From positions 1-64,000 of the forward strand of contig JALHRS010000024.1 in assembly GCA_022841325.1 (NCBI GenBank): a stretch of 64,000 bases of DNA. The letters are read 5' to 3'. The notes beneath the pieces were generated by a model. That model saw nothing but the letters and a program-made list of their open reading frames with translations, had not been told where the DNA came from and did not search any database. Position numbers and translations under genes: made by a program. The DNA is from Lysobacterales bacterium (GTDB lineage: Bacteria; Pseudomonadota; Gammaproteobacteria; Xanthomonadales; SZUA-5). Below, piece by piece: positions 1 to 64,000 of the stretch. Each line of letters starts with the position of its first letter. Position 1 is the first letter of the stretch.

Positions 1-14
1 CACGGGAAAAGCCG

Positions 15-256
15 GCGTCATTGCGAGGAGCGCAGTGACGAAGCAATCCAGTCGCTGGTGATTCTGCGTATGGATTGCTTCCCCCGGATCAAGTCCGGGG
101 TCGCAATGACGCTGGCTTGCGCTCCTGTAGGTCCAGACTTGTCTGGACGCTCTTGGCGAGGGTTGAAGAAGCGTCCAGACAAGTCTGGACCTACAGATCC
201 CTTGGGTTCGGCGCAAGAGCGGTTTGGCCTTTTCCCGAGTCCCGAGTCCCGGGTCC
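15..256. repeat. Composite intergenic repeat block upstream of the SDR gene
   Basis: The 313-base leading gap holds no gene. Positions 15-112 are a hairpin of the GCGTCATTGCGA family, with arms ending in GCGTCATTGCGA and TCGCAATGACGC. Positions 126-195 are a hairpin of the GTCCAGAC family: two perfectly complementary 25-base arms around a 20-base spacer. Positions 234-256 are a short array of the heptamer CCCGAGT, whose G-rich complement points away from the gene at 314. The block begins with CACGGGAAAAGCC, which resembles the end of a GGGGCAC array plus its usual linker, so the composite probably continues left of the window. Confidence 0.85.
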
Positions 257-313
257 CCTCCATCCCCCTTTCCGCGCGACAATGGCCTTCGACCCGCAAC
301 CAGGAGCCATCCC

Positions 314-1009
314 ATGCACGCACTGATCACCGGCGCCAACCGCGGTCTGGGGCTGGAATTCACGCGACAGTTGCTAGCCCGCGGCGATCGGGTGGTGGCC
401 ACCGCCCGGCATCCGGCGCGCTGCGCCGAGCTCAACCATCTTTGCGGCGACTATCCGGGTCATCTGCACGTGCTGCCGCTGGATGTCGCCAACCCCCATT
501 CCATCACCGAGCTGGCGCGTGAGCTGGTGCTGGTCACACCGGCGCTGGATCTGGTGATTGCCAATGCCGGGCTCAACATCAGCGGCGAGCGCTTCGGACA
601 GCTCAAGGCCGAAGATCTGGCGCGCAGCTTTGCGGTGAATGCGGTGGGCCCGGTGCTGCTGGCGCAGGCTCTGACCGAGGCGCTGGCGGCCGGCAAGGAG
701 CCACGGATGGTCTACATCAGCTCGGTGCTGGGCTCGATCAGCGCCAGGGACAGTTTCTACGTGCCGAGCTACTGCATCAGCAAGGCGGCACTGAACATGG
801 CCATGCGCCAACTGGCTTATCCCTTGAGCGAACGCGGCATCTGCAGCGTCGCCGTGCATCCAGGCTGGGTGCGCACCGATATGGGCGGCGCGAAGGCGCC
901 GCTGACGCCGGAGCAATCGGTACGTGATGTGCTGGCGCTGATTGCCGGGCTCAAGCCCGAGGACAACGGGCGCTTTTTCAGCCACGAGGGTCAGGAACTG
1001 GCCTGGTAG
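314..1009 (+). CDS. SDR family NAD(P)-dependent oxidoreductase (C-factor-like)
   Basis: Predicted cytosolic short-chain dehydrogenase/reductase of 231 residues. It has the N-terminal dinucleotide-binding motif TGANRGLG (residues 6-13), the NAG motif (84-86), the catalytic serine in ISS (136-137) and the Tyr-x3-Lys pair Y153/K157. The length and the short N-terminus match the small C-factor/CsgA-like SDR group, whose substrates are generally unknown. The ATG at 314 is preferred over the upstream in-frame ATG at 224 because AGGAG lies 7 bases before it and the upstream stretch is repeat DNA. It converges with nirS, from which it is separated by a terminator. Enzyme class is certain; substrate cannot be stated. 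Confidence 0.88.
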   Translation: MHALITGANRGLGLEFTRQLLARGDRVVATARHPARCAELNHLCGDYPGHLHVLPLDVANPHSITELARELVLVTPALDLVIANAGLNISGERFGQLKAEDLARSFAVNAVGPVLLAQALTEALAAGKEPRMVYISSVLGSISARDSFYVPSYCISKAALNMAMRQLAYPLSERGICSVAVHPGWVRTDMGGAKAPLTPEQSVRDVLALIAGLKPEDNGRFFSHEGQELAW

Positions 1010-1018
1010 GCGGCACCC

Positions 1019-1061
1019 AAAAAAGAAACGGGTCGGGTAGCAGCTAGGCTATCCCGACCCG
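1019..1061 (-). terminator. Rho-independent terminator of nirS
   Basis: On the minus strand, a GC-rich hairpin with 9-bp arms CGGGTCGGG/CCCGACCCG, extended by TAGC/GCTA with one bulge, is followed by TTTCTTTTTT. It begins about 50 bases after the nirS stop. Because the gene at 314 converges here, the stem may also act for that gene, but the U-tract is only on the nirS side. Confidence 0.85.
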
Positions 1062-1109
1062 CAAGATGGGCAATGCCGACGGTCGGCGTGACCGTCGGCG
1101 GCTTTGCTC

Positions 1110-3293
<2,184 letters not shown>

Positions 3294-3431
3294 TCAAGCC
3301 GGCAGGAGTTGAGTCCTTCCGAAGGTGCCTTGCCCAGCCGTCGGCACGTCACAGGCGACCGCGCGGGAACATATTTGCAAGCTCTAGGGCCGGCGCGCCA
3401 GACTTGGGGCATCCTGGTAGCGGAGATCGCA

Positions 3432-5174
3432 ATGACCTTTCTGTCTGCCCCGCGACCGCCACCGGACGCCGAGCTGGCCGAAGCCTGTGCCACCGATCTG
3501 CGCGATGCCTTCGCCGACTACAACGCCCGCTTCCGCGCCATCACCCAGCGCGCCAAGCGCCGCTTCGAGCGCCGCGAGTGGACCGCGGCCCGACTCGACG
3601 CCATCGAGCGCATCGAGCTCTACGATGTCTGCGTGGCCGAGACTTCCCGGCGTCTGGAGGCCGAGCTCGGCGAGCGTGTCGGTGACAAGGCCTTGTGGTC
3701 GCGCGTGCGCGATCGCTACGGCGAGCTGATCTCGCCGCTGCTCGATCAGGAGCTCAACAAGACCTTCTTCAACACCCTGACCCGGCGCTTCTTCAAGACC
3801 CGCGGCGTCGACCCGTCCAGCGAATTCGTGGCGCTCGACATCGAGCCTACCGACAGACTGACCCACCCGGTGCCGCGGTTGAACTACAGCGCCACGCGCT
3901 CGCCCGAAGAACTGTTCCAGCGCCTGCTGGAAGATTTTCATCTCGAGGTGCCCTTCGCCGATATCGCCACCTCGGCCCAGCGGATTTCGCAGTCGGTGGT
4001 CAAGCAGCTGCCACGCTGGGACGGCACGCCCCGGGTGCGGGCCGTGGAGATGCTGGAAACCGTGTTCTATCGCGAGCGTCGCGCCTATCTGGTGGGACGC
4101 ATCTTCGGCGAGCGCGAGTACGCGCCGCTGGTGATCGCGCTGGTGCACGAGGACGCCGGACTGCGGGCCGATGCGGTGATGGTGCAGCGCGACGATGTCT
4201 CGGCGTTGTTCGGTGTCACCCGCAGCTATTTCCAGGCCGATCTGGAAACCGTGGGCGATGCCGTGGTGTTCCTGCGCACACTGCTGCCGAAGAAGCCGGT
4301 CAACGAGATCTACACCGTGCTCGGGCGCGCCAAGCAGGGCAAGACCGAGCGCTACCGGCATTTCTACCGGCACTTCGAGGCCAGTGACGAGGCCCTGACC
4401 CTGGCCGAAGGCGAGAAAGGCCTGGTCATGGCGGTGTTCACACTGCCGAGCTACCCGCTGGTGTTCAAGATCATCCGCGACCGTTTCGCACCGTCCAAGC
4501 TGATGACCCGTCAGGACGTCATCGACAAGTACCAGCTGGTGTTCAAGCATGATCGCGCCGGCCGACTGATCGACGCCCAGGAGTTCCGCTTCCTGCGCTT
4601 TCCGCGCCGGCGCTTTGCCCCCGAGCTGCTGGAGGAGCTGCTGGACAGCTGTCGCAGCAGCGTCATCGAGGACGGCGACGATCTGATCCTCACCCATATG
4701 TACGTGGAGCGCCGGCTGCGACCTTTGAATCTGTTCCTCAAGGAATCGCCACCCGAGCTGGTCGAGCGCGCCGTCATCGACTACGGCCTGGCGATCAAGG
4801 ATCTGGCCGCCAGCAACATCTTCCCCGGCGATCTGCTGCTGAAGAACTTCGGTGTCACCCGCCATGGCCGGGTGATCTTCTACGACTACGACGAGCTCTG
4901 CCTGGTTACCGAATGCCGCTTCCGCGAATTGCCCGCCGCCCGCGACGACGACGAGGAAATGCACCACGGGGCCTGGTATTTCGTGGGCGACGACGATGTG
5001 TTTCCCGAACAGTTCACCGAATTCCTGGGCCTGCCGCGGCGCTTGCGCGAGCTGCTGATTGCCCGCCACGGCGAGATCTTCACGGTGCCCTGGTGGCATC
5101 AGGTGCAGGACAAGCTCAATGCCGGGCACTTCTTCGACATCTCGCCGTATCGCGAGGAAGTGCGGCTGGGGTAG
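3432..5174 (+). CDS. aceK: Isocitrate dehydrogenase kinase/phosphatase
   Basis: Bifunctional enzyme that phosphorylates and dephosphorylates isocitrate dehydrogenase, directing carbon into the glyoxylate shunt; cytosolic. The 580-residue product matches the usual length (about 578). Recognisable features are the N-terminal helical regulatory half and the C-terminal kinase half with GRAKQGKTERYRHFYRHF followed by YPLVFKIIRDRF, and the catalytic-loop region near IKDLAASNIFPGDLLLKNFG. The ATG at 3432 is chosen over an in-frame ATG at 3309 because it has a GGAGAT ribosome site and matches family length. It is divergent from nirS. No aceA or aceB is adjacent, so it stands alone rather than in an aceBAK operon. 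Confidence 0.95.
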   Translation: MTFLSAPRPPPDAELAEACATDLRDAFADYNARFRAITQRAKRRFERREWTAARLDAIERIELYDVCVAETSRRLEAELGERVGDKALWSRVRDRYGELISPLLDQELNKTFFNTLTRRFFKTRGVDPSSEFVALDIEPTDRLTHPVPRLNYSATRSPEELFQRLLEDFHLEVPFADIATSAQRISQSVVKQLPRWDGTPRVRAVEMLETVFYRERRAYLVGRIFGEREYAPLVIALVHEDAGLRADAVMVQRDDVSALFGVTRSYFQADLETVGDAVVFLRTLLPKKPVNEIYTVLGRAKQGKTERYRHFYRHFEASDEALTLAEGEKGLVMAVFTLPSYPLVFKIIRDRFAPSKLMTRQDVIDKYQLVFKHDRAGRLIDAQEFRFLRFPRRRFAPELLEELLDSCRSSVIEDGDDLILTHMYVERRLRPLNLFLKESPPELVERAVIDYGLAIKDLAASNIFPGDLLLKNFGVTRHGRVIFYDYDELCLVTECRFRELPAARDDDEEMHHGAWYFVGDDDVFPEQFTEFLGLPRRLRELLIARHGEIFTVPWWHQVQDKLNAGHFFDISPYREEVRLG

Positions 5175-5440
5175 GGGCGGGTTGTTGGTTGTCGGTTGTC
5201 GGTTGTCGGTGTGGGACAGAGCCGTACCGGGCGCGCTCGTGTAGGTCCAGACTTGTCTGGACGCTTCTGGCGCCGGTGGATGGACAGCGTCCAGACAAGT
5301 CTGGACCTACAACCGTCGCCGTCCCGTCTCCGACGCTGCGGCGTCGCTCCCGCCGCCACCGACAACCGACAACCAACACCCGACAACCCGCCCCACCACC
5401 CTGCTAGCCTTCGCGCCCTGCATCCCTGATCCTGTTCGCC
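5175..5440. repeat. Nested inverted repeat: GGTTGTC arrays flanking a GTCCAGAC hairpin
   Basis: The gap between aceK and bioC holds no gene. Immediately after the aceK stop there is a G-rich heptamer array with unit GGTTGTC (5181-5213). Positions 5240-5311 are a GTCCAGAC-family hairpin with perfect 25-base arms and a 22-base spacer. Positions 5357-5390 carry the complementary array CGACAAC. The whole block is therefore symmetric: array, hairpin, complementary array. Confidence 0.9.
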
Positions 5441-6319
5441 ATGTCCTTCGATCGTCAACGCGTCCGCGCCGCCTTCTCTCGCGCCGCCAGCGGCTATGAG
5501 CAGACGGCGGTGTTGCAGCGGCAGGTCGGCGACCTCCTGCTGGAGCGCCTGGCGCTGCTCGAATCGGTCCCGCAACGAGTGCTGGACGTCGGCGCCGGCA
5601 CCGGGCGGCTGACGGCAAGGATCAAGAAGCGTTTGCCCAGGTCCGAAGTCATTGCGCTCGATCTGGCCATGGGCATGCTGCGGCAGGCCAAGGCCAACGC
5701 GGGTTGGTGGCGACCCTTCCGGCGGGTGGCCGGAGATGCCCAGGCGCTGCCCTTTGCCGACGGCTCGATGGATCTGCTGATCTCCAATCTGTGCCTGCAA
5801 TGGTGCCCCGACCTCGGCGCGATCTGGCATGAGTTCCGGCGCGTACTGAAGCCGGGTGGCTGGCTGCTGTTCACCAGCTTCGGGCCGGACACGCTGAAGG
5901 AACTGCGCGCGGCCTGGCATGCGGCCGACGAACGTCCGCATGTGCATGTGTTTCTGGACATGCACGATGTCGGCGATGGGGTGCTGGCGCAGGGCTTCGT
6001 CAATCCCATGTTCGATACCGAGCGCTACACCCTGGAGTACACCGAGGTGGGCGAGGTGATGCGCGAGCTCAAGGCCATCGGCGCCGGCAATGCCCTCAGC
6101 GCCCGCAGTCGCGGCCTCACTGGCAAGAGTGCCTATGCCCGCATGCTCGCCGCCTACGAGGCGCAGCGCCGCGGTGGCCGGATACCGGCCAGTTATGAAG
6201 TGATCTTCGGCCAGGCCCGCGCCCCCGAAGCCGGCGCCCCCTTGCGCGGACCCAAGGGCGATGTCGCCAGCTTCAGCGTCGAGGCCATGCGGGCACGCTT
6301 GCGCAGGGGTGGTGGTTAG
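5441..6319 (+). CDS. bioC: Malonyl-ACP O-methyltransferase (biotin synthesis)
   Basis: SAM-dependent methyltransferase of 292 residues that would methylate malonyl-ACP to start pimeloyl synthesis for biotin. Motif I is LDVGAGTGRL (about 46-55), motif II has the acidic residue in ALDLAMGML, and the post-motif region NLCLQWCPDL plus FRRVLKPGGWLLFTSFGPDTLKELR is typical of BioC. It lies alone, not beside bioFHD, and is followed immediately by a repeat array whose first unit overlaps its TAG stop codon. General methyltransferase identity is certain; BioC specificity rests on the QWCPDL and FGPDTLKELR signatures. Confidence 0.85.
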   Translation: MSFDRQRVRAAFSRAASGYEQTAVLQRQVGDLLLERLALLESVPQRVLDVGAGTGRLTARIKKRLPRSEVIALDLAMGMLRQAKANAGWWRPFRRVAGDAQALPFADGSMDLLISNLCLQWCPDLGAIWHEFRRVLKPGGWLLFTSFGPDTLKELRAAWHAADERPHVHVFLDMHDVGDGVLAQGFVNPMFDTERYTLEYTEVGEVMRELKAIGAGNALSARSRGLTGKSAYARMLAAYEAQRRGGRIPASYEVIFGQARAPEAGAPLRGPKGDVASFSVEAMRARLRRGGG

Positions 6320-7090
6320 CGGGCTGGCGCTGGCGATTAGCGGTTAGCGATTAGCGGTTAGCGGTTAGCGATTAGCGATTAGCGGTTAGCGGTTAGCGGT
6401 TAGCGGTTAGCGGTTAGCGATTGGGGCGCTTCGGTCGCGGCTTGAGGGTGCGTCATTGCGAGTCAACGGTCGCGTCCCGGAACAGGTGGCTCTCCACGAA
6501 CCCGCGTCGTAACGTGTTGATTTGGGTTCGATGGTGTAGGTTGGGCTAAGCGCAGCGTGCCCAACCTACAGTTGATGGCCCGTGGACAGTTCGGGGCCGA
6601 TACATGCGACCTTGCAATGACGCCGGTTCAACGCTGGCCCCACCGACCGCAAGCGCGCCCCAATCGCTAATTGCTAGTTGCTAATCGCCAACCGCCAACC
6701 GCTAGTTGACCGACTCGTCGTGGTTGAACTAGCGATTGGCAACTAGCAACTAGCAACTAGCGATTGGGGCGCTTCGGTCGCGGCTTGAGGGTGCGTCATT
6801 GCGAGTCAACTGTGTCTGCCCGGCACTGCGCACGGGCCATGAATCCCAAGCGTCATTGCGAGCGTAGCGAAGCAATCCAGGGGCGTGCGGTGATACCCTG
6901 GATTGCGTCGTCGCTACGCTCCTCGCAATGACGCATCAACAAGTTACGATATGGGTTCATGGCGGTTCAACACTTGCCCACCGACCGCAAGCGCGCCCCA
7001 ATCGCTAATTGCTAGTTGCTAGTTGCTAGTTGCTAGTTGCTAGTTGCTAATTGCTAGTTGCTAATCGCCAACCGCTAATCGCCAACCGCT
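6313..7090. repeat. Large mosaic of heptamer arrays and hairpins, partly duplicated
   Basis: This 770-base gap between convergent bioC and smg has no gene. Positions 6313-6423 are a GCGGTTA/GCGATTA heptamer array that includes the bioC stop codon. Positions 6535-6570 are a 12-bp-arm hairpin (TGTAGGTTGGGC ... GCCCAACCTACA). Positions 6664-6702 and about 7000-7090 are complementary arrays (CTAGTTG/CTAATCG), and 6732-6765 is another forward array. Positions 6850-6934 are a GCGTCATTGCGA-family hairpin. A segment beginning ATTGGGGCGCTTCGGTCGCG occurs at both about 6420 and 6763, and a segment ACCGCAAGCGCGCCCCAATC at both about 6645 and 6981, so the block looks like a tandem duplication with different centres. 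Confidence 0.85.
6703..6731 (-). pseudogene. Duplicated 3' end of smg inside the repeat block
   Basis: The bases at 6703-6731 match the last codons and stop of smg (7089 onward), including GACCGACTCGTCGTGGTTGA. Identity breaks where heptamer repeats resume at 6732. It is a non-functional fragment of about nine codons and marks the edge of a duplicated unit of roughly 350-385 bases. Confidence 0.8.
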
Positions 7091-7565
7091 AGTTGACCGA
7101 CTCGTCGTGGTTGAACATCAGGTTTTCCAGCCAGGAATAGGCGGCTTCCTGGTCGGGCTGGTTGAACAGCACCATCAGGATCACCCATTTCAGTTCCTCG
7201 ACATCGACCTCGCCCACATCCAGGGCGATGACCCGATCGAGCACCAGCTCCCGCTGTGCCGGGGACAGTACGCCCTGCTGTTCGAGGAACATCAGGAAGC
7301 CCTGGGCTTCGGGATCGAGTTTCTCGCGTTCCTGCGGGGCGAGCACGCGGATCGGGCCGCCGGTTTCCAGCGTACGTGGCTCGCAGGCGGGCCGCAGCTC
7401 GGCGAGTTCGTCGAGCCAGTCAAAGGCCTTGCGGATTTCCTGCGGGGTGAAACCGACTTCGAGCAGCGAGCTTTGGAGCGAATCGCGGTCCTGATCAGAT
7501 TCAGGCTCGTCGATCATGAGGTTTTCGAACAGATAGAGCAGTACGTCGAGTATGTTCTCTTTCAT
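7089..7565 (-). CDS. smg: Smg family protein (DUF494)
   Basis: A 158-residue protein of the Smg/DUF494 family, beginning MKENILDVLLYLFEN and containing the conserved acidic region and LDRVIALDVGEVDVEELKWVILMVLFNQ. The molecular role is not established; the gene is habitually placed downstream of dprA and upstream of topA. Here it follows dprA with a 6-base gap on the same strand. Its TAG stop codon is part of the adjacent heptamer array, and its last codons are copied at 6703-6731. No topA follows; the expected next position is occupied by repeats and convergent bioC. Confidence 0.92.
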   Translation of the reverse strand: MKENILDVLLYLFENLMIDEPESDQDRDSLQSSLLEVGFTPQEIRKAFDWLDELAELRPACEPRTLETGGPIRVLAPQEREKLDPEAQGFLMFLEQQGVLSPAQRELVLDRVIALDVGEVDVEELKWVILMVLFNQPDQEAAYSWLENLMFNHDESVN

Positions 7566-7571
7566 TCATCC

Positions 7572-8711
7572 TCATCCGGCGCAGCGGCTGTAGGTGCCGC
7601 CGGGATTGGCTACGACTTCCCCCTCCAACTCCATGCGCAGCAGCATGCTGGAAAGCACCGGGACGGTCAATCCAGTGCGCTCGACCAGGGCATCCAGCGC
7701 CACCGGATCGTGTCCCAGGGCCAGTCGCAGGGCCTGATACTCGGCGTCGTCGAGGCTGTGGCCGCGGACCGTCGCGGGCTTGTGGATGCTGGCCCTGGCC
7801 TCGAGCGGTCCCAGCGTGTCGGCCCATTCACGCACCAGCGGCTGCAGTTCGTCGATGACTTCCTGGGCGGTTTCCACCAGTTTGGCGCCGTCACGGATCA
7901 GCTGATGGCAGCCCTTGGCCAGCGGATTGTGGATCGATCCGGGGATGGCGAAGACTTCCCGCCCCTGTTCGGCAGCTACCCGCGCCGTGATCAGCGAGCC
8001 GCTGCCGAGGCTGGCTTCCACCACCAGCGTACCCAGCGACAGGCCGCTGATGATCCGGTTGCGACGGGGGAAGTTCTCCTTGCGCGCCGGCGTGCGCGGC
8101 GGAAACTCGGTCACCAGCGCGCCGTGCTCGACGATGGTTCGCGCCAGATCGGCGTTGCGGGCCGGATAGATGCGATCGAGACCGGTGCCGAGCACGGCCA
8201 CGGTGGTGCCGCCAGCGTCGATGGCGCCGTGGTGGGCGGCGGCGTCTATCCCGGCCGCCAGGCCACTGACCACGGCAAAACCACGACTGACAAAGGTGGC
8301 GGCAAAATCGCGCGCAGTGGCCAGACCACCGGCCGTGCCCTGGCGGCTGCCGACGATGGCCAGCTGCGGCGTCCACAGGGCGTCAGCGTCGCCGCGCACG
8401 AACAGCAGGAAGGGCGCGCCTGCGAGCCTGCGCAACAGCGGCGGATAACGCGGATCCTGGATGTTGAGCAGGCAGGCGCCGGAGTCATCCAGCCATTGGC
8501 GGTCGAGTTCGGCTTCCACGCGGGCCCGATCGATCGCCGCAGCGCCGAGCGCGGCGAGCGCAACCCGCTCGACCGCCAGCCGGATATCGCCGCCGGCGCT
8601 GTCGAGCGCGCGTCCACTGCCGACACTGCCGCAGCCATAGGCACGGTAGAGCGTCAGCCAGTGCAGCTGGGAGTCGTCTTGGGAAGATGGGTTCGCGGGC
8701 TTAGCCGGCAT
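7572..8711 (-). CDS. dprA: DNA-processing protein DprA
   Basis: DprA/Smf protein, 379 residues, which loads RecA onto incoming single-stranded DNA during natural transformation. The Rossmann-like core shows VGSRQGTAGGLATARDFA, SGLAAGIDAAAHHGAI and the region PRRNRIISGLSLGTLVVEA; the C-terminal winged-helix domain (about 300-379) is present, as in other gammaproteobacterial DprA. Smg follows on the same strand after 6 bases and a LysM protein gene lies upstream, the arrangement usual for Xanthomonadales. Confidence 0.95.
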   Translation of the reverse strand: MPAKPANPSSQDDSQLHWLTLYRAYGCGSVGSGRALDSAGGDIRLAVERVALAALGAAAIDRARVEAELDRQWLDDSGACLLNIQDPRYPPLLRRLAGAPFLLFVRGDADALWTPQLAIVGSRQGTAGGLATARDFAATFVSRGFAVVSGLAAGIDAAAHHGAIDAGGTTVAVLGTGLDRIYPARNADLARTIVEHGALVTEFPPRTPARKENFPRRNRIISGLSLGTLVVEASLGSGSLITARVAAEQGREVFAIPGSIHNPLAKGCHQLIRDGAKLVETAQEVIDELQPLVREWADTLGPLEARASIHKPATVRGHSLDDAEYQALRLALGHDPVALDALVERTGLTVPVLSSMLLRMELEGEVVANPGGTYSRCAG

Positions 8712-8821
8712 CTTTCATGGGGTCGCGGTGAAGTGGCCGGATCTGGAAGTGTGGATCGGTGCCAGGGCGGTGTCTTCGTCGGCATTGTCGCATTGCCGGG
8801 GCCGCCGGTGGCGCCAGAAAC

Positions 8822-8849
8822 GACAACGACCGCCGCGGCGGTCGTTGTC
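8822..8849. terminator. 28-bp perfect palindrome between the LysM gene and dprA
   Basis: GACAACGACCGCC and its exact complement form a perfect palindrome with no loop to spare, lying 20 bases past the LysM gene stop (which is on the minus strand at 8869). On the minus strand it is followed by GTTTC rather than a long U-tract, so it could be a weak terminator, an attenuator before dprA, or a protein-binding dyad. The structure is certain, the role inferred. Confidence 0.55.
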
Positions 8850-8868
8850 TGGCGCGCATTGGCGGCTG

Positions 8869-10065
8869 TCAGAGCTGGGTCGGCTCCTTCAGGATCGCAC
8901 CCAGATTCACGGGCCGCACGCCGTTCATCACCAGTCCGTAACTGATCCGGTCGAAGGTACGGAAGATCATCACGTGGCCGACAAACTCGTCGGGCAGCGT
9001 GACCTTCTTGTCGCGCGGATTGAAGAACTCGCGCACGGTACCTTTGGGATAGCTGGTCTCGTCCTGCACGGTTTCGCCGGGCTGGTAGATCGAATAGACC
9101 TCGCCGACTTCCACGCCTTCACGGGCGCCCGCCGAGATGGCCAGTACGTCGGCCGGACCGGCATGGTCGAAATCGCCGCTGATGCCGATGACCCGCGCAT
9201 CTGCAGGCACCGATGCCGGCGCATGTGGATAGAAATTCATCGGCAGTGGCGATTCTTCCACCGGCAGCAGCAGATCGCCACGCCGGATTTCTTTGTCGCC
9301 GTAGGTCACGTACAGCGTGGCCGGATCACCCACGCGGGTGACGGTGGCATTGCCGACTTCCTCGACCTCATAGCCCAGCAGGTCTTCGCCGCGATTGGCG
9401 ATCCACTCACGCCAGTTGCTGCGGTACTGATCGGCAGCCTCCCAGGCGTCGGTCTTCGACCGGCGCTTGTCCTTCTGCCACAGCCAGCCGTCCGGCACGC
9501 TGCGGTAGACCAGGGTCGGCCGGGCGATGACGTATTGCTGCCCGACTTCCAGACCGTCGTTGAAACGACGCCCGTAGATCAGTTGCTGATCGGTGGTGAG
9601 GATGCGGGCTTCTTCGTTGGCGACGATGTACGGCGCGCTTTCGTAGTCCTCCTGGCTCAGCACCCGGGGGCGCGAGAGGAAACTGCGAATCGAAGACAGC
9701 GGCAGCGGCGGGATGGCTTCACCATCGTCGGCTTCGCGCATCTTCGGACCAAGATCGGGCGCCGGCTCGCCGGGTGGCGCGCCGTTGACCATCAGCCGCG
9801 GCTGACCGTCGATATAGACCAGGCTGATCACATCACCTGGATAGATCAGGTGTGGATTGTCGATCTGCGGATTGGCTTGCCAGATCTCCGGCCAGTACCA
9901 TGGACTCTTCAGGAAGCGTCCGGAGATGTCCCACAGCGTATCGCCCTTCTTCACGACATAAGTGTCGGGATGATCGGCACGAAGCTCCGGGCCAGCGGCG
10001 TAAACCGTAGCGGCGACAAGCATTGCGGCAAAAACTGAAAGTGCTTTTTTAAGCATGGCAGCCAT
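8869..10065 (-). CDS. LysM peptidoglycan-binding domain protein
   Basis: Exported protein of about 398 residues. A signal peptide (KKALSVFAAMLVAATVYA) is followed by a LysM domain, YVVKKGDTLWDISGRFL ... PWYWPEIWQANPQIDNPHLIYPGDVISL, which binds the glycan strands of peptidoglycan. The remaining 300 residues have no domain I can name. It is the LysM gene that usually sits upstream of dprA and divergent from def in Xanthomonadales. Two starts are possible, ATG at 10065 or 10056; neither has a strong ribosome site, and the difference is three residues. The in-frame extension to 10533 is repeat DNA. Confidence 0.9.
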   Translation of the reverse strand: MAAMLKKALSVFAAMLVAATVYAAGPELRADHPDTYVVKKGDTLWDISGRFLKSPWYWPEIWQANPQIDNPHLIYPGDVISLVYIDGQPRLMVNGAPPGEPAPDLGPKMREADDGEAIPPLPLSSIRSFLSRPRVLSQEDYESAPYIVANEEARILTTDQQLIYGRRFNDGLEVGQQYVIARPTLVYRSVPDGWLWQKDKRRSKTDAWEAADQYRSNWREWIANRGEDLLGYEVEEVGNATVTRVGDPATLYVTYGDKEIRRGDLLLPVEESPLPMNFYPHAPASVPADARVIGISGDFDHAGPADVLAISAGAREGVEVGEVYSIYQPGETVQDETSYPKGTVREFFNPRDKKVTLPDEFVGHVMIFRTFDRISYGLVMNGVRPVNLGAILKEPTQL

Positions 10066-10459
10066 CTGCCTGATTCCCAAGGGCTTCCTGAGTGTAGCGG
10101 AACTTTGTCTTGGTGAAAATGAGGAGCAGCCCACTAAATCAAAAGAAAGTGGCGCGAACGCATGATTTCGATGCAGGGGATGACCATCGAAAGGGGGGTC
10201 CATGCGCCGCGCCGGGGGAAAGCCTGCATCTGACCGGCATTGGCAGCGGGGTGAGAGTCCCGGTCGTCCCTGGCGCTGCACTTGTTCGCAGATCCAACAG
10301 GGGGCGAGGGGCAGGGGCCCAAGCTCGCTGCCCGATCTGACCGTGCGGCGGGGTGGGTCCCCTGCCCCTTGCCTCCTGCCCCTATTGTGTGTCCATAGAA
10401 TCAATAATTTACGGCGTTCTTGTTGAGGGCGGCCTGGACAGCTCCGGCACTTCGGCTGG
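10066..10459. other. Non-coding gap with a short GC-rich inverted repeat
   Basis: No gene is supported in this 394-base gap. It contains a G-rich stretch GGGGGCGAGGGGCAGGGG (about 10288-10318) and a complementary stretch CCCCTGCCCCTTGCCTCCTG (about 10357-10385), again with each G-rich strand pointing away from its neighbouring gene. The left part (10066-10150) is AT-richer than its surroundings and probably carries the promoter of the LysM gene; TTTCAC and TACACT 16 bases apart on the minus strand are a weak candidate. Confidence 0.5.
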
Positions 10460-11023
10460 TCAGCGCAGCGATCTTGGCTTGTGGGTGCCAGTACCAAGAC
10501 GGGACATGCGTCGCCAGCGCTCCTGTTCGGCAACGGTCTGCTGCGCCAGCAGTTTCCGCGTGAAACAACGTCGGCTCATCATCGAACTGCCCGTGCGGCG
10601 TTCCTGCCGACAGACCACTCCGCCCTGGTCCAGCCACGCCATCCGCGAATTGAAATCGACAGCCAGGCGCCGCAGCGCAAGCGCAGCTTGGGGGCTGGTC
10701 GCCGCCTCCGCGAGCGCGCGCTGCAGCGCGCCGATCTGCGCCTGAATCCAGTCCTGGTCGTCCGCATCCAGGCGGCGGTAGCGGCCTTCGCCCAAGCGCC
10801 GCTCGACCCGATCGACATAAGTGGCAATGGCCCGGATTTCGACCTGGGAAAGGCTCCCCGGCCGGAATGCCCCAGAAGCCTGACTGGCGGGCAGTTCCGC
10901 CCGCGACGAGCTCTCGAGCGGCGCCCTGACCGGCGATCCCGGATCGGCACAGGCCGCCATCACCGGGGCCAGGGTCAACAGCCAGAGCGCACAAGCATGG
11001 TGACGGCCGAGTTTCCTTGCCAT
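10460..11023 (-). CDS. Secreted Cys-motif protein, paralogue 1 (possible lipoprotein)
   Basis: A 187-residue exported protein I cannot assign to a named family. The N-terminus LWLLTLAPVMAACADP has a plausible lipobox ending in AAC. The body aligns with the products at 11072 and 11836: a helical segment YVDRVERRLGEGRYR, then QDWIQAQIGALQRAL, then the signature GGVVCRQERRTGSSMMSRRC (two Cys separated by 14 residues) and a basic tail. It has AAGGAG 7 bases before the ATG. It starts 48 bases after the stop of paralogue 2 with no dyad of its own, so it is probably co-transcribed with paralogue 2. It is the most diverged of the three. Confidence 0.8.
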   Translation of the reverse strand: MARKLGRHHACALWLLTLAPVMAACADPGSPVRAPLESSSRAELPASQASGAFRPGSLSQVEIRAIATYVDRVERRLGEGRYRRLDADDQDWIQAQIGALQRALAEAATSPQAALALRRLAVDFNSRMAWLDQGGVVCRQERRTGSSMMSRRCFTRKLLAQQTVAEQERWRRMSRLGTGTHKPRSLR

Positions 11024-11071
11024 GTCGGCGCTCCTTGATCCTTTGCGCAGTTTCGCCCGGCGGGCCCAGGC

Positions 11072-11560
11072 TCAACGATTCAGTGGAATCAGAACCAGGC
11101 CCTGGCCCTTCCGCATCTGCCGCAGGGACTCCTGTGATTTCGAATTGTCTTCAATCTGGCGCTTGCGCGAGAAGCAGCGCTGGGTGGCCATGCGCGTACC
11201 GACCTTGCGCTCCTGCCGGCAAACGATGCCGCCTTCCTCGATGCCGATGATTCCGGTTTCGAATTCGCTGGCCAGTTCGCGCAGTTTCGGCGAGGGGTCG
11301 CGTGCGCTGTCGGCACGGTCCAGTTCCGAGCGCAGGGCGGCGATGACCTGAATCAGCCATTTCTGATCGCGTTGGCTGGCGACGTCATAACGCCCCTTCT
11401 GCAATCGACGATCGACATCTTCCACGTATTGCCGGATCTCGGAGACCGACAGCGAAGACTCGACTCGGACAGCCGAAGTGGCAGAGCGGTCGGCGTGGGC
11501 CGCGGTTGAGATCGCCAAGACGGCGCTCATCAGGGCTACAAACAGCAGTTTCCGAATCAT
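11072..11560 (-). CDS. Secreted Cys-motif protein, paralogue 2
   Basis: A 162-residue periplasmic or secreted protein of unknown function, with signal peptide MIRKLLFVALMSAVLAISTAAHA. It is closely similar to the product at 11836, sharing IRQYVEDVDRRLQKGRYDVA, the DPSPKLRELASEFETGIIG stretch and the two-cysteine motif GGIVCRQERKVGTRMATQRC. ATG at 11560 has AAGGAG upstream; the longer frame to 11593 would overlap the promoter. It has its own promoter with TTGACA and TAGTTT 17 bases apart and a perfect 9-bp-arm dyad over the -10 and spacer, matching that of paralogue 3 and of blaI, which suggests repression by the neighbouring BlaI-type regulator. Confidence 0.85.
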   Translation of the reverse strand: MIRKLLFVALMSAVLAISTAAHADRSATSAVRVESSLSVSEIRQYVEDVDRRLQKGRYDVASQRDQKWLIQVIAALRSELDRADSARDPSPKLRELASEFETGIIGIEEGGIVCRQERKVGTRMATQRCFSRKRQIEDNSKSQESLRQMRKGQGLVLIPLNR

Positions 11561-11592
11561 GGCATATCGCTCCTTGGCTAGACTCGGGAGCA

Positions 11593-11621
11593 AAACTACG
11601 ACGTGCTTCGTAGTTTGTCAA
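11593..11621 (-). promoter_or_regulatory. Promoter and BlaI-type operator of paralogue 2
   Basis: On the minus strand: -35 TTGACA (11621-11616), 17-base spacer, -10 TAGTTT (11598-11593). The inverted repeat AAACTACGA-N6-TCGTAGTTT (11593-11616) spans spacer and -10 exactly. Its core CTACGA-N6-TCGTAG recurs at 12351-12368 and, with one mismatch, at 12417-12434. The resemblance to known BlaI/MecI operators (TACA/TGTA cores) is partial; assignment to BlaI is inference from position. Confidence 0.75.
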
Positions 11622-11660
11622 CTTGTAGCTAAGCCTTCTTGGACGATTATCGTGAGCGAC

Positions 11661-11678
11661 CTACGGCTATCTTCGTCT
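11661..11678. promoter_or_regulatory. Degenerate second dyad upstream of paralogue 2
   Basis: CTACGG-CTATCT-TCGTCT keeps the N6 spacing and 9 of 12 arm positions of the CTACGA-N6-TCGTAG dyad found at three other sites in this cluster. It lies about 100 bases upstream of the paralogue 2 start. It could be an auxiliary operator or chance. Confidence 0.3.
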
Positions 11679-11835
11679 ATCAGAATCCGACACTGGCGTA
11701 GATCGCGACATGCTCTAGAGCCTGAGGATTCACGGCATCGCTGCCTGTTGCCGCCAGGAATTCCCTGGCGGCAGATTGCAGGGGCTGAAAGGGTCGGAGC
11801 GCAGGCCAGGGCGGCCGGACTGAGCAGGTCCGCGT

Positions 11836-12315
11836 CTACCGGCCGATTGGCACCATCGGCTGACGGTTGAGCTTGCGCAGCTGATCCTGCGACTTGGTGG
11901 TGTCATCGGCCAGCCGCTTGCGGGTGAAGCAGCGCTGCGTGGACATGCGGGTGCCGGTCTTCCGCTCCTGCCGGCAGACGATCCCGCCCTCTTCGATGCC
12001 GATGATGCCGGTTTCGAATTCGCTGGCCAGTTCGCGCAGTTTCGGGCTGGGATCACGCGACACATCGGCCCTGTCCAGCTCGGTACGCAAGGCCGGGATG
12101 ATCTGCGTCAGCCACTTCTGATCGCGCTTGTCGGCTACGTCATAGCGACCCTTCTGGAAGCGCCGATCCACGTCTTCGACATACTCGCGAATCTCGATTA
12201 CCGACTTCGAAGATTCGACCTTGACCGCAGTGGTCGCGGCACGTTCGGCGTGGGCGGTGGTCGAGAGCGCCATCGCGGCGGTCACAAGGGCAACGATCAG
12301 CAGCTTCTGAGTCAT
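11836..12315 (-). CDS. Secreted Cys-motif protein, paralogue 3
   Basis: A 159-residue exported protein of unknown function, with signal peptide MTQKLLIVALVTAAMALSTTAHA. It is the near-twin of the product at 11072: REYVEDVDRRFQKGRYDVAD, DPSPKLRELASEFETGIIG and the motif GGIVCRQERKTGTRMSTQRC, then a basic, Lys/Arg/Gln-rich tail. GGAGCGA precedes the ATG. It is divergent from blaI, and its promoter (TTGACA-17-TAGGTT) is covered by the dyad CTACGA-N6-TCGTAG. The conservation of the two cysteines and of the promoter architecture with paralogue 2 suggests a recent duplication under common control. Confidence 0.85.
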   Translation of the reverse strand: MTQKLLIVALVTAAMALSTTAHAERAATTAVKVESSKSVIEIREYVEDVDRRFQKGRYDVADKRDQKWLTQIIPALRTELDRADVSRDPSPKLRELASEFETGIIGIEEGGIVCRQERKTGTRMSTQRCFTRKRLADDTTKSQDQLRKLNRQPMVPIGR

Positions 12316-12347
12316 GAGTTTCGCTCCGTGGGCAGGTTTCGAGCCGA

Positions 12348-12376
12348 AACCTACGACTGTCTTCGTAGCCTGTCAA
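12348..12376 (-). promoter_or_regulatory. Promoter and BlaI-type operator of paralogue 3
   Basis: On the minus strand: -35 TTGACA (12376-12371), 17-base spacer, -10 TAGGTT (12353-12348). The perfect dyad CTACGA-CTGTCT-TCGTAG lies at 12351-12368, overlapping the -10 and filling the spacer, in the same register as at paralogue 2. The -35 is also part of a perfect palindrome GTCAATCC-T-GGATTGAC at 12372-12388. Confidence 0.75.
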
Positions 12377-12394
12377 TCCTGGATTGACGCGACG

Positions 12395-12434
12395 TTTCCA
12401 ATTGTTGAGAAAGTCGCTACGATAGTCGTCGTGG
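12395..12434 (+). promoter_or_regulatory. blaI promoter with autoregulatory dyad
   Basis: On the plus strand a candidate promoter TTTCCA (12395-12400), 17 bases, TACGAT (12418-12423). The dyad CTACGA-N6-TCGTGG (12417-12434, one mismatch from the other two) overlaps the -10 and ends 22 bases before the GTG start. BlaI/MecI repressors normally autoregulate, which fits. Confidence 0.6.
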
Positions 12435-12456
12435 AGTAATCAGAAGGACAGAGGCT

Positions 12457-12852
12457 GTGAGCCGAGCCGAATTGCAGAAGCCTACCGAAGCCGAAATCGA
12501 GTTGCTCAAGGTCATGTGGGACCGCGGCCCCTGCACGGTCCGCGATGTCCACGAAGCGCTGCAGAGCAAGACTCGCAAGACGGCCTACACGACCACCCTG
12601 AAGTTGCTGCAGGTGATGTATGGCAAGGGTCTGGTGATCCGCGACGAATCGCAGCGGGCGCACCGTTTTGCGGCAGCGGTCTCCAGGGAAGCCACCGAGC
12701 GCGCCTTTGTCGGCGCCCTGATCTCCAAGCTCTTTGACGGCTCGGCCACGCGCCTGGTGTTGCAGGCGCTGGGCAACGACGCCCGCGCCAATGACAGCGA
12801 ACTGGCGGAGATCCGGGAGCTGCTGAAGAACATCGAAAGCGAGCGTGAGTGA
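12457..12852 (+). CDS. blaI: BlaI/MecI/CopY-type transcriptional repressor
   Basis: A 131-residue winged-helix repressor of the BlaI/MecI family: LQKPTEAEIELLKVMWDRGPCTVRDV, YTTTLKLLQVMYGKGLV and the C-terminal dimerisation half ending in ELAEIRELLKNIESERE. In the classical system it is cleaved or released when the partner BlaR1 senses an inducer. The start is GTG at 12457 with AAGGA 8 bases upstream. The stop overlaps the next gene (TGATG), so translation is coupled to the BlaR1-like partner. Matching dyads upstream of this gene and of two divergent secreted genes define a probable small regulon. Note that no beta-lactamase or PBP gene is in the cluster. Confidence 0.92.
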   Translation: MSRAELQKPTEAEIELLKVMWDRGPCTVRDVHEALQSKTRKTAYTTTLKLLQVMYGKGLVIRDESQRAHRFAAAVSREATERAFVGALISKLFDGSATRLVLQALGNDARANDSELAEIRELLKNIESERE

Positions 12853-14561
12853 TGGACGCCCTGTCGGTTGCCATCAATGCCATCGGCTGGACTCTGATTC
12901 ACTCTCTTTGGCTGGGGGCGCTGGCGGCGGCGGCCTATGCAGTGCCGGCGGCACGTTTGCGCAATCAGGCACCGCAGCTGGCCTATGGCTGGGGCCTGGT
13001 CTGTCTGCTGATGCTGGTGTTGTCGCTGGGTCTGATCTTCGCCAATGAATTCGATCGGCTCAGGGACAGCGCCGATAGCCAGGCCATTGCCCGGGCCTAC
13101 GCGGCATTGCCGGTCGAAGCCAGCGCGGTGAGCAGCATCGAGGTGACGCCGGCACCGTCGAGCTTTGCCCGCGGCATCGATCAGATCCTGCCGCTGCTGG
13201 TGCTGGCCTGGGCGCTGGCGGTGGCGGTGATCGGGGCCGGACTGGTGCGTTCGCAACTGGCACTGCGACGCCTGGTGACGGCCGGTGTTGCGCTGCCGAA
13301 TCTGGCACAGCCGGTGATCGAGCTGGCGCAGCGCTTCGGGGTCAACCGGCCGATCGCGGTGGTTTCCTCGGCGCTGGCCCGGGCGCCCTTTGTGATCGGT
13401 CATTTTGCGCCGGTGATCGTATTGCCGCTGACGGTAGCCACCGGCATGCCCTGGCCGCAACTGCGGCTGATCCTGGCCCACGAGATCGCCCATCTGCGGC
13501 GCGCGGACTATCTGATCAACTGGCTGCAGATCGCGCTGGAAGTGCTGCTGTTCTTCCATCCCGCGGTGCGCTGGTTGAGTGAGGAACTGCGACGGCTGCG
13601 CGAAGCCTGTTGCGACGATATGGTGGTCGCATTCGCGGGTGGCCGCGGCGATTACACCCGGGCGCTGCTGGCGCTGGAGGAATCCCGTCACGACGCGCCG
13701 CTGCTGGCGCCGAGCGCAGTCGCCGGGGGTTTGCTCTGGCGCGTGCAGCGCATAGCCGGGCGCGCGCCGGATCACCGTGGCTCCCTGCAGAAGATCGTCC
13801 TGCCTGCCGTCATCGCCAGCATGCTGGTGCTGATCCTGGCCGGCGGCGTGCAGATTCGACCGGGCACCAGTCCGCGCGATCTGGTGCTGCCGCAGGCTAC
13901 GCTGCTGATGCCGTCCCTGCTGCGGCGCGAAGCAGCGCCGACGCGTTTTGCCTGGGATGTGCAACTGCCACCGCTCCATGACGCCGAGTACGCAGCCGAG
14001 GTGCAGCCGCCGGTGGCTGCGGTCGTGACCCCGATCCAGATCGAGCCGATGAGCCCCTCGCCGGCAAGGCTTCCGAGCACCGAGTACCGTCCCACCCTGG
14101 TGGCCCGCGTGCAGCCGCCGACGGTGCCGGTCGCGCCGGAGATTCAGTCGGCACCCGCAGATCCGGTCCAGCCCCTGCATGCGGTGCGCCCGGTCTACCC
14201 GCGGGATCAGCGGCTGGCCGACGGTCCGCTGGCGGTAGAGCTGGAATTCGGCCTGACCGCGGACGGTGCGGTCCGCGATATCCGGGTCGCGAATGCACCC
14301 GGCGGAGCCGAGCCTTTTGTCGCGGCTGCGACCCAGGCGCTGTCAAAATGGGTTTACCCCGGCAATGCGGCTGCTGGCGGCGAGCGCCTGCGCCATCGCT
14401 TCGAGTTTCGCGATCTGGTCGCCGGTGAAAGCCACGGCGAATGCACCATGCTGACCGCCAGTCGCTTCTGTCTGGTGGATGCGCGCCCAGGTCGGCGAGA
14501 TTCGCTGCTGCCCGGCGAGCGCTGCAAGCCGACCACTGGCTCGCGCCTGTGCCGTCGCTGA
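12852..14561 (+). CDS. BlaR1-like M56 metallopeptidase with C-terminal TonB domain
   Basis: Integral membrane sensor-protease of 569 residues. The first 330 residues are a polytopic M56 peptidase with zinc motif HEIAH (210-214) and the distal glutamate in REACCDD (E251). After a transmembrane helix (KIVLPAVIASMLVLILAGG) a proline-rich periplasmic linker leads to a TonB C-terminal domain (about 440-505; RPVYPRDQRLADGPLAVELE ... KWVYPG). There is no penicillin-binding sensor domain, so the inducer is unlikely to be sensed as in Staphylococcus BlaR1. The last 35 residues hold four cysteines and end ERCKPTTGSRLCRR, echoing the TGSR/TGTR two-cysteine motif of the three divergent secreted proteins. 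ATG at 12852 is preferred over GTG 12849. Confidence 0.88.
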   Translation: MDALSVAINAIGWTLIHSLWLGALAAAAYAVPAARLRNQAPQLAYGWGLVCLLMLVLSLGLIFANEFDRLRDSADSQAIARAYAALPVEASAVSSIEVTPAPSSFARGIDQILPLLVLAWALAVAVIGAGLVRSQLALRRLVTAGVALPNLAQPVIELAQRFGVNRPIAVVSSALARAPFVIGHFAPVIVLPLTVATGMPWPQLRLILAHEIAHLRRADYLINWLQIALEVLLFFHPAVRWLSEELRRLREACCDDMVVAFAGGRGDYTRALLALEESRHDAPLLAPSAVAGGLLWRVQRIAGRAPDHRGSLQKIVLPAVIASMLVLILAGGVQIRPGTSPRDLVLPQATLLMPSLLRREAAPTRFAWDVQLPPLHDAEYAAEVQPPVAAVVTPIQIEPMSPSPARLPSTEYRPTLVARVQPPTVPVAPEIQSAPADPVQPLHAVRPVYPRDQRLADGPLAVELEFGLTADGAVRDIRVANAPGGAEPFVAAATQALSKWVYPGNAAAGGERLRHRFEFRDLVAGESHGECTMLTASRFCLVDARPGRRDSLLPGERCKPTTGSRLCRR

Positions 14562-14677
14562 ACCGCAGCACGGGACAGCACACCAGGGGCTGAGCAGGCG
14601 CCTTCCGGGGGCTTCCCCGGAAGCGCTCGGCATGGGACGCTATTGAATCCCCCCGACTTGTCTCCAGATACGCTGGC

Positions 14678-15202
14678 ATGGCCCTATTACCCATACTCGA
14701 ATATCCCGATGAGCGACTGCGCACCGTCGCCAAGCCGATCGATCACATCGACGACGCCCTGCAGCGCCTCATCGACGACATGTTTGAAACCATGTACGAG
14801 GCTCCAGGCGTAGGCCTGGCGGCCACCCAGATCAATTTCCACCGGCAGCTGATCGTCATCGACGTCAGTGAAGACAAGAACGCCCCGCTGGTGCTGATCA
14901 ATCCGCGCATCGTCGAAACCGAAGGCACCGAGACCTGTCAGGAAGGCTGCCTGTCGGTACCCGGCATCTTCGCCGACGTGGTCCGCGCCGAACGCGTGGT
15001 CGTCGAAGCGCTGGACCGTCACGGCGAGCTGCGCCGCATCGACGCCACCGGTCTGCTGGCGGTGTGCATCCAGCATGAGATGGATCATCTGGCCGGCAAG
15101 GTCTTCGTCGATTATCTGTCGCCGCTGAAGCGGCAGCTGGTCAAGCGCAAGATGGAGAAGCGCCACCGTCAGGGCGCGCCCGCCGCCAGCGCCAGCGCCT
15201 GA
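14678..15202 (+). CDS. def: Peptide deformylase
   Basis: Removes the N-formyl group from nascent proteins; ribosome-associated, Fe2+ or other metal dependent. The 174-residue product carries the three family motifs GVGLAATQ (44-51), EGCLSVPG with metal ligand C91, and HEMDHL with H133, E134 and H137. It heads the def-fmt-rsmB translation cluster; its stop codon overlaps the fmt start (TGATG). The promoter must lie in the 116 bases after the BlaR1-like gene. Confidence 0.97.
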
Positions 15203-16122
15203 TGTCGCTGCGCGTGGTCTTCGCCGGTACGCCGGACTTCGCCGTGCCTTGCCTGGAGGCCGTGCTCGCCAGCGGCGCCGAATGCGTGGCCGTGTACACC
15301 CAGCCCGATCGCCCGGCGGGACGCGGTCGCCAGTTGCAGCCGAGCCCGGTGAAGCAACGGGCACTGCAGGCCGGCCTGCCGGTCGAGCAGCCGCAGTCGC
15401 TGAAAGATGCGCAGGTGCAGTCGCAACTGGCAGCCTACGCGCCAGAGCTGATGATCGTGGTGGCCTATGGCCTGATCCTGCCGCGCGCAGTGCTGGCGAT
15501 GCCGCGCCTGGGTTGCTGGAATGTGCACGCCAGCCTGCTGCCGCGCTGGCGCGGCGCGGCGCCGATCCAGCGAGCCATTCTGGCCGGCGATGCCGAAACC
15601 GGCGTCGATCTGATGCAGATGGAAGCCGGACTCGATACCGGTCCGGTACTGCTGCAGCGGCGCACGCCGATCGCAGCGGATGACAGCAGCGGCCGACTGC
15701 ACGATCGGCTGGCCAGGCTCGGTGCCGAGCTGCTGCTCGAAGGGCTGAGCCGGGTGCTGGCCGGCGAATCCCTGGCCGCGCAGCCGCAGTCCGAGGAAGG
15801 CGTCTGCTATGCCCACAAGCTGGAGAAATCCGAAGCGCTGCTGGATTGGCAGCAGTCGGCCACGGAACTGGATCGCAAGATCCGCGCCTTCTCGCCCTGG
15901 CCGGTGGCCGAGGCGGTGATCGCCGGCGAGCGTGTCCGCATCCACGCAGCCGAACCGGTCGCGGCCAGCGGCACTCCGGGAGAACCCGTGCACGCCAGCC
16001 GCAGCCGGCTGGTGATCGCCTGTGGCGAGGGAGCCCTGGCCCTGTTGCGATTGCAGCGCGCTGGCGGGCGGGTCATCGACGCCACCGACTATGTCAATGC
16101 GCGCCCCGAACTCAAGCGCTGA
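15202..16122 (+). CDS. fmt: Methionyl-tRNA formyltransferase
   Basis: Formylates Met-tRNA(fMet) with 10-formyltetrahydrofolate. The 306-residue product starts with [16 protein letters not shown] and contains the catalytic and folate-site segments [20 protein letters not shown] and [13 protein letters not shown], with the C-terminal OB-like domain after about residue 205. It overlaps def by one base and rsmB by about 30 bases, so the three are translationally coupled. Confidence 0.97.
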
Positions 16123-17410
16123 ACCGATCCGCGTGCAGGTGGCCCGCGTGCTGCACGCGGTCGCTCGTGGCAGCTCGCTGGATCAGGCGCTGGCCCGACA
16201 TCTGGCGCCACCGGCCGCGGGTTACGAGCGCGATCCGGCTTTCGCCCGTGCGCTCTGCTACGAGAGCCTGCGCCACGGCGTCTCCAGCGCAGCCCTGTTG
16301 GCGCAGCTTTGCCAGCGACCGCCCAAACCGCTGATCGCGGCGCTGCTCGGCGCCGCGCTCACCGAGCTGCGTTTCCTGGCGACGCCGGTGCATGCCGCCG
16401 TGGCCGAGAGCGTCGCCGCAGCGCGGGTGCTGGATTCTGGCGCGGCCGGATTTGCCAACGCCTTGTTGCGGCGTTTTTTGCGCGAGCGCGAGACCCTGGA
16501 GCTGCAGCTGCAGCCGAACCCGTCGGCTCGGCTCGACCACCCGGCCTGGCTGTTGGCCCGGTATCAGGAAGACTGGCCCGATCAGGTCGAGGCGATATGC
16601 GCCGGTGGCAATCAGGCCGCGCCGATGTGGCTGCGGGTGGATCCGCGTCAGGGCAGCCGCGAGGCCTATCAGGCTGAGCTGGCCGAACTCGGTATCGAGT
16701 CCAGCGCACCGGAATCACCCGCGCAGGCGCTGCTGCTGACGACGCCGGTGGCAGTGGAACGCCTGCCCGGATTCGCGCAGGGCCGGGTCTCGGTGCAGGA
16801 TGCAGCCGCACAGCAGGTGGTGGCGGTGATGGCTGCAAAGCCCGGACAGCGGGTGCTGGATGCCTGTGCGGCCCCCGGTGGCAAGAGCGCTGCGCTGGCC
16901 GAACAGGTGCCCGATCTGGTGCTGACCGTGATCGAAAAGGACGCCCAGCGCTGCCCGCGCCTGGAAGACACGCTGCGGCGCTGCCGGGTATCCGCCAGAC
17001 TGGTGGTGGCCGACGCCGCCGACAGCGCCAGCTGGTGGGACGGCGAGCGCTTCGATCGCATCCTGATCGATGCGCCCTGCACCGGCACGGGCGTGATCCG
17101 GCGTCATCCCGACATCAAGTTTCTGCGCCGCGCCAGCGATGTGGCGGCCCTGGCAAGAGAACAATCGCGTCTGCTGGATGCGCTTTGGCCTTTGCTCACA
17201 CCCGGCGGACGTCTAACCTACGCGACGTGCTCAATCCTCAAACCAGAGAATCAGGCCCAGATCGAGGCCTTCTGCCAGCGCACGCCCTCGGCGCGCGTGC
17301 TGCCGCTGTCCTTGCCCGGCTTCATCGCGGCCGGCCCCGGCCTGCAGTGCCTGCCGGGCAGCCTCGATCAGGACGGCTTCTACTACGCCTGCTTGCAGCG
17401 TTCGGATTGA
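16091..17410 (+). CDS. rsmB: 16S rRNA (cytosine-967-C5) methyltransferase
   Basis: RsmB/Sun, 439 residues. An N-terminal NusB-like RNA-binding domain (about 1-140) is followed by the SAM-dependent RNA m5C methyltransferase core: [14 protein letters not shown] (SAM motif I), DAPCTGTGV (motif IV cysteine) and the catalytic-cysteine motif [11 protein letters not shown] (motif VI). Start at 16091 or 16097 lies inside the end of fmt; the in-frame extension to 16022 has no family support. Its stop overlaps the next gene (TGATG). Confidence 0.95.
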
Positions 17411-17886
17411 TGCTGCCGGCGCTGCTGGCGGCTCAGGATCTCGGCATCCGCCGGGCCAGTGCAGTCGCCGGCGCGATGCCCACCCTGCAACTGGTGATGA
17501 GCATCAAGCTCGGCACCCGCGCCACCGAAGCCATCGAGGCCGGCCTGGTGCTGAGTTTCAAGGTCGATTGGGAACTCGCTGACGGCCGTCAGCTGCAACA
17601 GAATCTGCTGCTGCGCTATTCGCCCCTGCTGCGCAGCTACCAGCTCGGCATCGGCCAGGAGGTGGTACAGACCTTTGCCCTGCGCAACTCGCTGCTGGCG
17701 GCGATGGAGAACGCCCGCCTGCGCTGGCCTGCGGCCCGCGCCTGCGACGGCGACTGCGGCGGTCGCGTGCGCGTGACCCTGGATCCGGCCGCCCTGCCGG
17801 CGCCGCTGCGGCTGCCGGCGCTGGTCGACAGCGACTGGCGCTTCGACAGTGGCTGGCATGAGCTGGCCAGCGGAGCCGGACAATGA
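17410..17886 (+). CDS. DUF4390 domain-containing protein
   Basis: A 158-residue protein of the DUF4390 family, normally found between rsmB and ntrY in Xanthomonadales and related bacteria; function unknown. The N-terminus from ATG 17410 ([10 protein letters not shown]) looks like the end of a signal peptide. The frame continues upstream inside rsmB as hydrophobic residues ([10 protein letters not shown]), so translation may begin a few codons earlier at a non-ATG codon, for example TTG at 17407. It overlaps rsmB by one base and the kinase gene by four. Confidence 0.85.
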   Translation: MLPALLAAQDLGIRRASAVAGAMPTLQLVMSIKLGTRATEAIEAGLVLSFKVDWELADGRQLQQNLLLRYSPLLRSYQLGIGQEVVQTFALRNSLLAAMENARLRWPAARACDGDCGGRVRVTLDPAALPAPLRLPALVDSDWRFDSGWHELASGAGQ

Positions 17887-20009
17887 AGGTCTGGAAGCGG
17901 GCCCTGCCGCTGCTGGCCCTGTCGGTCCTGGCGCTGGGCGCGGTCTATCTGTCGGGGCGCGATGCCGAGGTCGGCCCGCGCATGGGCCCGGAATGGACCT
18001 GGGTGCTGGTCGGCATGGGCCTGTCGCTGGCGCTGCTGCTGGGTGCGCTGGGCCTGGAAGCCTGGCGCCTGCGCCGCGATGTGTTGGCGCGCGCGCCCGG
18101 CGCGCGCCTGAGCTGGCGATTGCTCAAGCGTCTGGCGCTGCTGGTGCTGCCTCCGCTGGGCATGTTGTTCATCTTCTCGCTGCGCTTTGTCCACGGCGCT
18201 GTGGACGGCTGGTTTCAGGTCGATGTGGCGGCAGCGCTCGATGACAGCCTGACCGTGGCCCAGCGCGCCATCGACCTCAGTGAAGAACAGGCTTTGCGGC
18301 GAGTGCGCATGCAGAGCCGCCGCATCGACGCCGGCGAAGCCGATGGCGATGATGTCGGCCTGGCCAATGTGCTCGATGATCTGGACGCGCTGGAACTGGT
18401 GATCTACGACGCCCAGCGCAATCTCAGCGCGCGCGCCAGCGCCGACCCGCGCTTCCTGGTGCCGAGCGCGCCCGATGACGCCCTCTGGCGCGCGGCGCGC
18501 ACGCGCGGTTCGGCCTCCAGCATCGACCGTACCGGCGAGGCCCTGACCATCCTGGCGCTGGTCGACATGCCCGATCGCGATCAGGTCATGCTCGGCCGCT
18601 TCGTGCTCGACAACGAGATCGCCACGCTGGCGCAGGCCATCGAGCGGCATTACTACGACTATCGCCAGCTGGCCTTTCTGCGCGGCGCCCTCAAGTACAC
18701 GCTGAGCGTGGTGCTGAGCGTGGTGCTGGTCGCCGCCATCCTGTTCGCGCTGTATCTGGCCTTCGCGCTGGCGCGCGGGCTGGTTGATCCGCTGCGGCGG
18801 CTGGTCGAGGCCACTCGCGCCGTGGCCCAGGGCGACTACCGCATCGAGGTGCCCGAGATCACCGACGACGAACTCGGTGGCCTGGCCCGGGCCTTCAACC
18901 AGATGGCGCGCGAACTCGATGAGGCCAATCAGCGCCTGCTGCGCGCCGCTGGCGACGCCGAGGCCGGGCGGCGCTATTTCGAGGGCGTGCTCGATCGTAT
19001 TTCCTCGGGCGTGCTCAGCCTCGACGGTGCCGGCCGTTTGCGCACCTCCAACGGTTCCGCGCAGGAAATCCTGGGCGTGGACCTGAGCCCGTGGAATGGC
19101 CTGCCGATCGAACGTCTGGGCAAGGCCGATCCACCGCTGCTGCCGCTGGTGCAGCGGCTGGTCGAGGCGCTGGCGCGCGAGCCCGGCGACTGGCGCGAGG
19201 AGGTGCGCATCCAGCGCGGCCAGATCGAGCAGCGCCTGCTGCTGCGCGGCGCGCGTCTGCCCGGCGGCGATGGCGAGGTCGGCGGTCTGGTGCTGGTGTT
19301 CGAGGACGAAGGCGAATACGCCCGCGCCACCCGCGATTCGGCCTGGTCGGAAGTGGCGCGGCGGCTGGCCCACGAGATCAAGAACCCGCTGACGCCGATC
19401 CAGCTGGCCGCCGAACGCCTGCGCCGCAAGTTCCTGGAAAGGCTGCCCGAAGCCGACCGCGAGATACTCGACCGTTCCACCCACACCATCGTCGCCCAGG
19501 TCGAGGCGCTCAAGGCCATGGTCAACGCCTTCAGCGACTACGCCCGACCGCCGCGGCTGGAACTCAAGCCGATCCGCCTGTCCAAGGTCATCCGCGAAGT
19601 GGTCGATCTGTACAGCGGCGACACCTCGCGGGTGGACATCCATCTGCGCATCCCCGAGGACGAGCCGCCGGTGCGCGCCGACACCGGTCGCGTGCGCCAG
19701 CTGCTGCACAACCTGCTGCGCAATGCCGAGGAGGCCCAGCCCGATCGCCGCGCCCAGGTCGATCTGGCCCTGCACAGCGCCCAGGACGGCAGCCGCAATT
19801 TCCTCGAACTGGACGTGCGTGATCACGGCCCCGGCATCCCGGAAAGCCTGCGCGATCGCTTGTTCGAGCCCTACACCACCACCAAGCCCAAGGGCACGGG
19901 CCTCGGCCTCGCCATCGTCAAGAAGATCGTCGAAGAACACGGCGGCCATATCCGCGTCGACAACATGAGCGACGGCGGCGCCCGCTTCCGGGTGCGCTTT
20001 CCGCTGTAG
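17883..20009 (+). CDS. ntrY: NtrY-like membrane sensor histidine kinase
   Basis: A 708-residue sensor kinase. Three or four transmembrane helices in the first 300 residues enclose a periplasmic part, then a HAMP domain (LARGLVDPLRRLVEATRAVA), a PAS-like segment (YFEGVLDRISSGVLSLDG), the phospho-acceptor H box ARRLAHEIKNPLTPIQLAAERL, and the ATPase boxes LLHNLLRNAEEAQ, DHGPGIP and KGTGLGLAIVKKIVEEHGG. This is NtrY architecture. It overlaps the DUF4390 gene by 4 bases. In related genomes an NtrX response regulator follows directly; here the stop is followed at once by a repeat composite and an unrelated phosphatase gene, so the kinase has no adjacent partner. Confidence 0.9.
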   Translation: MKVWKRALPLLALSVLALGAVYLSGRDAEVGPRMGPEWTWVLVGMGLSLALLLGALGLEAWRLRRDVLARAPGARLSWRLLKRLALLVLPPLGMLFIFSLRFVHGAVDGWFQVDVAAALDDSLTVAQRAIDLSEEQALRRVRMQSRRIDAGEADGDDVGLANVLDDLDALELVIYDAQRNLSARASADPRFLVPSAPDDALWRAARTRGSASSIDRTGEALTILALVDMPDRDQVMLGRFVLDNEIATLAQAIERHYYDYRQLAFLRGALKYTLSVVLSVVLVAAILFALYLAFALARGLVDPLRRLVEATRAVAQGDYRIEVPEITDDELGGLARAFNQMARELDEANQRLLRAAGDAEAGRRYFEGVLDRISSGVLSLDGAGRLRTSNGSAQEILGVDLSPWNGLPIERLGKADPPLLPLVQRLVEALAREPGDWREEVRIQRGQIEQRLLLRGARLPGGDGEVGGLVLVFEDEGEYARATRDSAWSEVARRLAHEIKNPLTPIQLAAERLRRKFLERLPEADREILDRSTHTIVAQVEALKAMVNAFSDYARPPRLELKPIRLSKVIREVVDLYSGDTSRVDIHLRIPEDEPPVRADTGRVRQLLHNLLRNAEEAQPDRRAQVDLALHSAQDGSRNFLELDVRDHGPGIPESLRDRLFEPYTTTKPKGTGLGLAIVKKIVEEHGGHIRVDNMSDGGARFRVRFPL

Positions 20010-20350
20010 CGGAGGGGCACGGGGCACGGGGCATGGGGCACGGGAAAAGTTTGGGCTTTGGGCTGTTTTAGGTCCAGACTTGTCTGGACGCTTCTCCAGC
20101 ACCGCGCCAACAGCGTCCAGACAAGTCTGGACCCACCAGAGCCGGCGTCATTGCGACCCCAGACTTGATCCGGGGGAAGCAATCCAGACACACATCCTCA
20201 GAAGCACTGGATTGCTTCGTCGCTGCGCTCCTCGCAATGACGCCCGGGGATTTCGTCCCGAGTCCCAACTCCCGAGTCCCGAGTCCCGAGTCCCGACTCC
20301 CGACTCCGACTCCCGAGTCCCGTGCCCTCTTTCCCGTGCCCCGTTCCCAT
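20010..20350. repeat. Composite repeat block after ntrY
   Basis: The 398-base gap has no gene. In order: a GGGGCAC heptamer array right after the stop (20014-20043), the linker GGGAAAAGTTTGGGC, a GTCCAGAC-family hairpin (20069-20135), a GCGTCATTGCGA-family hairpin (20145-20243), and a CCCGAGT/CCCGACT array ending in CCCGTGCCCCG (20254-20348). The two end arrays have their G-rich strands pointing inward from the flanking genes. Confidence 0.9.
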
Positions 20351-20407
20351 CCCTCGTCACAAAAACGCGCTAGCCTTGGCGCCTTTGTGGTTGCGGAGTT
20401 TCCCCCG

Positions 20408-21355
20408 ATGCGTAATCTGCGCACCCTGATGCTGGGATCGAGTCTGTTGCTGCTGGCCGCCTGCGCCGGCACGCGTGAGCTGGCCGCGCCGGTCGCCGCC
20501 GTGGCGCCCGCGCCGGCTGCCACGGCAGCAGCGCCGTCCGACAACTATCAGCTCGACAATCTGCAGGCCATAGCCTGGGCGCGGACCTCGGCCGAGGCCG
20601 AGGCACTGTACCTGCAGGCTTATGGCAGCGCCCGCCGCGCCCTCGATCAGGCGCTGGCCGATCCGACCTGGACCGCCGCCACCGAGCAGACCGGCGACTT
20701 TTCCAGGCTGCCGCCGGCGATCATCGTCGATGTCGACGAGACCGTGCTCGATACCTCCGACTACATGGTCGAGCGCCTGCGCAACGGCCGCGATTTCTCC
20801 AACGCCGACTGGAATCAGTATGTGCTGCGCGCCAATGCCACGCCGCTGCCGGGTGCCCTCGATTTCCTCAAGTACGCATCCGCACGCGGGGTCAAGATTT
20901 ATTACCTGTCGAATCGCGCCGGCGCGCCGGCCGAACCCGGTCTGCAGCCGGAGCTCGAAGCCACCCGCCGCAATCTGGCGCAATACGGATTCCCGGATAC
21001 CGCCGACAGCCACAATTTCCTGTTTCGCGATGCCGCCCGCGGCTGGCAGGAAAAAGGACCACGTCGCGCCGAGATCGCCAGAAGCCATCGCATCCTCATG
21101 ATGGCTGGCGACAACCTCTACGATTTCATCGACCTCGACGAGGCCACCCGCGAGAAGCGCGACGACGCCGTGGAGGATCATGCCAGCTGGCTCGGCACGC
21201 GCTGGATCGTGTTGCCCAACCCCGTGTACGGCTCCTGGGAGAGCGTGCTCATCGCCCGCAGCAAGGGCGCCGATGCCCGTCGCGCCAAGCTCGAGAGTGT
21301 AGGTGTACCCGGTGTCGCCGCCGACGCCATCGCCCGTGGTGGCTTCGAGCCTTGA
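20408..21355 (+). CDS. HAD-type class C/e(P4)-like acid phosphatase lipoprotein
   Basis: A 315-residue outer-membrane or periplasmic lipoprotein phosphatase. The signal peptide ends in the lipobox LLAAC (about Cys 19). The catalytic HAD loop is IIVDVDETVLDTSDY, with further conserved segments KIYYLSNRAG, EKGPRRAEIA and MMAGDNLYDF. This matches the acid phosphatase family of Haemophilus e(P4) and Xanthomonad homologues, which dephosphorylate nucleotides and other monoesters. ATG at 20408 is the first that gives a lipoprotein; the longer frame to 20165 is repeat DNA. A GGGGCAC array starts directly after the stop. Confidence 0.9.
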   Translation: MRNLRTLMLGSSLLLLAACAGTRELAAPVAAVAPAPAATAAAPSDNYQLDNLQAIAWARTSAEAEALYLQAYGSARRALDQALADPTWTAATEQTGDFSRLPPAIIVDVDETVLDTSDYMVERLRNGRDFSNADWNQYVLRANATPLPGALDFLKYASARGVKIYYLSNRAGAPAEPGLQPELEATRRNLAQYGFPDTADSHNFLFRDAARGWQEKGPRRAEIARSHRILMMAGDNLYDFIDLDEATREKRDDAVEDHASWLGTRWIVLPNPVYGSWESVLIARSKGADARRAKLESVGVPGVAADAIARGGFEP

Positions 21356-22020
21356 GACGGGGCACGGGGCACGGGGCACGGGGCACGGGGCACGGGGCAC
21401 GGGGCACGGGGCACGGGGCACGGGGCACGGGAAAGGCTACACCGCACTTGCCGAAGAACCAGGGGAACGGTAGGTCAGGACTGGTCTGGACGCACTTGGC
21501 CCGGTCCTGCAGTAGTGTCAGCGCGTAGCCTGGTGTGCCGCGCAGCGCCGCACCGAGGCTCTTTCGCCTCACCGCCCGGAGAGCGCTGCGCGCACTTCGG
21601 GCTACAAAAGCGGGGCTTGCCGGAACAGGTAGGTTCAACGACTTGAGACGGGTGTTCATTGCGAGCCGCCTGTATCGGTCCGACACTGCGTTCGAGCCAT
21701 GAACCCCGACAAGCGCCGAGCCGCTTTGAGGAGGGCCGCGCGCCTGTGCGGCCGCTCTTGATCCCCAGGAAGGGTAAGGCGGCGCCGCAGCGCGGCGCCC
21801 TCCACAGCAGCGGCAAGAACCGCGGCGTCTGGACGAGTCGATAGGCTTCTTGACGGCGCAGGCCTTCGCGTCCTTTCTGCTTTCCCTTTGCGTCCTTCGC
21901 GTCCCATGCCCTGATCGGTGCTCGCGGCAGCCGGATCGGGCGCGCCTATTGCCGCCGCTTTGCGAGATGATCAGCCCCAGGCCGGTCTGATCGGTCTGGC
22001 GTATCAATCCGGGGAAAAAC
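21356..22020. repeat. Long GGGGCAC array and repeat fragments
   Basis: This 665-base gap has no supported gene. Positions 21357-21431 are about ten uninterrupted copies of GGGGCAC, followed by the linker GGGAAAGGCTAC. Positions 21470-21493 are a degenerate half of the GTCCAGAC hairpin. Positions 21525-21605 are a palindromic element beginning GTAGCC and ending GGGCTAC, related to one at 53374-53454. A stretch near 21656-21715 (CATTGCGAGCCGCC ... CGAGCCATGAACCCC) recurs near 6802, 53072 and 58134. Positions about 21860-21907 resemble half of the GCGGAGG element at 34497. The promoter of the downstream gene must lie in the last 100 bases. Confidence 0.85.
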
Positions 22021-24162
22021 ATGTCTGCAACTCAACGCCGCTGGCTGCTGCTGGCGCTGGTCGCCATCGCGCTGGTGACTTTCTTTGCGCTGGATCTGGG
22101 GCGCTTCTTCTCGCTGGAGGCGCTGCGGGCGCATCGTGAGGGCTTGCTGACACAGATCAGCGCGCATCCGCTGCTGAGTGCCGGCATCTTCTTCGCGGTC
22201 TATGTCGTCGTCACCGCCCTGTCCCTGCCGGCGGCCGCGCTGCTGACCATCGCCGGCGGTGCGCTGTTCGGGTTTGGCCTCGGCACCCTGCTGGTGTCCT
22301 TCGCCAGCACCCTCGGGGCCACACTGGCGATGCTGCTGGCGCGCTATCTGTTGCGCGAATCGGTGCAGGCCAAATTCGGTGCCCGGCTGAAGGCCATCGA
22401 TGCCGGCCTCGAACGCGAAGGAGCCTTCTACCTGTTTGCCCTGCGGCTGGTGCCGGTGTTTCCCTTTTTCCTGGTCAATCTCACGCTGGGACTGACCAGA
22501 CTGCCGGCGCGCACCTTCTTCTGGGTGAGTCAGCTCGGCATGCTGCCGGCCACGGCGGTCTATGTGTATGCCGGCACCGAGATCGGCCAGCTGACCTCGC
22601 TCAAGGGCCTGATCAGTCCGGGTTTGCTCGGCGCTTTCATCCTGCTCGGCTTGTTGCCCTTGATCACCAAGAAGATCCTCGACGCCCTGCGCGCCCGGCG
22701 GGTCTATCAGGGGCACAGCCGCCCGAAGCGCTACGACTACAACCTGATCGCCATTGGCGCTGGCTCGGCCGGTCTGGTCACCACCTACATCGGCGCTGCC
22801 GTGAAGGCCAAGGTGGCGCTGATCGAACGCCACAAGATGGGCGGCGACTGTCTCAACACCGGCTGCGTACCGAGCAAGGCGCTGATCCGCACGGCCAGAT
22901 TGCTGGCGGAAGCGCGGCGCTCGCAGGATTACGGCATCAAGGCCCTGCACGCCGAATTTGATTTCGCCACCGCGATGGAACGGGTGCAGCAAGTCATCGC
23001 CAAGGTCGAACCGCACGATTCGGTCGAGCGCTACAGCGGCCTCGGGGTCGATTGCATTCAGGGCGAGGCGCGGGTGATCGACCCGTGGACGGTCGAGGTT
23101 GATGGCCGACGCCTGACGACGCGCAACATCGTCATCGCCACCGGCGCGCGGCCGACGGTGCCGAAGCTGCCGGGGATCGACACGGTGGACTATCTGACCT
23201 CGGACACGGTCTGGAATATCCGCGTGCAGCCCAAGCGCCTGCTGGTGCTGGGCGGCGGTCCGATCGGCTGCGAACTCGGCCAGTGCTTCTCCCGCCTGGG
23301 CAGCGCCGTGACCATCGTCCAGCGCAATCCGCGGCTCCTGCCCAAGGAAGACCCCGATGCCAGCGCCGCGGTGCGCGCGGCCTTCGAGGCCGAAGGCATC
23401 ACCCTGGCGCTGGGTGCCGAAGCGCTACGGGTCGAGAAGGACGGCGAGGGCGGCCGGCTGATCGTCAGCGAGAACGGGGTCGAGCGCGCCATCGAATTCG
23501 ACAGGCTGCTGCTGGCGCTGGGACGCACCGCCAATGTCGCGGGATTTGGCCTCGAAGAGCTGGGTGTCATCGTGTCGCCACGCGGTACCGTCGAGGCCGA
23601 CCCACTGATGCGCACCAGCATGCCCAATATCCTGGTGTGTGGCGATGTCACCGGGCCCTATCAATTCACCCACGTGGCCGCGCACCAGGCCTGGTATGCC
23701 GCGGTCAATGCGCTGTTCGGTCCGTTCTGGACCTTCAAGGTCGACTACCGGGTGATTCCCTGGGCCACCTTCACCGATCCGGAAGTGGCCCACGTCGGCC
23801 TGTCGGAAACCACGGCGACCGAGCAGGGTGTGGCCTATGAAGTCACCCACTACGGCCTCGATGATCTGGACCGCGCCATCGCCGACAGCCACGATCACGG
23901 CTACGTCAAGGTGCTGACCGTGCCCGGCAAGGACCGCATCCTCGGCGCCACCATCGTCGGCGCCCATGCCGGCGATCTGCTGGCCGAATACGTGCTGGCG
24001 ATGCGCCACGGTCTGGGCCTGCGCAAGATCCTCGGCACCATCCACAGCTATCCGACCATGATGGAAGCCAACAAATACGCCGCCGGCAACTGGGCCCGCG
24101 CCCATGCGCCGCAAGCAGCGCTGCGCTGGGTCGAGCGCTTCCACGCCTGGCGGCGGGGCTAG
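22021..24162 (+). CDS. TVP38/TMEM64 membrane domain fused to a flavin disulfide oxidoreductase
   Basis: A 713-residue fusion. Residues about 10-225 form a TVP38/SNARE-associated (DedA-like) membrane domain with five or six helices and the segment FALRLVPVFPFFLVNLTLGL. Residues about 238-700 are a class I pyridine-nucleotide disulfide oxidoreductase: FAD motif IAIGAGSAGLVTTY, redox-active cysteines C277 and C282 in GGDCLNTGCVPSK, NAD motif VLGGGPIGCELGQ, and dimer-interface histidine in IHSYPTMME. It resembles mercuric reductase but lacks the C-terminal cysteine pair, and no mer genes are near. Fusions of this type occur in other proteobacteria; substrate unknown. Followed by a 119-bp tandem repeat. 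Confidence 0.9.
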   Translation: MSATQRRWLLLALVAIALVTFFALDLGRFFSLEALRAHREGLLTQISAHPLLSAGIFFAVYVVVTALSLPAAALLTIAGGALFGFGLGTLLVSFASTLGATLAMLLARYLLRESVQAKFGARLKAIDAGLEREGAFYLFALRLVPVFPFFLVNLTLGLTRLPARTFFWVSQLGMLPATAVYVYAGTEIGQLTSLKGLISPGLLGAFILLGLLPLITKKILDALRARRVYQGHSRPKRYDYNLIAIGAGSAGLVTTYIGAAVKAKVALIERHKMGGDCLNTGCVPSKALIRTARLLAEARRSQDYGIKALHAEFDFATAMERVQQVIAKVEPHDSVERYSGLGVDCIQGEARVIDPWTVEVDGRRLTTRNIVIATGARPTVPKLPGIDTVDYLTSDTVWNIRVQPKRLLVLGGGPIGCELGQCFSRLGSAVTIVQRNPRLLPKEDPDASAAVRAAFEAEGITLALGAEALRVEKDGEGGRLIVSENGVERAIEFDRLLLALGRTANVAGFGLEELGVIVSPRGTVEADPLMRTSMPNILVCGDVTGPYQFTHVAAHQAWYAAVNALFGPFWTFKVDYRVIPWATFTDPEVAHVGLSETTATEQGVAYEVTHYGLDDLDRAIADSHDHGYVKVLTVPGKDRILGATIVGAHAGDLLAEYVLAMRHGLGLRKILGTIHSYPTMMEANKYAAGNWARAHAPQAALRWVERFHAWRRG

Positions 24163-24172
24163 CGCGGTTCGC

Positions 24173-24491
24173 AGCCGGAGCAGCGGAGCAAGCTCCGCTC
24201 TACCAAAGCGACGGGCTACGAGGCCCTGGTAGTGCCGAGCTTGCTCGGCAGGATGTGCGGCGCGGTGGCAGCGGCGGAAGAGCACAAGCCCAGCCGGAGC
24301 AGCGGAGCAAGCTCCGCTCTACCAAAGCGTCGGTGTACGAGGCCCTGGTAGTGCCGAGCTTGCTCGGCAGGATCTGCAGCGCGGTGGCAGCGGCGGAAGA
24401 GCACAAGCCCAGCCGGAGCAGCGGAGCAAGCTCCGCTCTACCACAGCGTCGGTGTACGAGGCCCTGGTAGTGCCGAGCTTGCTCGGCAGGA
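24173..24491. repeat. 119-bp tandem repeat, about 2.7 copies, two hairpins per unit
   Basis: Units start at 24173, 24292 and 24411, exactly 119 bases apart, and are nearly identical; the last is cut short at the HEAT gene stop. Each unit contains two 8-bp-arm hairpins, AGCGGAGC-AA-GCTCCGCT and TGCCGAGC-TT-GCTCGGCA, about 35 bases apart. The 339-base gap between the convergent genes is almost filled by the array. No ORF is credible. Confidence 0.92.
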
Positions 24492-24501
24492 GCTGCGCGA
24501 C

Positions 24502-25518
24502 CTACTTCACCGTGGCCAGCATCCGGTCCAGATAGCGGATTGCCGACTCATCGCCGCTCTGACCCATCCAGAACAAGGCCTGCTTGCGCACATCCAGTGC
24601 CATCGCCGGATTCTCGAGCACGCCGATCAGGGCCTCAACCGCGCGCGGTTCGGGCAACTGCGACAGCGCGAACACGGCCTGCTGCCGCACCTGCTTTGAG
24701 GACTCAGCGTTCAGCGCTGCGGTGATCGCCGACTCGCTGCGCGGATCGCCGGTCTGCGCCAGCCAGAACCAGGCCTGCGAGCGCACCTGCGCGCTGCTGT
24801 CCTGCCTGGCCTGGCTGATCAACAGATCGCCACGTCGCGGCGAGCGGCTCTGGGAGATGGCAAAGGCCGCATGCTCGCGAATTGCCGCATCCGGATCACG
24901 GCTGAGGAAGGGCTCGATCAGGCGCGCGCCGGGCTCGCCGCGGACCTGGCCCAGCCAGAACAGCGCGTCCTTGCGCGACTCGCGGGCCGGATCGGCACTG
25001 GCGATCCGGTTCAGGCGGGTACCGACATCGTCGCCCGCGTGCACGGCCAGCGCCGCCATCACCTCGCCACTGAGTGGGCGCCGCGGGGCGATCTGCGAGT
25101 CCAGCCAGGCCGCGCTGGTGCCTGCGTCGATCTCGCCCAGATCGGCGATCGCCGACTTCGCCTTGACCGGACAGCTGCTGCCGTAGGCGCGGATCCGGTC
25201 CAGTTCCCCGGCCTTGAAATGGGCGTAGATCTGCATCTGCGCGACGCCGCGATCCTGGTGGCTGGCGCTCAAGCCCTGATGTCTGGAATCCAGTTCGCAG
25301 GATTGCAGCGGTCGCGGTTGATCGGCGCTCTGCCGGCAACACCAGTCGGGCGCGTCGGCCACCGCCGCCACCCGCCAGCTGGCCCAACCGTCCTTTGGCA
25401 GTTGCAGCGTGCTGGCCAGCACACCACTGACATTGAGCAGGCCGAGCAGCACCCAGAACCAGCGCATGCCACCGAGGATTCGATCGAGCAGGGCATGAAA
25501 GGCGGAGACTTCGCTCAT
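24502..25518 (-). CDS. HEAT-repeat membrane-anchored protein A
   Basis: A 338-residue protein with one N-terminal hydrophobic helix (MRWFWVLLGLLNVSGVLAS) and four or five HEAT repeats in the C-terminal half, recognisable as recurring DALFWLGQ, AWFWLAQTGD, AVFALSQL and ALFWMGQSGD helices. HEAT repeats form a protein-binding solenoid; no enzymatic motif is visible. Four cysteines occur in the first 110 residues. Its start overlaps the stop of HEAT protein B by 4 bases. It is the last gene of a sigma / anti-sigma / HEAT / HEAT operon. Confidence 0.85.
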   Translation of the reverse strand: MSEVSAFHALLDRILGGMRWFWVLLGLLNVSGVLASTLQLPKDGWASWRVAAVADAPDWCCRQSADQPRPLQSCELDSRHQGLSASHQDRGVAQMQIYAHFKAGELDRIRAYGSSCPVKAKSAIADLGEIDAGTSAAWLDSQIAPRRPLSGEVMAALAVHAGDDVGTRLNRIASADPARESRKDALFWLGQVRGEPGARLIEPFLSRDPDAAIREHAAFAISQSRSPRRGDLLISQARQDSSAQVRSQAWFWLAQTGDPRSESAITAALNAESSKQVRQQAVFALSQLPEPRAVEALIGVLENPAMALDVRKQALFWMGQSGDESAIRYLDRMLATVK

Positions 25519-26570
25519 GGCGTCTTCCCCTGCAGGGCGGCGTCGATGGCTTCCATCGCGGCGTCACCGCCGAGCATGGTCAGCTGACGCAGGACCCGGG
25601 TCTTTTCTTCGGCATTGCTGCTGGCGCGATAGATCTCGAGCAGGGCGGCCTCGTCGCCGCGCATCATCAGCCCGTCCAGTGCCGCCTGACGCACCTTCGG
25701 CGACTCATCGCGCTGATAGATCTGGCGTAGCGCGCTGCCCGCCTCCGGGCCGCTGACGATGCCCATGCTGCGTACCGCCTCGATCCGGGTCCGCTCGTCG
25801 GCGGAGGTCCGGGCCAGCTTGCTCAGTGATTCCAGATCGCCGGCGATGGCGTAGGCCTGCACCAGTGCGCCGCCGTGCTTGCCGAGATCGCCCAGACTGC
25901 GCAATTCGGCGAGCGCGCCCATGGCCCCCAATGCCTGAATCGCCGCCCGCGCCTCGTCTTCATCACGGGCCTCGCGCGCCAGCTGCAGCACCTCCTGCTT
26001 GCGATCGGCAATCAGATAGGCGTTCAGCACCTCGCGACGCACCGTGGCGTCGCCACTGCGGTACAGATCGGCCAATGCCGCCAGCGCCTTCGCATTGCCG
26101 CCGATGCCGATCATGCGGATCGCTTCCAGCCTCAGTTCGCCGCCATCGCCGCGAGCCTGCTGCAGCAACAGTTGCTGGGCCTCCTCGGTCTCGATCTGGC
26201 TGAGCACGAACAGCGCGCGCATCTTCACCAGTTCGGTCTGCGAGCCGCCCAGCACCCGCTTGACCAGCGGCAGCGAGCGTTCCGGCGGCGCCGCCATCAG
26301 GCCTTCGAGCGCGGCGATCGCCAACTGCTCCTGCTCGGTGGGCGCAGCGTGGCGACGGGCCCGGGCATGGGCGCGATCGGCCTGCATGGCGGCGCGAGCC
26401 TCCAGGACCTGAGCCTGATCGCGGGCACGCTCGGCGCTCTCGCTGGCCAGCGCCGCGGCCTCGGCGCGGGCGGCTGCCTGGGCCCGGGCGGCATCCGCTT
26501 GTGCCAACTCGGATTGGGCATGAACCGCCCCGGCAGCCATCAACATCAAACACAGCATCGTACGTTTCAT
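25515..26570 (-). CDS. HEAT-repeat exported protein B
   Basis: A 351-residue protein with signal peptide MKRTMLCLMLMAAGAVHA, an alanine/glutamate-rich predicted coiled coil (about 20-75) and HEAT-like repeats to the end (MRALFVLSQIETEEAQQLL, LRLEAIRMIGIGGNAKALAA and others). Probably periplasmic. ATG at 26570 is chosen because GGAG lies 7 bases upstream; an ATG four codons earlier lacks one. It lies 11 bases downstream of the anti-sigma gene and overlaps HEAT protein A by 4 bases. Confidence 0.85.
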   Translation of the reverse strand: MKRTMLCLMLMAAGAVHAQSELAQADAARAQAAARAEAAALASESAERARDQAQVLEARAAMQADRAHARARRHAAPTEQEQLAIAALEGLMAAPPERSLPLVKRVLGGSQTELVKMRALFVLSQIETEEAQQLLLQQARGDGGELRLEAIRMIGIGGNAKALAALADLYRSGDATVRREVLNAYLIADRKQEVLQLAREARDEDEARAAIQALGAMGALAELRSLGDLGKHGGALVQAYAIAGDLESLSKLARTSADERTRIEAVRSMGIVSGPEAGSALRQIYQRDESPKVRQAALDGLMMRGDEAALLEIYRASSNAEEKTRVLRQLTMLGGDAAMEAIDAALQGKTP

Positions 26571-26581
26571 ATTCTGCTCCA

Positions 26582-27286
26582 TCACAGGGATTGCACGGTC
26601 TTTGACGTAGATCGCGACAATTTGGTTTGCATGACTGCAAATTCGAAATCCAGCTGAGCGCGTGCCGAGCGTGCGTCCTCGCTGCCACCGGCCTCGCTTG
26701 CAAGTCCCAGCAGCACCGGCTCCAGGGAGCGCAGCACCCGCACCAGGCGCTCGTCGCCCTGAGCCTGCGCTGCCTGCTGATACAGGCGGTTCTGCTCGAT
26801 GATGTTGGCGATCAGCGCCTGACGCTGGGCCGGATCGGCGTCCGGCAGATCCGCCAGCAGCAGTCGGGCGTCGCCGAAATGACTGCTGAGCCCGCGCGTC
26901 AGTGCATCGCCATCGTCGGCCGTCGATGCGGCAGCAAGCTGCGGCGCGCCGGGCGAGATGCGGTCGGACTCCGCCAGTCGGGTGCCAATGGCCACACCCA
27001 GCAGCATCAAGGTGGCGCCAGCCAGTGCCATCGGCCACCACGGCCGTGGCGGCCGCCCGGCTGCTGCCTGGTCGGCCCGGGTCAGACTGGCGCGCCAGCG
27101 GGCCAGCGCCGCAGCGTCGGGCACTGCTGCTGTGGGCGCCGGCAACCGCGAGAGCTGATCGCGAAGTCGCTGATAGCGCGCGGCCAGGGCTGGGTCGGCC
27201 AGCAGTCTTGACTGGATCTGCGCACGCTCGGATGCGCTGAGGCCGTCGTCGTAGTGGTACAGCAGCAATTGTTCGTCGTTGATCAT
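26582..27286 (-). CDS. Putative membrane anti-sigma factor
   Basis: A 234-residue protein with a short cytoplasmic N-terminus (MINDEQLLLYHYDDGLSASE ... QLSRLP) of the kind seen in zinc-free anti-sigma domains, one transmembrane helix (WWPMALAGATLMLLGVAIG, about 80-100) and a periplasmic C-terminal part. The start overlaps the stop of the ECF sigma gene by 4 bases and has GGAGCG upstream. The role is inferred mainly from position and topology. Confidence 0.7.
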   Translation of the reverse strand: MINDEQLLLYHYDDGLSASERAQIQSRLLADPALAARYQRLRDQLSRLPAPTAAVPDAAALARWRASLTRADQAAAGRPPRPWWPMALAGATLMLLGVAIGTRLAESDRISPGAPQLAAASTADDGDALTRGLSSHFGDARLLLADLPDADPAQRQALIANIIEQNRLYQQAAQAQGDERLVRVLRSLEPVLLGLASEAGGSEDARSARAQLDFEFAVMQTKLSRSTSKTVQSL

Positions 27287-27816
27287 GCTTCGCTCCGCCA
27301 CGGCTCCAGCGTCACGCGCAGCTTGCGCAGCGCCCGAAACAGAGCCTGTTTGATACTGTCCTGACTGGTCTGAAGCTGCTCGGCAATCTCGATCAGCCGC
27401 CACTGCTCCAGGTGCTTGAGCACGAAGCACTGACGCTCCAGATCGGTCAATCCGCGCAGGGCGCGTTCCAGTCCCGCGCCCAGCTCCCCGACCGCGTGAG
27501 CCTCGGCCGGACCGGATTCGCCCGGGTCGGCGGCGTCCGTGTTCGCTTCCAGCACATCACCGCGACGCTTGCGGCTGAGATCGATGGCCGCATTGATGGC
27601 GATACGATGGATCCAGGTATCGAGATCAGCCTCGCCGCGAAACTCCGCGCGCTTGTCCCAGGCCTTCAGCAGCGCATCCTGGACCGCATCCTCGGCCAGA
27701 CCGGCATCGCCGGTGATGTGCAGACAGGCGCCATACCAGCGCGCCGATCTCTCGGCGAGCAGCGCGTGAAAATCGTCCACCAGCAAGCGGGGACGCGATC
27801 GTAGCCAGGCAAACAT
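27283..27816 (-). CDS. ECF-type RNA polymerase sigma factor
   Basis: A 177-residue sigma-70 family factor. Region 2 is seen in HITGDAGLAEDAVQDALLKAWDK ... DLDTWIHRIAINAAIDLSRKRR, and region 4 in LRGLTDLERQCFVLKHLEQWRLIEIAEQLQTSQDSIKQALFRALRKL. It is the first gene of a four-gene unit with the anti-sigma and two HEAT proteins, all coupled by 4-base overlaps or an 11-base gap. The signal and targets are unknown. Confidence 0.9.
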   Translation of the reverse strand: MFAWLRSRPRLLVDDFHALLAERSARWYGACLHITGDAGLAEDAVQDALLKAWDKRAEFRGEADLDTWIHRIAINAAIDLSRKRRGDVLEANTDAADPGESGPAEAHAVGELGAGLERALRGLTDLERQCFVLKHLEQWRLIEIAEQLQTSQDSIKQALFRALRKLRVTLEPWRSEA

Positions 27817-27839
27817 GCAGGCTTGGACGGGCCAGGGAG

Positions 27840-28080
27840 GAAAAGGTTAGCGTGGATTTGCGGGGCAGGGAGAACGGGGCACGGGGCAGGGGGCAGGGGG
27901 CAGGGGGCAGGGGGCAGGGGAAAGGCTGGGGCTTTCGAGCTGTTGTAGGTCCAGACTTGTCTGGACGCTTCTTCAGCAGGTCGCCAGGAGCGTCCAGACA
28001 AGTCTGGACCTACAAAGTGCCGCGTGCCTTGCCGCTAGCCGTCATCGGCCCAAGGCCGCATCATCGGCTGGAACCTATAC
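27840..28080. repeat. Composite repeat block upstream of the sigma gene
   Basis: Positions 27860-27920 are a heptamer array changing from GGGGCAC to GGGGGCA, followed by the linker GGGGAAAGGCTGGGG. Positions 27943-28015 are a GTCCAGAC-family hairpin with perfect 26-base arms. The G-rich strand runs away from the sigma gene start at 27816. The sigma promoter is either within or left of this block; none is obvious. Confidence 0.88.
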
Positions 28081-28094
28081 CTGACGATACCGCC

Positions 28095-28487
28095 ATGAGC
28101 TATCCACTTGATCCCGCGCAGTTTCAGCGCATCAGCCGCCTGCCGGCCAACGCCCGCTTCGACGAGTTCGTCAACCGCATCTGCGAACACCAGCAGGTCT
28201 GGGGTCTGCGCAGCAGCAATGGCTGGGCGGTGGTCGATGCCGAGGGTGACGACTGCTTCCCGGTGTGGCCACATCCGGATTTTGCCGCCGCCTGGGCGGT
28301 GAATGATCTGGCCGATTGCAAACCTCAGGCCATAGACCTCGACGCCTGGCTCAGCCGCTGGACCCCGGGCATGGACAAGGACGGCACCCTGGTGCTGGTG
28401 TTCCCGACCAACGACGACGACGACGAAGGTATCGTCATGAGCGCCTCGGAGCTGGAGGATGCGCTGCTCGGGGCGATGGGCGGCTGA
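28095..28487 (+). CDS. DUF2750 domain-containing protein
   Basis: A 130-residue acidic cytosolic protein of the DUF2750 family, with conserved segments VNRICEHQQVWGLRSSNGWAV, PVWPHPDFAAAWA and LDAWLSRWTPGMDKDGTLVLVFPTNDD. Function unknown. It stands alone between a repeat block and a palindromic element. Confidence 0.85.
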   Translation: MSYPLDPAQFQRISRLPANARFDEFVNRICEHQQVWGLRSSNGWAVVDAEGDDCFPVWPHPDFAAAWAVNDLADCKPQAIDLDAWLSRWTPGMDKDGTLVLVFPTNDDDDEGIVMSASELEDALLGAMGG

Positions 28488-28505
28488 GCGCGGGCGCGGG
28501 CGGCT

Positions 28506-28584
28506 ACTGTGGGAGCGGGCTTTGCCGGCGATCGGGGCTTGCATCCTGGCCAGAAACTGTCGCGGACGAATCCGCTCCCACAGT
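28506..28584. repeat. TGTGGGAGCGG palindromic element
   Basis: Perfect 13-bp arms ACTGTGGGAGCGG and CCGCTCCCACAGT around a 53-base centre. It resembles the TGTGGGAGCGGGC REP-like sequences common in Pseudomonas and related bacteria. A half-copy is at about 60719-60751. A C-rich 8-mer array (GCCCTCTT) follows at about 28610-28640. Confidence 0.85.
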
Positions 28585-28739
28585 CCCTGCCATGCCGGCC
28601 TTGGCTCTGACGCGCCCTCTTGCCCTCTTGCTCTCTTGCCCTCAACCTTTGAAAGCCCCTTGCCGCCCGCCCGGTCTACATCCACGTGACGGCCATCGCG
28701 TTTCAATGCGCAGCGCCGAGACGATCAGGACGGGACGGG

Positions 28740-29237
28740 ATGGACATGAAACGACGTACTTTGCTGGCCTCGGCCTTGAGCCTGGGCGCTGGAGGAATGA
28801 CCATGGCTTTGTGGAGCAAGAGCGCCCCGGCGCGGGATGCCGAAACCTTCGAATTCCAGTTGACCGAAGCGGAGTGGCGCGAGCGCCTGTCGCCGCAGGC
28901 TTTCGCCGTGCTGCGCCAGGAAGCCACCGAGCGTGCCGGCAGCAGCGAGCTCAATCACGAGAAGCGCCCCGGTGTCTTTCACTGCGCCGGCTGCGATCTG
29001 CCGCTGTTCGATGCCAGTACCAAGTACGAATCCGGCACCGGCTGGCCGAGCTTCTACGATCACCTGCCCGAGGCCATCGGCACCCGCGAGGACCGCGGCT
29101 TCTTCATGACCCGCACCGAGGTCCATTGCCGCCGCTGCGGCGGTCATCTGGGCCACGTCTTTCCCGACGGTCCCAAGCCCACCGGATTGCGCTACTGCAT
29201 GAACGGCGTGTCGCTGAAGTTTGTTCCTGCGGCGTAA
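28740..29237 (+). CDS. msrB: Exported (Tat) peptide-methionine (R)-S-oxide reductase
   Basis: MsrB reduces methionine-R-sulfoxide in oxidised proteins. The 165-residue product has zinc-binding CxxC pairs C82/C85 and C130/C133, and the catalytic cysteine C153 in RYCMNG, with GTGWPSFY and FFMTRTEVHC also conserved. The N-terminus has a twin-arginine signal (KRRTLLASALSLGAG), so it is probably a Tat-exported periplasmic form. ATG 28740 has a GGGACGGG purine tract before it; ATG 28746 is also possible. A GGGGCAC array begins just after the stop. Confidence 0.93.
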   Translation: MDMKRRTLLASALSLGAGGMTMALWSKSAPARDAETFEFQLTEAEWRERLSPQAFAVLRQEATERAGSSELNHEKRPGVFHCAGCDLPLFDASTKYESGTGWPSFYDHLPEAIGTREDRGFFMTRTEVHCRRCGGHLGHVFPDGPKPTGLRYCMNGVSLKFVPAA

Positions 29238-29600
29238 GAGCCGGGGCACGGGGCACGGGGCACGGGGCACGGGGCACGGGAAAAGGCTACGGGCTTCGTG
29301 CTGTTACAGGTCCAGAATTGTCTGGACCCACAGAAGCGCAAACCGGCGTCATTGCGACCCCGGACTTGATCCGGGGGAAGCAATCCAGACGTAGAGCTTC
29401 AGAAGCACTGGATTGCTTCGTCGCTGCGCTCCTCGCAATGACGCAGCAATGAGATCTGACATGGGTTCATGGACAGCGCAGCGCAGCAATCCAATCCTCC
29501 ATGACGCGGATTCTGGATTGCTGCGGCCCGCAATTCGGGCTGCTGGGGCAGAGGGTTTCTCGCACTGCCCGTGCCCCGTGCCCCCTTTCACGTATCCCCT
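29238..29600. repeat. Composite repeat block between msrB and an ABC permease gene
   Basis: No gene. A GGGGCAC array (29242-29280) is followed by the linker GGGAAAAGGCTACGGGCTTC, a truncated GTCCAGAC element with only one arm (about 29307-29329), a GCGTCATTGCGA hairpin (29346-29444), and an inverted short array CCCGTGCCCCGTGCCCC (29566-29584) next to the minus-strand permease stop. Confidence 0.9.
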
Positions 29601-29602
29601 GC

Positions 29603-30784
29603 TCAAGCCTCACGCAGCGCCGTCGTCACCTGCATGCGGGCAGCGCGCACCGCCGGCAGCAAACCGCCGAGGAAGCCGATGAACAGGGCCAGGGCCATCC
29701 CGGTCATGACCAGCTGTGGGGTCACCTTGAAGTTGAACACCAGCTGGGTGAAGGTGCTGCCACCCAGCGTGGACACGGTCATGCCGTTGAAGAACAGATA
29801 GGCGATCAAGGCGCCGATCATGCCGCCGACCAGCGCCAGGATCATGGCTTCGGTCAGTACCGAGATGATCACCGGCAGCGGCCCGAAGCCGATCGCGCGC
29901 AGCGTGGCGATCTCGCGGGTGCGCGCCGAGACCGAGGCGTACATGGTGTTCAAGGCCGCGAACATCGCGCCCAGGCACATGATGATGGCGACGACGGTGC
30001 CGAGGATGCGCACGCCGCCGCTGGTGCTTCTGGTTTGTTCGGCGTAGTAGTCGGTCTGGCGCTTGGTATCGACGCTGACGCGCGGATCGGCTTTCAGCGC
30101 GGCGGTGTACGCGTCCAGGTCACCGACGTTCTCCAACCCGATCAGGGCCACCGAGAAGCCGCTGCCGCGCGACCACGCCGTTTGCGCCGTGGCGGCATCG
30201 GTGAAAATCTCGCTGTCGAAGGCGTCGCCACTCTCGAAGATGCCGACGACGGTCCAGTCGCCACCGCGCAGACGCACGGTGTTACCGACGTCCAGCCCGG
30301 CAAACTGCTGGGCGGCGCCCTTGCCCACCAGCAGTTCCTGCAGCCCCGGCGTGTATTTGCGGCCCTCGATGATCTTCAGGCTGGGTCGCAGTTCCAGTCC
30401 GGCCGCACCGATGCCGCGCAGAGTGATGTTGGCGCCCAGCGTGCTGCCCTTCTTGGGCAGTTCGGCGATGACGATGATCTCGCCGGAGGCCACCGGATCG
30501 CCATTGGCGTCCTTGCGCACGCCGGCCACCTGGGTGGCGATATCGTAGGTTTCACGACTCATGGAACTGTTCAGTTCGGCTTGCGAGCCGCCACGCAGCA
30601 CCAGTGCGTTGCGCGGATCGCCACTGGATTGCAGCGTGGAATCGATGCCACCCGCCATCGCGAACAGCGCGGTGAACACGCCGACCACGCCGGCGATGCC
30701 GACCACGATGACCAGCGAGGCGCCGAGACGCTCGGGGATGGTCTTCAGATTCATCAGGACGATTTCAAGGATCTGCTTCAACAT
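29603..30784 (-). CDS. ABC transporter permease (MacB/FtsX type) 1
   Basis: A 393-residue permease with an N-terminal transmembrane helix (SLVIVVGIAGVVGVFTALFA), a large MacB-type periplasmic domain (about 45-265) and three C-terminal helices of the FtsX fold (VAIIMCLGAMFAALNTMY, EAMILALVGGMIGALIAYLFF, MTGMALALFIGFLGGLLPA). AGGAG precedes the ATG. It lies 12 bases downstream of permease 2. Together with the ATPase and membrane-fusion gene it forms an export or lipoprotein/lipid-extraction system; substrate unknown. Confidence 0.92.
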   Translation of the reverse strand: MLKQILEIVLMNLKTIPERLGASLVIVVGIAGVVGVFTALFAMAGGIDSTLQSSGDPRNALVLRGGSQAELNSSMSRETYDIATQVAGVRKDANGDPVASGEIIVIAELPKKGSTLGANITLRGIGAAGLELRPSLKIIEGRKYTPGLQELLVGKGAAQQFAGLDVGNTVRLRGGDWTVVGIFESGDAFDSEIFTDAATAQTAWSRGSGFSVALIGLENVGDLDAYTAALKADPRVSVDTKRQTDYYAEQTRSTSGGVRILGTVVAIIMCLGAMFAALNTMYASVSARTREIATLRAIGFGPLPVIISVLTEAMILALVGGMIGALIAYLFFNGMTVSTLGGSTFTQLVFNFKVTPQLVMTGMALALFIGFLGGLLPAVRAARMQVTTALREA

Positions 30785-30796
30785 GCTGGATTCTCC

Positions 30797-31951
30797 TCAG
30801 CGTCCGGCCAGTGCATCGACGATTTTGACGCGACCGGCATGGATCGCCGGTGGCAGTCCGACCGCCAGCGCCAGCGCCAGCATGGCCAGCAGCGCCTGCA
30901 TCCAGACGGTGGCGTTGGCGCGAACGGCGGCGAAGAACGGCACCTGCTCAGCCATCCCGGTGATCATCACCGAAGCCAGCACCATGCCGATCAAGCCACC
31001 GACGAAGCAAAGGAACAAGGACTCTGCCAGCACCAGGGCGGTCACCTGCCCATCCCGGAAACCCAGGGTCTTGAGTACGGCCAGTTCCGGTATGCGCTCA
31101 CGCACCGCCTGGGCCATGGTGTTACCGGTGAGAATCAGGATGGTGAAGAACACGGCCACCAGAATCAGACTCACGATCAGCCCGATGTCTCCAATCTGGG
31201 CAAAGAAGCCCTTGTTGAAATCCTTCTCGCTCTGGGTCTTGGTTTCGTTCGGCGAATTCAGAAAGCGCGCGTCGATGGCCTGTGCCACCTCGTTGGCCTT
31301 GTCGGCATCCTCCAGCACGACGGCGTAGGTGCCGGCCATGCTGCCGAACTGATTGGCCTCGTCGAAGTAGGCGTGGTTGATGTAGATCGACTGCGTCTGC
31401 GCCTGCCATTCGGCGTCCTTGCCATCGAAGATGCCGACGATGTCGAAGGTCCAGGCCATCGAGCCGTCCTTCTGGGGAAAGATGTTCGACTTCAGCGGCA
31501 GCTTGTCGCCCACCTTGAGCTGATACTTGTCGGCCAGGATGCGACCGACAATGGCCCCGGTGCGGGTCTGTTCGAAGGCCGTCCACTCGGCATCGGTCAT
31601 CACCCACTCGGGATACACCTGACGCAGGCGCGCCGGATCCGAGGCGAAGGTGAACATCTGCGTGTTCTCACCATAGACGCCGCCGAACCACTGATCGTGG
31701 CTGACCGCCTTGACGCCGGGCACGGCCTCGATCTCGGGCAGCATGCGCATCGGCAACGAGGTCGTGAACGACACGCGGTTCTGCACGATCAGCCGCGAGG
31801 CACCGACGAAATCGGCGCCGGCTGTGAAGAACACGCTCAGCGCCTGCAGCAAGCCGAACAGCAGAAAGGCGCTGATCAGCGACAGCAGGGTCAGGAAGGC
31901 GCGGGTCTTCTTGCGCCACAGGCTGGACCAGACAAGACGGATGTAACCCAT
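30797..31951 (-). CDS. ABC transporter permease (MacB/FtsX type) 2
   Basis: A 384-residue permease of the same architecture as the one at 29603: N-terminal helix FLTLLSLISAFLLFGLLQALS, periplasmic domain, and C-terminal FtsX helices (LIVSLILVAVFFTILILTG, LVLAESLFLCFVGGLIGMVL, ALLAMLALALAVGLPPAI). It is not a recent copy of permease 1, so the transporter is likely a heterodimer. ATG 31951 has AGGAG upstream; it lies 10 bases after the ATPase stop. Confidence 0.92.
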   Translation of the reverse strand: MGYIRLVWSSLWRKKTRAFLTLLSLISAFLLFGLLQALSVFFTAGADFVGASRLIVQNRVSFTTSLPMRMLPEIEAVPGVKAVSHDQWFGGVYGENTQMFTFASDPARLRQVYPEWVMTDAEWTAFEQTRTGAIVGRILADKYQLKVGDKLPLKSNIFPQKDGSMAWTFDIVGIFDGKDAEWQAQTQSIYINHAYFDEANQFGSMAGTYAVVLEDADKANEVAQAIDARFLNSPNETKTQSEKDFNKGFFAQIGDIGLIVSLILVAVFFTILILTGNTMAQAVRERIPELAVLKTLGFRDGQVTALVLAESLFLCFVGGLIGMVLASVMITGMAEQVPFFAAVRANATVWMQALLAMLALALAVGLPPAIHAGRVKIVDALAGR

Positions 31952-31961
31952 GATCTGCTCC

Positions 31962-32660
<699 letters not shown>

Positions 32661-32686
32661 GGCATGGACTCGGCATCAATGTGGAG

Positions 32687-32893
32687 GTAGGGCGGAACCC
32701 GCGCAGCGGATTCCGCCAATGTGTAGCCGCTGTTCCCGAGCTTGCAGCTACGCGTGCGACATGGTCGGTGATGGCGGAATCAGCAGTCGCAGTGGCGGAC
32801 CCCGGCGCGGTAATTTCGGCGGAATCCGCTATCGCGGCTGCGGACCCCGTCGCGGTTGTTTCGGCGGAATCCGCTGCGCGGGTTCCGCCCTAC
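32687..32893. repeat. 31-bp perfect inverted repeat within the ABC export operon
   Basis: The bases at 32687-32717 (starting GTAGGGCGGAACCCGCG) and 32863-32893 are exact reverse complements, 145 bases apart. Between them the motif GGCGGAATCCGCT occurs again at about 32818 and 32861. On the minus strand the block lies between the membrane-fusion stop and the ATPase start, so it would be transcribed within an operon. Confidence 0.9.
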
Positions 32894-32894
32894 T

Positions 32895-34130
32895 TTAGGG
32901 CTCCTTGTTGACCTGGGTGCCGTCGGTGAGGTCTGCGGGCGGATCGAGTATGACGCTCTGACCGGCCGTCAGACCGGCGGTGATATTGCGAAAATCGGCA
33001 ATGGTGGCGCCGGCGCTGACCTCGCGCAGGCTCGCGCGTTCGTTCTCGACGACAAAGACCCGGGCCTTGCCCTCGGCTTCGATCACCGCTGACCTCGGCA
33101 CCAGCACGCCACTCAGCTGTGCCTTCTTCGGCTCATCGGCCGTGGCTCGCGATTCGAGGAAGCGCACGCGCACACCCATCTCCGGAACGATGCGCGGATC
33201 CTTCACGCCGAGGCTGACGCGGACACGGACCGTGGCCTTGGTGCGATCGGCCGCCGGAATCACGGCAATCACGTCGCCGGGAATCTTCCAGTCCGGATAG
33301 GCATTCAGCATGGCCTCGATCGGCATGCCCTGCTGCACGCGACCAATGAAGGCCTCGTTGACATCGACTTCAACCTCCAGCGAATCCATGTCGACCACGG
33401 TGCCGATGCCGGTGCGGGTGAAGCCGCCACCAGCGCTGATCGGCGAGATCATCTCGCCGGGCTGCGCGGCCTTGGCGATGATCACGCCGGCAAAGGGCGC
33501 GCGCACCACGGTGTCGTCCATCGATACCTGCGACAGCGCCAGAGCTTCCTCGGCGACCTTGATCTGCCGGCGCTGACTGGCCAGTCGCGCGCTCAGGGTC
33601 TCGGCCGCGGCGCGGGCGGCATCGAGCTGCGCCGCGGTACCCAGCTTGCGGGCGTAGATTTCCTGCTGGCGCTGATAGTCGGCCTGGGCCTGGCGCAGAC
33701 TGGCCTCGATCTCGGCCAGCTGCGAGCGGGCGCCGGCCAGCTGCGCCTGTGACAGCGCCAGCTGGGCGCTCTGCTGGGTGTCGTCCAGTGTCGCCAGGAT
33801 CTGCCCTTCCTCGACCTGCATGCCCTCCTCGATGAGCACGCTCAGCACCTTGCCGGTGACCTTCGAAGACACCGTGGCCTGACGCCGCGCGACCACATAA
33901 CCGGAGGCATCCAGCACCGAGCTCGACACCGGGGCAGAAGCGGCGGGTTGCACCAGAGCAGTCTTGACGCTGATCGCGGAGGGCGCGCGGCCCAGGAACC
34001 ACCAGGCACCGGCACCGACGGCGATCACCAGCAGCAACACCCACCACGGCACGCCGCCGCGACGCGGCGGCGCGTCGTCGCGTGCGCTGCGGTCGATTTG
34101 CAATTGGCCCAGCAGATCAGTCTGACTCAT
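32895..34130 (-). CDS. Membrane-fusion (HlyD/RND-adaptor) protein
   Basis: Periplasmic adaptor of 411 residues, anchored by an N-terminal helix (WWVLLLVIAVGAGAWWFLG, about 29-47). The biotinyl-lipoyl half-motifs are in ATVSSKVTGKVLSVLIEEGMQ and DTVVRAPFAGVIIAKAAQPG, separated by a long coiled-coil hairpin (about 115-200, Gln/Ala/Arg-rich). It links the inner-membrane ABC complex encoded downstream to an outer-membrane channel; no TolC gene is in the window. Confidence 0.92.
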   Translation of the reverse strand: MSQTDLLGQLQIDRSARDDAPPRRGGVPWWVLLLVIAVGAGAWWFLGRAPSAISVKTALVQPAASAPVSSSVLDASGYVVARRQATVSSKVTGKVLSVLIEEGMQVEEGQILATLDDTQQSAQLALSQAQLAGARSQLAEIEASLRQAQADYQRQQEIYARKLGTAAQLDAARAAAETLSARLASQRRQIKVAEEALALSQVSMDDTVVRAPFAGVIIAKAAQPGEMISPISAGGGFTRTGIGTVVDMDSLEVEVDVNEAFIGRVQQGMPIEAMLNAYPDWKIPGDVIAVIPAADRTKATVRVRVSLGVKDPRIVPEMGVRVRFLESRATADEPKKAQLSGVLVPRSAVIEAEGKARVFVVENERASLREVSAGATIADFRNITAGLTAGQSVILDPPADLTDGTQVNKEP

Positions 34131-34713
34131 GAATGTGTTCGGTCACCCTTGGATGCATACATGCTCGCACAGCTGGGCGTCGCGGGTTTGCACTCGACGA
34201 CTCGCCAGCCTGTGATCAAGGCTCCAGCAAATCACGCTCAAGCATTAGTGACGATCGTCACCTCGGGCAGCGTGACTGATGGCAGGGTGGGGTGCGCTGA
34301 TGGGTCGCGCCGCAAGGGCGCACCTACAGGAGGGCGGGGCTTCGTGTGGGGGGCGCCCTTTCGGCAGTCGAGCACACGCTCACAGCGGGAGCAGCTGCTG
34401 CTGGAATCGCCGGTCGCGGATGGCGACAGACGCGGCGGCCGTCGACGCCAAACGTTGCAATCGGTAACGCCAATGGCGGGGCATGCGAAAAGCATTCAAC
34501 GCGGAGAACGCGGAGTGGCGCGGAGGACGCAGAGAGAAGCACATCTTGGATTGCTTTGCCTTTTCTCTGCGTCCCTCTGCGTTTCCTCTGCGTTCTCTGC
34601 GATCAGCTTGTGCCCTCACCCAGCGACAGTTTTCGGTTCTCGCGATCAGTCGCGACGCAAGCTTGCTGCTACAAGGCTAGACTCGCGGCCCTGCCAAGGA
34701 CACCCGCCCGCCG
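34131..34713. other. Non-coding gap with a perfect palindrome and a GCGGAG inverted repeat
   Basis: No gene is supported in 583 bases. Positions 34248-34261 are the perfect palindrome GTGACGATCGTCAC, 118 bases upstream of the membrane-fusion start and a candidate regulator site. Positions 34497-34545 (AACGCGGAGAACGCGGAG ... GACGCAGAGAGAAG) and 34558-34602 (CTTTTCTCTGCGTCCC ... CTCTGCGTTCTCTGCG) form a long imperfect inverted repeat similar to the one at 48350-48658. The rest shows no clear structure. Confidence 0.6.
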
Positions 34714-36687
34714 ATGCTCAATCCGCAACAACAGGAAGCTGTGCGCTATCTGGATGGTCCGCTGCTGGTGCTGGCGGGCGCCGGGTCGGGCAAGACCAGC
34801 GTGATCACCCAGAAGATCGTGCATCTGGTGCGCTCGGGGCTGTACAACATCAATGAGATTGCGGCGATCACCTTCACCAACAAGGCCGCCCGCGAGATGC
34901 GTGAGCGCACGGCCAAATTGCTGGGCGAAGGTGGCAGCGAGGGTCTGACGGTGTCGACCTTCCACGCTCTGGGCATGCGCTTTCTGGAGGTCGAGTGCGC
35001 CCACGTGGGTTTGCGTCGCGGCTTCTCGATCCTGGGTGAGGACGATGCGCGGGCGCTGGTCAAGGATCTGGCGCCCAAGGGCACCGGCAACGATGTGCTG
35101 GATCGCTGGCGTCAGCTGATCGGCCATGCCAAGAACCGCGGTCTGAACCCGGCTCAGGCACTGGCCGCCTCGCAAACCCCGCGCGAGCGCGAAGCGGCCG
35201 AGTTGTATGCCAGCTACGCCCAGCGCCTGACCGCCTTCAACGCGGTCGATTTCGACGATCTGATCGCGCTGCCGGTGCGCGTGCTCGAGAGTGATGAAGA
35301 AGTGCGCGCCAAATGGCAGCGCAAGTATCGCTATCTGCTGGTGGACGAATACCAGGACACCAACGACACCCAGTACCGCCTGCTGCGGCTGCTGGCCGGC
35401 GATCGCGGTCTGTTCACGGCGGTGGGTGATGACGACCAGTCGATCTACGCCTGGCGCGGTGCCAATCCGGAGAATCTGGCGCAGCTGGGTCAGGACTATC
35501 CCCATCTGAAGATCGTCAAGCTGGAGCAGAACTATCGCTGCGCCCAGCGCATCCTGCGCGCGGCCAATGCGGTGATCGGCCAGAACCCGCATCTGCATCC
35601 GAAGAAGCTCTGGAGCGCGCTGCCCGACGGCGATCCGATCCGTATCGTCGCCCGCGGCAGCGACACCGATGAGGCCGAGTTCGTGGCCGCCGAAATCAGC
35701 CACCGGCAGCTGATCGACAAATGCACACCGCGCGATTTCGCCGTGCTCTTCCGCGGCAACCATCAGGCGCGCTCACTGGAACTGGCACTCCGAGTGCTCA
35801 AGGTGCCCTATCACCTGTCGGGCGCGACTTCCTTCTTTGATCGCCAGGAGATCAAGGATGTGATGGCCTACCTGCGGCTGCTGGCCAACCCCGAGGACGA
35901 TGCCGCCTTCGTGCGCGCGGTGGCGACACCCAGGCGCGATGTCGGCGCGGCGACGCTGGAGAAGCTGGCCCAGGCCGCCCGCAGTCGCGGCCTGCCGCTG
36001 GCCAAGGCCGCGGGATCGCAGACGCTGCTGGCGACCCTGACGCCGCGAGCGGCGCGGGCGCTGTCGGCCTTTGCCGAACAGCTGGAGGGCTGGCGCAAGC
36101 TCAGCAGCAGCGTGCGTCCGCGGGCGCTGATCGAACAGCTGATCCGCGAATCCGGGCTGGTGCAGCACTGGCGCGAGGACAGCAAGCGCCCGGAGATGGC
36201 GGAGCGCCGTCAGGCCCAGGTGCAGGCCTTTCTGGAGTGGATCGGCGATCGCCGCGAGAATTCACTCGGCGCCCTGCTGACCCAGCTGATGCTGGAAAGC
36301 CAGGACGACGAACCCGGCGACCGGGTGCGCCTGATGACCCTGCACAGCGCCAAGGGCCTGGAGTTCCGCCACGTGTTTCTGGTCGGCTGTGAAGACGGGC
36401 TACTACCGCATGTGTCCTCGCTCGACGAAGGGCGGCTGGACGAGGAGCGGCGCCTGTTCTACGTCGGCATGACCCGCGCCAAGGAAACCCTGACCCTGTC
36501 CTACTGCCGCGTGCGCAGCCGCTACGGCCGCGAGGAATGCCCCGAACCCAGCCGCTTCCTGACGGAAATGCCCGACAGCGAAGTGCGCTGGGTGGGCAAG
36601 GACGAGAAGACCGTCAAGACCGCCGAAGAAAAGGCGGTCGCCGCCAGGCCGCATCTGGATGCGATCAGGGCGTTGTTGGGGGCCTGA
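34714..36687 (+). CDS. rep: ATP-dependent DNA helicase Rep
   Basis: Superfamily 1A 3'-5' helicase, 657 residues (E. coli Rep 673), which assists replication forks through protein roadblocks. It starts MLNPQQQEAV, with Walker A GAGSGKT (22-28), AITFTNKAAREM, Walker B VDEYQDTN, motif III DDDQSIYAWRGA, motif IV QNYRCAQRIL, motif V LMTLHSAKGLEF and motif VI LFYVGMTRAKETL. The FTNKAAREM and short C-terminus favour Rep over UvrD. A GGGAAAA heptamer array follows the stop. Confidence 0.94.
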   Translation: MLNPQQQEAVRYLDGPLLVLAGAGSGKTSVITQKIVHLVRSGLYNINEIAAITFTNKAAREMRERTAKLLGEGGSEGLTVSTFHALGMRFLEVECAHVGLRRGFSILGEDDARALVKDLAPKGTGNDVLDRWRQLIGHAKNRGLNPAQALAASQTPREREAAELYASYAQRLTAFNAVDFDDLIALPVRVLESDEEVRAKWQRKYRYLLVDEYQDTNDTQYRLLRLLAGDRGLFTAVGDDDQSIYAWRGANPENLAQLGQDYPHLKIVKLEQNYRCAQRILRAANAVIGQNPHLHPKKLWSALPDGDPIRIVARGSDTDEAEFVAAEISHRQLIDKCTPRDFAVLFRGNHQARSLELALRVLKVPYHLSGATSFFDRQEIKDVMAYLRLLANPEDDAAFVRAVATPRRDVGAATLEKLAQAARSRGLPLAKAAGSQTLLATLTPRAARALSAFAEQLEGWRKLSSSVRPRALIEQLIRESGLVQHWREDSKRPEMAERRQAQVQAFLEWIGDRRENSLGALLTQLMLESQDDEPGDRVRLMTLHSAKGLEFRHVFLVGCEDGLLPHVSSLDEGRLDEERRLFYVGMTRAKETLTLSYCRVRSRYGREECPEPSRFLTEMPDSEVRWVGKDEKTVKTAEEKAVAARPHLDAIRALLGA

Positions 36688-36803
36688 GAAGCGGGAAAAA
36701 GGGAAAAGGAAAATGGAAAATGGAAGAGCAGTCCTCGGAATCCCGCGGGATTCTGCTTCGCTCCTACCCTTTTCCTTTTTCCGTTTTCCTTTTTCCCGCT
36801 CCC
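36688..36803. repeat. Compact nested inverted repeat: GGGAAAA arrays around a palindrome
   Basis: GGGAAAA-type array (36691-36725), then a 16-bp perfect palindrome GAATCCCGCGGGATTC (36738-36753), then the complementary TTTTCCC-type array (36766-36800). The arrays abut the stop codons of the two convergent genes. The right half (CTTCGCTCCTACCCTTTTCC) recurs at about 39328-39350. Confidence 0.9.
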
Positions 36804-38027
36804 CTACATCCCCGCCCGCGGCGGCACCACGCTGTTGCCGAGCAGCAGGCCGGCCACCAGCGCGGCGATCAGGGTGACCACGCTGAAGGCGGTGTCCAGC
36901 CCCAGAAACACGTCCTTCTCGAAGACAAAGGTCAGGCTGCGGAAGCCGACCGAGCCCGGCACCAGCAGGATCAGGCCGGGCAGGCGGAAGGTGGCACCGG
37001 GGCGGTTGGACCAGCGGGCGTAGAGGTTGCTGAGCACGGTGATGATGAAGGCGGCGATGAACAGACCGAGTTCGGCGCCCAGCGCCGGGCTGGCAAAGCG
37101 GGTGGTCAGATAGCTGATGCCGGCGGCCAGGAACACCACCCACCAGTCGCGGATGCGGGCCTTGAACAGCAGCGCAAAGGCGGTCGCGGCCGTGACCAGC
37201 GAGGCCACCTCCACCCAGGGTGCCTGCAGATGCGCCATGGCATCGGGGGCGCTCCAACCGAGCGCGGCCGCCAGCCGCGACCCCAACAAGGCTCCGAAAG
37301 CCAGTTTCAACAGCACCGCCACCGCACCGGCGAACCGCGCGGTGCCCGAGACCAGATGCTGGGTCGCCACTTCGGCGGCAGCGGTGGTCAGCGACAGGCC
37401 GGGCAGCAGCACGATCAGACCGGCCGTCAGCACCAGCGGCGAAATGGGGGTCCAGGCGTAGGCAATGAACGCGGTCATCAGCGCCACCAGAAAGGCTGCC
37501 AGGGCTTCAAAGGTGGCGGCCAGTCGTGGGCGCGTCGGGGCCAGCTGAGCCAGAACGCCCAGCACCAGACCCAGTGCAGCGGCGCTGACGATGTCGGCCG
37601 GGCTGCCCTTGAGCAGGCCGGCAACACCCGCCGAGGCCAGCAGAAAGCCGAACACCGTTTCCAGCCACTGTCGCCGTTCGGAGTCAGGCTTGGACGCCTG
37701 GGCCAGGGCACGCATCCCTTCGGCTGCCGAGTAATCGCCGCGCGCCACGCGCTCGGCGATGTCGTCCACCCGCCAAAGACGGCGCAGATGGATATCACCG
37801 GGCGCCAGCCGGACCACGCGGGTAAAGGTCTGCTGATCGCCTTCGGCGCCGATCGGGCGCACGGTGGCGATGATCGCCGTCGGGCTCGACCAGATATGGG
37901 TGTCCAGCCCGAGCTTGCGGCTGACCGAGTTGATCACGTCTTCCAGACGCGGCGCGGTGGAGCCTGCTTCGTGCAGGCGCCGGGCCAGCTCGATGACGAA
38001 ATCGCATTGTGCGCAGTAGTTGTTCAT
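36804..38027 (-). CDS. Threonine/serine exporter family protein (ThrE/DUF1212)
   Basis: A 407-residue membrane protein with a soluble N-terminal part (CDFVIELARRLHEAGSTAPRLEDVI ... ) and about ten predicted transmembrane helices, comprising both the ThrE (about 15-250) and ThrE_2 (about 265-400) modules in one chain. The family includes the Corynebacterium threonine/serine exporter; substrate here is inferred from family only. ATG 38027 is chosen since homologues begin close to the CDFVIELARRLH segment; an ATG at 38066 is also in frame. No clear ribosome site. Confidence 0.85.
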   Translation of the reverse strand: MNNYCAQCDFVIELARRLHEAGSTAPRLEDVINSVSRKLGLDTHIWSSPTAIIATVRPIGAEGDQQTFTRVVRLAPGDIHLRRLWRVDDIAERVARGDYSAAEGMRALAQASKPDSERRQWLETVFGFLLASAGVAGLLKGSPADIVSAAALGLVLGVLAQLAPTRPRLAATFEALAAFLVALMTAFIAYAWTPISPLVLTAGLIVLLPGLSLTTAAAEVATQHLVSGTARFAGAVAVLLKLAFGALLGSRLAAALGWSAPDAMAHLQAPWVEVASLVTAATAFALLFKARIRDWWVVFLAAGISYLTTRFASPALGAELGLFIAAFIITVLSNLYARWSNRPGATFRLPGLILLVPGSVGFRSLTFVFEKDVFLGLDTAFSVVTLIAALVAGLLLGNSVVPPRAGM

Positions 38028-38160
38028 GCGGGCATGATGCGCGAGCGCCGTGGAGTCATGGCGCAACCCCCGGAGAGTGCGTTCAGGTTTCTGGCCAGAT
38101 GCCCATCATGGCACTGATCAGCGCGCGCCACCGGCTTGGCACTCTTTCAGGAAGCGCGAC

Positions 38161-39039
38161 ATGCAGGTCGGTATCGGTGAGCTGTTTTCGGTAAGTTCGG
38201 CGGCCTGCTGGGCGGTCGGGGTGATCCTGTACAAGCAGCTCGGCCGTGAGCTGCCGCCGGTGGCGCTGAACCTCCTCAAGAATGGCGTGGTGGTGGCGCT
38301 GATGGTGCCCACCGTGCTGATCGCGCATGGTCTGGCGCTGCCGCAGATCAGTGGCTGGTCGCTGGCACTGACGGTGCTCTCCGGCGTCCTCGGCATCAGC
38401 GTCGCCGACACGCTGTACTTCCGGGCCCTGAACACGCTCGGCGCCGGTCGCATCGGCGTGCTCGGCAATCTGTTCAGCCCCTGCGTGATCCTGCTGTCCT
38501 TCTTCTTTCTGGACGAGCGCCTGAGCCTGCTGCAGTTCGGCGGCTTCGTGCTGGTGATGTTCGGCGTGCTGCTGGTCAACCGGCCCGTGCTCAACGACCC
38601 CTTGCCGGCCAGCCAGCTGCGCCGGGGTCTGCTCTATGGCGTCACCGCGGTGGCGCTGAACGCCGCCGGCGTGGTCATGATCAAACCGGTACTGGAACAG
38701 GAACCCTTCTTCTGGGTCTGCCTGCTGCGCCTGCTGGCGGCCCTGATCCCGATGCTGTGGCTGTGGCGCTGGCTGCCCGCCCATCACCGCATGCCCTCCT
38801 GGCGCGGCGTGCCCTGGCGACGGCTGGTGATCGCCGCCGTTTTCGGGCAATACGTGGCGATGCTGTTCTGGCTGGCCGGCTACAAGTACACCAGCGCCTC
38901 GGTGGCCTCGATCCTCAACGAAACCGCGTCGATCTTCATCCTGCTGTTCGCCTGGGCATGGCTGAAGGAGCCGCTGGGACGACGCAAGCTGATCGGAGTG
39001 GCCTTCACCTTTGGCGGCGTGGGGGTGATGTTGATGTAG
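38161..39039 (+). CDS. EamA/DMT-family transporter 1
   Basis: A 292-residue inner-membrane protein with about ten helices in two EamA repeats; conserved segments include SGVLGISVADTLYFRALNTLGAGRIGVLGNLFSP and KYTSASVASILNETASIFILLFAWAWLKEP. Drug/metabolite transporter superfamily; substrate unknown. ATG 38161 has AGGAAG upstream, and the longer frame to 38050 would start inside the divergent gene region. A GGGAAAA array follows the stop. Confidence 0.9.
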   Translation: MQVGIGELFSVSSAACWAVGVILYKQLGRELPPVALNLLKNGVVVALMVPTVLIAHGLALPQISGWSLALTVLSGVLGISVADTLYFRALNTLGAGRIGVLGNLFSPCVILLSFFFLDERLSLLQFGGFVLVMFGVLLVNRPVLNDPLPASQLRRGLLYGVTAVALNAAGVVMIKPVLEQEPFFWVCLLRLLAALIPMLWLWRWLPAHHRMPSWRGVPWRRLVIAAVFGQYVAMLFWLAGYKYTSASVASILNETASIFILLFAWAWLKEPLGRRKLIGVAFTFGGVGVMLM

Positions 39040-39375
39040 CGGTTGGAGCTGGAAAAGGGAAAAAGGAAAAAGGGAAAAGGGAAAAGGGAAAGCCGCCGCC
39101 GAAGTGTCCGGCAGACTCAGTTTGATGAGTCATTGCGAGGAGCACAGCGACGAAGCAATCCAGTGCTTTTGCCGCTGTGGGTCTGGATTGCTTCCCCCGG
39201 ATCAAGTCCGCGGTCTCCATGAACCCAGATCGCAAGCTGTTGATTTGCTGTTGTAGGTCACGTTGCTCGCGTAGCGAGCTACGTGACGCAACTCGATGTC
39301 ACGTAGTCCGCTGACCCGGCTGTTCGCCCTTCGCTCCTACCCTTTTCCTTTTTCCGTTTCCCTTTCTCCCGCTCT
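39040..39375. repeat. Composite repeat block with GGGAAAA arrays and two hairpins
   Basis: GGGAAAA-type array (39049-39101), a partial GCGTCATTGCGA element (39129-39215), a near-perfect hairpin GTCACGT-t-GCTCGC-gta-GCGAGC-t-ACGTGAC (39257-39289), and the complementary array TTTTCCC-type (39337-39373). No gene in the 340-base gap. Confidence 0.88.
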
Positions 39376-39379
39376 CAGC

Positions 39380-39829
39380 TCAGCCCGCCTCCACCTGCAG
39401 GATCTGCTCGCGGGCGCCGAGCACTCGTACCGTGGTGCCGGCGGCGAGATCCGGGCCGCTGACGGTCCACAGGGCGTCGCCGACCTTGATCTTGCCGCGA
39501 CCGTTGACGATCGCGGTCTCCAGGATGAAGACCCGGCCGATCATCTGCTCGGTGCGCTTGTTCAGCAGCGGCTGGTCGTCGGGTTTGTCGGGCACGCGCT
39601 TGCGCCAGGCGCGATAGCCGAGCAGGGAACCGACCGAAAGCAGCGCGAAGGCGACGATCTGCACGCCCCAGGGCAGGGCCGGGATCAGCCACACGGCAAT
39701 GCCGACCACCAGAGCGGCGATGCCGAACCACAGCAGAAAGGCACCGGGCGCGAAGACTTCGAGCACCAGCAGGATCATGCCGGCGATCAACCACTCCGAT
39801 GCGCTGATGCTCTGCCACCAGGCACTCAT
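39380..39829 (-). CDS. NfeD family membrane protein
   Basis: A 149-residue short-form NfeD protein: three N-terminal helices (WLIAGMILLVLEVFAPGAFLLWFGIAALVVGI...) and a C-terminal OB-fold (MIGRVFILETAIVNGRGKIKVGDALWTVSGPDLAAG). NfeD proteins work with SPFH proteins in membrane microdomains. The start overlaps the stop of qmcA by 4 bases. Confidence 0.93.
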   Translation of the reverse strand: MSAWWQSISASEWLIAGMILLVLEVFAPGAFLLWFGIAALVVGIAVWLIPALPWGVQIVAFALLSVGSLLGYRAWRKRVPDKPDDQPLLNKRTEQMIGRVFILETAIVNGRGKIKVGDALWTVSGPDLAAGTTVRVLGAREQILQVEAG

Positions 39830-40752
39830 GGCGCGCTGGCTCCCTGCTTCTTGCCGACGGCCTTGGCGATCTCGGCGATGCCGGCGATCGAGCCAACGAC
39901 GCTGGTCAGCTCCACCGGCAGGATCAGGGTCTTCTGATTGGGGCTGGTGGCCAGCGCCTGCAGCGCCTTGATGTAGTTGTTGGCAACGAAATAGTTGATC
40001 GCCTGGACATCGCCCTTGGCAATGGCCTGCGACACCATCTCGGTGGCACGGGCTTCAGCTTCAGCCAGTCGTTCGCGCGCTTCGGCGTCACGGAAGGCTG
40101 CTTCGCGGCGACCTTCGGCTTCGAGCACGGCACCCTGCTTCTCGCCTTCGGCGCGCAGGATCTCGCTGGCGCGGCTGCCTTCTGCTTCGAGGATGGCGGC
40201 GCGCTTTTCGCGCTCGGCCTTCATCTGCCGGGCCATGGCATCGACCAGATCGCGCGGCGGCTGAATGTCCTTGAGTTCGATGCGGTTGACCTTGATGCCC
40301 CAGGGATGGGTGGCATCGTCAACCACCCGCATCAGCCGGGCGTTGATCTCGTCGCGCTTGCTCAGCGATTCGTCCAGATCCATCGAGCCGATGGCGGTAC
40401 GGATATTGGTCATCACCAGCGCAATCGTGGCCTGTTCGAGGTTGGACACTTCATAGGCCGACTTGGCCGCGTCCAGCACCTGGTAGAAGATCACGCCGTC
40501 GACCTTGACCACGGCGTTGTCCTTGGTGATGACGTCCTGCGAGGGCACATCCAGCACCTGTTCCATCATGTTGACCTTGCGGCCGACCGAATCAATCAAG
40601 GGAATCAGGAAACCGAGGCCCGAGGGCAGGGTGTGGGTATATTTGCCGAAGCGCTCGACGGTGAAGTTGAAGCCCTGCGGCACAAAGCGGATAGAGCGGA
40701 ATACGACCACGGCAACGAAGCCGAGGAAGACCAGAATGAGAATATTGTCCAT
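39826..40752 (-). CDS. qmcA: SPFH/band 7 protein QmcA
   Basis: A 308-residue stomatin-like protein with an N-terminal membrane anchor (ILILVFLGFVAVVVF), the SPFH domain (about 25-190; VPQGFNFTVERFGKYTHTLPSGL and NVMMEQVLDVPSQDVITKDNA-like segments) and a Glu/Ala/Arg-rich coiled coil (about 185-250). It forms membrane-associated oligomers and is usually paired with nfeD, as here. The regulatory region lies in the 219-base gap up to the divergent porin gene. Confidence 0.94.
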   Translation of the reverse strand: MDNILILVFLGFVAVVVFRSIRFVPQGFNFTVERFGKYTHTLPSGLGFLIPLIDSVGRKVNMMEQVLDVPSQDVITKDNAVVKVDGVIFYQVLDAAKSAYEVSNLEQATIALVMTNIRTAIGSMDLDESLSKRDEINARLMRVVDDATHPWGIKVNRIELKDIQPPRDLVDAMARQMKAEREKRAAILEAEGSRASEILRAEGEKQGAVLEAEGRREAAFRDAEARERLAEAEARATEMVSQAIAKGDVQAINYFVANNYIKALQALATSPNQKTLILPVELTSVVGSIAGIAEIAKAVGKKQGASAP

Positions 40753-40971
40753 CGGTAGGCTCCGGGCGTGATGGGCTGCAGTCTAACCCGGGCGACCGGC
40801 GCACAGTGCATCAGCGGCGGCGCATCGACAGGGCTGACCATCGGCCGCCGATGAACAATGTGTCACCCAGGACCCAACGACAATGGAGTCATTGCACTAG
40901 CCAACTTGGTCAGATTGGCTTCACAATCGACACGCCCCGCTTCAATCCAGACTGGTAACAGGAGAATCAAC

Positions 40972-41664
40972 ATGCGCTATCGCCTTATCACGGCAGCCCT
41001 GCTCGCCGCGCTCTCGATGCCGGCCCTGGCTCAGGATGCCGAAGAGGAATCCGGTCCGCTGGCCTTCAACATCGGCATCGTCAGCGATTACGTGTTCCGC
41101 GGCGTCTCACAGACCAATGAAGGTCCGGCCTTCCAGGCCGGGGCGGATTACACCCACGACAGCGGCTTTCACGCTGGCGTGTGGGCCTCCAATGTCGATT
41201 TCGTCGATGGTGACGGCGCCAATGCCGAGTTCGACTTCTACGTCGGCTGGGGCACGCAGATCAGCGATACGGTCAGCTTTGACGCCACCCTGCTGCGTTA
41301 CGCCTATCACGATCAGAGTGCCTACAACTACAACGAGTTGCTCCTGACCCTCGGTGTGGGCGACTACCTGAGCTTCCTGCTCGGATACTCCAACGATGTC
41401 TTCAACTCCGGCGAGAATGGCACCTACATCGCGGCGTCGGGTACTTATCCCCTGCCGTGGTGGGACCTCAGTCTGAACGGCTCGGTCGGTCACTACGACC
41501 TGGACGATGCACTCGGCGATTCCTACCAGGACTTCTCGGTCGGTCTGTCTCGTCCGTTCGGGCAGATGTCGGTGGGTCTGTCCTACGCCCATGCCAGCAA
41601 TGACATCGATTGGGGCGACAATGGCGGTTCGCGCGTGTTCCTGACCACATCGTGGGAATTCTGA
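40972..41664 (+). CDS. TorF family putative outer-membrane porin
   Basis: A 230-residue outer-membrane protein. Signal peptide MRYRLITAALLAALSMPALA is followed by a beta-barrel with alternating aromatic/aliphatic strands and the family opening GIVSDYVFRGVSQTNEGPAFQAGADY; the C-terminus ends in F (TTSWEF), as needed for BAM recognition. The family was named in Shewanella. AGGAG precedes the ATG and a strong terminator follows. Transported solute unknown. Confidence 0.9.
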   Translation: MRYRLITAALLAALSMPALAQDAEEESGPLAFNIGIVSDYVFRGVSQTNEGPAFQAGADYTHDSGFHAGVWASNVDFVDGDGANAEFDFYVGWGTQISDTVSFDATLLRYAYHDQSAYNYNELLLTLGVGDYLSFLLGYSNDVFNSGENGTYIAASGTYPLPWWDLSLNGSVGHYDLDDALGDSYQDFSVGLSRPFGQMSVGLSYAHASNDIDWGDNGGSRVFLTTSWEF

Positions 41665-41693
41665 CGCGCAGTGCCGCATCAGGTTGAAACCAG

Positions 41694-41718
41694 CGGGGGC
41701 TTCGGCCCCCGTTCTGTT
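41694..41718 (+). terminator. Rho-independent terminator of the porin gene
   Basis: Stem CGGGGGC-TTCG-GCCCCCG with a stable TTCG tetraloop (41694-41711), followed by TTCTGTTGT, 30 bases after the stop codon. Confidence 0.85.
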
Positions 41719-41809
41719 GTGGCCTACAGACCATGTTTGCCGAACCGAAGGTGAGTGGCGGTTGCTGGCCTTGATGTCCTCTGCAGACTCGAGGAGCGAT
41801 ACTCAGGCC

Positions 41810-42889
41810 ATGAGCAGCGAAATCCCGATGATCGCAGAGCACCAGGTGCAACTGGCCGGCAGCGGCAAGTCCTTCGACGTAGGTCCGGGGGAAACCATAC
41901 TGGCGGCCGCCCGTCGCGCCGGTCTGGCCTTGCCCTACAGCTGTCTTTCCGGCAGCTGTGGCAGTTGCAAGGGCCGACTGGTCAACGGCGAAGTTGCCTA
42001 TCCCTACAATCCCCCGAGCGCGCTCACCGAGGCCGAGCGGGCGCAGGGCCAGGTGCTGCTGTGTCAGGCGGTGGCGACGGGCGATCTCACCATTGCCATC
42101 CGCGAGGTCGAGGCCGTCGCCGGTATCCCGATCCGCCAGCTGGCGGTCAAGGTCGCCGCCAAGCATCGGCTCTGCGACGACGTCATGGAACTGAAGCTGC
42201 TGCCGGCACGGCGCGAGGGCTTCAACTATCTACCCGGCCAGTATCTGGACATCCTGCTGCCCGAGGGCAAGCGCCGGGCCTTCTCCATCGCCAATGCACC
42301 GCATCACGGCGACACCCTGGATCTGCACATCCGTCGGGTCAGCGGCGGTGGCTTCACCCAGTTCGTGTTCGACGAGCTGCGCCTGGGCCAGGTGCTGCGC
42401 ATCGAAGCGCCGCTCGGCACCTTTGTGCCACGCGAGGGTGGCGATCGGCCGATCCTGCTGATGGCCGGAGGTACCGGCTTTGCGCCGATCAAGGCCATCG
42501 TCGAACACCTGATCGATCGCCACACCCATCGGGCGCTGCATGTCTACTGGGGCGCCCGCCATGTCGAGGACCTGTACCTGGAATCGCTGTGCCGGCAATG
42601 GCAGGACAACCACAGCAACGTGCGCTACACGCCGGTGTTGAGTGAAGCCAGTCCGCTGGAGCGGAACCAATACCGGTCCGGGCCGGTCCATGAGGCGGTA
42701 CTCAAGGACTTTCCGGACCTGTCCCGTTTCGATGTCTACATGAGCGGGCCACCACCCATGATCGAAGCCGGCCGCCGCGATTTTGTCGCGGCTGGTCTGC
42801 CCGATGATCGTCTGTATTACGATTCCTTCGACTACGCGCCAGATGTACTGGCAGCCTTGATCCGGGCCCGCTCCGCTGCCCCCGGGTAG
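41810..42889 (+). CDS. 2Fe-2S ferredoxin/flavin reductase (glucoseen-reductase-like)
   Basis: A 359-residue NAD(P)H:acceptor oxidoreductase. The N-terminal plant-type [2Fe-2S] domain has ligands in CLSGSCGSCKG plus the distal Cys in LLCQAV; the middle FAD domain has RRAFSIANAP; the C-terminal NAD domain has LLMAGGTGFAPIKAIVEHL and YMSGPPPMIEAGRRDFVAAG. The order matches CDP-6-deoxy-delta-3,4-glucoseen reductase and related flavin reductases annotated in Xanthomonadales; sugar-related function is unlikely without the partner genes. ATG 41810 is chosen; the extension upstream runs into the terminator. Confidence 0.88.
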   Translation: MSSEIPMIAEHQVQLAGSGKSFDVGPGETILAAARRAGLALPYSCLSGSCGSCKGRLVNGEVAYPYNPPSALTEAERAQGQVLLCQAVATGDLTIAIREVEAVAGIPIRQLAVKVAAKHRLCDDVMELKLLPARREGFNYLPGQYLDILLPEGKRRAFSIANAPHHGDTLDLHIRRVSGGGFTQFVFDELRLGQVLRIEAPLGTFVPREGGDRPILLMAGGTGFAPIKAIVEHLIDRHTHRALHVYWGARHVEDLYLESLCRQWQDNHSNVRYTPVLSEASPLERNQYRSGPVHEAVLKDFPDLSRFDVYMSGPPPMIEAGRRDFVAAGLPDDRLYYDSFDYAPDVLAALIRARSAAPG

Positions 42890-42935
42890 GCGATCCCCGG
42901 TTGCAGCGGCCATTGCGCCCACTCAGGAGTCCCCG

Positions 42936-43244
42936 ATGCAAATTCGCCTGCTCGTCCTGCTGACTCTGGCCCTCACGCTCTACCCCTGGCCGGCGCACGC
43001 CATGCGCTGCGGCAATCAGCTGGTACTGCAGGGGATGTCGCGCTACGAGGTGCGCAAGCGCTGCGGCAATCCCGATGACGAGAGTCGCTACTACCGCACT
43101 GTCTACCGCCAGAATGCGATCAACGAGGCGGTGGCCATCGAGATCGAGATCGAGGAGTGGATCTACGACTTCGGATCGAACAAGTTCGCGCGCCGGCTGA
43201 TCTTCGTCAATGGCCGTCTGCAGGACGAGGAACTGGCCGATTGA
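42936..43244 (+). CDS. DUF2845 domain-containing exported protein
   Basis: A 102-residue protein with signal peptide MQIRLLVLLTLALTLYPWPAHA and the DUF2845 core (MRCGNQLVLQGMSRYEVRKRCGNPDD ... EEWIYDFGSNKFARRLIFVNGRL). The two cysteines may form a disulfide. It resembles the small beta-rich OmlA/BamE-like fold in the EVRKRCGNP turn. Function unknown. Confidence 0.88.
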   Translation: MQIRLLVLLTLALTLYPWPAHAMRCGNQLVLQGMSRYEVRKRCGNPDDESRYYRTVYRQNAINEAVAIEIEIEEWIYDFGSNKFARRLIFVNGRLQDEELAD

Positions 43245-43382
43245 GCCGCCGCATGCGCTTCCTTGCGCACTGATCCCTGTTGGCTTTCGCGGGCGCGTCC
43301 GGGGTCGGATCGACCCGAGAACGCGTCGATACTGCCAGAGTCCAGCTCCAAGTACATTGCCCATTGGTCGGAGTTTGTGCCC

Positions 43383-44246
43383 ATGAACCTGCCCCTCAGC
43401 ATTACCGGACTGCGCAAGGATCTGGGCGGCTTTGAAGTGGCCCGATTGCTGCCGCACCGATGGCAGCGCAGCGTCGGTCCCTTCGTGTTTCTCGATCACA
43501 TGGGCCCGGCGCAGTTCGCGCCAGGACAGGGCATCGATGTGCGCCCGCATCCGCATATCGGCCTGGCGACGGTCACCTTCCTGTTCGAAGGTGCGCTGAT
43601 GCACCGGGACAGCCTGGGTTCGGCGCAGGAAATCCGTCCGGGCGACGTCAACTGGATGAATGCCGGACGCGGCATCGTCCACTCCGAACGCTCACCCGAT
43701 GCCCTGCGCGCCAGCGGTGGGCCACTGCATGGACTGCAGGCCTGGGTGGCGCTGCCGCTGGATCAGGAAGAAAGCGCGCCCGCCTTCGACCACTACCCGG
43801 CGGCCGATCTGCCGCGGATCGAGGGCCCGGGCCTGTCCTTGCAGCTGATAGCCGGCGCGGCCCTGGGCCAGCGCTCGCCGGTGCGTACCTTGAGCGAGCT
43901 GTTCTACGTGGCGGGAACCATGGACCGCGGCGCTGAGCTGCGGCTGCCGGCGACTGCACAGCAACAGGCCGTGTACGTGGTGCGCGGCGCTGTGCGGATC
44001 GACGCTCAGCTGATCCCGGCCGGTACGCTGCAGGTGCTGCCCCAGCAGCAGGCACTGACCGTGCTGGCGGAGGAAGACACGCTGCTGGCCTGGCTGGGTG
44101 GCCCGCCGCTGACCGAGCACCGTCAGCTCTGGTGGAACTTCGTCTCGTCGCGGCCCGAGCGCATCGAGCAGGCCAGGAGCGACTGGCGCGAGCAGCGCTT
44201 TGCGCCCGTGCCCGGCGAGGACGAGTTCATTCCGTTGCCGGAGTAG
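43383..44246 (+). CDS. Pirin family protein
   Basis: A 287-residue bicupin of the pirin family. The N-terminal cupin has the metal-site segments PHPHIGLATVTFLFEG and NWMNAGRGIVHSER; the C-terminal cupin starts near LPATAQQQAVYVVRGAV. Pirins have been linked to quercetinase activity and to redox-sensing co-regulation. ATG 43383 gives the normal length. A GGGGCAC array directly follows the stop (TAGGGGGCACGG). Confidence 0.93.
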   Translation: MNLPLSITGLRKDLGGFEVARLLPHRWQRSVGPFVFLDHMGPAQFAPGQGIDVRPHPHIGLATVTFLFEGALMHRDSLGSAQEIRPGDVNWMNAGRGIVHSERSPDALRASGGPLHGLQAWVALPLDQEESAPAFDHYPAADLPRIEGPGLSLQLIAGAALGQRSPVRTLSELFYVAGTMDRGAELRLPATAQQQAVYVVRGAVRIDAQLIPAGTLQVLPQQQALTVLAEEDTLLAWLGGPPLTEHRQLWWNFVSSRPERIEQARSDWREQRFAPVPGEDEFIPLPE

Positions 44247-44566
44247 GGGGCACGGGGCACGGGGCACGGGGCACGGGGCACGGGGCACGGGAAAGGCTAC
44301 GGGCTACGGGCTTTTGTGGGTCCAGACTTGTCTGGACGCTCTTGGCCTTTGGGTGGAAAAAGCGTCCAGACAAGTCTGGACCCACCAGAGCCCGCGTCAT
44401 TGCGACCCCGGATTTGATCCGGGGGAAGCAATCCAGAACTGGAGTCGCAGGTCCTGGATTGCTTCGTCGCTGCGCTCCTCGCAATGACGCCCGGGGTTTT
44501 GTCCCGAATCCCGAATCCCGAATCCCGAATCCCGAGTCCCGAGTCCCGAGTCCCGTGCCCCTCTTT
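44247..44566. repeat. Composite repeat block between pirin and mscS genes
   Basis: In order: GGGGCAC array (44246-44291), linker GGGAAAGGCTACGGGCTACG, GTCCAGAC-family hairpin with perfect 25-base arms (44316-44385), GCGTCATTGCGA hairpin (44394-44490), and an array that shifts from CCCGAAT to CCCGAGT (44503-44563) adjoining the minus-strand stop at 44567. No gene. Confidence 0.92.
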
Positions 44567-45403
44567 TCAGCTCGCCGCCACCGTGTCCTTGACCACATGC
44601 AACACGCGCTGCGGGAAGGGGATATCGATACCGGCGGCGCCGAGCGCTTCCTTGATCTGGCGCAGCAGGCTGGCGCGGGTGACCAGCAGGTCCGGGGTGG
44701 CCACCCACGGTCGCACCGCCAGATCGACACTGCTCTCGCCGAGCTGATCGACGAGCAGCATCGGCTCCGGCTCGGCCAGCACCCGTGATTCGGCCTTGAG
44801 CACCCGGTCGATGACACTGAAGGCCTTGCCGATGTCGTCCTGGTAGGCGATGCCGATCACCAGATCGATGCGGCGGGTGTCGCGCCGGGTGAAATTGGTG
44901 ATCGGCTGGCTGGCGACGTGCGAGTTCGGCAACACCACTTCGCAGTTGTCCGGGGTTGCCATCACCGTGTGCATCAAACGCATGCCCTCGACCTTGCCCT
45001 TCTGGCCGCCGATCTCGATGACATCGCCGACCCGGAAGGGCTTGAGCAGAATCAGCGTCACACCGGCCGCCAGATTGGCCAGCGAGTCGCGCAGGGCCAG
45101 GGCAATGGCCAGACCGGCGGCACCGAGCGCTGCCAGGATCGAGGTCATCGGCACACCGAGTGAATCCAGGGCGCCGGCCAGGACCAGCACCGTCAGCACG
45201 CCCCGCAGCACGCTGCGCAGGAAGTCGCCCAGCATCGGATCCACGTTCAAGCGGGTCATCAGCCGGGCCAGGGCATTGGCGGCCAGACGCACGACCCACA
45301 GGCCGAGCAGCAGCAGCAGCAGTGCGGTGGCCAGGCGAACGCTCCAGGAAGCCAACTGGCTGGCCCAGGGCAGGTTGGAAAAGAGTTCGATCATTCGATC
45401 CAT
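44567..45403 (-). CDS. mscS: Small-conductance mechanosensitive channel (MscS)
   Basis: A 278-residue channel with three N-terminal helices, the pore helix TM3 (AALGAAGLAIALALRDSLANLAAGVTLILLKPF, with the Gly/Ala packing pattern) and the cytoplasmic beta domain (FRVGDVIEIGGQKGKVEGM, VVLPNSHVASQPITNF). Length matches E. coli MscS (286). It relieves hypo-osmotic stress. Confidence 0.94.
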   Translation of the reverse strand: MDRMIELFSNLPWASQLASWSVRLATALLLLLLGLWVVRLAANALARLMTRLNVDPMLGDFLRSVLRGVLTVLVLAGALDSLGVPMTSILAALGAAGLAIALALRDSLANLAAGVTLILLKPFRVGDVIEIGGQKGKVEGMRLMHTVMATPDNCEVVLPNSHVASQPITNFTRRDTRRIDLVIGIAYQDDIGKAFSVIDRVLKAESRVLAEPEPMLLVDQLGESSVDLAVRPWVATPDLLVTRASLLRQIKEALGAAGIDIPFPQRVLHVVKDTVAAS

Positions 45404-45517
45404 ATTCGGCTCCTGTGTGGGGGAGTGGCGGAGGCGGATCCGGCGGGTGACCGGCTCCGCGGGCGTCGCCAGATATCGGACGGCAGGCCGCAGCGGTGCC
45501 GGTTTCCGACCCGGGCT

Positions 45518-46084
45518 TCAGTTGCAGCGATGGTTGCGGATGGCCCGCAGACGCTGCCCTTCGCGCTTCAGTCGCGAGGCATCGGTGCCCCTGGCCGCGG
45601 CCTCGCGGGCATCGTTGGCGGCGATCTGCTCCTGGTAGTACTGGCAGCTTTCCGCACGAGTGCTGTTGGCGCACTGGTCTTCGGCCCAGGCCTTGCCCGG
45701 CGGCGCCGCGGGCGCGCCAGCGACGCGTTTGGCAACGGTGTTGGTGGCATCCACCAACATCCGCGCCGGCCGGGCATTGCCGGTGTAGTAGTGGCTGCCA
45801 TCGGGTCGCACGCATTTGAACGAAGGTCGCGGCGCTCGCGCCGTCGGCGTCGGTCGCGGGGCATCGGACGAGGCCCTGGCCGGGGCCGTGGCGGGCGCTG
45901 GCGCGCGAGCAGCGGCTGCGGTGGTCGGCGTGCGCAACACACCGATCTGTCGGCCCGGGCAGGGATTGTCCTGATAGCTGACCACCCCACCCGCCTGACG
46001 GCACTTGTAGATGGTCGCTGCCGGCGCCGTCGCAGCGAGCAGCAGAGCCAGGGCAGTCAGCAGTAAACGCAGCGATAAACTCAT
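45518..46084 (-). CDS. DUF4124 domain-containing exported protein
   Basis: A 188-residue protein with signal peptide MSLSLRLLLTALALLLAATAPA, followed by the DUF4124 opening TIYKCRQAGGVVSYQDNPCPG, an Ala/Pro-rich linker and a second cysteine-containing part (FKCVRPDGSHYYTG ... CQYYQEQIAAND). Such proteins are frequent in Xanthomonadales; function unknown. It is divergent from the kinase gene. Confidence 0.85.
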   Translation of the reverse strand: MSLSLRLLLTALALLLAATAPAATIYKCRQAGGVVSYQDNPCPGRQIGVLRTPTTAAAARAPAPATAPARASSDAPRPTPTARAPRPSFKCVRPDGSHYYTGNARPARMLVDATNTVAKRVAGAPAAPPGKAWAEDQCANSTRAESCQYYQEQIAANDAREAAARGTDASRLKREGQRLRAIRNHRCN

Positions 46085-46211
46085 CGGCCTATTCTAGCTC
46101 CGATCGCGTGAATCGTTGATTCACAGGGTTCGCCCTGCGGCTGTCAGGGCGCCTATGCTTGGACGATCGACACCCCAGGGGTGCAAGCGCGCGGAACCGA
46201 CCCGAAGATCC

Positions 46212-48308
46212 ATGACCGATCAAGACTCCGATCTGCCACGCATACCGGGCTATGCAGTCGAGAGCGCGCTGGGCTCGGGCGGTATGGCGACCGTGTATCG
46301 GGGCCGGCAACTGGCGCTCGATCGCCCGGTGGCGATCAAGGTGCTGCGCGCCGTGGGCCGCGATGCGCCGGAGCTGAATCTGCGCTTCGAGCAGGAAGCG
46401 CAGCTGATTGCGGCGCTCGATCATCCCCACATCGTCGCCATCTTCGAGGTCACCCGCACCGAGGACGGCAGTGCCTGCTACATCATGCCGCTGCTGGCGC
46501 ACGGTGATCTGGAAAGCCGCCCGCGACCGATGCCCGAGGACGAGGTCAAGCGCATTCTGACCGCGGTGTTGAGCGCACTCGGGCATGCCCACGCCAAGGG
46601 CGTGGTGCATCGTGACGTCAAACCGGCCAATGTGCTGTTCGACGGCCGCGGCAACCCCCTGCTGGCCGATTTCGGCGTGGCCCTCAAGGTCAAGAGCAAT
46701 CATCGCCTGACCACCCACGGCCGCACCGTGGGCAGTTCGCTGACGATGAGCCCGGAGCAGGCCCGCGGCGAAGTGGTCGACGGTCGCAGTGATCTCTACA
46801 GTGTCGGCTGTCTGGCCTACCAGCTGCTGACCGGCCACGCGCCCTTCGATGCCGACGACTTCCTGGCCGTGGCCCTCCGCCACCAGCAGGATCCGATCCC
46901 GCGGCTGCCGCCGGCGCTGGCGCACTGGCAGGCGTTTCTTGATTCGGCGCTGGCCAAGCGCCCCGAGCATCGCTACGCCGATGCCGAAACCATGGCACAG
47001 GCCCTGTCGCAGCTGCAGCCGCCCAAGGTGCCGGCCCGACCAAGCGCCCGGCGCGCCTTGCTGCCGGTGATCTCGATCATTGCCGTGCTGGTGCTGGTCG
47101 CTGCGGTCGCGGCCTGGATCGGCAGCCGCCCGCAGTCGCCGCTGGCCGACGCGGCCGCGCCTCCACCAGCTGCACCCAGCGCCCCCGAAGCGGCGGTCCT
47201 GGCGGCTATAGAGCAAGGACGCTGGTTCGATGGCGCTGCCGACAGCGCCGATGCACTGCTGGCGCCGATGTTCCTGCAGGAACCGGTGGACAGCAGGGCC
47301 CTGGACCTGCGCGATTCCCTGCTCGATCGCGCCAGCGCCGATCTGATCGACAGCGACGATGCCCGGCTGATCGAGCGGCTGCCACGCTGGGCAGCGCTGG
47401 TCAGCAGCAGTCACGCCGACGCCCTGCCGCCGGTGCAGTCGGTGGTGTCGGCGCTGGAAGCGCGCTTCCGGCCGGCATTGGAAAGAGCGCGGACGGCGCG
47501 TGATCGGGCCGAGGCCGGCAGCCAGTTGTCGCTGGCGCAGATGCTGCCGGCTCCTTCGGCCGAATTTGCCGAACTGGTGCAGCTGGTGGCGCGCTTTCCG
47601 GCACGCGGCGAACCCTTTCGCGATGGGCCCGGCCCGGAGCTGCTGCTGATTCCAGCCGGACGCCTGGCGAGCTTCGCCAGCCCGATCGCCGTGTCCCGCT
47701 TCGAGATCACCCGCGCCGACTACCTGCGTTTTGCCGAGGCCACCGGGCGCAAGGCGGCCAGCTGCCGTGATGGTGGCCGCGCCGTGTCGTGGCGCGATCC
47801 CGGTTTCCCGCAGAGCGGCAACGATCCGGTGGTCTGTGTCAGTTTTGCCGACGCCCGCGCCTACGCGGCATGGATCAGCGAACAGGCCGGTCGCGCCTAT
47901 CGATTGCCCACATTGCAGGAGTGGCGCGAACTGGCGGCGGCCGCGCGCGCCGGCGACTGCGCCAATCTGCGCGGCGAGAACGCCGCCTGCGGCGACCGCT
48001 TTCGCAACACCGCTCCCGGCGGCCGCTTTGCCGCCGCGCTGGAGTGGCCGTCGGATCTGGCCGGCAATGTGCGCGAATGGACCGCCAGCTGCGAGTTCAA
48101 GGAGATCGGCAAGGTCCGCCAGGCGCTGGGCAATTTCGGGCGCTTCCTGCAGGGCAAGGAACGCGATTCCAGCGGCCGCGTATGCGTAGGCCGCTACGTG
48201 GCCGGCAGCGGCTGGCGCGACAGCGGCATCGAGCGCGCCACCGACAGCGAAGACGAAGACAGCGCCGCCCCGGATCGCGGCTTCAGGCTGTTGCGCGAGA
48301 TCAAGTGA
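46212..48308 (+). CDS. Ser/Thr protein kinase fused to a formylglycine-enzyme-like domain
   Basis: A 698-residue transmembrane kinase. The cytoplasmic kinase domain has G-loop GSGGMATVYRG (21-31), the ATP lysine in VAIKVL (K43), catalytic loop HRDVKPANVLF (133-143), DFG (153-155) and SPEQARGE. One transmembrane helix (about 283-303) leads to a 200-residue Ala/Asp-rich region and a C-terminal SUMF1/FGE-sulfatase-type domain (about 475-698: LLLIPAGRLASF, FEITRADYLRFAEATG, DPVVCVSFADARAYAAWISE, RLPTLQEWRELA, LAGNVREWTASC, DRGFRLLREI). The FGE-type domain may be a binding module rather than an enzyme. Start at 46212; no close partner phosphatase. Confidence 0.92.
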   Translation: MTDQDSDLPRIPGYAVESALGSGGMATVYRGRQLALDRPVAIKVLRAVGRDAPELNLRFEQEAQLIAALDHPHIVAIFEVTRTEDGSACYIMPLLAHGDLESRPRPMPEDEVKRILTAVLSALGHAHAKGVVHRDVKPANVLFDGRGNPLLADFGVALKVKSNHRLTTHGRTVGSSLTMSPEQARGEVVDGRSDLYSVGCLAYQLLTGHAPFDADDFLAVALRHQQDPIPRLPPALAHWQAFLDSALAKRPEHRYADAETMAQALSQLQPPKVPARPSARRALLPVISIIAVLVLVAAVAAWIGSRPQSPLADAAAPPPAAPSAPEAAVLAAIEQGRWFDGAADSADALLAPMFLQEPVDSRALDLRDSLLDRASADLIDSDDARLIERLPRWAALVSSSHADALPPVQSVVSALEARFRPALERARTARDRAEAGSQLSLAQMLPAPSAEFAELVQLVARFPARGEPFRDGPGPELLLIPAGRLASFASPIAVSRFEITRADYLRFAEATGRKAASCRDGGRAVSWRDPGFPQSGNDPVVCVSFADARAYAAWISEQAGRAYRLPTLQEWRELAAAARAGDCANLRGENAACGDRFRNTAPGGRFAAALEWPSDLAGNVREWTASCEFKEIGKVRQALGNFGRFLQGKERDSSGRVCVGRYVAGSGWRDSGIERATDSEDEDSAAPDRGFRLLREIK

Positions 48309-48714
48309 AGGGTGCTGGTTGTCGGTTGCTGGTCCTTGGTCAAAACTGACTCACGCGGAGGCGCGGAGGTCGCGGAGAAAAGAAGGCCTACATGCGGTTG
48401 TAGGACGATGCTGGGCTGGTCGCGTTCGCAACCTCTCTAGTCCTGGTTCCGGTAGGCGATTCGCACGCACCGGTCGTTCAAGACATGCCGGTACAGCAGT
48501 GGAAGCGGAATTCCGACCCGCTTTCGCGGGCAGAGCCCGTGCCCACCCACGGCCTGCCGTTTGCAAGCCAGGACGGTCCGCCGAGGGCGGCTGGGTTTGC
48601 TGCAGTTTCCGCAAACAGAATCCAGCTTTTCTCCGCGGCCTCCGCGCCTCCGCGTGAGCAGGCTCTGCCCAACAACCGACAACCGACAACCGACAACCGA
48701 CAACCGACAACCAG
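48309..48714. repeat. 400-bp nested palindromic element (GGTTGTC ends, GCGGAGG inner arms)
   Basis: Left GGTTGTC-type array (48313-48335), inner arm 48350-48382 (beginning CTCACGCGGAGGCGCGGAGG), a 243-base centre, inner arm 48626-48658 (reverse complement of the first with one mismatch in 33), and the complementary CGACAAC array with six copies (48669-48714). The centre has no convincing ORF. The layout is that of a non-autonomous mobile element or a structured RNA. Confidence 0.9.
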
Positions 48715-48749
48715 CTTCTGCCCGGATTCCGGCCGAATTTGTTAAATTT

Positions 48750-48767
48750 TCGTCATACTGCAGTCAG
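48750..48767 (+). promoter_or_regulatory. Pho-box-like direct repeat
   Basis: TCGTCATACTGCAGTCAG keeps two GTCA half-sites 11 bases apart and matches 12 of 18 positions of the PhoB consensus. It lies in an AT-rich island (GTTAAATTTTCGTC) unusual for this window and about 80 bases before a small ORF. The match is suggestive only. Confidence 0.3.
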
Positions 48768-48847
48768 TGAACTGAGATCATTCTTTGCTGTCATTGCAAT
48801 GACCCGGCGCTTCGACCGGGATGCGCCCCTGCAGCAGGAGACGGAAC

Positions 48848-48931
48848 ATGCGTTGGATATTGTCATTGGGCATCACGATCTTCATGGTCGCCCTCGATCG
48901 GGCATCGACGCTGTCCGGCGTCGAGGGCTGA
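48848..48931 (+). CDS. Possible 27-residue membrane peptide
   Basis: ATG with GGAGACGG upstream opens a 27-codon frame, MRWILSLGITIFMVALDRAS plus seven residues, that would make a single hydrophobic helix. The region between 48715 and 49011 has no other gene. It may be a true small membrane peptide, possibly under the upstream Pho-box-like site, or chance. Confidence 0.3.
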   Translation: MRWILSLGITIFMVALDRASTLSGVEG

Positions 48932-49011
48932 TCCGAGGCTGCAACCGCTCGGCCTGAGCTGCGCGTCAGGCCGCATGGTGCTTCAGGATCGCGCCATCTG
49001 CGGACGCGCGG

Positions 49012-49566
49012 TCAGACCACCACGCCATCCCAGCGCGCACGCCAGACCGTGGGCGTGAATTCGGGGATGGGCTTGGGTGCCAGCAACTCGGTGCCCACCT
49101 GCCAGAAGCTCTTGAACGGGCGCTTCTCGGCGGTCTTGTAGAAATGCACCAGATAAGACCAGTCGCAGTGGAAGAAGTCGGCCAGCCACTGGTCGAAATC
49201 GTGCACGCCGGCCTCATGAAACAGGCTCAGACTGAGCTCCGCGGCCTCGCGCTCGTACTGATGGAGCTCGGCCATGCGTTCCTCCGACAGATGCGGATCG
49301 GGTTGCTGCACGCCCAGCGTGCGTCCGCGCTCTGACAGATTCCACTGCACCGTGTGCCCGAACAGGTGCACCAGGATGAACAGCGCTTCTTCCGCTTCCA
49401 GATCATGATCGATCTGGATTTCGGCGCCATCGAGATCACCGGTGAAGGGGTCGATGACATCGCTGATCACCACCGGAATGCCGTAGCGGCGCTCGATCAG
49501 GGCCTCGACGGCGTTGAACACGGCACGGCAGCGGTCATCGTCGGGATAGCTCGGGTCCAGGGTCAT
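49012..49566 (-). CDS. Hypothetical protein with a metalloprotease-like HLFGH helix
   Basis: A 184-residue soluble acidic protein I cannot name. Helix ALFILVHLFGHTVQWNL resembles the zinc helix of ImmA/IrrE-type peptidases, but the glutamate of HExxH is replaced (H-L-F-G-H). Downstream, EERMAELHQYEREAAELSLSLFHEAG recalls the family's second zinc-ligand helix with E-x3-A. The N-terminal half (RRYGIPVVISDVIDPFTGDLDGAEIQID) also fits the ImmA fold. So it may be a degenerate or altered metallopeptidase. It lies between repeat DNA and a GTCCAGAC hairpin. Confidence 0.75.
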   Translation of the reverse strand: MTLDPSYPDDDRCRAVFNAVEALIERRYGIPVVISDVIDPFTGDLDGAEIQIDHDLEAEEALFILVHLFGHTVQWNLSERGRTLGVQQPDPHLSEERMAELHQYEREAAELSLSLFHEAGVHDFDQWLADFFHCDWSYLVHFYKTAEKRPFKSFWQVGTELLAPKPIPEFTPTVWRARWDGVVV

Positions 49567-49653
49567 GGTGGGCTTGGCCTTGCTTGGTCAGTCGGGTGTG
49601 ATGCGGTGGCACTACTTTCTAGCGGCTCAACAACCACGCCGAGGCGGGCTTTG

Positions 49654-49722
49654 GTAGGTCCAGACTTGTCTGGACGCTTCTTCGGCATCGAGCAGAGAGC
49701 GTCCAGACAAGTCTGGACCTAC
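49654..49722. repeat. GTCCAGAC-family hairpin
   Basis: Perfect 24-base arms (49654-49677 and 49699-49722) with a 21-base spacer, between the hypothetical gene start and the chorismatase stop. Here no heptamer array accompanies it. Confidence 0.92.
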
Positions 49723-49753
49723 GCATGGCGCGCTGGTGCCGGTTTCCAGGGCC

Positions 49754-50710
49754 TCAAAAATGATGCACGCCCTCGATCTCGCACAGCAGATCGCTGCGAC
49801 AGACCTCGCCCTGGAGCACGGCAAAGGCGGCGCCGGGGAAATTTTCGCGCAGGAACTGCTCGGTCTCGAAGAAGTGCTCTTCCTCGCGCACATAGGCGCG
49901 CAGCACGGTGCCGGAGCCGAAGCGGCTGTCGGTGTCCCAGGTGCTGTTGGCGACTTCCAGCAGACTTTCCAGATTGCGCCTGGTTTCTTCCAGCTGCTTG
50001 TCCAGTCGACCGATGTGGCGTGAGCTGTGTCCGACCACGCTGGCGGTGCCGGAGATCAGCAGCACGCCGCCGCGCTGGCTTTGCCACAGGGCCCCGCGCG
50101 AGAAGCGCGGCGGTTCCGGACCGTATTCGGGCGGGTAGTTGCGCGGCAGCGTCTGCCGCGGGTTGTCGATCATCTGGCCCGGCGTCTTCGAAGCCAGCCA
50201 CAGCAGGCGCAGATGTGAGGAGCGATCGGGCAGCCCGATCACGGTCGCGGCCGGGTCGGCCTCGAAGCGCGCACGCTCCAGCGCCAGTTGGCGGCCGACG
50301 CAGAACTGCCGATAGCGCTCAGCATCGCCCTGACCCTCGTTGATCCGCGAGAAATAACTCCACACCCGCAACACATAGGGAAAGCCCGAGCCCTGCACAT
50401 AGTCGAGCAGGCGCCGATAGGCCTCATGGGCGGTGGTGCCGATGCCGCCAAAATCACGCTCGGACAGCACCAGCTCGCCCAGCATCAGGTCATCGTCGCC
50501 GGCGAAATGGGCGGCGCCGATCTGACCACCGCGCAATCGGCCCTTGCTGTGCCAGGACTCGCAGACACTGTGCAAGGCCGGCATCGGCAGCTCAAAACTG
50601 GACGCGCCACCGCCACGGACACCCAGATGCCAGGCCGCGAAGGCGTCCTTCATGGGCTCGGGTGCCATGTCCACCAACCAGCGGGGATGGGCTTTGCGGG
50701 ATTCGGTCAT
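49754..50710 (-). CDS. Chorismatase / 3-hydroxybenzoate synthase-like (XanB2/FkbO type)
   Basis: A 318-residue protein of the chorismatase family (FkbO/Hyg5/XanB2). Characteristic segments are [26 protein letters not shown], the C-terminal RidA-like part [20 protein letters not shown] plus [13 protein letters not shown], and [11 protein letters not shown]. In Xanthomonas, XanB2 converts chorismate to 3- and 4-hydroxybenzoate, feeding pigment and ubiquinone synthesis; the same role is plausible here. No pigment genes are in the window. ATG 50710 is the best start, without a strong ribosome site. It is divergent from hemF. Confidence 0.85.
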
Positions 50711-50767
50711 GCGATTCGGTGGCTTTGCAGTCGAGCGGCCTATCATACGCAGCCCCAGTTCAGCCCG

Positions 50768-51688
50768 ATGCAAAGCATGGATATCGAACGCGTACGTGCC
50801 TACCTCCTTGGCCTGCAGGATCAGATCTGCGCTTCGGTCGAGGCCCTGGAACCGACCGCTCGCTTTGCCGAGGACAGCTGGCAGCGTGCCGAAGGCGGTG
50901 GCGGACGCACGCGCGTGCTCAAGGGCGGCGCGGTGTTCGAACAGGCCGGCATCGGCTTCTCCGACGTCCAGGGCGCGCGCATGCCGGCCAGTGCCACCGC
51001 CCATCGCCCGGAGCTGGCCGGCCGCGGCTTTCATGCGATGGGGGTGTCGCTGGTGTTCCACCCGCGCAATCCCTATGTGCCGACCACGCATCTGAACGTG
51101 CGTCTGTTCAGCACCACCGGACCCGATCCGGTGTGGTGGTTCGGCGGCGGCTTCGACCTCACGCCCTACTATCCTTTTGATGAGGATGTGCGCCACTGGC
51201 ATGAGGTGGCGCGCTCTGTCTGCGATCCCTTTGGCCAGGATCTGTATCCGCGCTACAAGCGCTGGTGCGACGACTATTTCTATCTCAAGCACCGCGGCGA
51301 GACCCGTGGCGTCGGCGGCCTGTTCTACGACGATCTGTTCGAGCCCGGCTTCGAACCCTGTTTCGAACTGATGCGGGCGGTCGGCCGCGGCTTCGAGCAG
51401 GCCTATCTGCCACTGGTAGAGCGCCGCAAGGACACCCCCTTCGGCCAGCGCGAGCGCGATTTCCAGCGCTACCGGCGCGGGCGCTACGTCGAATTCAATC
51501 TGGTCTGGGATCGCGGCACGCTGTTCGGGCTGCAATCCGGTGGGCGCACCGAGTCGATCCTGATGTCGCTGCCACCCGAAGTGCGCTTCGAGTATGGCTA
51601 TCAGCCGCCCGAAGGCAGCGCGGAAGCGCGTTTGAACGACTATCTGCGGCCGCGTGACTGGCTGGCCGAGCTCGTCGATGGACGCTGA
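50768..51688 (+). CDS. hemF: Oxygen-dependent coproporphyrinogen III oxidase
   Basis: Aerobic haem synthesis enzyme of 306 residues (E. coli 299). Signature segments: [78 protein letters not shown] and [31 protein letters not shown]. Starts at 50768 or 50777 (ATG both) are three residues apart. The end overlaps the pseudouridine synthase gene by 11 bases. Confidence 0.97.
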
Positions 51689-52382
51689 TCAGCGGCTGCC
51701 GCTGCTGGCCGACAACGCCCGCTGGCTGGTGGTCAACAAGCCGCCCGGCATCGCCGCCATTCCGGCCCGCGATGAAGAACCCGGGCAATCCTTGCGGCAT
51801 CTGTTGCAGGCCCAGCTCGGCTGCCCGCTGTGGGTGGTGCACCGGCTGGACCGCGACACCAGCGGCGTGATGATCTTCGCCCGCGACGCCGATGCCCATC
51901 GGGCCCTGAATCTGGCCTTCCAGCACGGTCAGGTTGGCAAGAGCTATCTGGCTTGGACGCTCGGCGTACCCGACCCGGAAGAGGGCCGTATCGAGGTGCC
52001 GCTGCACACTGCCCGCAAGGGCAAGATGCGCCCGGCCGCCAGGGGCGAGGCTGGCGCCATCCAGGCCCGCACCGACTACACGCTGGAACAGCGCTGGCGT
52101 ATCGATCACGCCTGGATTGCCCGCCTGCGCTGCCAACCCCGTACCGGGCGTCAGCATCAGATCCGGGTGCATCTGCGCAGCCGCGATTGCCCGATCCTGC
52201 AGGACGCGCTGTACGGCATGGCGACCCTGAAGCCACCCTTCGATCAGTTGCCCCTGCGGCGCCTGGCACTGCACGCCTGCGCGGTCGAGATTCCGGCGGT
52301 GCTGGAGATACCGGCGCAGCGCGTGGAGGCGCCGCTACCGGCGGATCTGGCCGAGCTCGAGACCTGGCTGGATGGCCGCTAG
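51678..52382 (+). CDS. RluA-family pseudouridine synthase
   Basis: A 234-residue pseudouridine synthase without an S4 domain. Catalytic motif [16 protein letters not shown] carries the essential aspartate, and [20 protein letters not shown] and LALHA are conserved. It matches the short RluA/TruC-type enzymes acting on rRNA or tRNA; the exact position modified cannot be told. It overlaps hemF by 11 bases. Confidence 0.93.
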
Positions 52383-52414
52383 GTCAAGCTTCCGCCAGCT
52401 CCGGTTGCCGGTAG

Positions 52415-52445
52415 GTCACGTTGGCCGCGCAGCGGCCTACGTGAC
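52415..52445. repeat. GTCACGT hairpin, second copy
   Basis: GTCACGT-t-GGCCGC-gca-GCGGCC-t-ACGTGAC, the same design as 39257-39289 but with the inner stem changed from GCTCGC/GCGAGC to GGCCGC/GCGGCC, keeping pairing. It lies after the pseudouridine synthase stop. A degenerate GTCCAGAC remnant follows at about 52510-52523. Confidence 0.85.
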
Positions 52446-52564
52446 GCCGCGAAGCAGCAAGTCATCCATCAGAGTAGTCCGCGGCTCTGCGCTCTCGCAG
52501 GCCCACACAGGTCTGGACCTACACAAGCCTGGCCATCCGGCCATCGAGCAGCGCGCGTCCCTGC

Positions 52565-52984
52565 TCAAGGCCGCGTCGAAGCGGCCACACCGCCACCGCG
52601 ACCGCGCCGATTCACCAGCACCGGCATCAACCCGAACAGCAGCAGGCTGGCACTGTAGATGCGTCCGGGCGTGCTCAGGAAATAGGCGCCGATCTCGGCC
52701 AGCGACTGGCCGCGCACCCACAGGCCAACGCCGAGGTCCGCAATCAGCACCAGGCCGAGGGCAATCAGCCCCATGCCCAGATGCATGGCCACCGTCGCCG
52801 GCAGCGCCAGACGTCGCGGCACGAAGCGCGCGGCAAACATCATGGCCATCAGCAGGATCGGTATTTCCATCAGCACCGCGGTGGTGGCGCCGAAGTTGGG
52901 CTCCAGCCACATGACCCGGATCGGGCCGCAGGCGAAACCGACGGCAAAGACGATGGCGAAGTAGGCGAGGGCGGCGGGGAGCAT
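52565..52984 (-). CDS. Small four-helix membrane protein
   Basis: A 139-residue membrane protein with four predicted helices: LAYFAIVFAVGFACGPIRVMW, VLMEIPILLMAMMFAARFV, MHLGMGLIALGLVLIADLGVG and YSASLLLFGLMPVLVNRR. The family is unknown to me, though similar small proteins are widely annotated as hypothetical in proteobacteria. Heptamer arrays (GGTTGTC then GGGGCAC) start 2 bases upstream of its ATG at 52984, leaving no normal ribosome site; its translation start or expression is therefore uncertain. Confidence 0.7.
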   Translation of the reverse strand: MLPAALAYFAIVFAVGFACGPIRVMWLEPNFGATTAVLMEIPILLMAMMFAARFVPRRLALPATVAMHLGMGLIALGLVLIADLGVGLWVRGQSLAEIGAYFLSTPGRIYSASLLLFGLMPVLVNRRGRGGGVAASTRP

Positions 52985-52985
52985 T

Positions 52986-53645
52986 CTGGTTGTCGGTTGT
53001 CGGTTGTCGGTTGTTGGACGGGGCACGGGGCACGGGGCACGGGGCACGGGAGATGCTCTCATGATTGCGTCGTTGCGAGCCGCATGTGTCGGCCCGAAAC
53101 TGCCCACTGGCCATGAACCCCCGGGCGTCATTGCGACCCCGGACTTGATCCGGGGGAAGCAATCCAGGGGCGTGCGGCGATACCTGGATTGCTTCGTCGC
53201 TACGCTCCTCGCAATGACGCATCAACAACTTACGGTAAGGGTTCATGGAGACCGCCGCAAAGGAATCCGAGGAGCAAAGCCGCAAGTTCCTGGATTGCGT
53301 CGTCGCTCCGCTCTCTTCCATGAACCGGTATCGTAGGTCTGTGGATTCGAGAGGATGGAGCAAAGCGGCTCTTGTAGCCCGAAGTGTGCGCAGCGCTCTC
53401 CGGGCGGTGACGCGACAGCGCCCCGCTGAGCCGCTGCGCGGCACAACGGGCTACGCACGACGGCGTGCACCGGTTCAAGTAGGCCGGGTCCTTCGCGTCA
53501 GCAGGCCTTGATTGAGCCACAATCCACACACGCGAGGCGCCCGGCGCCTTGCCGTCGATACAGCCGCGGCCGCCGTCGCGAATACCCGCCGTCGCGGACA
53601 GAGTCCGCTCCCACCGGCAGCACACGCCCAGGCAGTAACTTGACC
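52986..53645. repeat. Two adjacent heptamer arrays and further repeat elements
   Basis: Positions 52987-53016 are GGTTGTC units, directly joined to a GGGGCAC array (53018-53050): two unrelated heptamers in the same orientation. Then a stretch shared with 6802, 21656 and 58134 (53070-53118), a GCGTCATTGCGA hairpin (53125-53220), and a palindromic element beginning GTAGCCCG and ending CGGGCTAC (53374-53454). No gene is supported in the 660 bases. The promoter of the downstream exonuclease gene was not recognised. Confidence 0.88.
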
Positions 53646-54200
53646 ATGCCCGAAATCTATATCAGCACCGATGTCGAAACCGACGGCCCCATACCCGGAC
53701 CGCACTCCATGTTGAGTCTGGGGTCGGCCGCCTACACCGCCGACAAGCAGCTGCTCGGCAGCTTCAGCGTCAACCTGGAAACCCTGCCCGGGGCCAGCGG
53801 CCATCCGGACACCATGGAATGGTGGCAATCGCAGCCGCAGGCCTGGGCGGCTTGCCGCAGCGATCTGCAGCCACCGGAGTCGGCGTTGCCGGCCTACCTC
53901 GCCTGGATCGAATCACTGCCGGGCAAGCCGGTCTTCGTCGGCTACCCGGTGACTTTCGATTTCCTGTTCGTCTACTGGTATCTGATCCGCTTTGCCGGGC
54001 GCAGCCCCTTCAGCCATTCCGGGCTCGACATCAAGACCTACGCCATGGCCATGCTCAAGCGGCCCTATCGCGACAGCAGCAAGGCGCAGATGCCGCGCGA
54101 ATGGTTCGATCCACTGCCGCACACGCACGTGGCGGTCGATGACGCCATCGCCCAGGGAGCGCTGTTCTGCAACATGCTGCAGGCCAATCTGGGGCGGTGA
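53646..54200 (+). CDS. DEDDh-type 3'-5' exonuclease-like protein
   Basis: A 184-residue protein with the exonuclease fold: Exo I STDVETDG (D and E metal ligands), Exo II in [16 protein letters not shown], and Exo [16 protein letters not shown] (H-x-A-x-x-D). It is close to single-domain DnaQ/RNase T-like exonucleases. Substrate not predictable. ATG 53646 is the first in-frame ATG of the conserved part. A GGGGCAC array of about eleven copies starts immediately after the TGA. Confidence 0.85.
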
Positions 54201-54424
54201 GGGGCACGGGGCACGGGGCACGGGGCACGGGGCACGGGGCACGGGGCACGGGGCACGGGGCACGGGGCACGGGGCACGGAAAAGGCTACAGGCTTCACGT
54301 TCTTGTGGGTCCAGACTTGTCTGGACGCTCTTGGCACGGTGACGGGAAAGCGTCCAGACAAGTCTGGACCTACGACAGCCCAAAGCCCGTAGCCTTTCCC
54401 TCTGCCCTCTGCCCCCTGCCCCCG
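54201..54424. repeat. Longest GGGGCAC array, with hairpin and inverted array
   Basis: Positions 54201-54279 are about eleven uninterrupted GGGGCAC units. Then linker GGAAAAGGCTACAGGCTTC, a GTCCAGAC-family hairpin (54306-54374), the linker in inverse (AAGCCCGTAGCCTTTCC at about 54385-54401) and a C-rich heptamer array CCCTCTG/CCCCCTG (54402-54424) next to the minus-strand stop at 54430. It is the clearest symmetric example with both linker copies. Confidence 0.92.
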
Positions 54425-54429
54425 ATCGC

Positions 54430-54681
54430 TCAATGCCTGCGATCGAACTTGATGCCCTGACGCACTTCCTTCTGGGCCGCGCGTACCAGCCGCAGGGCTT
54501 CGGCGCGGTGTCCGCCCTTGTCGGGTGTGGCTCGTTCCAGATCGCGTTCGGCCGCTTCCAGATGGGACAGGGCCGACTGCATCAGCGGCTGATCGGCGGC
54601 CACCGAGAACGACAGTCCGCCGAGCAATCCGGCGCTGGCGGCGGCAAGGGCGATGGTCAGGGTGCGGGCAGTGGTGGCCAT
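54430..54681 (-). CDS. Small exported hypothetical protein
   Basis: An 83-residue protein with a signal peptide (LTIALAAASAGLLGGLSFSVAA) and a short mature helical part (QSALSHLEAAERDLERATPD ... LRLVRAAQKEVRQGIKFDRRH) with a heptad-like pattern suggesting an amphipathic or coiled-coil helix. AGGAG precedes the ATG at 54681. Similar small helical periplasmic proteins are annotated as hypothetical in many proteobacteria. Confidence 0.75.
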   Translation of the reverse strand: MATTARTLTIALAAASAGLLGGLSFSVAADQPLMQSALSHLEAAERDLERATPDKGGHRAEALRLVRAAQKEVRQGIKFDRRH

Positions 54682-54847
54682 GCGGGCTTTCTCCTCGGAG
54701 TGACGTGGAAGCAACATAAGACAGGAACGCATCGCGGTTCCAGTCGTTGACCTGTTGCAGTGCAGCGCGAAGTCGCGGCTGCGGGCATCATCGGGCGCCC
54801 GTGCAGCGGCCCTCGGCCCCTGCATCCTTTGGAGTAGCGTCGGCGTC

Positions 54848-55792
54848 ATGATCAGCCCGCAGAGCGAACGGCGCATCGAGCTCGGCGGCTACGCCCTGGC
54901 CGCGCTGGCTGCCATCCTGTTTTCGGCGAAGGCGATCCTGGCCAAGCTGCTGTATCGCTATTCCATCGATCCGATCACGCTGATGACGCTGCGCCTGGGG
55001 ATGGCGGCGCCGGTGTTCGTGCTGGTGGCGGCCATCGAAACCTGGCGGGCGCGGGCTCGCGGTTCGCACCTGAGTGGTGCCGACTGGCGCCAGATCGCGC
55101 TGCTCGGCTTTCTCGGCTACTACGTGTCGAGCTACCTGGATTTCTGGGGCCTGCAGCACATCGCGGCGGCGCTGGAGCGGCTGATCCTGTTCCTGACACC
55201 CACGCTGGTGCTGGGTCTGGGGGTGCTGATCTACCGCCGGCCGGTACCGGTGCGGCAACGCTGGGCCTTGCTGGTCAGCTACGCCGGCGTGTTGCTGGTC
55301 TTCGTCGAACATCTGCGTTTCGACGGTGGCCATGTGCTGTTCGGCAGTGCGCTGGTGTTCGCAGCGGCGCTGGCCTATGCCATTTATCTGCTGCAGTCGG
55401 GGGAGCTGGTCGCCCGCGTCGGCAGTCTGCGGCTGGTGTCCTATGTGATGCTGGTGTCGACCCTGCTGTGCGGCATTCACTACGCGCTGGTGCACGATCT
55501 GGCCACGCTGCGGCAACCGCTGCCGGTGCTGCAGCTGTCGCTGCTGAACGCGCTGATGTGCACGGTGGCGCCGGTGTTCCTGACCATGTTCGCGATCGCC
55601 CGCATCGGCGCCGGCCGCAGCTCGCAGTTGTCGATGCTGGGCCCGGTTTCGCTGCTGTTCCTCGGCCACTGGATCCTGGGCGAACGCATCAGCGTCATCC
55701 AGCTGATCGGCACCGCCGTGGTGCTGGTCGGCATCGCGGTGCTGACCAGTCCGGCCAGACCGATTGACGCCGATCAAGTCGGCCACAGATAA
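54848..55792 (+). CDS. EamA/DMT-family transporter 2
   Basis: A 314-residue membrane protein with ten predicted helices in two EamA repeats; FSAKAILAKLLYRYSIDPITLMTLR and GLQHIAAALERLILFLTPTLVLGLG are typical. Not closely related to the transporter at 38161. Substrate unknown. ATG 54848 follows an untranslated repeat-free stretch. It lies 81 bases upstream of the TonB-dependent receptor on the same strand. Confidence 0.9.
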   Translation: MISPQSERRIELGGYALAALAAILFSAKAILAKLLYRYSIDPITLMTLRLGMAAPVFVLVAAIETWRARARGSHLSGADWRQIALLGFLGYYVSSYLDFWGLQHIAAALERLILFLTPTLVLGLGVLIYRRPVPVRQRWALLVSYAGVLLVFVEHLRFDGGHVLFGSALVFAAALAYAIYLLQSGELVARVGSLRLVSYVMLVSTLLCGIHYALVHDLATLRQPLPVLQLSLLNALMCTVAPVFLTMFAIARIGAGRSSQLSMLGPVSLLFLGHWILGERISVIQLIGTAVVLVGIAVLTSPARPIDADQVGHR

Positions 55793-55873
55793 GCACGCGC
55801 AATTGATCAGGATCATCGCGCCCGGAGGCCTTCAGGCTGGAGTCTGTAGCCAGACTACTGAAGGACTCTTGCC

Positions 55874-58048
55874 ATGCTTACCCCACTGATGTTGCCCTTG
55901 GCGCTGGGACTGGCGCTGACGCCGGTCGAAGCCCAGCAGATGGACGCGGTCATCAGCGTCGCCAGCCGCAGCGCTCAACCGGCGCGCGAAGTGGCCGGTA
56001 CGGTGTCGCTGATCGAGCGCGAGCGCCTCGATCAGACCCTGACGCAGAATCTGGCCGATGCAGTGCGCTATGAGCCCGGCGTCAGTGCGCCCGAGGATGC
56101 CTCGCGCTTTGGCATCCAGGGCTTTGCCATCCGCGGCCTGTCCGGCAATCGGGTCGGCATGGAAATCGATGGTGTGCCGATTGCCGATGGTTTCGCCATC
56201 GGCAGCTTCTCCAACGCCAGTCGCGGGGTCATCGAAACCGCCTTCCTGTCACGCCTGGAGATGCTGCGCGGACCGGCTTCAACGCTGTATGGCAGCGATG
56301 CGCTGGCCGGGGTGGTCAGCCTGCGCACAATGACCCCGCAGGAGTTGCTGGGCGCCAGCGGCCAGGACATCGGCCTGCGTGCCGAAACCAATGCCCTCAG
56401 CCGCGATGGCAGTGTCGCCTTCAATGGTCTGTCTGCCTGGAAGGCGGGTACCTTCGACGTGCTTGCCGGCGTGGTCCGACGCAGTGGCAATGAACGCGAG
56501 AACCGGCCGCGTCCGGGGGGTTTGTCGAGCAATCCGGCAGATCGCCATGAGCGTAGCGAGCTGTTGAAGCTGGGCTTCGACGGCGCCGGCATGGTCCACT
56601 TTGGCTTGATGCTGGATCGCAGCTACGCCCGGGTCGAAACCGATGTCCAGTCACTGGTGCATGGCCCCGGCCAGTACGCCAGCACCAGCGCCCTCTTCGG
56701 CGACGATCGTTTCGATCGGGAACGCCTGAGTCTGAATGGCCAGTGGGGATTTCAGACCCCCGGTCTGGACAGCCTGTCGCTGACGCTCTACCAGCAGCGC
56801 AGCCGCACGGATCAGGGCACGCTGCAAACCCGTGATGCGGTGGCGCCGCGCACACCGCCGACCCTGCGCGACCGCAGTTTCCTGTTCAAGACCGATGCCC
56901 TGGGTCTGGACCTGCAGGCCGAAGGCCGTTTTGACGCCCTGGGCGCCCGCCACTGGCAGGTCTATGGCATCGACTACGCCAGCACCGATCTGAGCGAACT
57001 GCGCGACGCCCGCGAGACCAATCTCACGACTGGCGTGGTCAGCAATGTGATCATCGGCGAGCGCTTTCCGGTGCGCGATTTTCCGCCTTCACAGGTCCAC
57101 GAGCTGGGGCTGTTCTGGCAGGACGAGATTCGCCCCGGCAATGGCGCCCTGGCGCTGATTCCTGGCCTGCGCTACGAGCGCTATCGGGTCAATGCCCGAC
57201 CCGACGCCATCTTTGCCGAGGACAATCCCGGACTGGCGACCGTGGACCTGGCCGAATCCCAGATCACGCCCAAGCTGGGGCTGCGCTATGAGCTCAACGC
57301 CCACAGCCAGCTGTTCGCCCAGTACGCCCTGGGCTTCAGGGCACCACCGGTGTCCGACGTCAATATCGGCTTCACCATTCCGGCTTTCAACTACATCGCG
57401 ATTCCCAATCCCGATCTCAAACCGGAGTACTCGCGCGGTATCGAACTGGGACTGCGCAGCAGCGGCGAATTCGGCTCTTTCGAGTTGGTCGGTTTCGACA
57501 ATCATTACCGTGATCTGATCGATTCGCGGGTCAACCTTGGCCGCGATCCAAACAGTGGCGCACTGGTGTTCCAGTCGATCAACCGCGCCCGGGCGCACAT
57601 CTACGGTGTCGAACTGCGCGGCGAATCGGCGCTGCCCTGGGAAGGTCTGGCCCTGAACGGCGCGCTGTCATGGACGCGGGGGATGGACAGCGTCCGTGGC
57701 GAACCCCTGAATTCGGTGGAGCCGGCCAAGCTGACCATGGGTTTGAGCTATGAGACCGCCAGCGGTCGCCAGCGTCTGGAACTGGTGGCCACCGCGGTCA
57801 GCGCCAAGCGTCGTATCGACAGCAGCACCGTCGATCCCTTCCGGACACCCGGCTACGCCACCCTCGATGCCTATTGGCGCATCCAGGTTGCCGATCGCCT
57901 GACCCTGGACCTCGGCGCCTTCAATCTGACCGACCGCCGCTACTGGCTGTGGAGCGGTGTCCGCGGCCTGCCCGCCAGCGCCCGCGAGATCGATCTCTAC
58001 ACCCAGCCCGGTCGACAGTTCGGCGCCAGCGTGCGCTATGCGTGGTGA
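55874..58048 (+). CDS. TonB-dependent receptor (haem/haemoglobin-receptor type)
   Basis: A 724-residue outer-membrane receptor. A short signal peptide (LPLALGLALTPVEA) precedes the plug domain (about 35-150: AREVAGTVSLIERERLDQ, GFAIRGLSGNRVGMEIDGVP, RGPASTLYGSDALAGVVSLRT) and a 22-strand barrel ending RYAW. The haem-receptor motif pair FRAP (about 490) and NPDL (about 515) is present, but I see no histidine between them, where HemR-type receptors usually have one. So the ligand may be haem, another iron source, or something else. No Fur box is evident; a small hairpin (GTCTG ... CAGAC) lies just before the start region. Confidence 0.9.
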   Translation: MLTPLMLPLALGLALTPVEAQQMDAVISVASRSAQPAREVAGTVSLIERERLDQTLTQNLADAVRYEPGVSAPEDASRFGIQGFAIRGLSGNRVGMEIDGVPIADGFAIGSFSNASRGVIETAFLSRLEMLRGPASTLYGSDALAGVVSLRTMTPQELLGASGQDIGLRAETNALSRDGSVAFNGLSAWKAGTFDVLAGVVRRSGNERENRPRPGGLSSNPADRHERSELLKLGFDGAGMVHFGLMLDRSYARVETDVQSLVHGPGQYASTSALFGDDRFDRERLSLNGQWGFQTPGLDSLSLTLYQQRSRTDQGTLQTRDAVAPRTPPTLRDRSFLFKTDALGLDLQAEGRFDALGARHWQVYGIDYASTDLSELRDARETNLTTGVVSNVIIGERFPVRDFPPSQVHELGLFWQDEIRPGNGALALIPGLRYERYRVNARPDAIFAEDNPGLATVDLAESQITPKLGLRYELNAHSQLFAQYALGFRAPPVSDVNIGFTIPAFNYIAIPNPDLKPEYSRGIELGLRSSGEFGSFELVGFDNHYRDLIDSRVNLGRDPNSGALVFQSINRARAHIYGVELRGESALPWEGLALNGALSWTRGMDSVRGEPLNSVEPAKLTMGLSYETASGRQRLELVATAVSAKRRIDSSTVDPFRTPGYATLDAYWRIQVADRLTLDLGAFNLTDRRYWLWSGVRGLPASAREIDLYTQPGRQFGASVRYAW

Positions 58049-58380
58049 CGGTGACCGCGCGCTCCATCAGTGAACGCCTGTCGCGGGTAGCGCATCAACA
58101 GAGGGACATGGGACAGGCTCCCATCGAGGCGTCATTGCGAGCCACCGGTGTCGGCCCGACTCTGCGCACGGGCCATGAACCCCAAGCGTCATTGCGACCC
58201 CGGACCTGATCCGGGGGAAGCAATCCAGAGCCACAGCCGCAGAAGCACTGGATTGCTTCGTCGCTGCGCTCCTCGCAATGACGCCGGCCTTTGTGGGCCC
58301 AGACCGGTGCGGACCCAAAAAGATCCCATCCTGTGGCCTTTTCCGAGTCCCGAGTCCCGAGTCCCGAGTCCCCGCCAACC
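58049..58380. repeat. Composite repeat block before the NAD-kinase-like gene
   Basis: A stretch CATTGCGAGCCACC ... GGGCCATGAACCCC (58134-58182) shared with three other gaps, a GCGTCATTGCGA hairpin (58186-58284), a degenerate GTCCAGAC remnant (about 58291-58316) and a CCCGAGT array (58343-58374) adjoining the minus-strand stop at 58381. No gene. Confidence 0.88.
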
Positions 58381-59301
58381 CTACACCACCAGCCGCAGCC
58401 GCTCCGGCGCCAGACCGATGCTGCAGCGCTGTCCGGTGAGAAACTCGACGCGATCGCTCTCGATGCCATCGGCGAAGATCACACCGGCCTCATCCATTTC
58501 CGATTCGAGCTGCAGGGGCTCCTCGGCATCCGCAAAACCGAAATTGACCTCGGTGCCGGTGGCCACGCTCGGAAAGGGCTCGCGTACGAACCAGGCCAGG
58601 CGGGCATCGCTGGGTTGCGGCAGCGGCTCGGTCAGCGCCCGCTGGGTGGCGATGGAACGGGCCCAGCCGGTGGCTCCGGTACCGGTGGCCACGATCACGC
58701 CGGAGGAGGAATGACGCTCTGACCGGCGGCCGCAGCGGATGCGATAGCGTGCCGACTGGTGACTGGCGTGGCCGAGGAAGACCTCGTTCAACGCCCGCAA
58801 CTCCTGACCGTCCTCGCGACGCGCCAGTGCCATGACCCGCTGTTCCACGGCAAAGCCGTCATCTGGCCCGGGCGCGCCGGTCCAGCGTCCGGCAAAGCTC
58901 AGCAGGGGCATCGCCAGCTGTGCTGGATGCCGGCAGAGTACGCCGTCGTACTGTTGCGGGTCGGGATTGATGCCGATGACCAGCTGACCGCGCAGATACT
59001 TGGCCACATTCGGCACCAGGCCGTCCTGGCCCACGATGACCACCAGATCGTCGGGCGCGAACAGGAATCGATCGAGTCCATCGCGGTCCACGCGCACGCT
59101 GCGCTGGTGTGGCGGAATCGCCCGCTGCACGACCACCAGCGCAGCCTGCAACTTGTCGTGGATCGCCTGCGCCCAGCCCAGATCCTGGCCGCGCGAGCGC
59201 AGGTAGAACTCGACCTGACCGCGGGTGCCGAAGCGGTCCAGCAGCGCCTCCAGCGGCGTGCGCCGTGTGACCAGCACCACCCGCGGCAGCGCCGGGCTCA
59301 T
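58381..59301 (-). CDS. NAD kinase-like protein with altered GGDG motif
   Basis: A 306-residue protein of the NAD/diacylglycerol kinase fold. The segments ALNEVFLGH and SSGVIVATGTGATGWARS match the NE and GTG-substrate motifs of NAD kinases. The nucleotide-site motif normally GGDG reads GQDG (91-94, VIVGQDGLVPNVAKYL). It may phosphorylate NAD or a related compound, or use a different phosphoryl donor. It lies 40 bases downstream of an SPFH gene on the same strand, suggesting a functional pair. Whether it is the cell's main NAD kinase cannot be judged. Confidence 0.82.
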   Translation of the reverse strand: MSPALPRVVLVTRRTPLEALLDRFGTRGQVEFYLRSRGQDLGWAQAIHDKLQAALVVVQRAIPPHQRSVRVDRDGLDRFLFAPDDLVVIVGQDGLVPNVAKYLRGQLVIGINPDPQQYDGVLCRHPAQLAMPLLSFAGRWTGAPGPDDGFAVEQRVMALARREDGQELRALNEVFLGHASHQSARYRIRCGRRSERHSSSGVIVATGTGATGWARSIATQRALTEPLPQPSDARLAWFVREPFPSVATGTEVNFGFADAEEPLQLESEMDEAGVIFADGIESDRVEFLTGQRCSIGLAPERLRLVV

Positions 59302-59341
59302 CGGGGGAGTCGTCCTTCAGCTTCGTTGCCAGTCACGGCGC

Positions 59342-60391
59342 TCACTCGGGCGTGGCTTGGTCACGCAGAAACTGGGTGAAGCTCTGTCCGAGCAGATCGG
59401 GCGTGACGTTCAGGTGGCCGATGGTGGTCAGCTTGCTGGCCAGTTCACTCATGGCCATGCCGGTCATGGCATGAGTTGGCGTCTGCGCCCAGATGTCGTG
59501 GTGGCGCTGCATGGCTTCGGCCTGCTGCTCGGCCAGGATCTTCTGGCTGGCGGCCTCGGCCCGGGCACCGATCAGGCTGCGCTGCGACTCGGCTTCGGCC
59601 TGCATCAGGGCCCGTGCGATCTCGGCCTCGACCTGGGCCTGCAGACTGGCGGCCTGCTGTTGCGCCTGCAGCAGCGCATTCTCGCCGCGCTTCTGGATCA
59701 GCTGCATCTGCCGGCGCTCCAGTTCCAGTTCGGTCGCCAGTTCGTTTTCCTTGATGGTGCGTTCCTTTTCCACCGCCTGCGCGCGGCGCTGGAACTGGGC
59801 TTCGTCGGCACGCGCCTGCACCGCCTCACGCATCGGCGTGCCCAGGGCTTTTTCCAACTCGGCGCTGGGGACGATCTGATCGATCACCAGATTCACCAGC
59901 TGCAGGCCCATGGCCGCCAGTTCGGCATCCCGGGTGAAGGCCTGCACGACTGCCTCGCGCACCTGCTCCGAACCATGCTGCAGCACCGATTCCAGCGATT
60001 GCGCCGACACCAGCTTGCGCACCACCGGCAGCGCCCGCTGGGCCAGCACGCTGGCGAGCCGATCGAGCGGCTGCTCCAGCCAGGCGCCGTGATCGATGGA
60101 CAGGGAGAAGTTGAAGCGACTGGCGGCCTTTTCGGCATCGACGATCCGGTAGCTGATCGTGCTCTGCACCTTGATCGCCTGGAAGTCGGCGGTGTGTTCG
60201 TTGAGCACGAAGGTGCTCTGGCAATCCTCGATCGGCAGCATGGCAATCGCCGCCGACAGCGGCGAGAACCAGTAGGCCATGCCCGCGCCCTTGCGCACCA
60301 GCCGGCCGCCGCGGAAGTGCAGGATCAGCTGATTGGGCTCAGCCCGCAGACGCCGCAAGGGCAACACCGGAAGACGCGTGATCGTCGGCAT
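59342..60391 (-). CDS. SPFH domain protein without a membrane anchor
   Basis: A 349-residue prohibitin/stomatin-like protein: SPFH domain about 15-185 (FQAIKVQSTISYRIVDAEKAA, LQLVNLVIDQIVPSAELEKALGTPM) followed by a long coiled coil (about 190-300, rich in Glu, Gln, Ala). There is no clear N-terminal transmembrane helix, unlike QmcA at 39826. It precedes a NAD-kinase-like gene by 40 bases, likely an operon. Scaffold function is inferred from family. Confidence 0.85.
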   Translation of the reverse strand: MPTITRLPVLPLRRLRAEPNQLILHFRGGRLVRKGAGMAYWFSPLSAAIAMLPIEDCQSTFVLNEHTADFQAIKVQSTISYRIVDAEKAASRFNFSLSIDHGAWLEQPLDRLASVLAQRALPVVRKLVSAQSLESVLQHGSEQVREAVVQAFTRDAELAAMGLQLVNLVIDQIVPSAELEKALGTPMREAVQARADEAQFQRRAQAVEKERTIKENELATELELERRQMQLIQKRGENALLQAQQQAASLQAQVEAEIARALMQAEAESQRSLIGARAEAASQKILAEQQAEAMQRHHDIWAQTPTHAMTGMAMSELASKLTTIGHLNVTPDLLGQSFTQFLRDQATPE

Positions 60392-60767
60392 CTGACACTC
60401 CGCACAAACGAGGGAGGAGACGATTGTAGGGCAGCGGCTGCGCTGTGGGAGTCCTGGTCGACCCTGGCGATGCGCTTATTCGCGAATCAAACGGTAGTCG
60501 ATCTCGGGCTCCGCGTTTTTTTGTCCGCAAAGGACGCGAAGGTTTGAGAAATCCGGCTGGCCAGCGATTCTCCGAACAGCTCGTCGTTCCCGCGAAAGCG
60601 GGAATCCAGGCATACGCCAGTTCACCAAGGCACTGGATTCCCGCTTTCGCGGGAATGACAGTCAAGACGTGTTGAGAGGATTCCCGGACGGCGATCGCCG
60701 GCCTCAAGGCCAGATGTAGCGGGATCGCGGGCGGAGCCCGCTCCCACAGCCCGGTCGGGCCGAAGCC
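60392..60767. repeat. Gap with a TCCCGCGAAAGCGGGAATCCAG inverted repeat
   Basis: No gene. Positions 60584-60659 carry two facing copies of a hairpin repeat, GTTCCCGCGAAAGCGGGA with AATCCAG, and its reverse complement ending CGGGAATGAC; each copy is itself a hairpin CCCGC-GAAA-GCGGG. A half-copy of the TGTGGGAGCGG element is at 60719-60751. The left 100 bases may carry the promoter of the SPFH gene (minus strand). Confidence 0.85.
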
Positions 60768-61784
60768 CTACTCCGCAGCCCGCGTCAGGCGCTCGACCAG
60801 CAGATCCTCGATCCAGCTCTTCAGCCGCCAGTCTTCGATGAAGCCGCAATGGCCGCCGTGGTCGGTGAGGATGATCTCGGCGCACTCGGGCAGCTTGAGA
60901 TCGTGGTAATCGACGATCGGGATGACCGGGTCATCGGTGGCGGTGACGATGGTCGCCGGCACCGCCAGCTGGGCCAGGCGATCGCCGGCGATGGAATAGC
61001 CGTTGAAATAGTCTTCCAGCCGTTCGTACCGGGTGTAGCCCTCGACCATGCGCGCGGTCAGGTCGCGCAGCGTGGGTTTGCGCAGCCAGGCGCTGAAATC
61101 GTAGAGGTGCGGGTAGAGCGACTGCTTGCGGCGCAGCGATTCCACCCACTTGGCGATGAAATAGCGCTCGTACACCCACGGTGCGATCTCGATCTGGCGC
61201 AGGCTGGCGGCCGGATCCAGCGGCGGACAGACGGCGAAGGCATAGGCCAGATCCACGCCCGCCTGCGGGGCGCGATTGGCTACGCGCAGCGCGAAATTGC
61301 CACCCAGCGAGAAGCCGGCCACCGCCAGCTTGCGCGGGCGATAGCGCTGCTGCACGGCCTTGACCGCGCCGACCACCTCATCCAGACGGCAGGAGTGGAA
61401 CAGGCCTTCATTCAGATGATGGGTGTCGCCGTGATCGCGGAAGTGCAGCCGAAACACATCGAATCCGGCCGCCAGCAGCCGTCCGGCGCTGACCATCAGA
61501 TAGCTGGACTGGACACTGCCTTCCCAGCCATGCAGCAACACCACCATGCCGCGCGAGGCCGGGCGCACGCTCTGCACCGACAGAAACCCCTGCAGACGCA
61601 CACCTGCGCCGCAATCGAGGATCTGCTCGCTGCTGGATTCATGCAGCCCCGGAAATCGCATGCGCGCCGCGGCCCGGCGCAAACCGCTGGAAGCCAGCAG
61701 CGACTGCACATGGGCATTGGCCAGCGGACCGCGCCGGCGGAAGGTGGTATGGCCGTGCAGCGAGCGGATACCGATGGTGCTCAT
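60768..61784 (-). CDS. Alpha/beta hydrolase, YheT family
   Basis: A 338-residue hydrolase of the YheT/EMB8 type. Nucleophile elbow GFSLGGN (serine near 149), oxyanion region VVLLHGWEGSVQSSYLM, acidic residue in TATDDPVIP, and catalytic histidine in TDHGGHCGF. N-terminal segment RRGPLANAHVQSLLAS is also typical. Substrate unknown, presumably an ester or lipid. Its start overlaps the stop of the acyltransferase gene by 4 bases. Confidence 0.92.
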   Translation of the reverse strand: MSTIGIRSLHGHTTFRRRGPLANAHVQSLLASSGLRRAAARMRFPGLHESSSEQILDCGAGVRLQGFLSVQSVRPASRGMVVLLHGWEGSVQSSYLMVSAGRLLAAGFDVFRLHFRDHGDTHHLNEGLFHSCRLDEVVGAVKAVQQRYRPRKLAVAGFSLGGNFALRVANRAPQAGVDLAYAFAVCPPLDPAASLRQIEIAPWVYERYFIAKWVESLRRKQSLYPHLYDFSAWLRKPTLRDLTARMVEGYTRYERLEDYFNGYSIAGDRLAQLAVPATIVTATDDPVIPIVDYHDLKLPECAEIILTDHGGHCGFIEDWRLKSWIEDLLVERLTRAAE

Positions 61785-62599
61785 TCGGCATGCCCCAGCG
61801 CGCGCACGATGTGGGCCCGGGCGCCTTCCGCCAGTCGTCGGCGGCCATCACCATTGGGCTGCAGCCCTTCCAGAAAGTGCACTTCAGCGACCATCGCCGG
61901 TTCGCCCAGCAGGCGCACGAAGTTGACGAAGAAACTCTCGCCATCGAGAAAGGGCACGTTGGGATTGTGCTCACCGTTGAGCAGATAGCGCAGCGCCACC
62001 GGCTGCACCGGCACACCGGCCTCGACCGCGCACTGGAAGATGCGGGCGTGGAACACCCGAACGCGGCTGCCATCGGTGGTGCCACCTTCGGGAAAGACCC
62101 CGACCTGAGCACCCTGCCGCAGGCGCTCGACCATCATCTGGGCCACGCTGGACAGCGATTCGGTGCTGCCGCGGCGGTGGTAGATGGTGCCGGCCCGCCG
62201 TGCCAGCCAGCCGATCAGCGGCCAGCGACTGATTTCCGACTTGGCCACGAACTCGACCGCACGCTGGCTGTGGATCAGCTCGATATCCAGCCAGGACAGA
62301 TGATTGGCGACCACCAGCGCCGCCCCGGGCAGCGGCTGGCCGTGGCGGGTCACGCGAAAGCCGAAGATGCGCATCAGCCCGCCGGACCACCAGCGGATGG
62401 CGCGATGGCGCAGGTGCTCGTCACCCAGGCGTACGCGCTCACCGAACGGGCTCACCAGGATCAGCGTCAGCGGCAGGTGAATCAGGATGTGCCAGAACAG
62501 CAAGGGCACGCGCACGCCATAGCGCAGCCAGCGAGCGCGTGTGCTGCTCGCCGAATCGGGCAGGTCGTCCTTGTTCAGGCTGGTGGCGCTGTCGCTCAT
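61781..62599 (-). CDS. 1-acyl-glycerol-3-phosphate acyltransferase family protein (PlsC-like)
   Basis: A 272-residue membrane-associated acyltransferase with an N-terminal hydrophobic helix (VPLLFWHILIHLPLTLILV), the HX4D motif in NHLSWLDI and the substrate motif VFPEGGTTDGSRV. Family members make phosphatidate or ornithine lipids. Coupled by 4 bases to the YheT-type hydrolase gene, implying lipid metabolism or remodelling. Confidence 0.9.
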   Translation of the reverse strand: MSDSATSLNKDDLPDSASSTRARWLRYGVRVPLLFWHILIHLPLTLILVSPFGERVRLGDEHLRHRAIRWWSGGLMRIFGFRVTRHGQPLPGAALVVANHLSWLDIELIHSQRAVEFVAKSEISRWPLIGWLARRAGTIYHRRGSTESLSSVAQMMVERLRQGAQVGVFPEGGTTDGSRVRVFHARIFQCAVEAGVPVQPVALRYLLNGEHNPNVPFLDGESFFVNFVRLLGEPAMVAEVHFLEGLQPNGDGRRRLAEGARAHIVRALGHAE

Positions 62600-62801
62600 T
62601 GATGACTCCGATCACCGTCTCAGACCAGCGGGCGCACGATGCGTTCCGATGCCCGTCGCTGGTCAAGCGTAGCCGATGGTAACAGGCAAAGCCTGAAGCG
62701 CTACTCAAGCGCGTGCGAACGGCGCGCAAGAGCCGATTCCGTCGCCGCGGCCATGATCAGCGCTGGCCTGCGTCCAGGCCAACTACAGGCGCAGGCCGAA
62801 A

Positions 62802-63455
62802 ATGCGCGATCATTGGCGCCATGGATATGGAACCCTCTCCTTGACGCTGCGCACTGGCCAACCTGCTGAGGCTCCGACCGAGCCCGTAGAGCTCGATTGC
62901 GCCGATCTGATCGCGCGCATCGCCAGCCGTGAGCTGCGGGCGCTGGATCAGCTCTACGACGCCACCGTGGACCGACTCCATGCGCTGGCGACGCGGGTGT
63001 CCGGCGATCCGCGCGATGCCGAGGAAGTGGTGGCGGACGTCTATCAGTACGTTTGGGAAAACCATGCCCAGTACGATGGCAGCCGCGGCAATGGCATGGC
63101 CTGGCTGTCGATGCTGACCTGGAGCCGGGCCAGCGATCGCCGCCGCCGTCGCAAACCTGAATCCAGTCTGGAAGCCTTGCATCCAGAAGCACTGTCAGCC
63201 GCGTATACGGGCTGTGAAGAGAATTCGGGCGCAAACGAAATGGAAGCCTTTGTCGATGGTCATCGGGTACGCCTGGCCTTGGCCAATCTGCGCGGCGAGC
63301 AGCGACAGCTGCTGCTGATGGCCTTCTACGAGGGCGCCAGCCACGCCGAGATCGCCGAACGCACCGGCATGCCGCTGGGCACCGTCAAATCACATATACG
63401 CCGGGGCATGGATTGCCTCAGGATCAAACTGGAGCCGGGAGCAGCCCGTGGCTGA
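62802..63455 (+). CDS. ECF-type RNA polymerase sigma factor (cupin-anti-sigma partner)
   Basis: A sigma factor of up to 217 residues. Region 2: LDQLYDATVDRLHALATRVSGDPRDAEEVVADVYQYVW ... MAWLSMLTWSRASDRRRRR. Region 4: LANLRGEQRQLLLMAFYEGASHAEIAERTGMPLGTVKSHIRRGMDCLR. The start is uncertain: ATG 62802 has only a weak CAGG, and TTG 62841 is in frame and possible. It overlaps the next gene by 8 bases. Such sigma factors with ChrR-type cupin partners respond to singlet oxygen or related stress in other bacteria. Confidence 0.9.
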   Translation: MRDHWRHGYGTLSLTLRTGQPAEAPTEPVELDCADLIARIASRELRALDQLYDATVDRLHALATRVSGDPRDAEEVVADVYQYVWENHAQYDGSRGNGMAWLSMLTWSRASDRRRRRKPESSLEALHPEALSAAYTGCEENSGANEMEAFVDGHRVRLALANLRGEQRQLLLMAFYEGASHAEIAERTGMPLGTVKSHIRRGMDCLRIKLEPGAARG

Positions 63456-63909
63456 CATACAGGAAGAATCTGCGCTGGAACCGGAGGTGGCGGGCTTGCT
63501 TGGCAGTGCCCTGGAAGCCCCCAGGTTGGCAGCGCCGCTGCGCGAGCGCCTGCGCGAGCGCGTGCTCGAGCGCGCCGCCGGCATCCATGTGGTGCGCGCC
63601 GAAGGCGGCACCTGGGTCACGCTGATGCCGGGTATCAGCATCAAACGCCTGCATCAGGATCTTGAAGGTGGCAGCGAAACCAACCTCTGGCGATTGAGTG
63701 CCGGCGCCATCATTCCCGAGCACGATCATCGCGCCGACGAAGAATGCCTGGTGGTGGAAGGATCGATCGTGCAGGGCGGGGTCGAGTACCGCGCCGGCGA
63801 TTACTTGCTGGCACCGGCAGGCAGCCATCATGTGCCGCTGCGCTCGCCCCACGGTGCGCTGCTGCTGATCCGTTCGCAGACCCTGCGGAGCTATTTTTCC
63901 GCGACCTGA
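63448..63909 (+). CDS. Cupin-domain anti-sigma factor-like protein
   Basis: A 153-residue protein starting at GTG 63448, which overlaps the sigma stop by 8 bases. The N-terminus is a charged amphipathic helix (LRERLRERVLERAAG), and residues about 70-145 form a cupin with metal ligands in IPEHDHRADEECLVVEGSI and PAGSHHVPL. Unlike Rhodobacter ChrR there is no N-terminal zinc anti-sigma motif (H-x3-C-x2-C), so it corresponds to the cupin half plus a short helix. Role as sensor/anti-sigma is inferred from overlap with the sigma gene. Confidence 0.82.
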   Translation: MADIQEESALEPEVAGLLGSALEAPRLAAPLRERLRERVLERAAGIHVVRAEGGTWVTLMPGISIKRLHQDLEGGSETNLWRLSAGAIIPEHDHRADEECLVVEGSIVQGGVEYRAGDYLLAPAGSHHVPLRSPHGALLLIRSQTLRSYFSAT

Positions 63910-64000
63910 GGGCGCTGGCCCCGATTCGGTTTGGTCAAGAACTGTAATCCGGACAGCCCGGGCGCATCCAATCCCGGGCGTGAGGACGTAAGCCGTCGAA

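Follow-up and report, generated by a model that had tools for sequence, protein, structure and literature searches.

The window analysed here, a stretch of 64,000 nucleotides of contig JALHRS010000024.1 from a Lysobacterales bacterium (assembly GCA_022841325.1), carries a repressor-sensor gene pair and, on the opposite strand, three genes for proteins with a paired-cysteine motif (Cys proteins). The cluster comprises the following genes:

10460-11023, minus strand: Cys protein 3, a 187-aa divergent paralogue (about 36-43% identical)
11072-11560, minus strand: Cys protein 2, a 162-aa paralogue of Cys protein 1 (72-74% identical)
11836-12315, minus strand: Cys protein 1, a 159-aa exported protein in which C114 and C129 bracket a predicted hairpin (C-x6-G-x7-C)
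12457-12852, plus strand: blaI, encoding a 131-aa repressor of the BlaI/MecI/CopY family (PF03965, E = 4e-23)
12852-14561, plus strand: blaR1-like gene, encoding an M56 membrane metallopeptidase (PF05569, E = 1e-31) whose C-terminus is a TonB-like domain instead of a PBP sensor

The flanks are formed by dprA, a LysM protein gene, def, fmt, rsmB and a histidine kinase gene; as the initial annotation had stated, neither a beta-lactamase nor a PBP adjoins the cluster. It had further described two of the exported proteins as near-identical, which does not hold for Cys proteins 1 and 2 at the identity given above; they are paralogues. Cys protein 3 lacks its own dyad; 48 bp separate its gene from that of Cys protein 2 upstream, and read-through is possible. 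In contrast to Cys proteins 1 and 2, it may be a lipoprotein, having a lipobox-like VMAAC sequence. The blaI product contains a Penicillinase_R winged-helix domain (PF03965, 82 bits, cutoff 22.6) and is related to BlaI and MecI proteins of solved structure; its match to TIGR02698 (CopY/CopR) stayed below cutoff. The ATG of the blaR1-like gene overlaps the blaI stop codon, and this overlapping pair, with a conserved dyad upstream of blaI, is probably autoregulated.

Three dyads were assigned as candidate operators, none with a strand:

11593-11616: operator 1, AAACTACGA-CGTGCT-TCGTAGTTT, located in the Cys protein 2 promoter, both 9-bp arms perfect
12351-12368: operator 2, CTACGA-CTGTCT-TCGTAG, perfect, located in the Cys protein 1 promoter
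12417-12434: operator 3, CTACGA-TAGTCG-TCGTGG, one mismatch, 22 bp upstream of the blaI start

A check of the sequence confirmed all three at the positions first proposed, two being perfect and the third having a single mismatch. The core CTACGA-N6-TCGTAG of operator 1 lies at 11596-11613 without mismatch, and its arms extend 3 bp further on each side. Allowing up to two mismatches, we counted four matches in the window versus 0.81 expected by chance, and the perfect form occurs twice in the 6.12 Mb genome, both times in the window, where about 0.2 copies would be expected from base composition; however, operators 1 and 2 could descend from one copy and are then not fully independent, since their exported proteins are 72-74% identical. 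Both perfect dyads directly follow a TTGACA and keep one register, each with 35 bp between it and the start codon of its gene. The promoters proposed around them were borne out in part: the -35 elements are perfect TTGACA with a 17-bp spacer, but the -10 elements TAGTTT and TAGGTT are weak, with three of six positions matching TATAAT. A consensus scan for sigma-70 promoters between 11 and 12.7 kb returned none at threshold.

A search for the dyad in related genomes had been set as a test beforehand, and it revealed conservation upstream of both blaI and unlinked secreted-protein orthologues. Within 1.2 kb upstream of orthologous blaI genes across the order, TACGA-N6-TCGTA (at least 9/10) was present in 27 of 30 loci, compared to a mean of 0.27 (maximum 2) in dinucleotide shuffles. 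This applies to a spacer of six only, as spacers of 0-5 and 7-12 gave 0-2 of the 30 loci. The two genomes G005 and G003 have kept the window's dyad pair, one on the divergent side (the equivalent of operator 2) and one upstream of blaI. In a collection of named genomes, which shares some genomes with the order-wide set, the dyad was found in 18 of 20 gammaproteobacterial/Lysobacterales loci, and outside the Lysobacterales it precedes blaI in 60 of 60 related loci (L188-L265; mostly Bacteroidota, together with Planctomycetes, Acidobacteria and Archangium). As the species are related, these counts overstate independence, and the p-values given below are nominal. In the non-Lysobacterales loci, the dyad is often present in two copies 20-23 bp apart. 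That the dyads are chance or terminator palindromes, unbound by BlaI, would fit the possible duplication of one of the three window copies, but it is hard to reconcile with an order-wide and cross-phylum conservation at a fixed spacer and only together with BlaI, nor did a terminator scan between 11 and 12.7 kb call any; we regard this explanation as extremely improbable.

The published operator box of the BlaI/MecI/CopY family is TACANNTGTA (PMC7253601), which did not occur in the 260 bp preceding each of the related blaI loci listed. The locus resembles the staphylococcal and Bacillus BlaI-BlaR1 and MecI-MecR1 systems in that a Penicillinase_R repressor adjoins an M56 membrane metallopeptidase, with dyad operators over the promoter and probable autoregulation. 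It differs from them in its operator (TACGA-N6-TCGTA instead of TACANNTGTA), in its sensor, which has a TonB-like periplasmic domain and a Cys tail instead of a PBP-like domain, and in its outputs, which are uncharacterised secreted proteins and not a beta-lactamase or PBP2a. The copper repressors CopY/CopR belong to the same winged-helix family as the window's BlaI; CopY is, however, regulated by metal and not by a protease, and its operator is RNYKACANNYGTMRNY (PMC7253601). A second pair in the same genome, on contig C69 (L010/L161), likewise combines BlaI with an M56 protein that has a TonB-like C-terminus, but TTACNCATGTAA-type sites lie upstream of its blaI. This pair is a useful internal control. 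As TACGA-N6-TCGTA is kept with the window's type of BlaI and the paralogue has TTACNCATGTAA-type sites, the former appears to represent a distinct operator class of one BlaI subfamily. The BlaI-M56 pairs of Chitinophagaceae, Planctomycetes, Acidobacteria and Archangium share this operator and have a BlaI about 50% identical, whereas their sensor C-termini have no Cys/TGSR tail.

Regarding the Cys proteins, neither Pfam nor NCBIfam contained a matching model, and the PDB gave no match by sequence or fold (best Foldseek E-value 2.2). AlphaFold2 predicted alpha-helices and a beta-hairpin between the two cysteines of Cys protein 1 (pLDDT 89.6), which places the following motif:

11929-11976, minus strand: C-x6-G-x7-C hairpin motif of Cys protein 1, CRQERKTGTRMSTQRC, with predicted strands 112-118 and 125-131

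C114, G121 and C129 were invariant in an alignment of 36 homologues. A motif scan further revealed that the window's Cys proteins are part of a much larger secreted family in the order, present in 215 of 399 genomes by profile search. The family and this type of BlaI occur together in 101 genomes (odds ratio 5.2, nominal p = 3e-12). Another 114 genomes contain the family without this BlaI, so the Cys proteins do not require this regulator. Three BlaI-less genomes from the same taxonomic family as the window (G008, G007 and G004) have six to seven Cys-family matches each, an expansion without this regulator. G004 also contains a perfect dyad, which lies between porin-like and phosphate-binding-type genes; this genome has no BlaI of this type, and we treated the dyad as chance.

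The dyad itself separates genomes with and without the repressor. Within about 360 bp upstream, it was present at 14 of 20 Cys genes in BlaI-bearing genomes versus 0 of 20 in BlaI-less genomes (p = 3e-6, nominal because the species are related). In the four genomes of family f1 with a close Cys-gene homologue, identified with the window protein as query, perfect TACGA-N6-TCGTA occurs nine times altogether, each time at a Cys, blaI or kelch promoter. Several genera have a dyad-preceded Cys gene immediately upstream of blaI-blaR1, and in G002, a draft of 77% completeness, a Cys gene with two dyads has no blaI near it. G003 has an unlinked Cys gene without a good dyad, and no dyad was found upstream of the tested Cys gene in five BlaI-bearing genomes of family f2 (G009, G221, G266, G120 and G248; L316-L320), where regulation may have been rewired.

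That the output consists of secreted proteins, as initially proposed, is supported by this conservation; the regulon is larger than proposed, however, and an unlinked target had been missed:

G000:C18:32765-34579 (own genome): secreted Kelch-propeller protein, unlinked, with a dyad from 32716 (span 32716-34579, corresponding to L005:4717-6583)

This dyad and operator 3 have 16 nt in common, CTACGATAGTCGTCGT. Perfect dyads in the own genome were found at Cys and Kelch genes only, and a perfect dyad lies close upstream of the kelch orthologue in 14 BlaI-bearing genomes (G000, G005, G003, G371, G324, G384, G328, G374, G031, G090, G118, G027, G021 and G030). It was not found at kelch in three genomes without a BlaI match (G022, G170 and G111). 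Two orthologues are exceptions, the dyad being farther away in G113 and degenerate in G187. Other secreted propellers are probably also members of the regulon. Dyads precede secreted propellers resembling GSDH-type sugar dehydrogenases (PF07995) in G057, G031 and G118 (L141, L144, L158 and L159), and a perfect dyad lies upstream of a sortilin/BNR-like propeller in G324 (L147). Of the TCGTT-variant dyads in the own genome, one is non-specific and one marks a plausible extra target, as it is located at G000:C51:1627-1642 (L183), just upstream of a sortilin/BNR-like secreted propeller.

These propellers raise the question of extracellular sugar or nutrient sensing, in which Kelch and GSDH propellers would act on sugars and the TonB-like domain would report TonB-dependent uptake. 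The Kelch protein weakly resembles YjhT/NanM mutarotases, the GSDH proteins of three genomes are preceded by dyads, and the sensor matches the TonB C-terminal domain. However, the Cys proteins, the most widespread output, have no sugar-related homology, and the GSDH targets are confined to those three genomes, with none shown in the own genome. We therefore judge this explanation unlikely, if the least unlikely of the rivals.

The sensor half of the pair combines an M56 protease core with a TonB-like C-terminus. PF05569 matched with 110 bits, HExxH is invariant, and a profile search aligned the core to BlaR1 structures 8exs (over 79-349) and 8exp. The C-terminus aligned to TonB C-terminal domains (profile A3, E-values down to 3e-23); PF03544 (TonB_C) scored above cutoff in the G005 sensor and below cutoff in the window sensor. 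In the AlphaFold2 model, the helices and the protease are confident, a TonB-like domain lies at about 440-520 and the tail from residue 523 is of low confidence. Neither domain nor profile search detected a PBP-like or transpeptidase sensor domain. An ordinary response to beta-lactams or cell-wall damage, in which either beta-lactams or pieces of the cell wall would be sensed by the BlaR1-like protein and the secreted proteins would help to protect the envelope, draws on the relatedness of the repressor to BlaI and of the protease core to BlaR1. Binding of beta-lactams is unlikely, however, as a TonB-like domain and a Cys tail stand where the PBP domain would be, and no beta-lactamase or PBP gene was found nearby or at the perfect dyads inspected; we consider such a response improbable.

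The tail itself contains a further motif:

14523-14552, plus strand: sensor tail motif CKPTTGSRLC; C558 and G563 are invariant in 26 sensors

Of the 34 sensors from the order, 33 have a Cys-bracketed TGSR-like motif of this kind in their C-terminal tail, examples being CVMVTGSRIC, CLPLTGTRIC and CIQGNTGSRLNDKKLC. It was found neither in the operator-sharing sensors from other phyla nor in the contig C69 paralogue. In the secreted outputs the motif is C-x6-G-x7-C, its turn being formed by TG[ST]R, GSN or GSH, and most sensor tails have the shorter form C-x4-G-x3-C; a longer form is present in a few sensors (L171, L178 and L179; f9 and f10). Because of the shorter spacing in most tails, the resemblance could be convergent. 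The co-restriction of both suggests that sensor tail and secreted outputs are functionally linked, and mimicry, a shared partner or a shared step of processing could account for this link. Alternatively, the Cys hairpin could be a redox or metal sensor or buffer, with tail and secreted proteins registering periplasmic disulfide or metal stress. Two conserved cysteines in sensor tails as well as outputs fit this explanation, as does the CopY branch, which answers copper through cysteines (PMC7253601). On the other hand, the invariant residues of the outputs are two cysteines and one glycine, which leaves few metal ligands, and no redox or metal genes were found in the regulon. We accordingly give this explanation little weight.

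Taken from the sequence data, it is highly probable that a BlaI-type repressor, a TACGA-N6-TCGTA operator and a secreted-protein regulon form an autoregulated switch with an output other than resistance. The basis of this model is the anatomy of the locus, its conservation, the co-occurrence of its parts and the absence of the dyad in BlaI-less genomes. Judging from conservation, a dimer of the BlaI-type protein would bind TACGA-N6-TCGTA sites, which overlap the promoter hexamers or lie between them, and repress blaI-blaR1, the adjacent Cys-hairpin proteins and the unlinked Kelch protein, and in some genomes further secreted propellers. By homology, the BlaR1-like protein would receive a periplasmic signal through its TonB-like domain and its C-terminal Cys tail, whereupon its HExxH metallopeptidase would be activated, BlaI inactivated and the set induced. 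The most speculative step concerns the tail and the induced proteins, which may engage the same extracytoplasmic partner or ligand. The circuit would then be self-referential: the disulfide-capable TGSR tail would mimic the output hairpin, and the induced Cys proteins would compete with the sensor for that one partner and close a feedback loop, which we put forward as a tentative idea, more doubtful than probable.

BlaI/M56 pairs occur in many bacteria without a link to beta-lactam resistance. We found no description of the operator, the regulon or an M56-TonB-Cys-tail sensor in the open-access literature searched, which is weak evidence of novelty. A distinct operator, defined outputs and a motif common to sensor and outputs make the question of what BlaI/M56 systems sense directly testable. 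As the operator recurs in several phyla, the motif could be used to map the regulons of many such systems from sequence alone. In the present case, a BlaI-BlaR1 relative appears to control secreted proteins and not antibiotic resistance, and a sensor half that shares a Cys motif with the proteins it switches on suggests a new sensing circuit that can be tested. If true, an unrecognised secreted family and a distinct cross-phylum class of BlaI operators would together define a signalling system.
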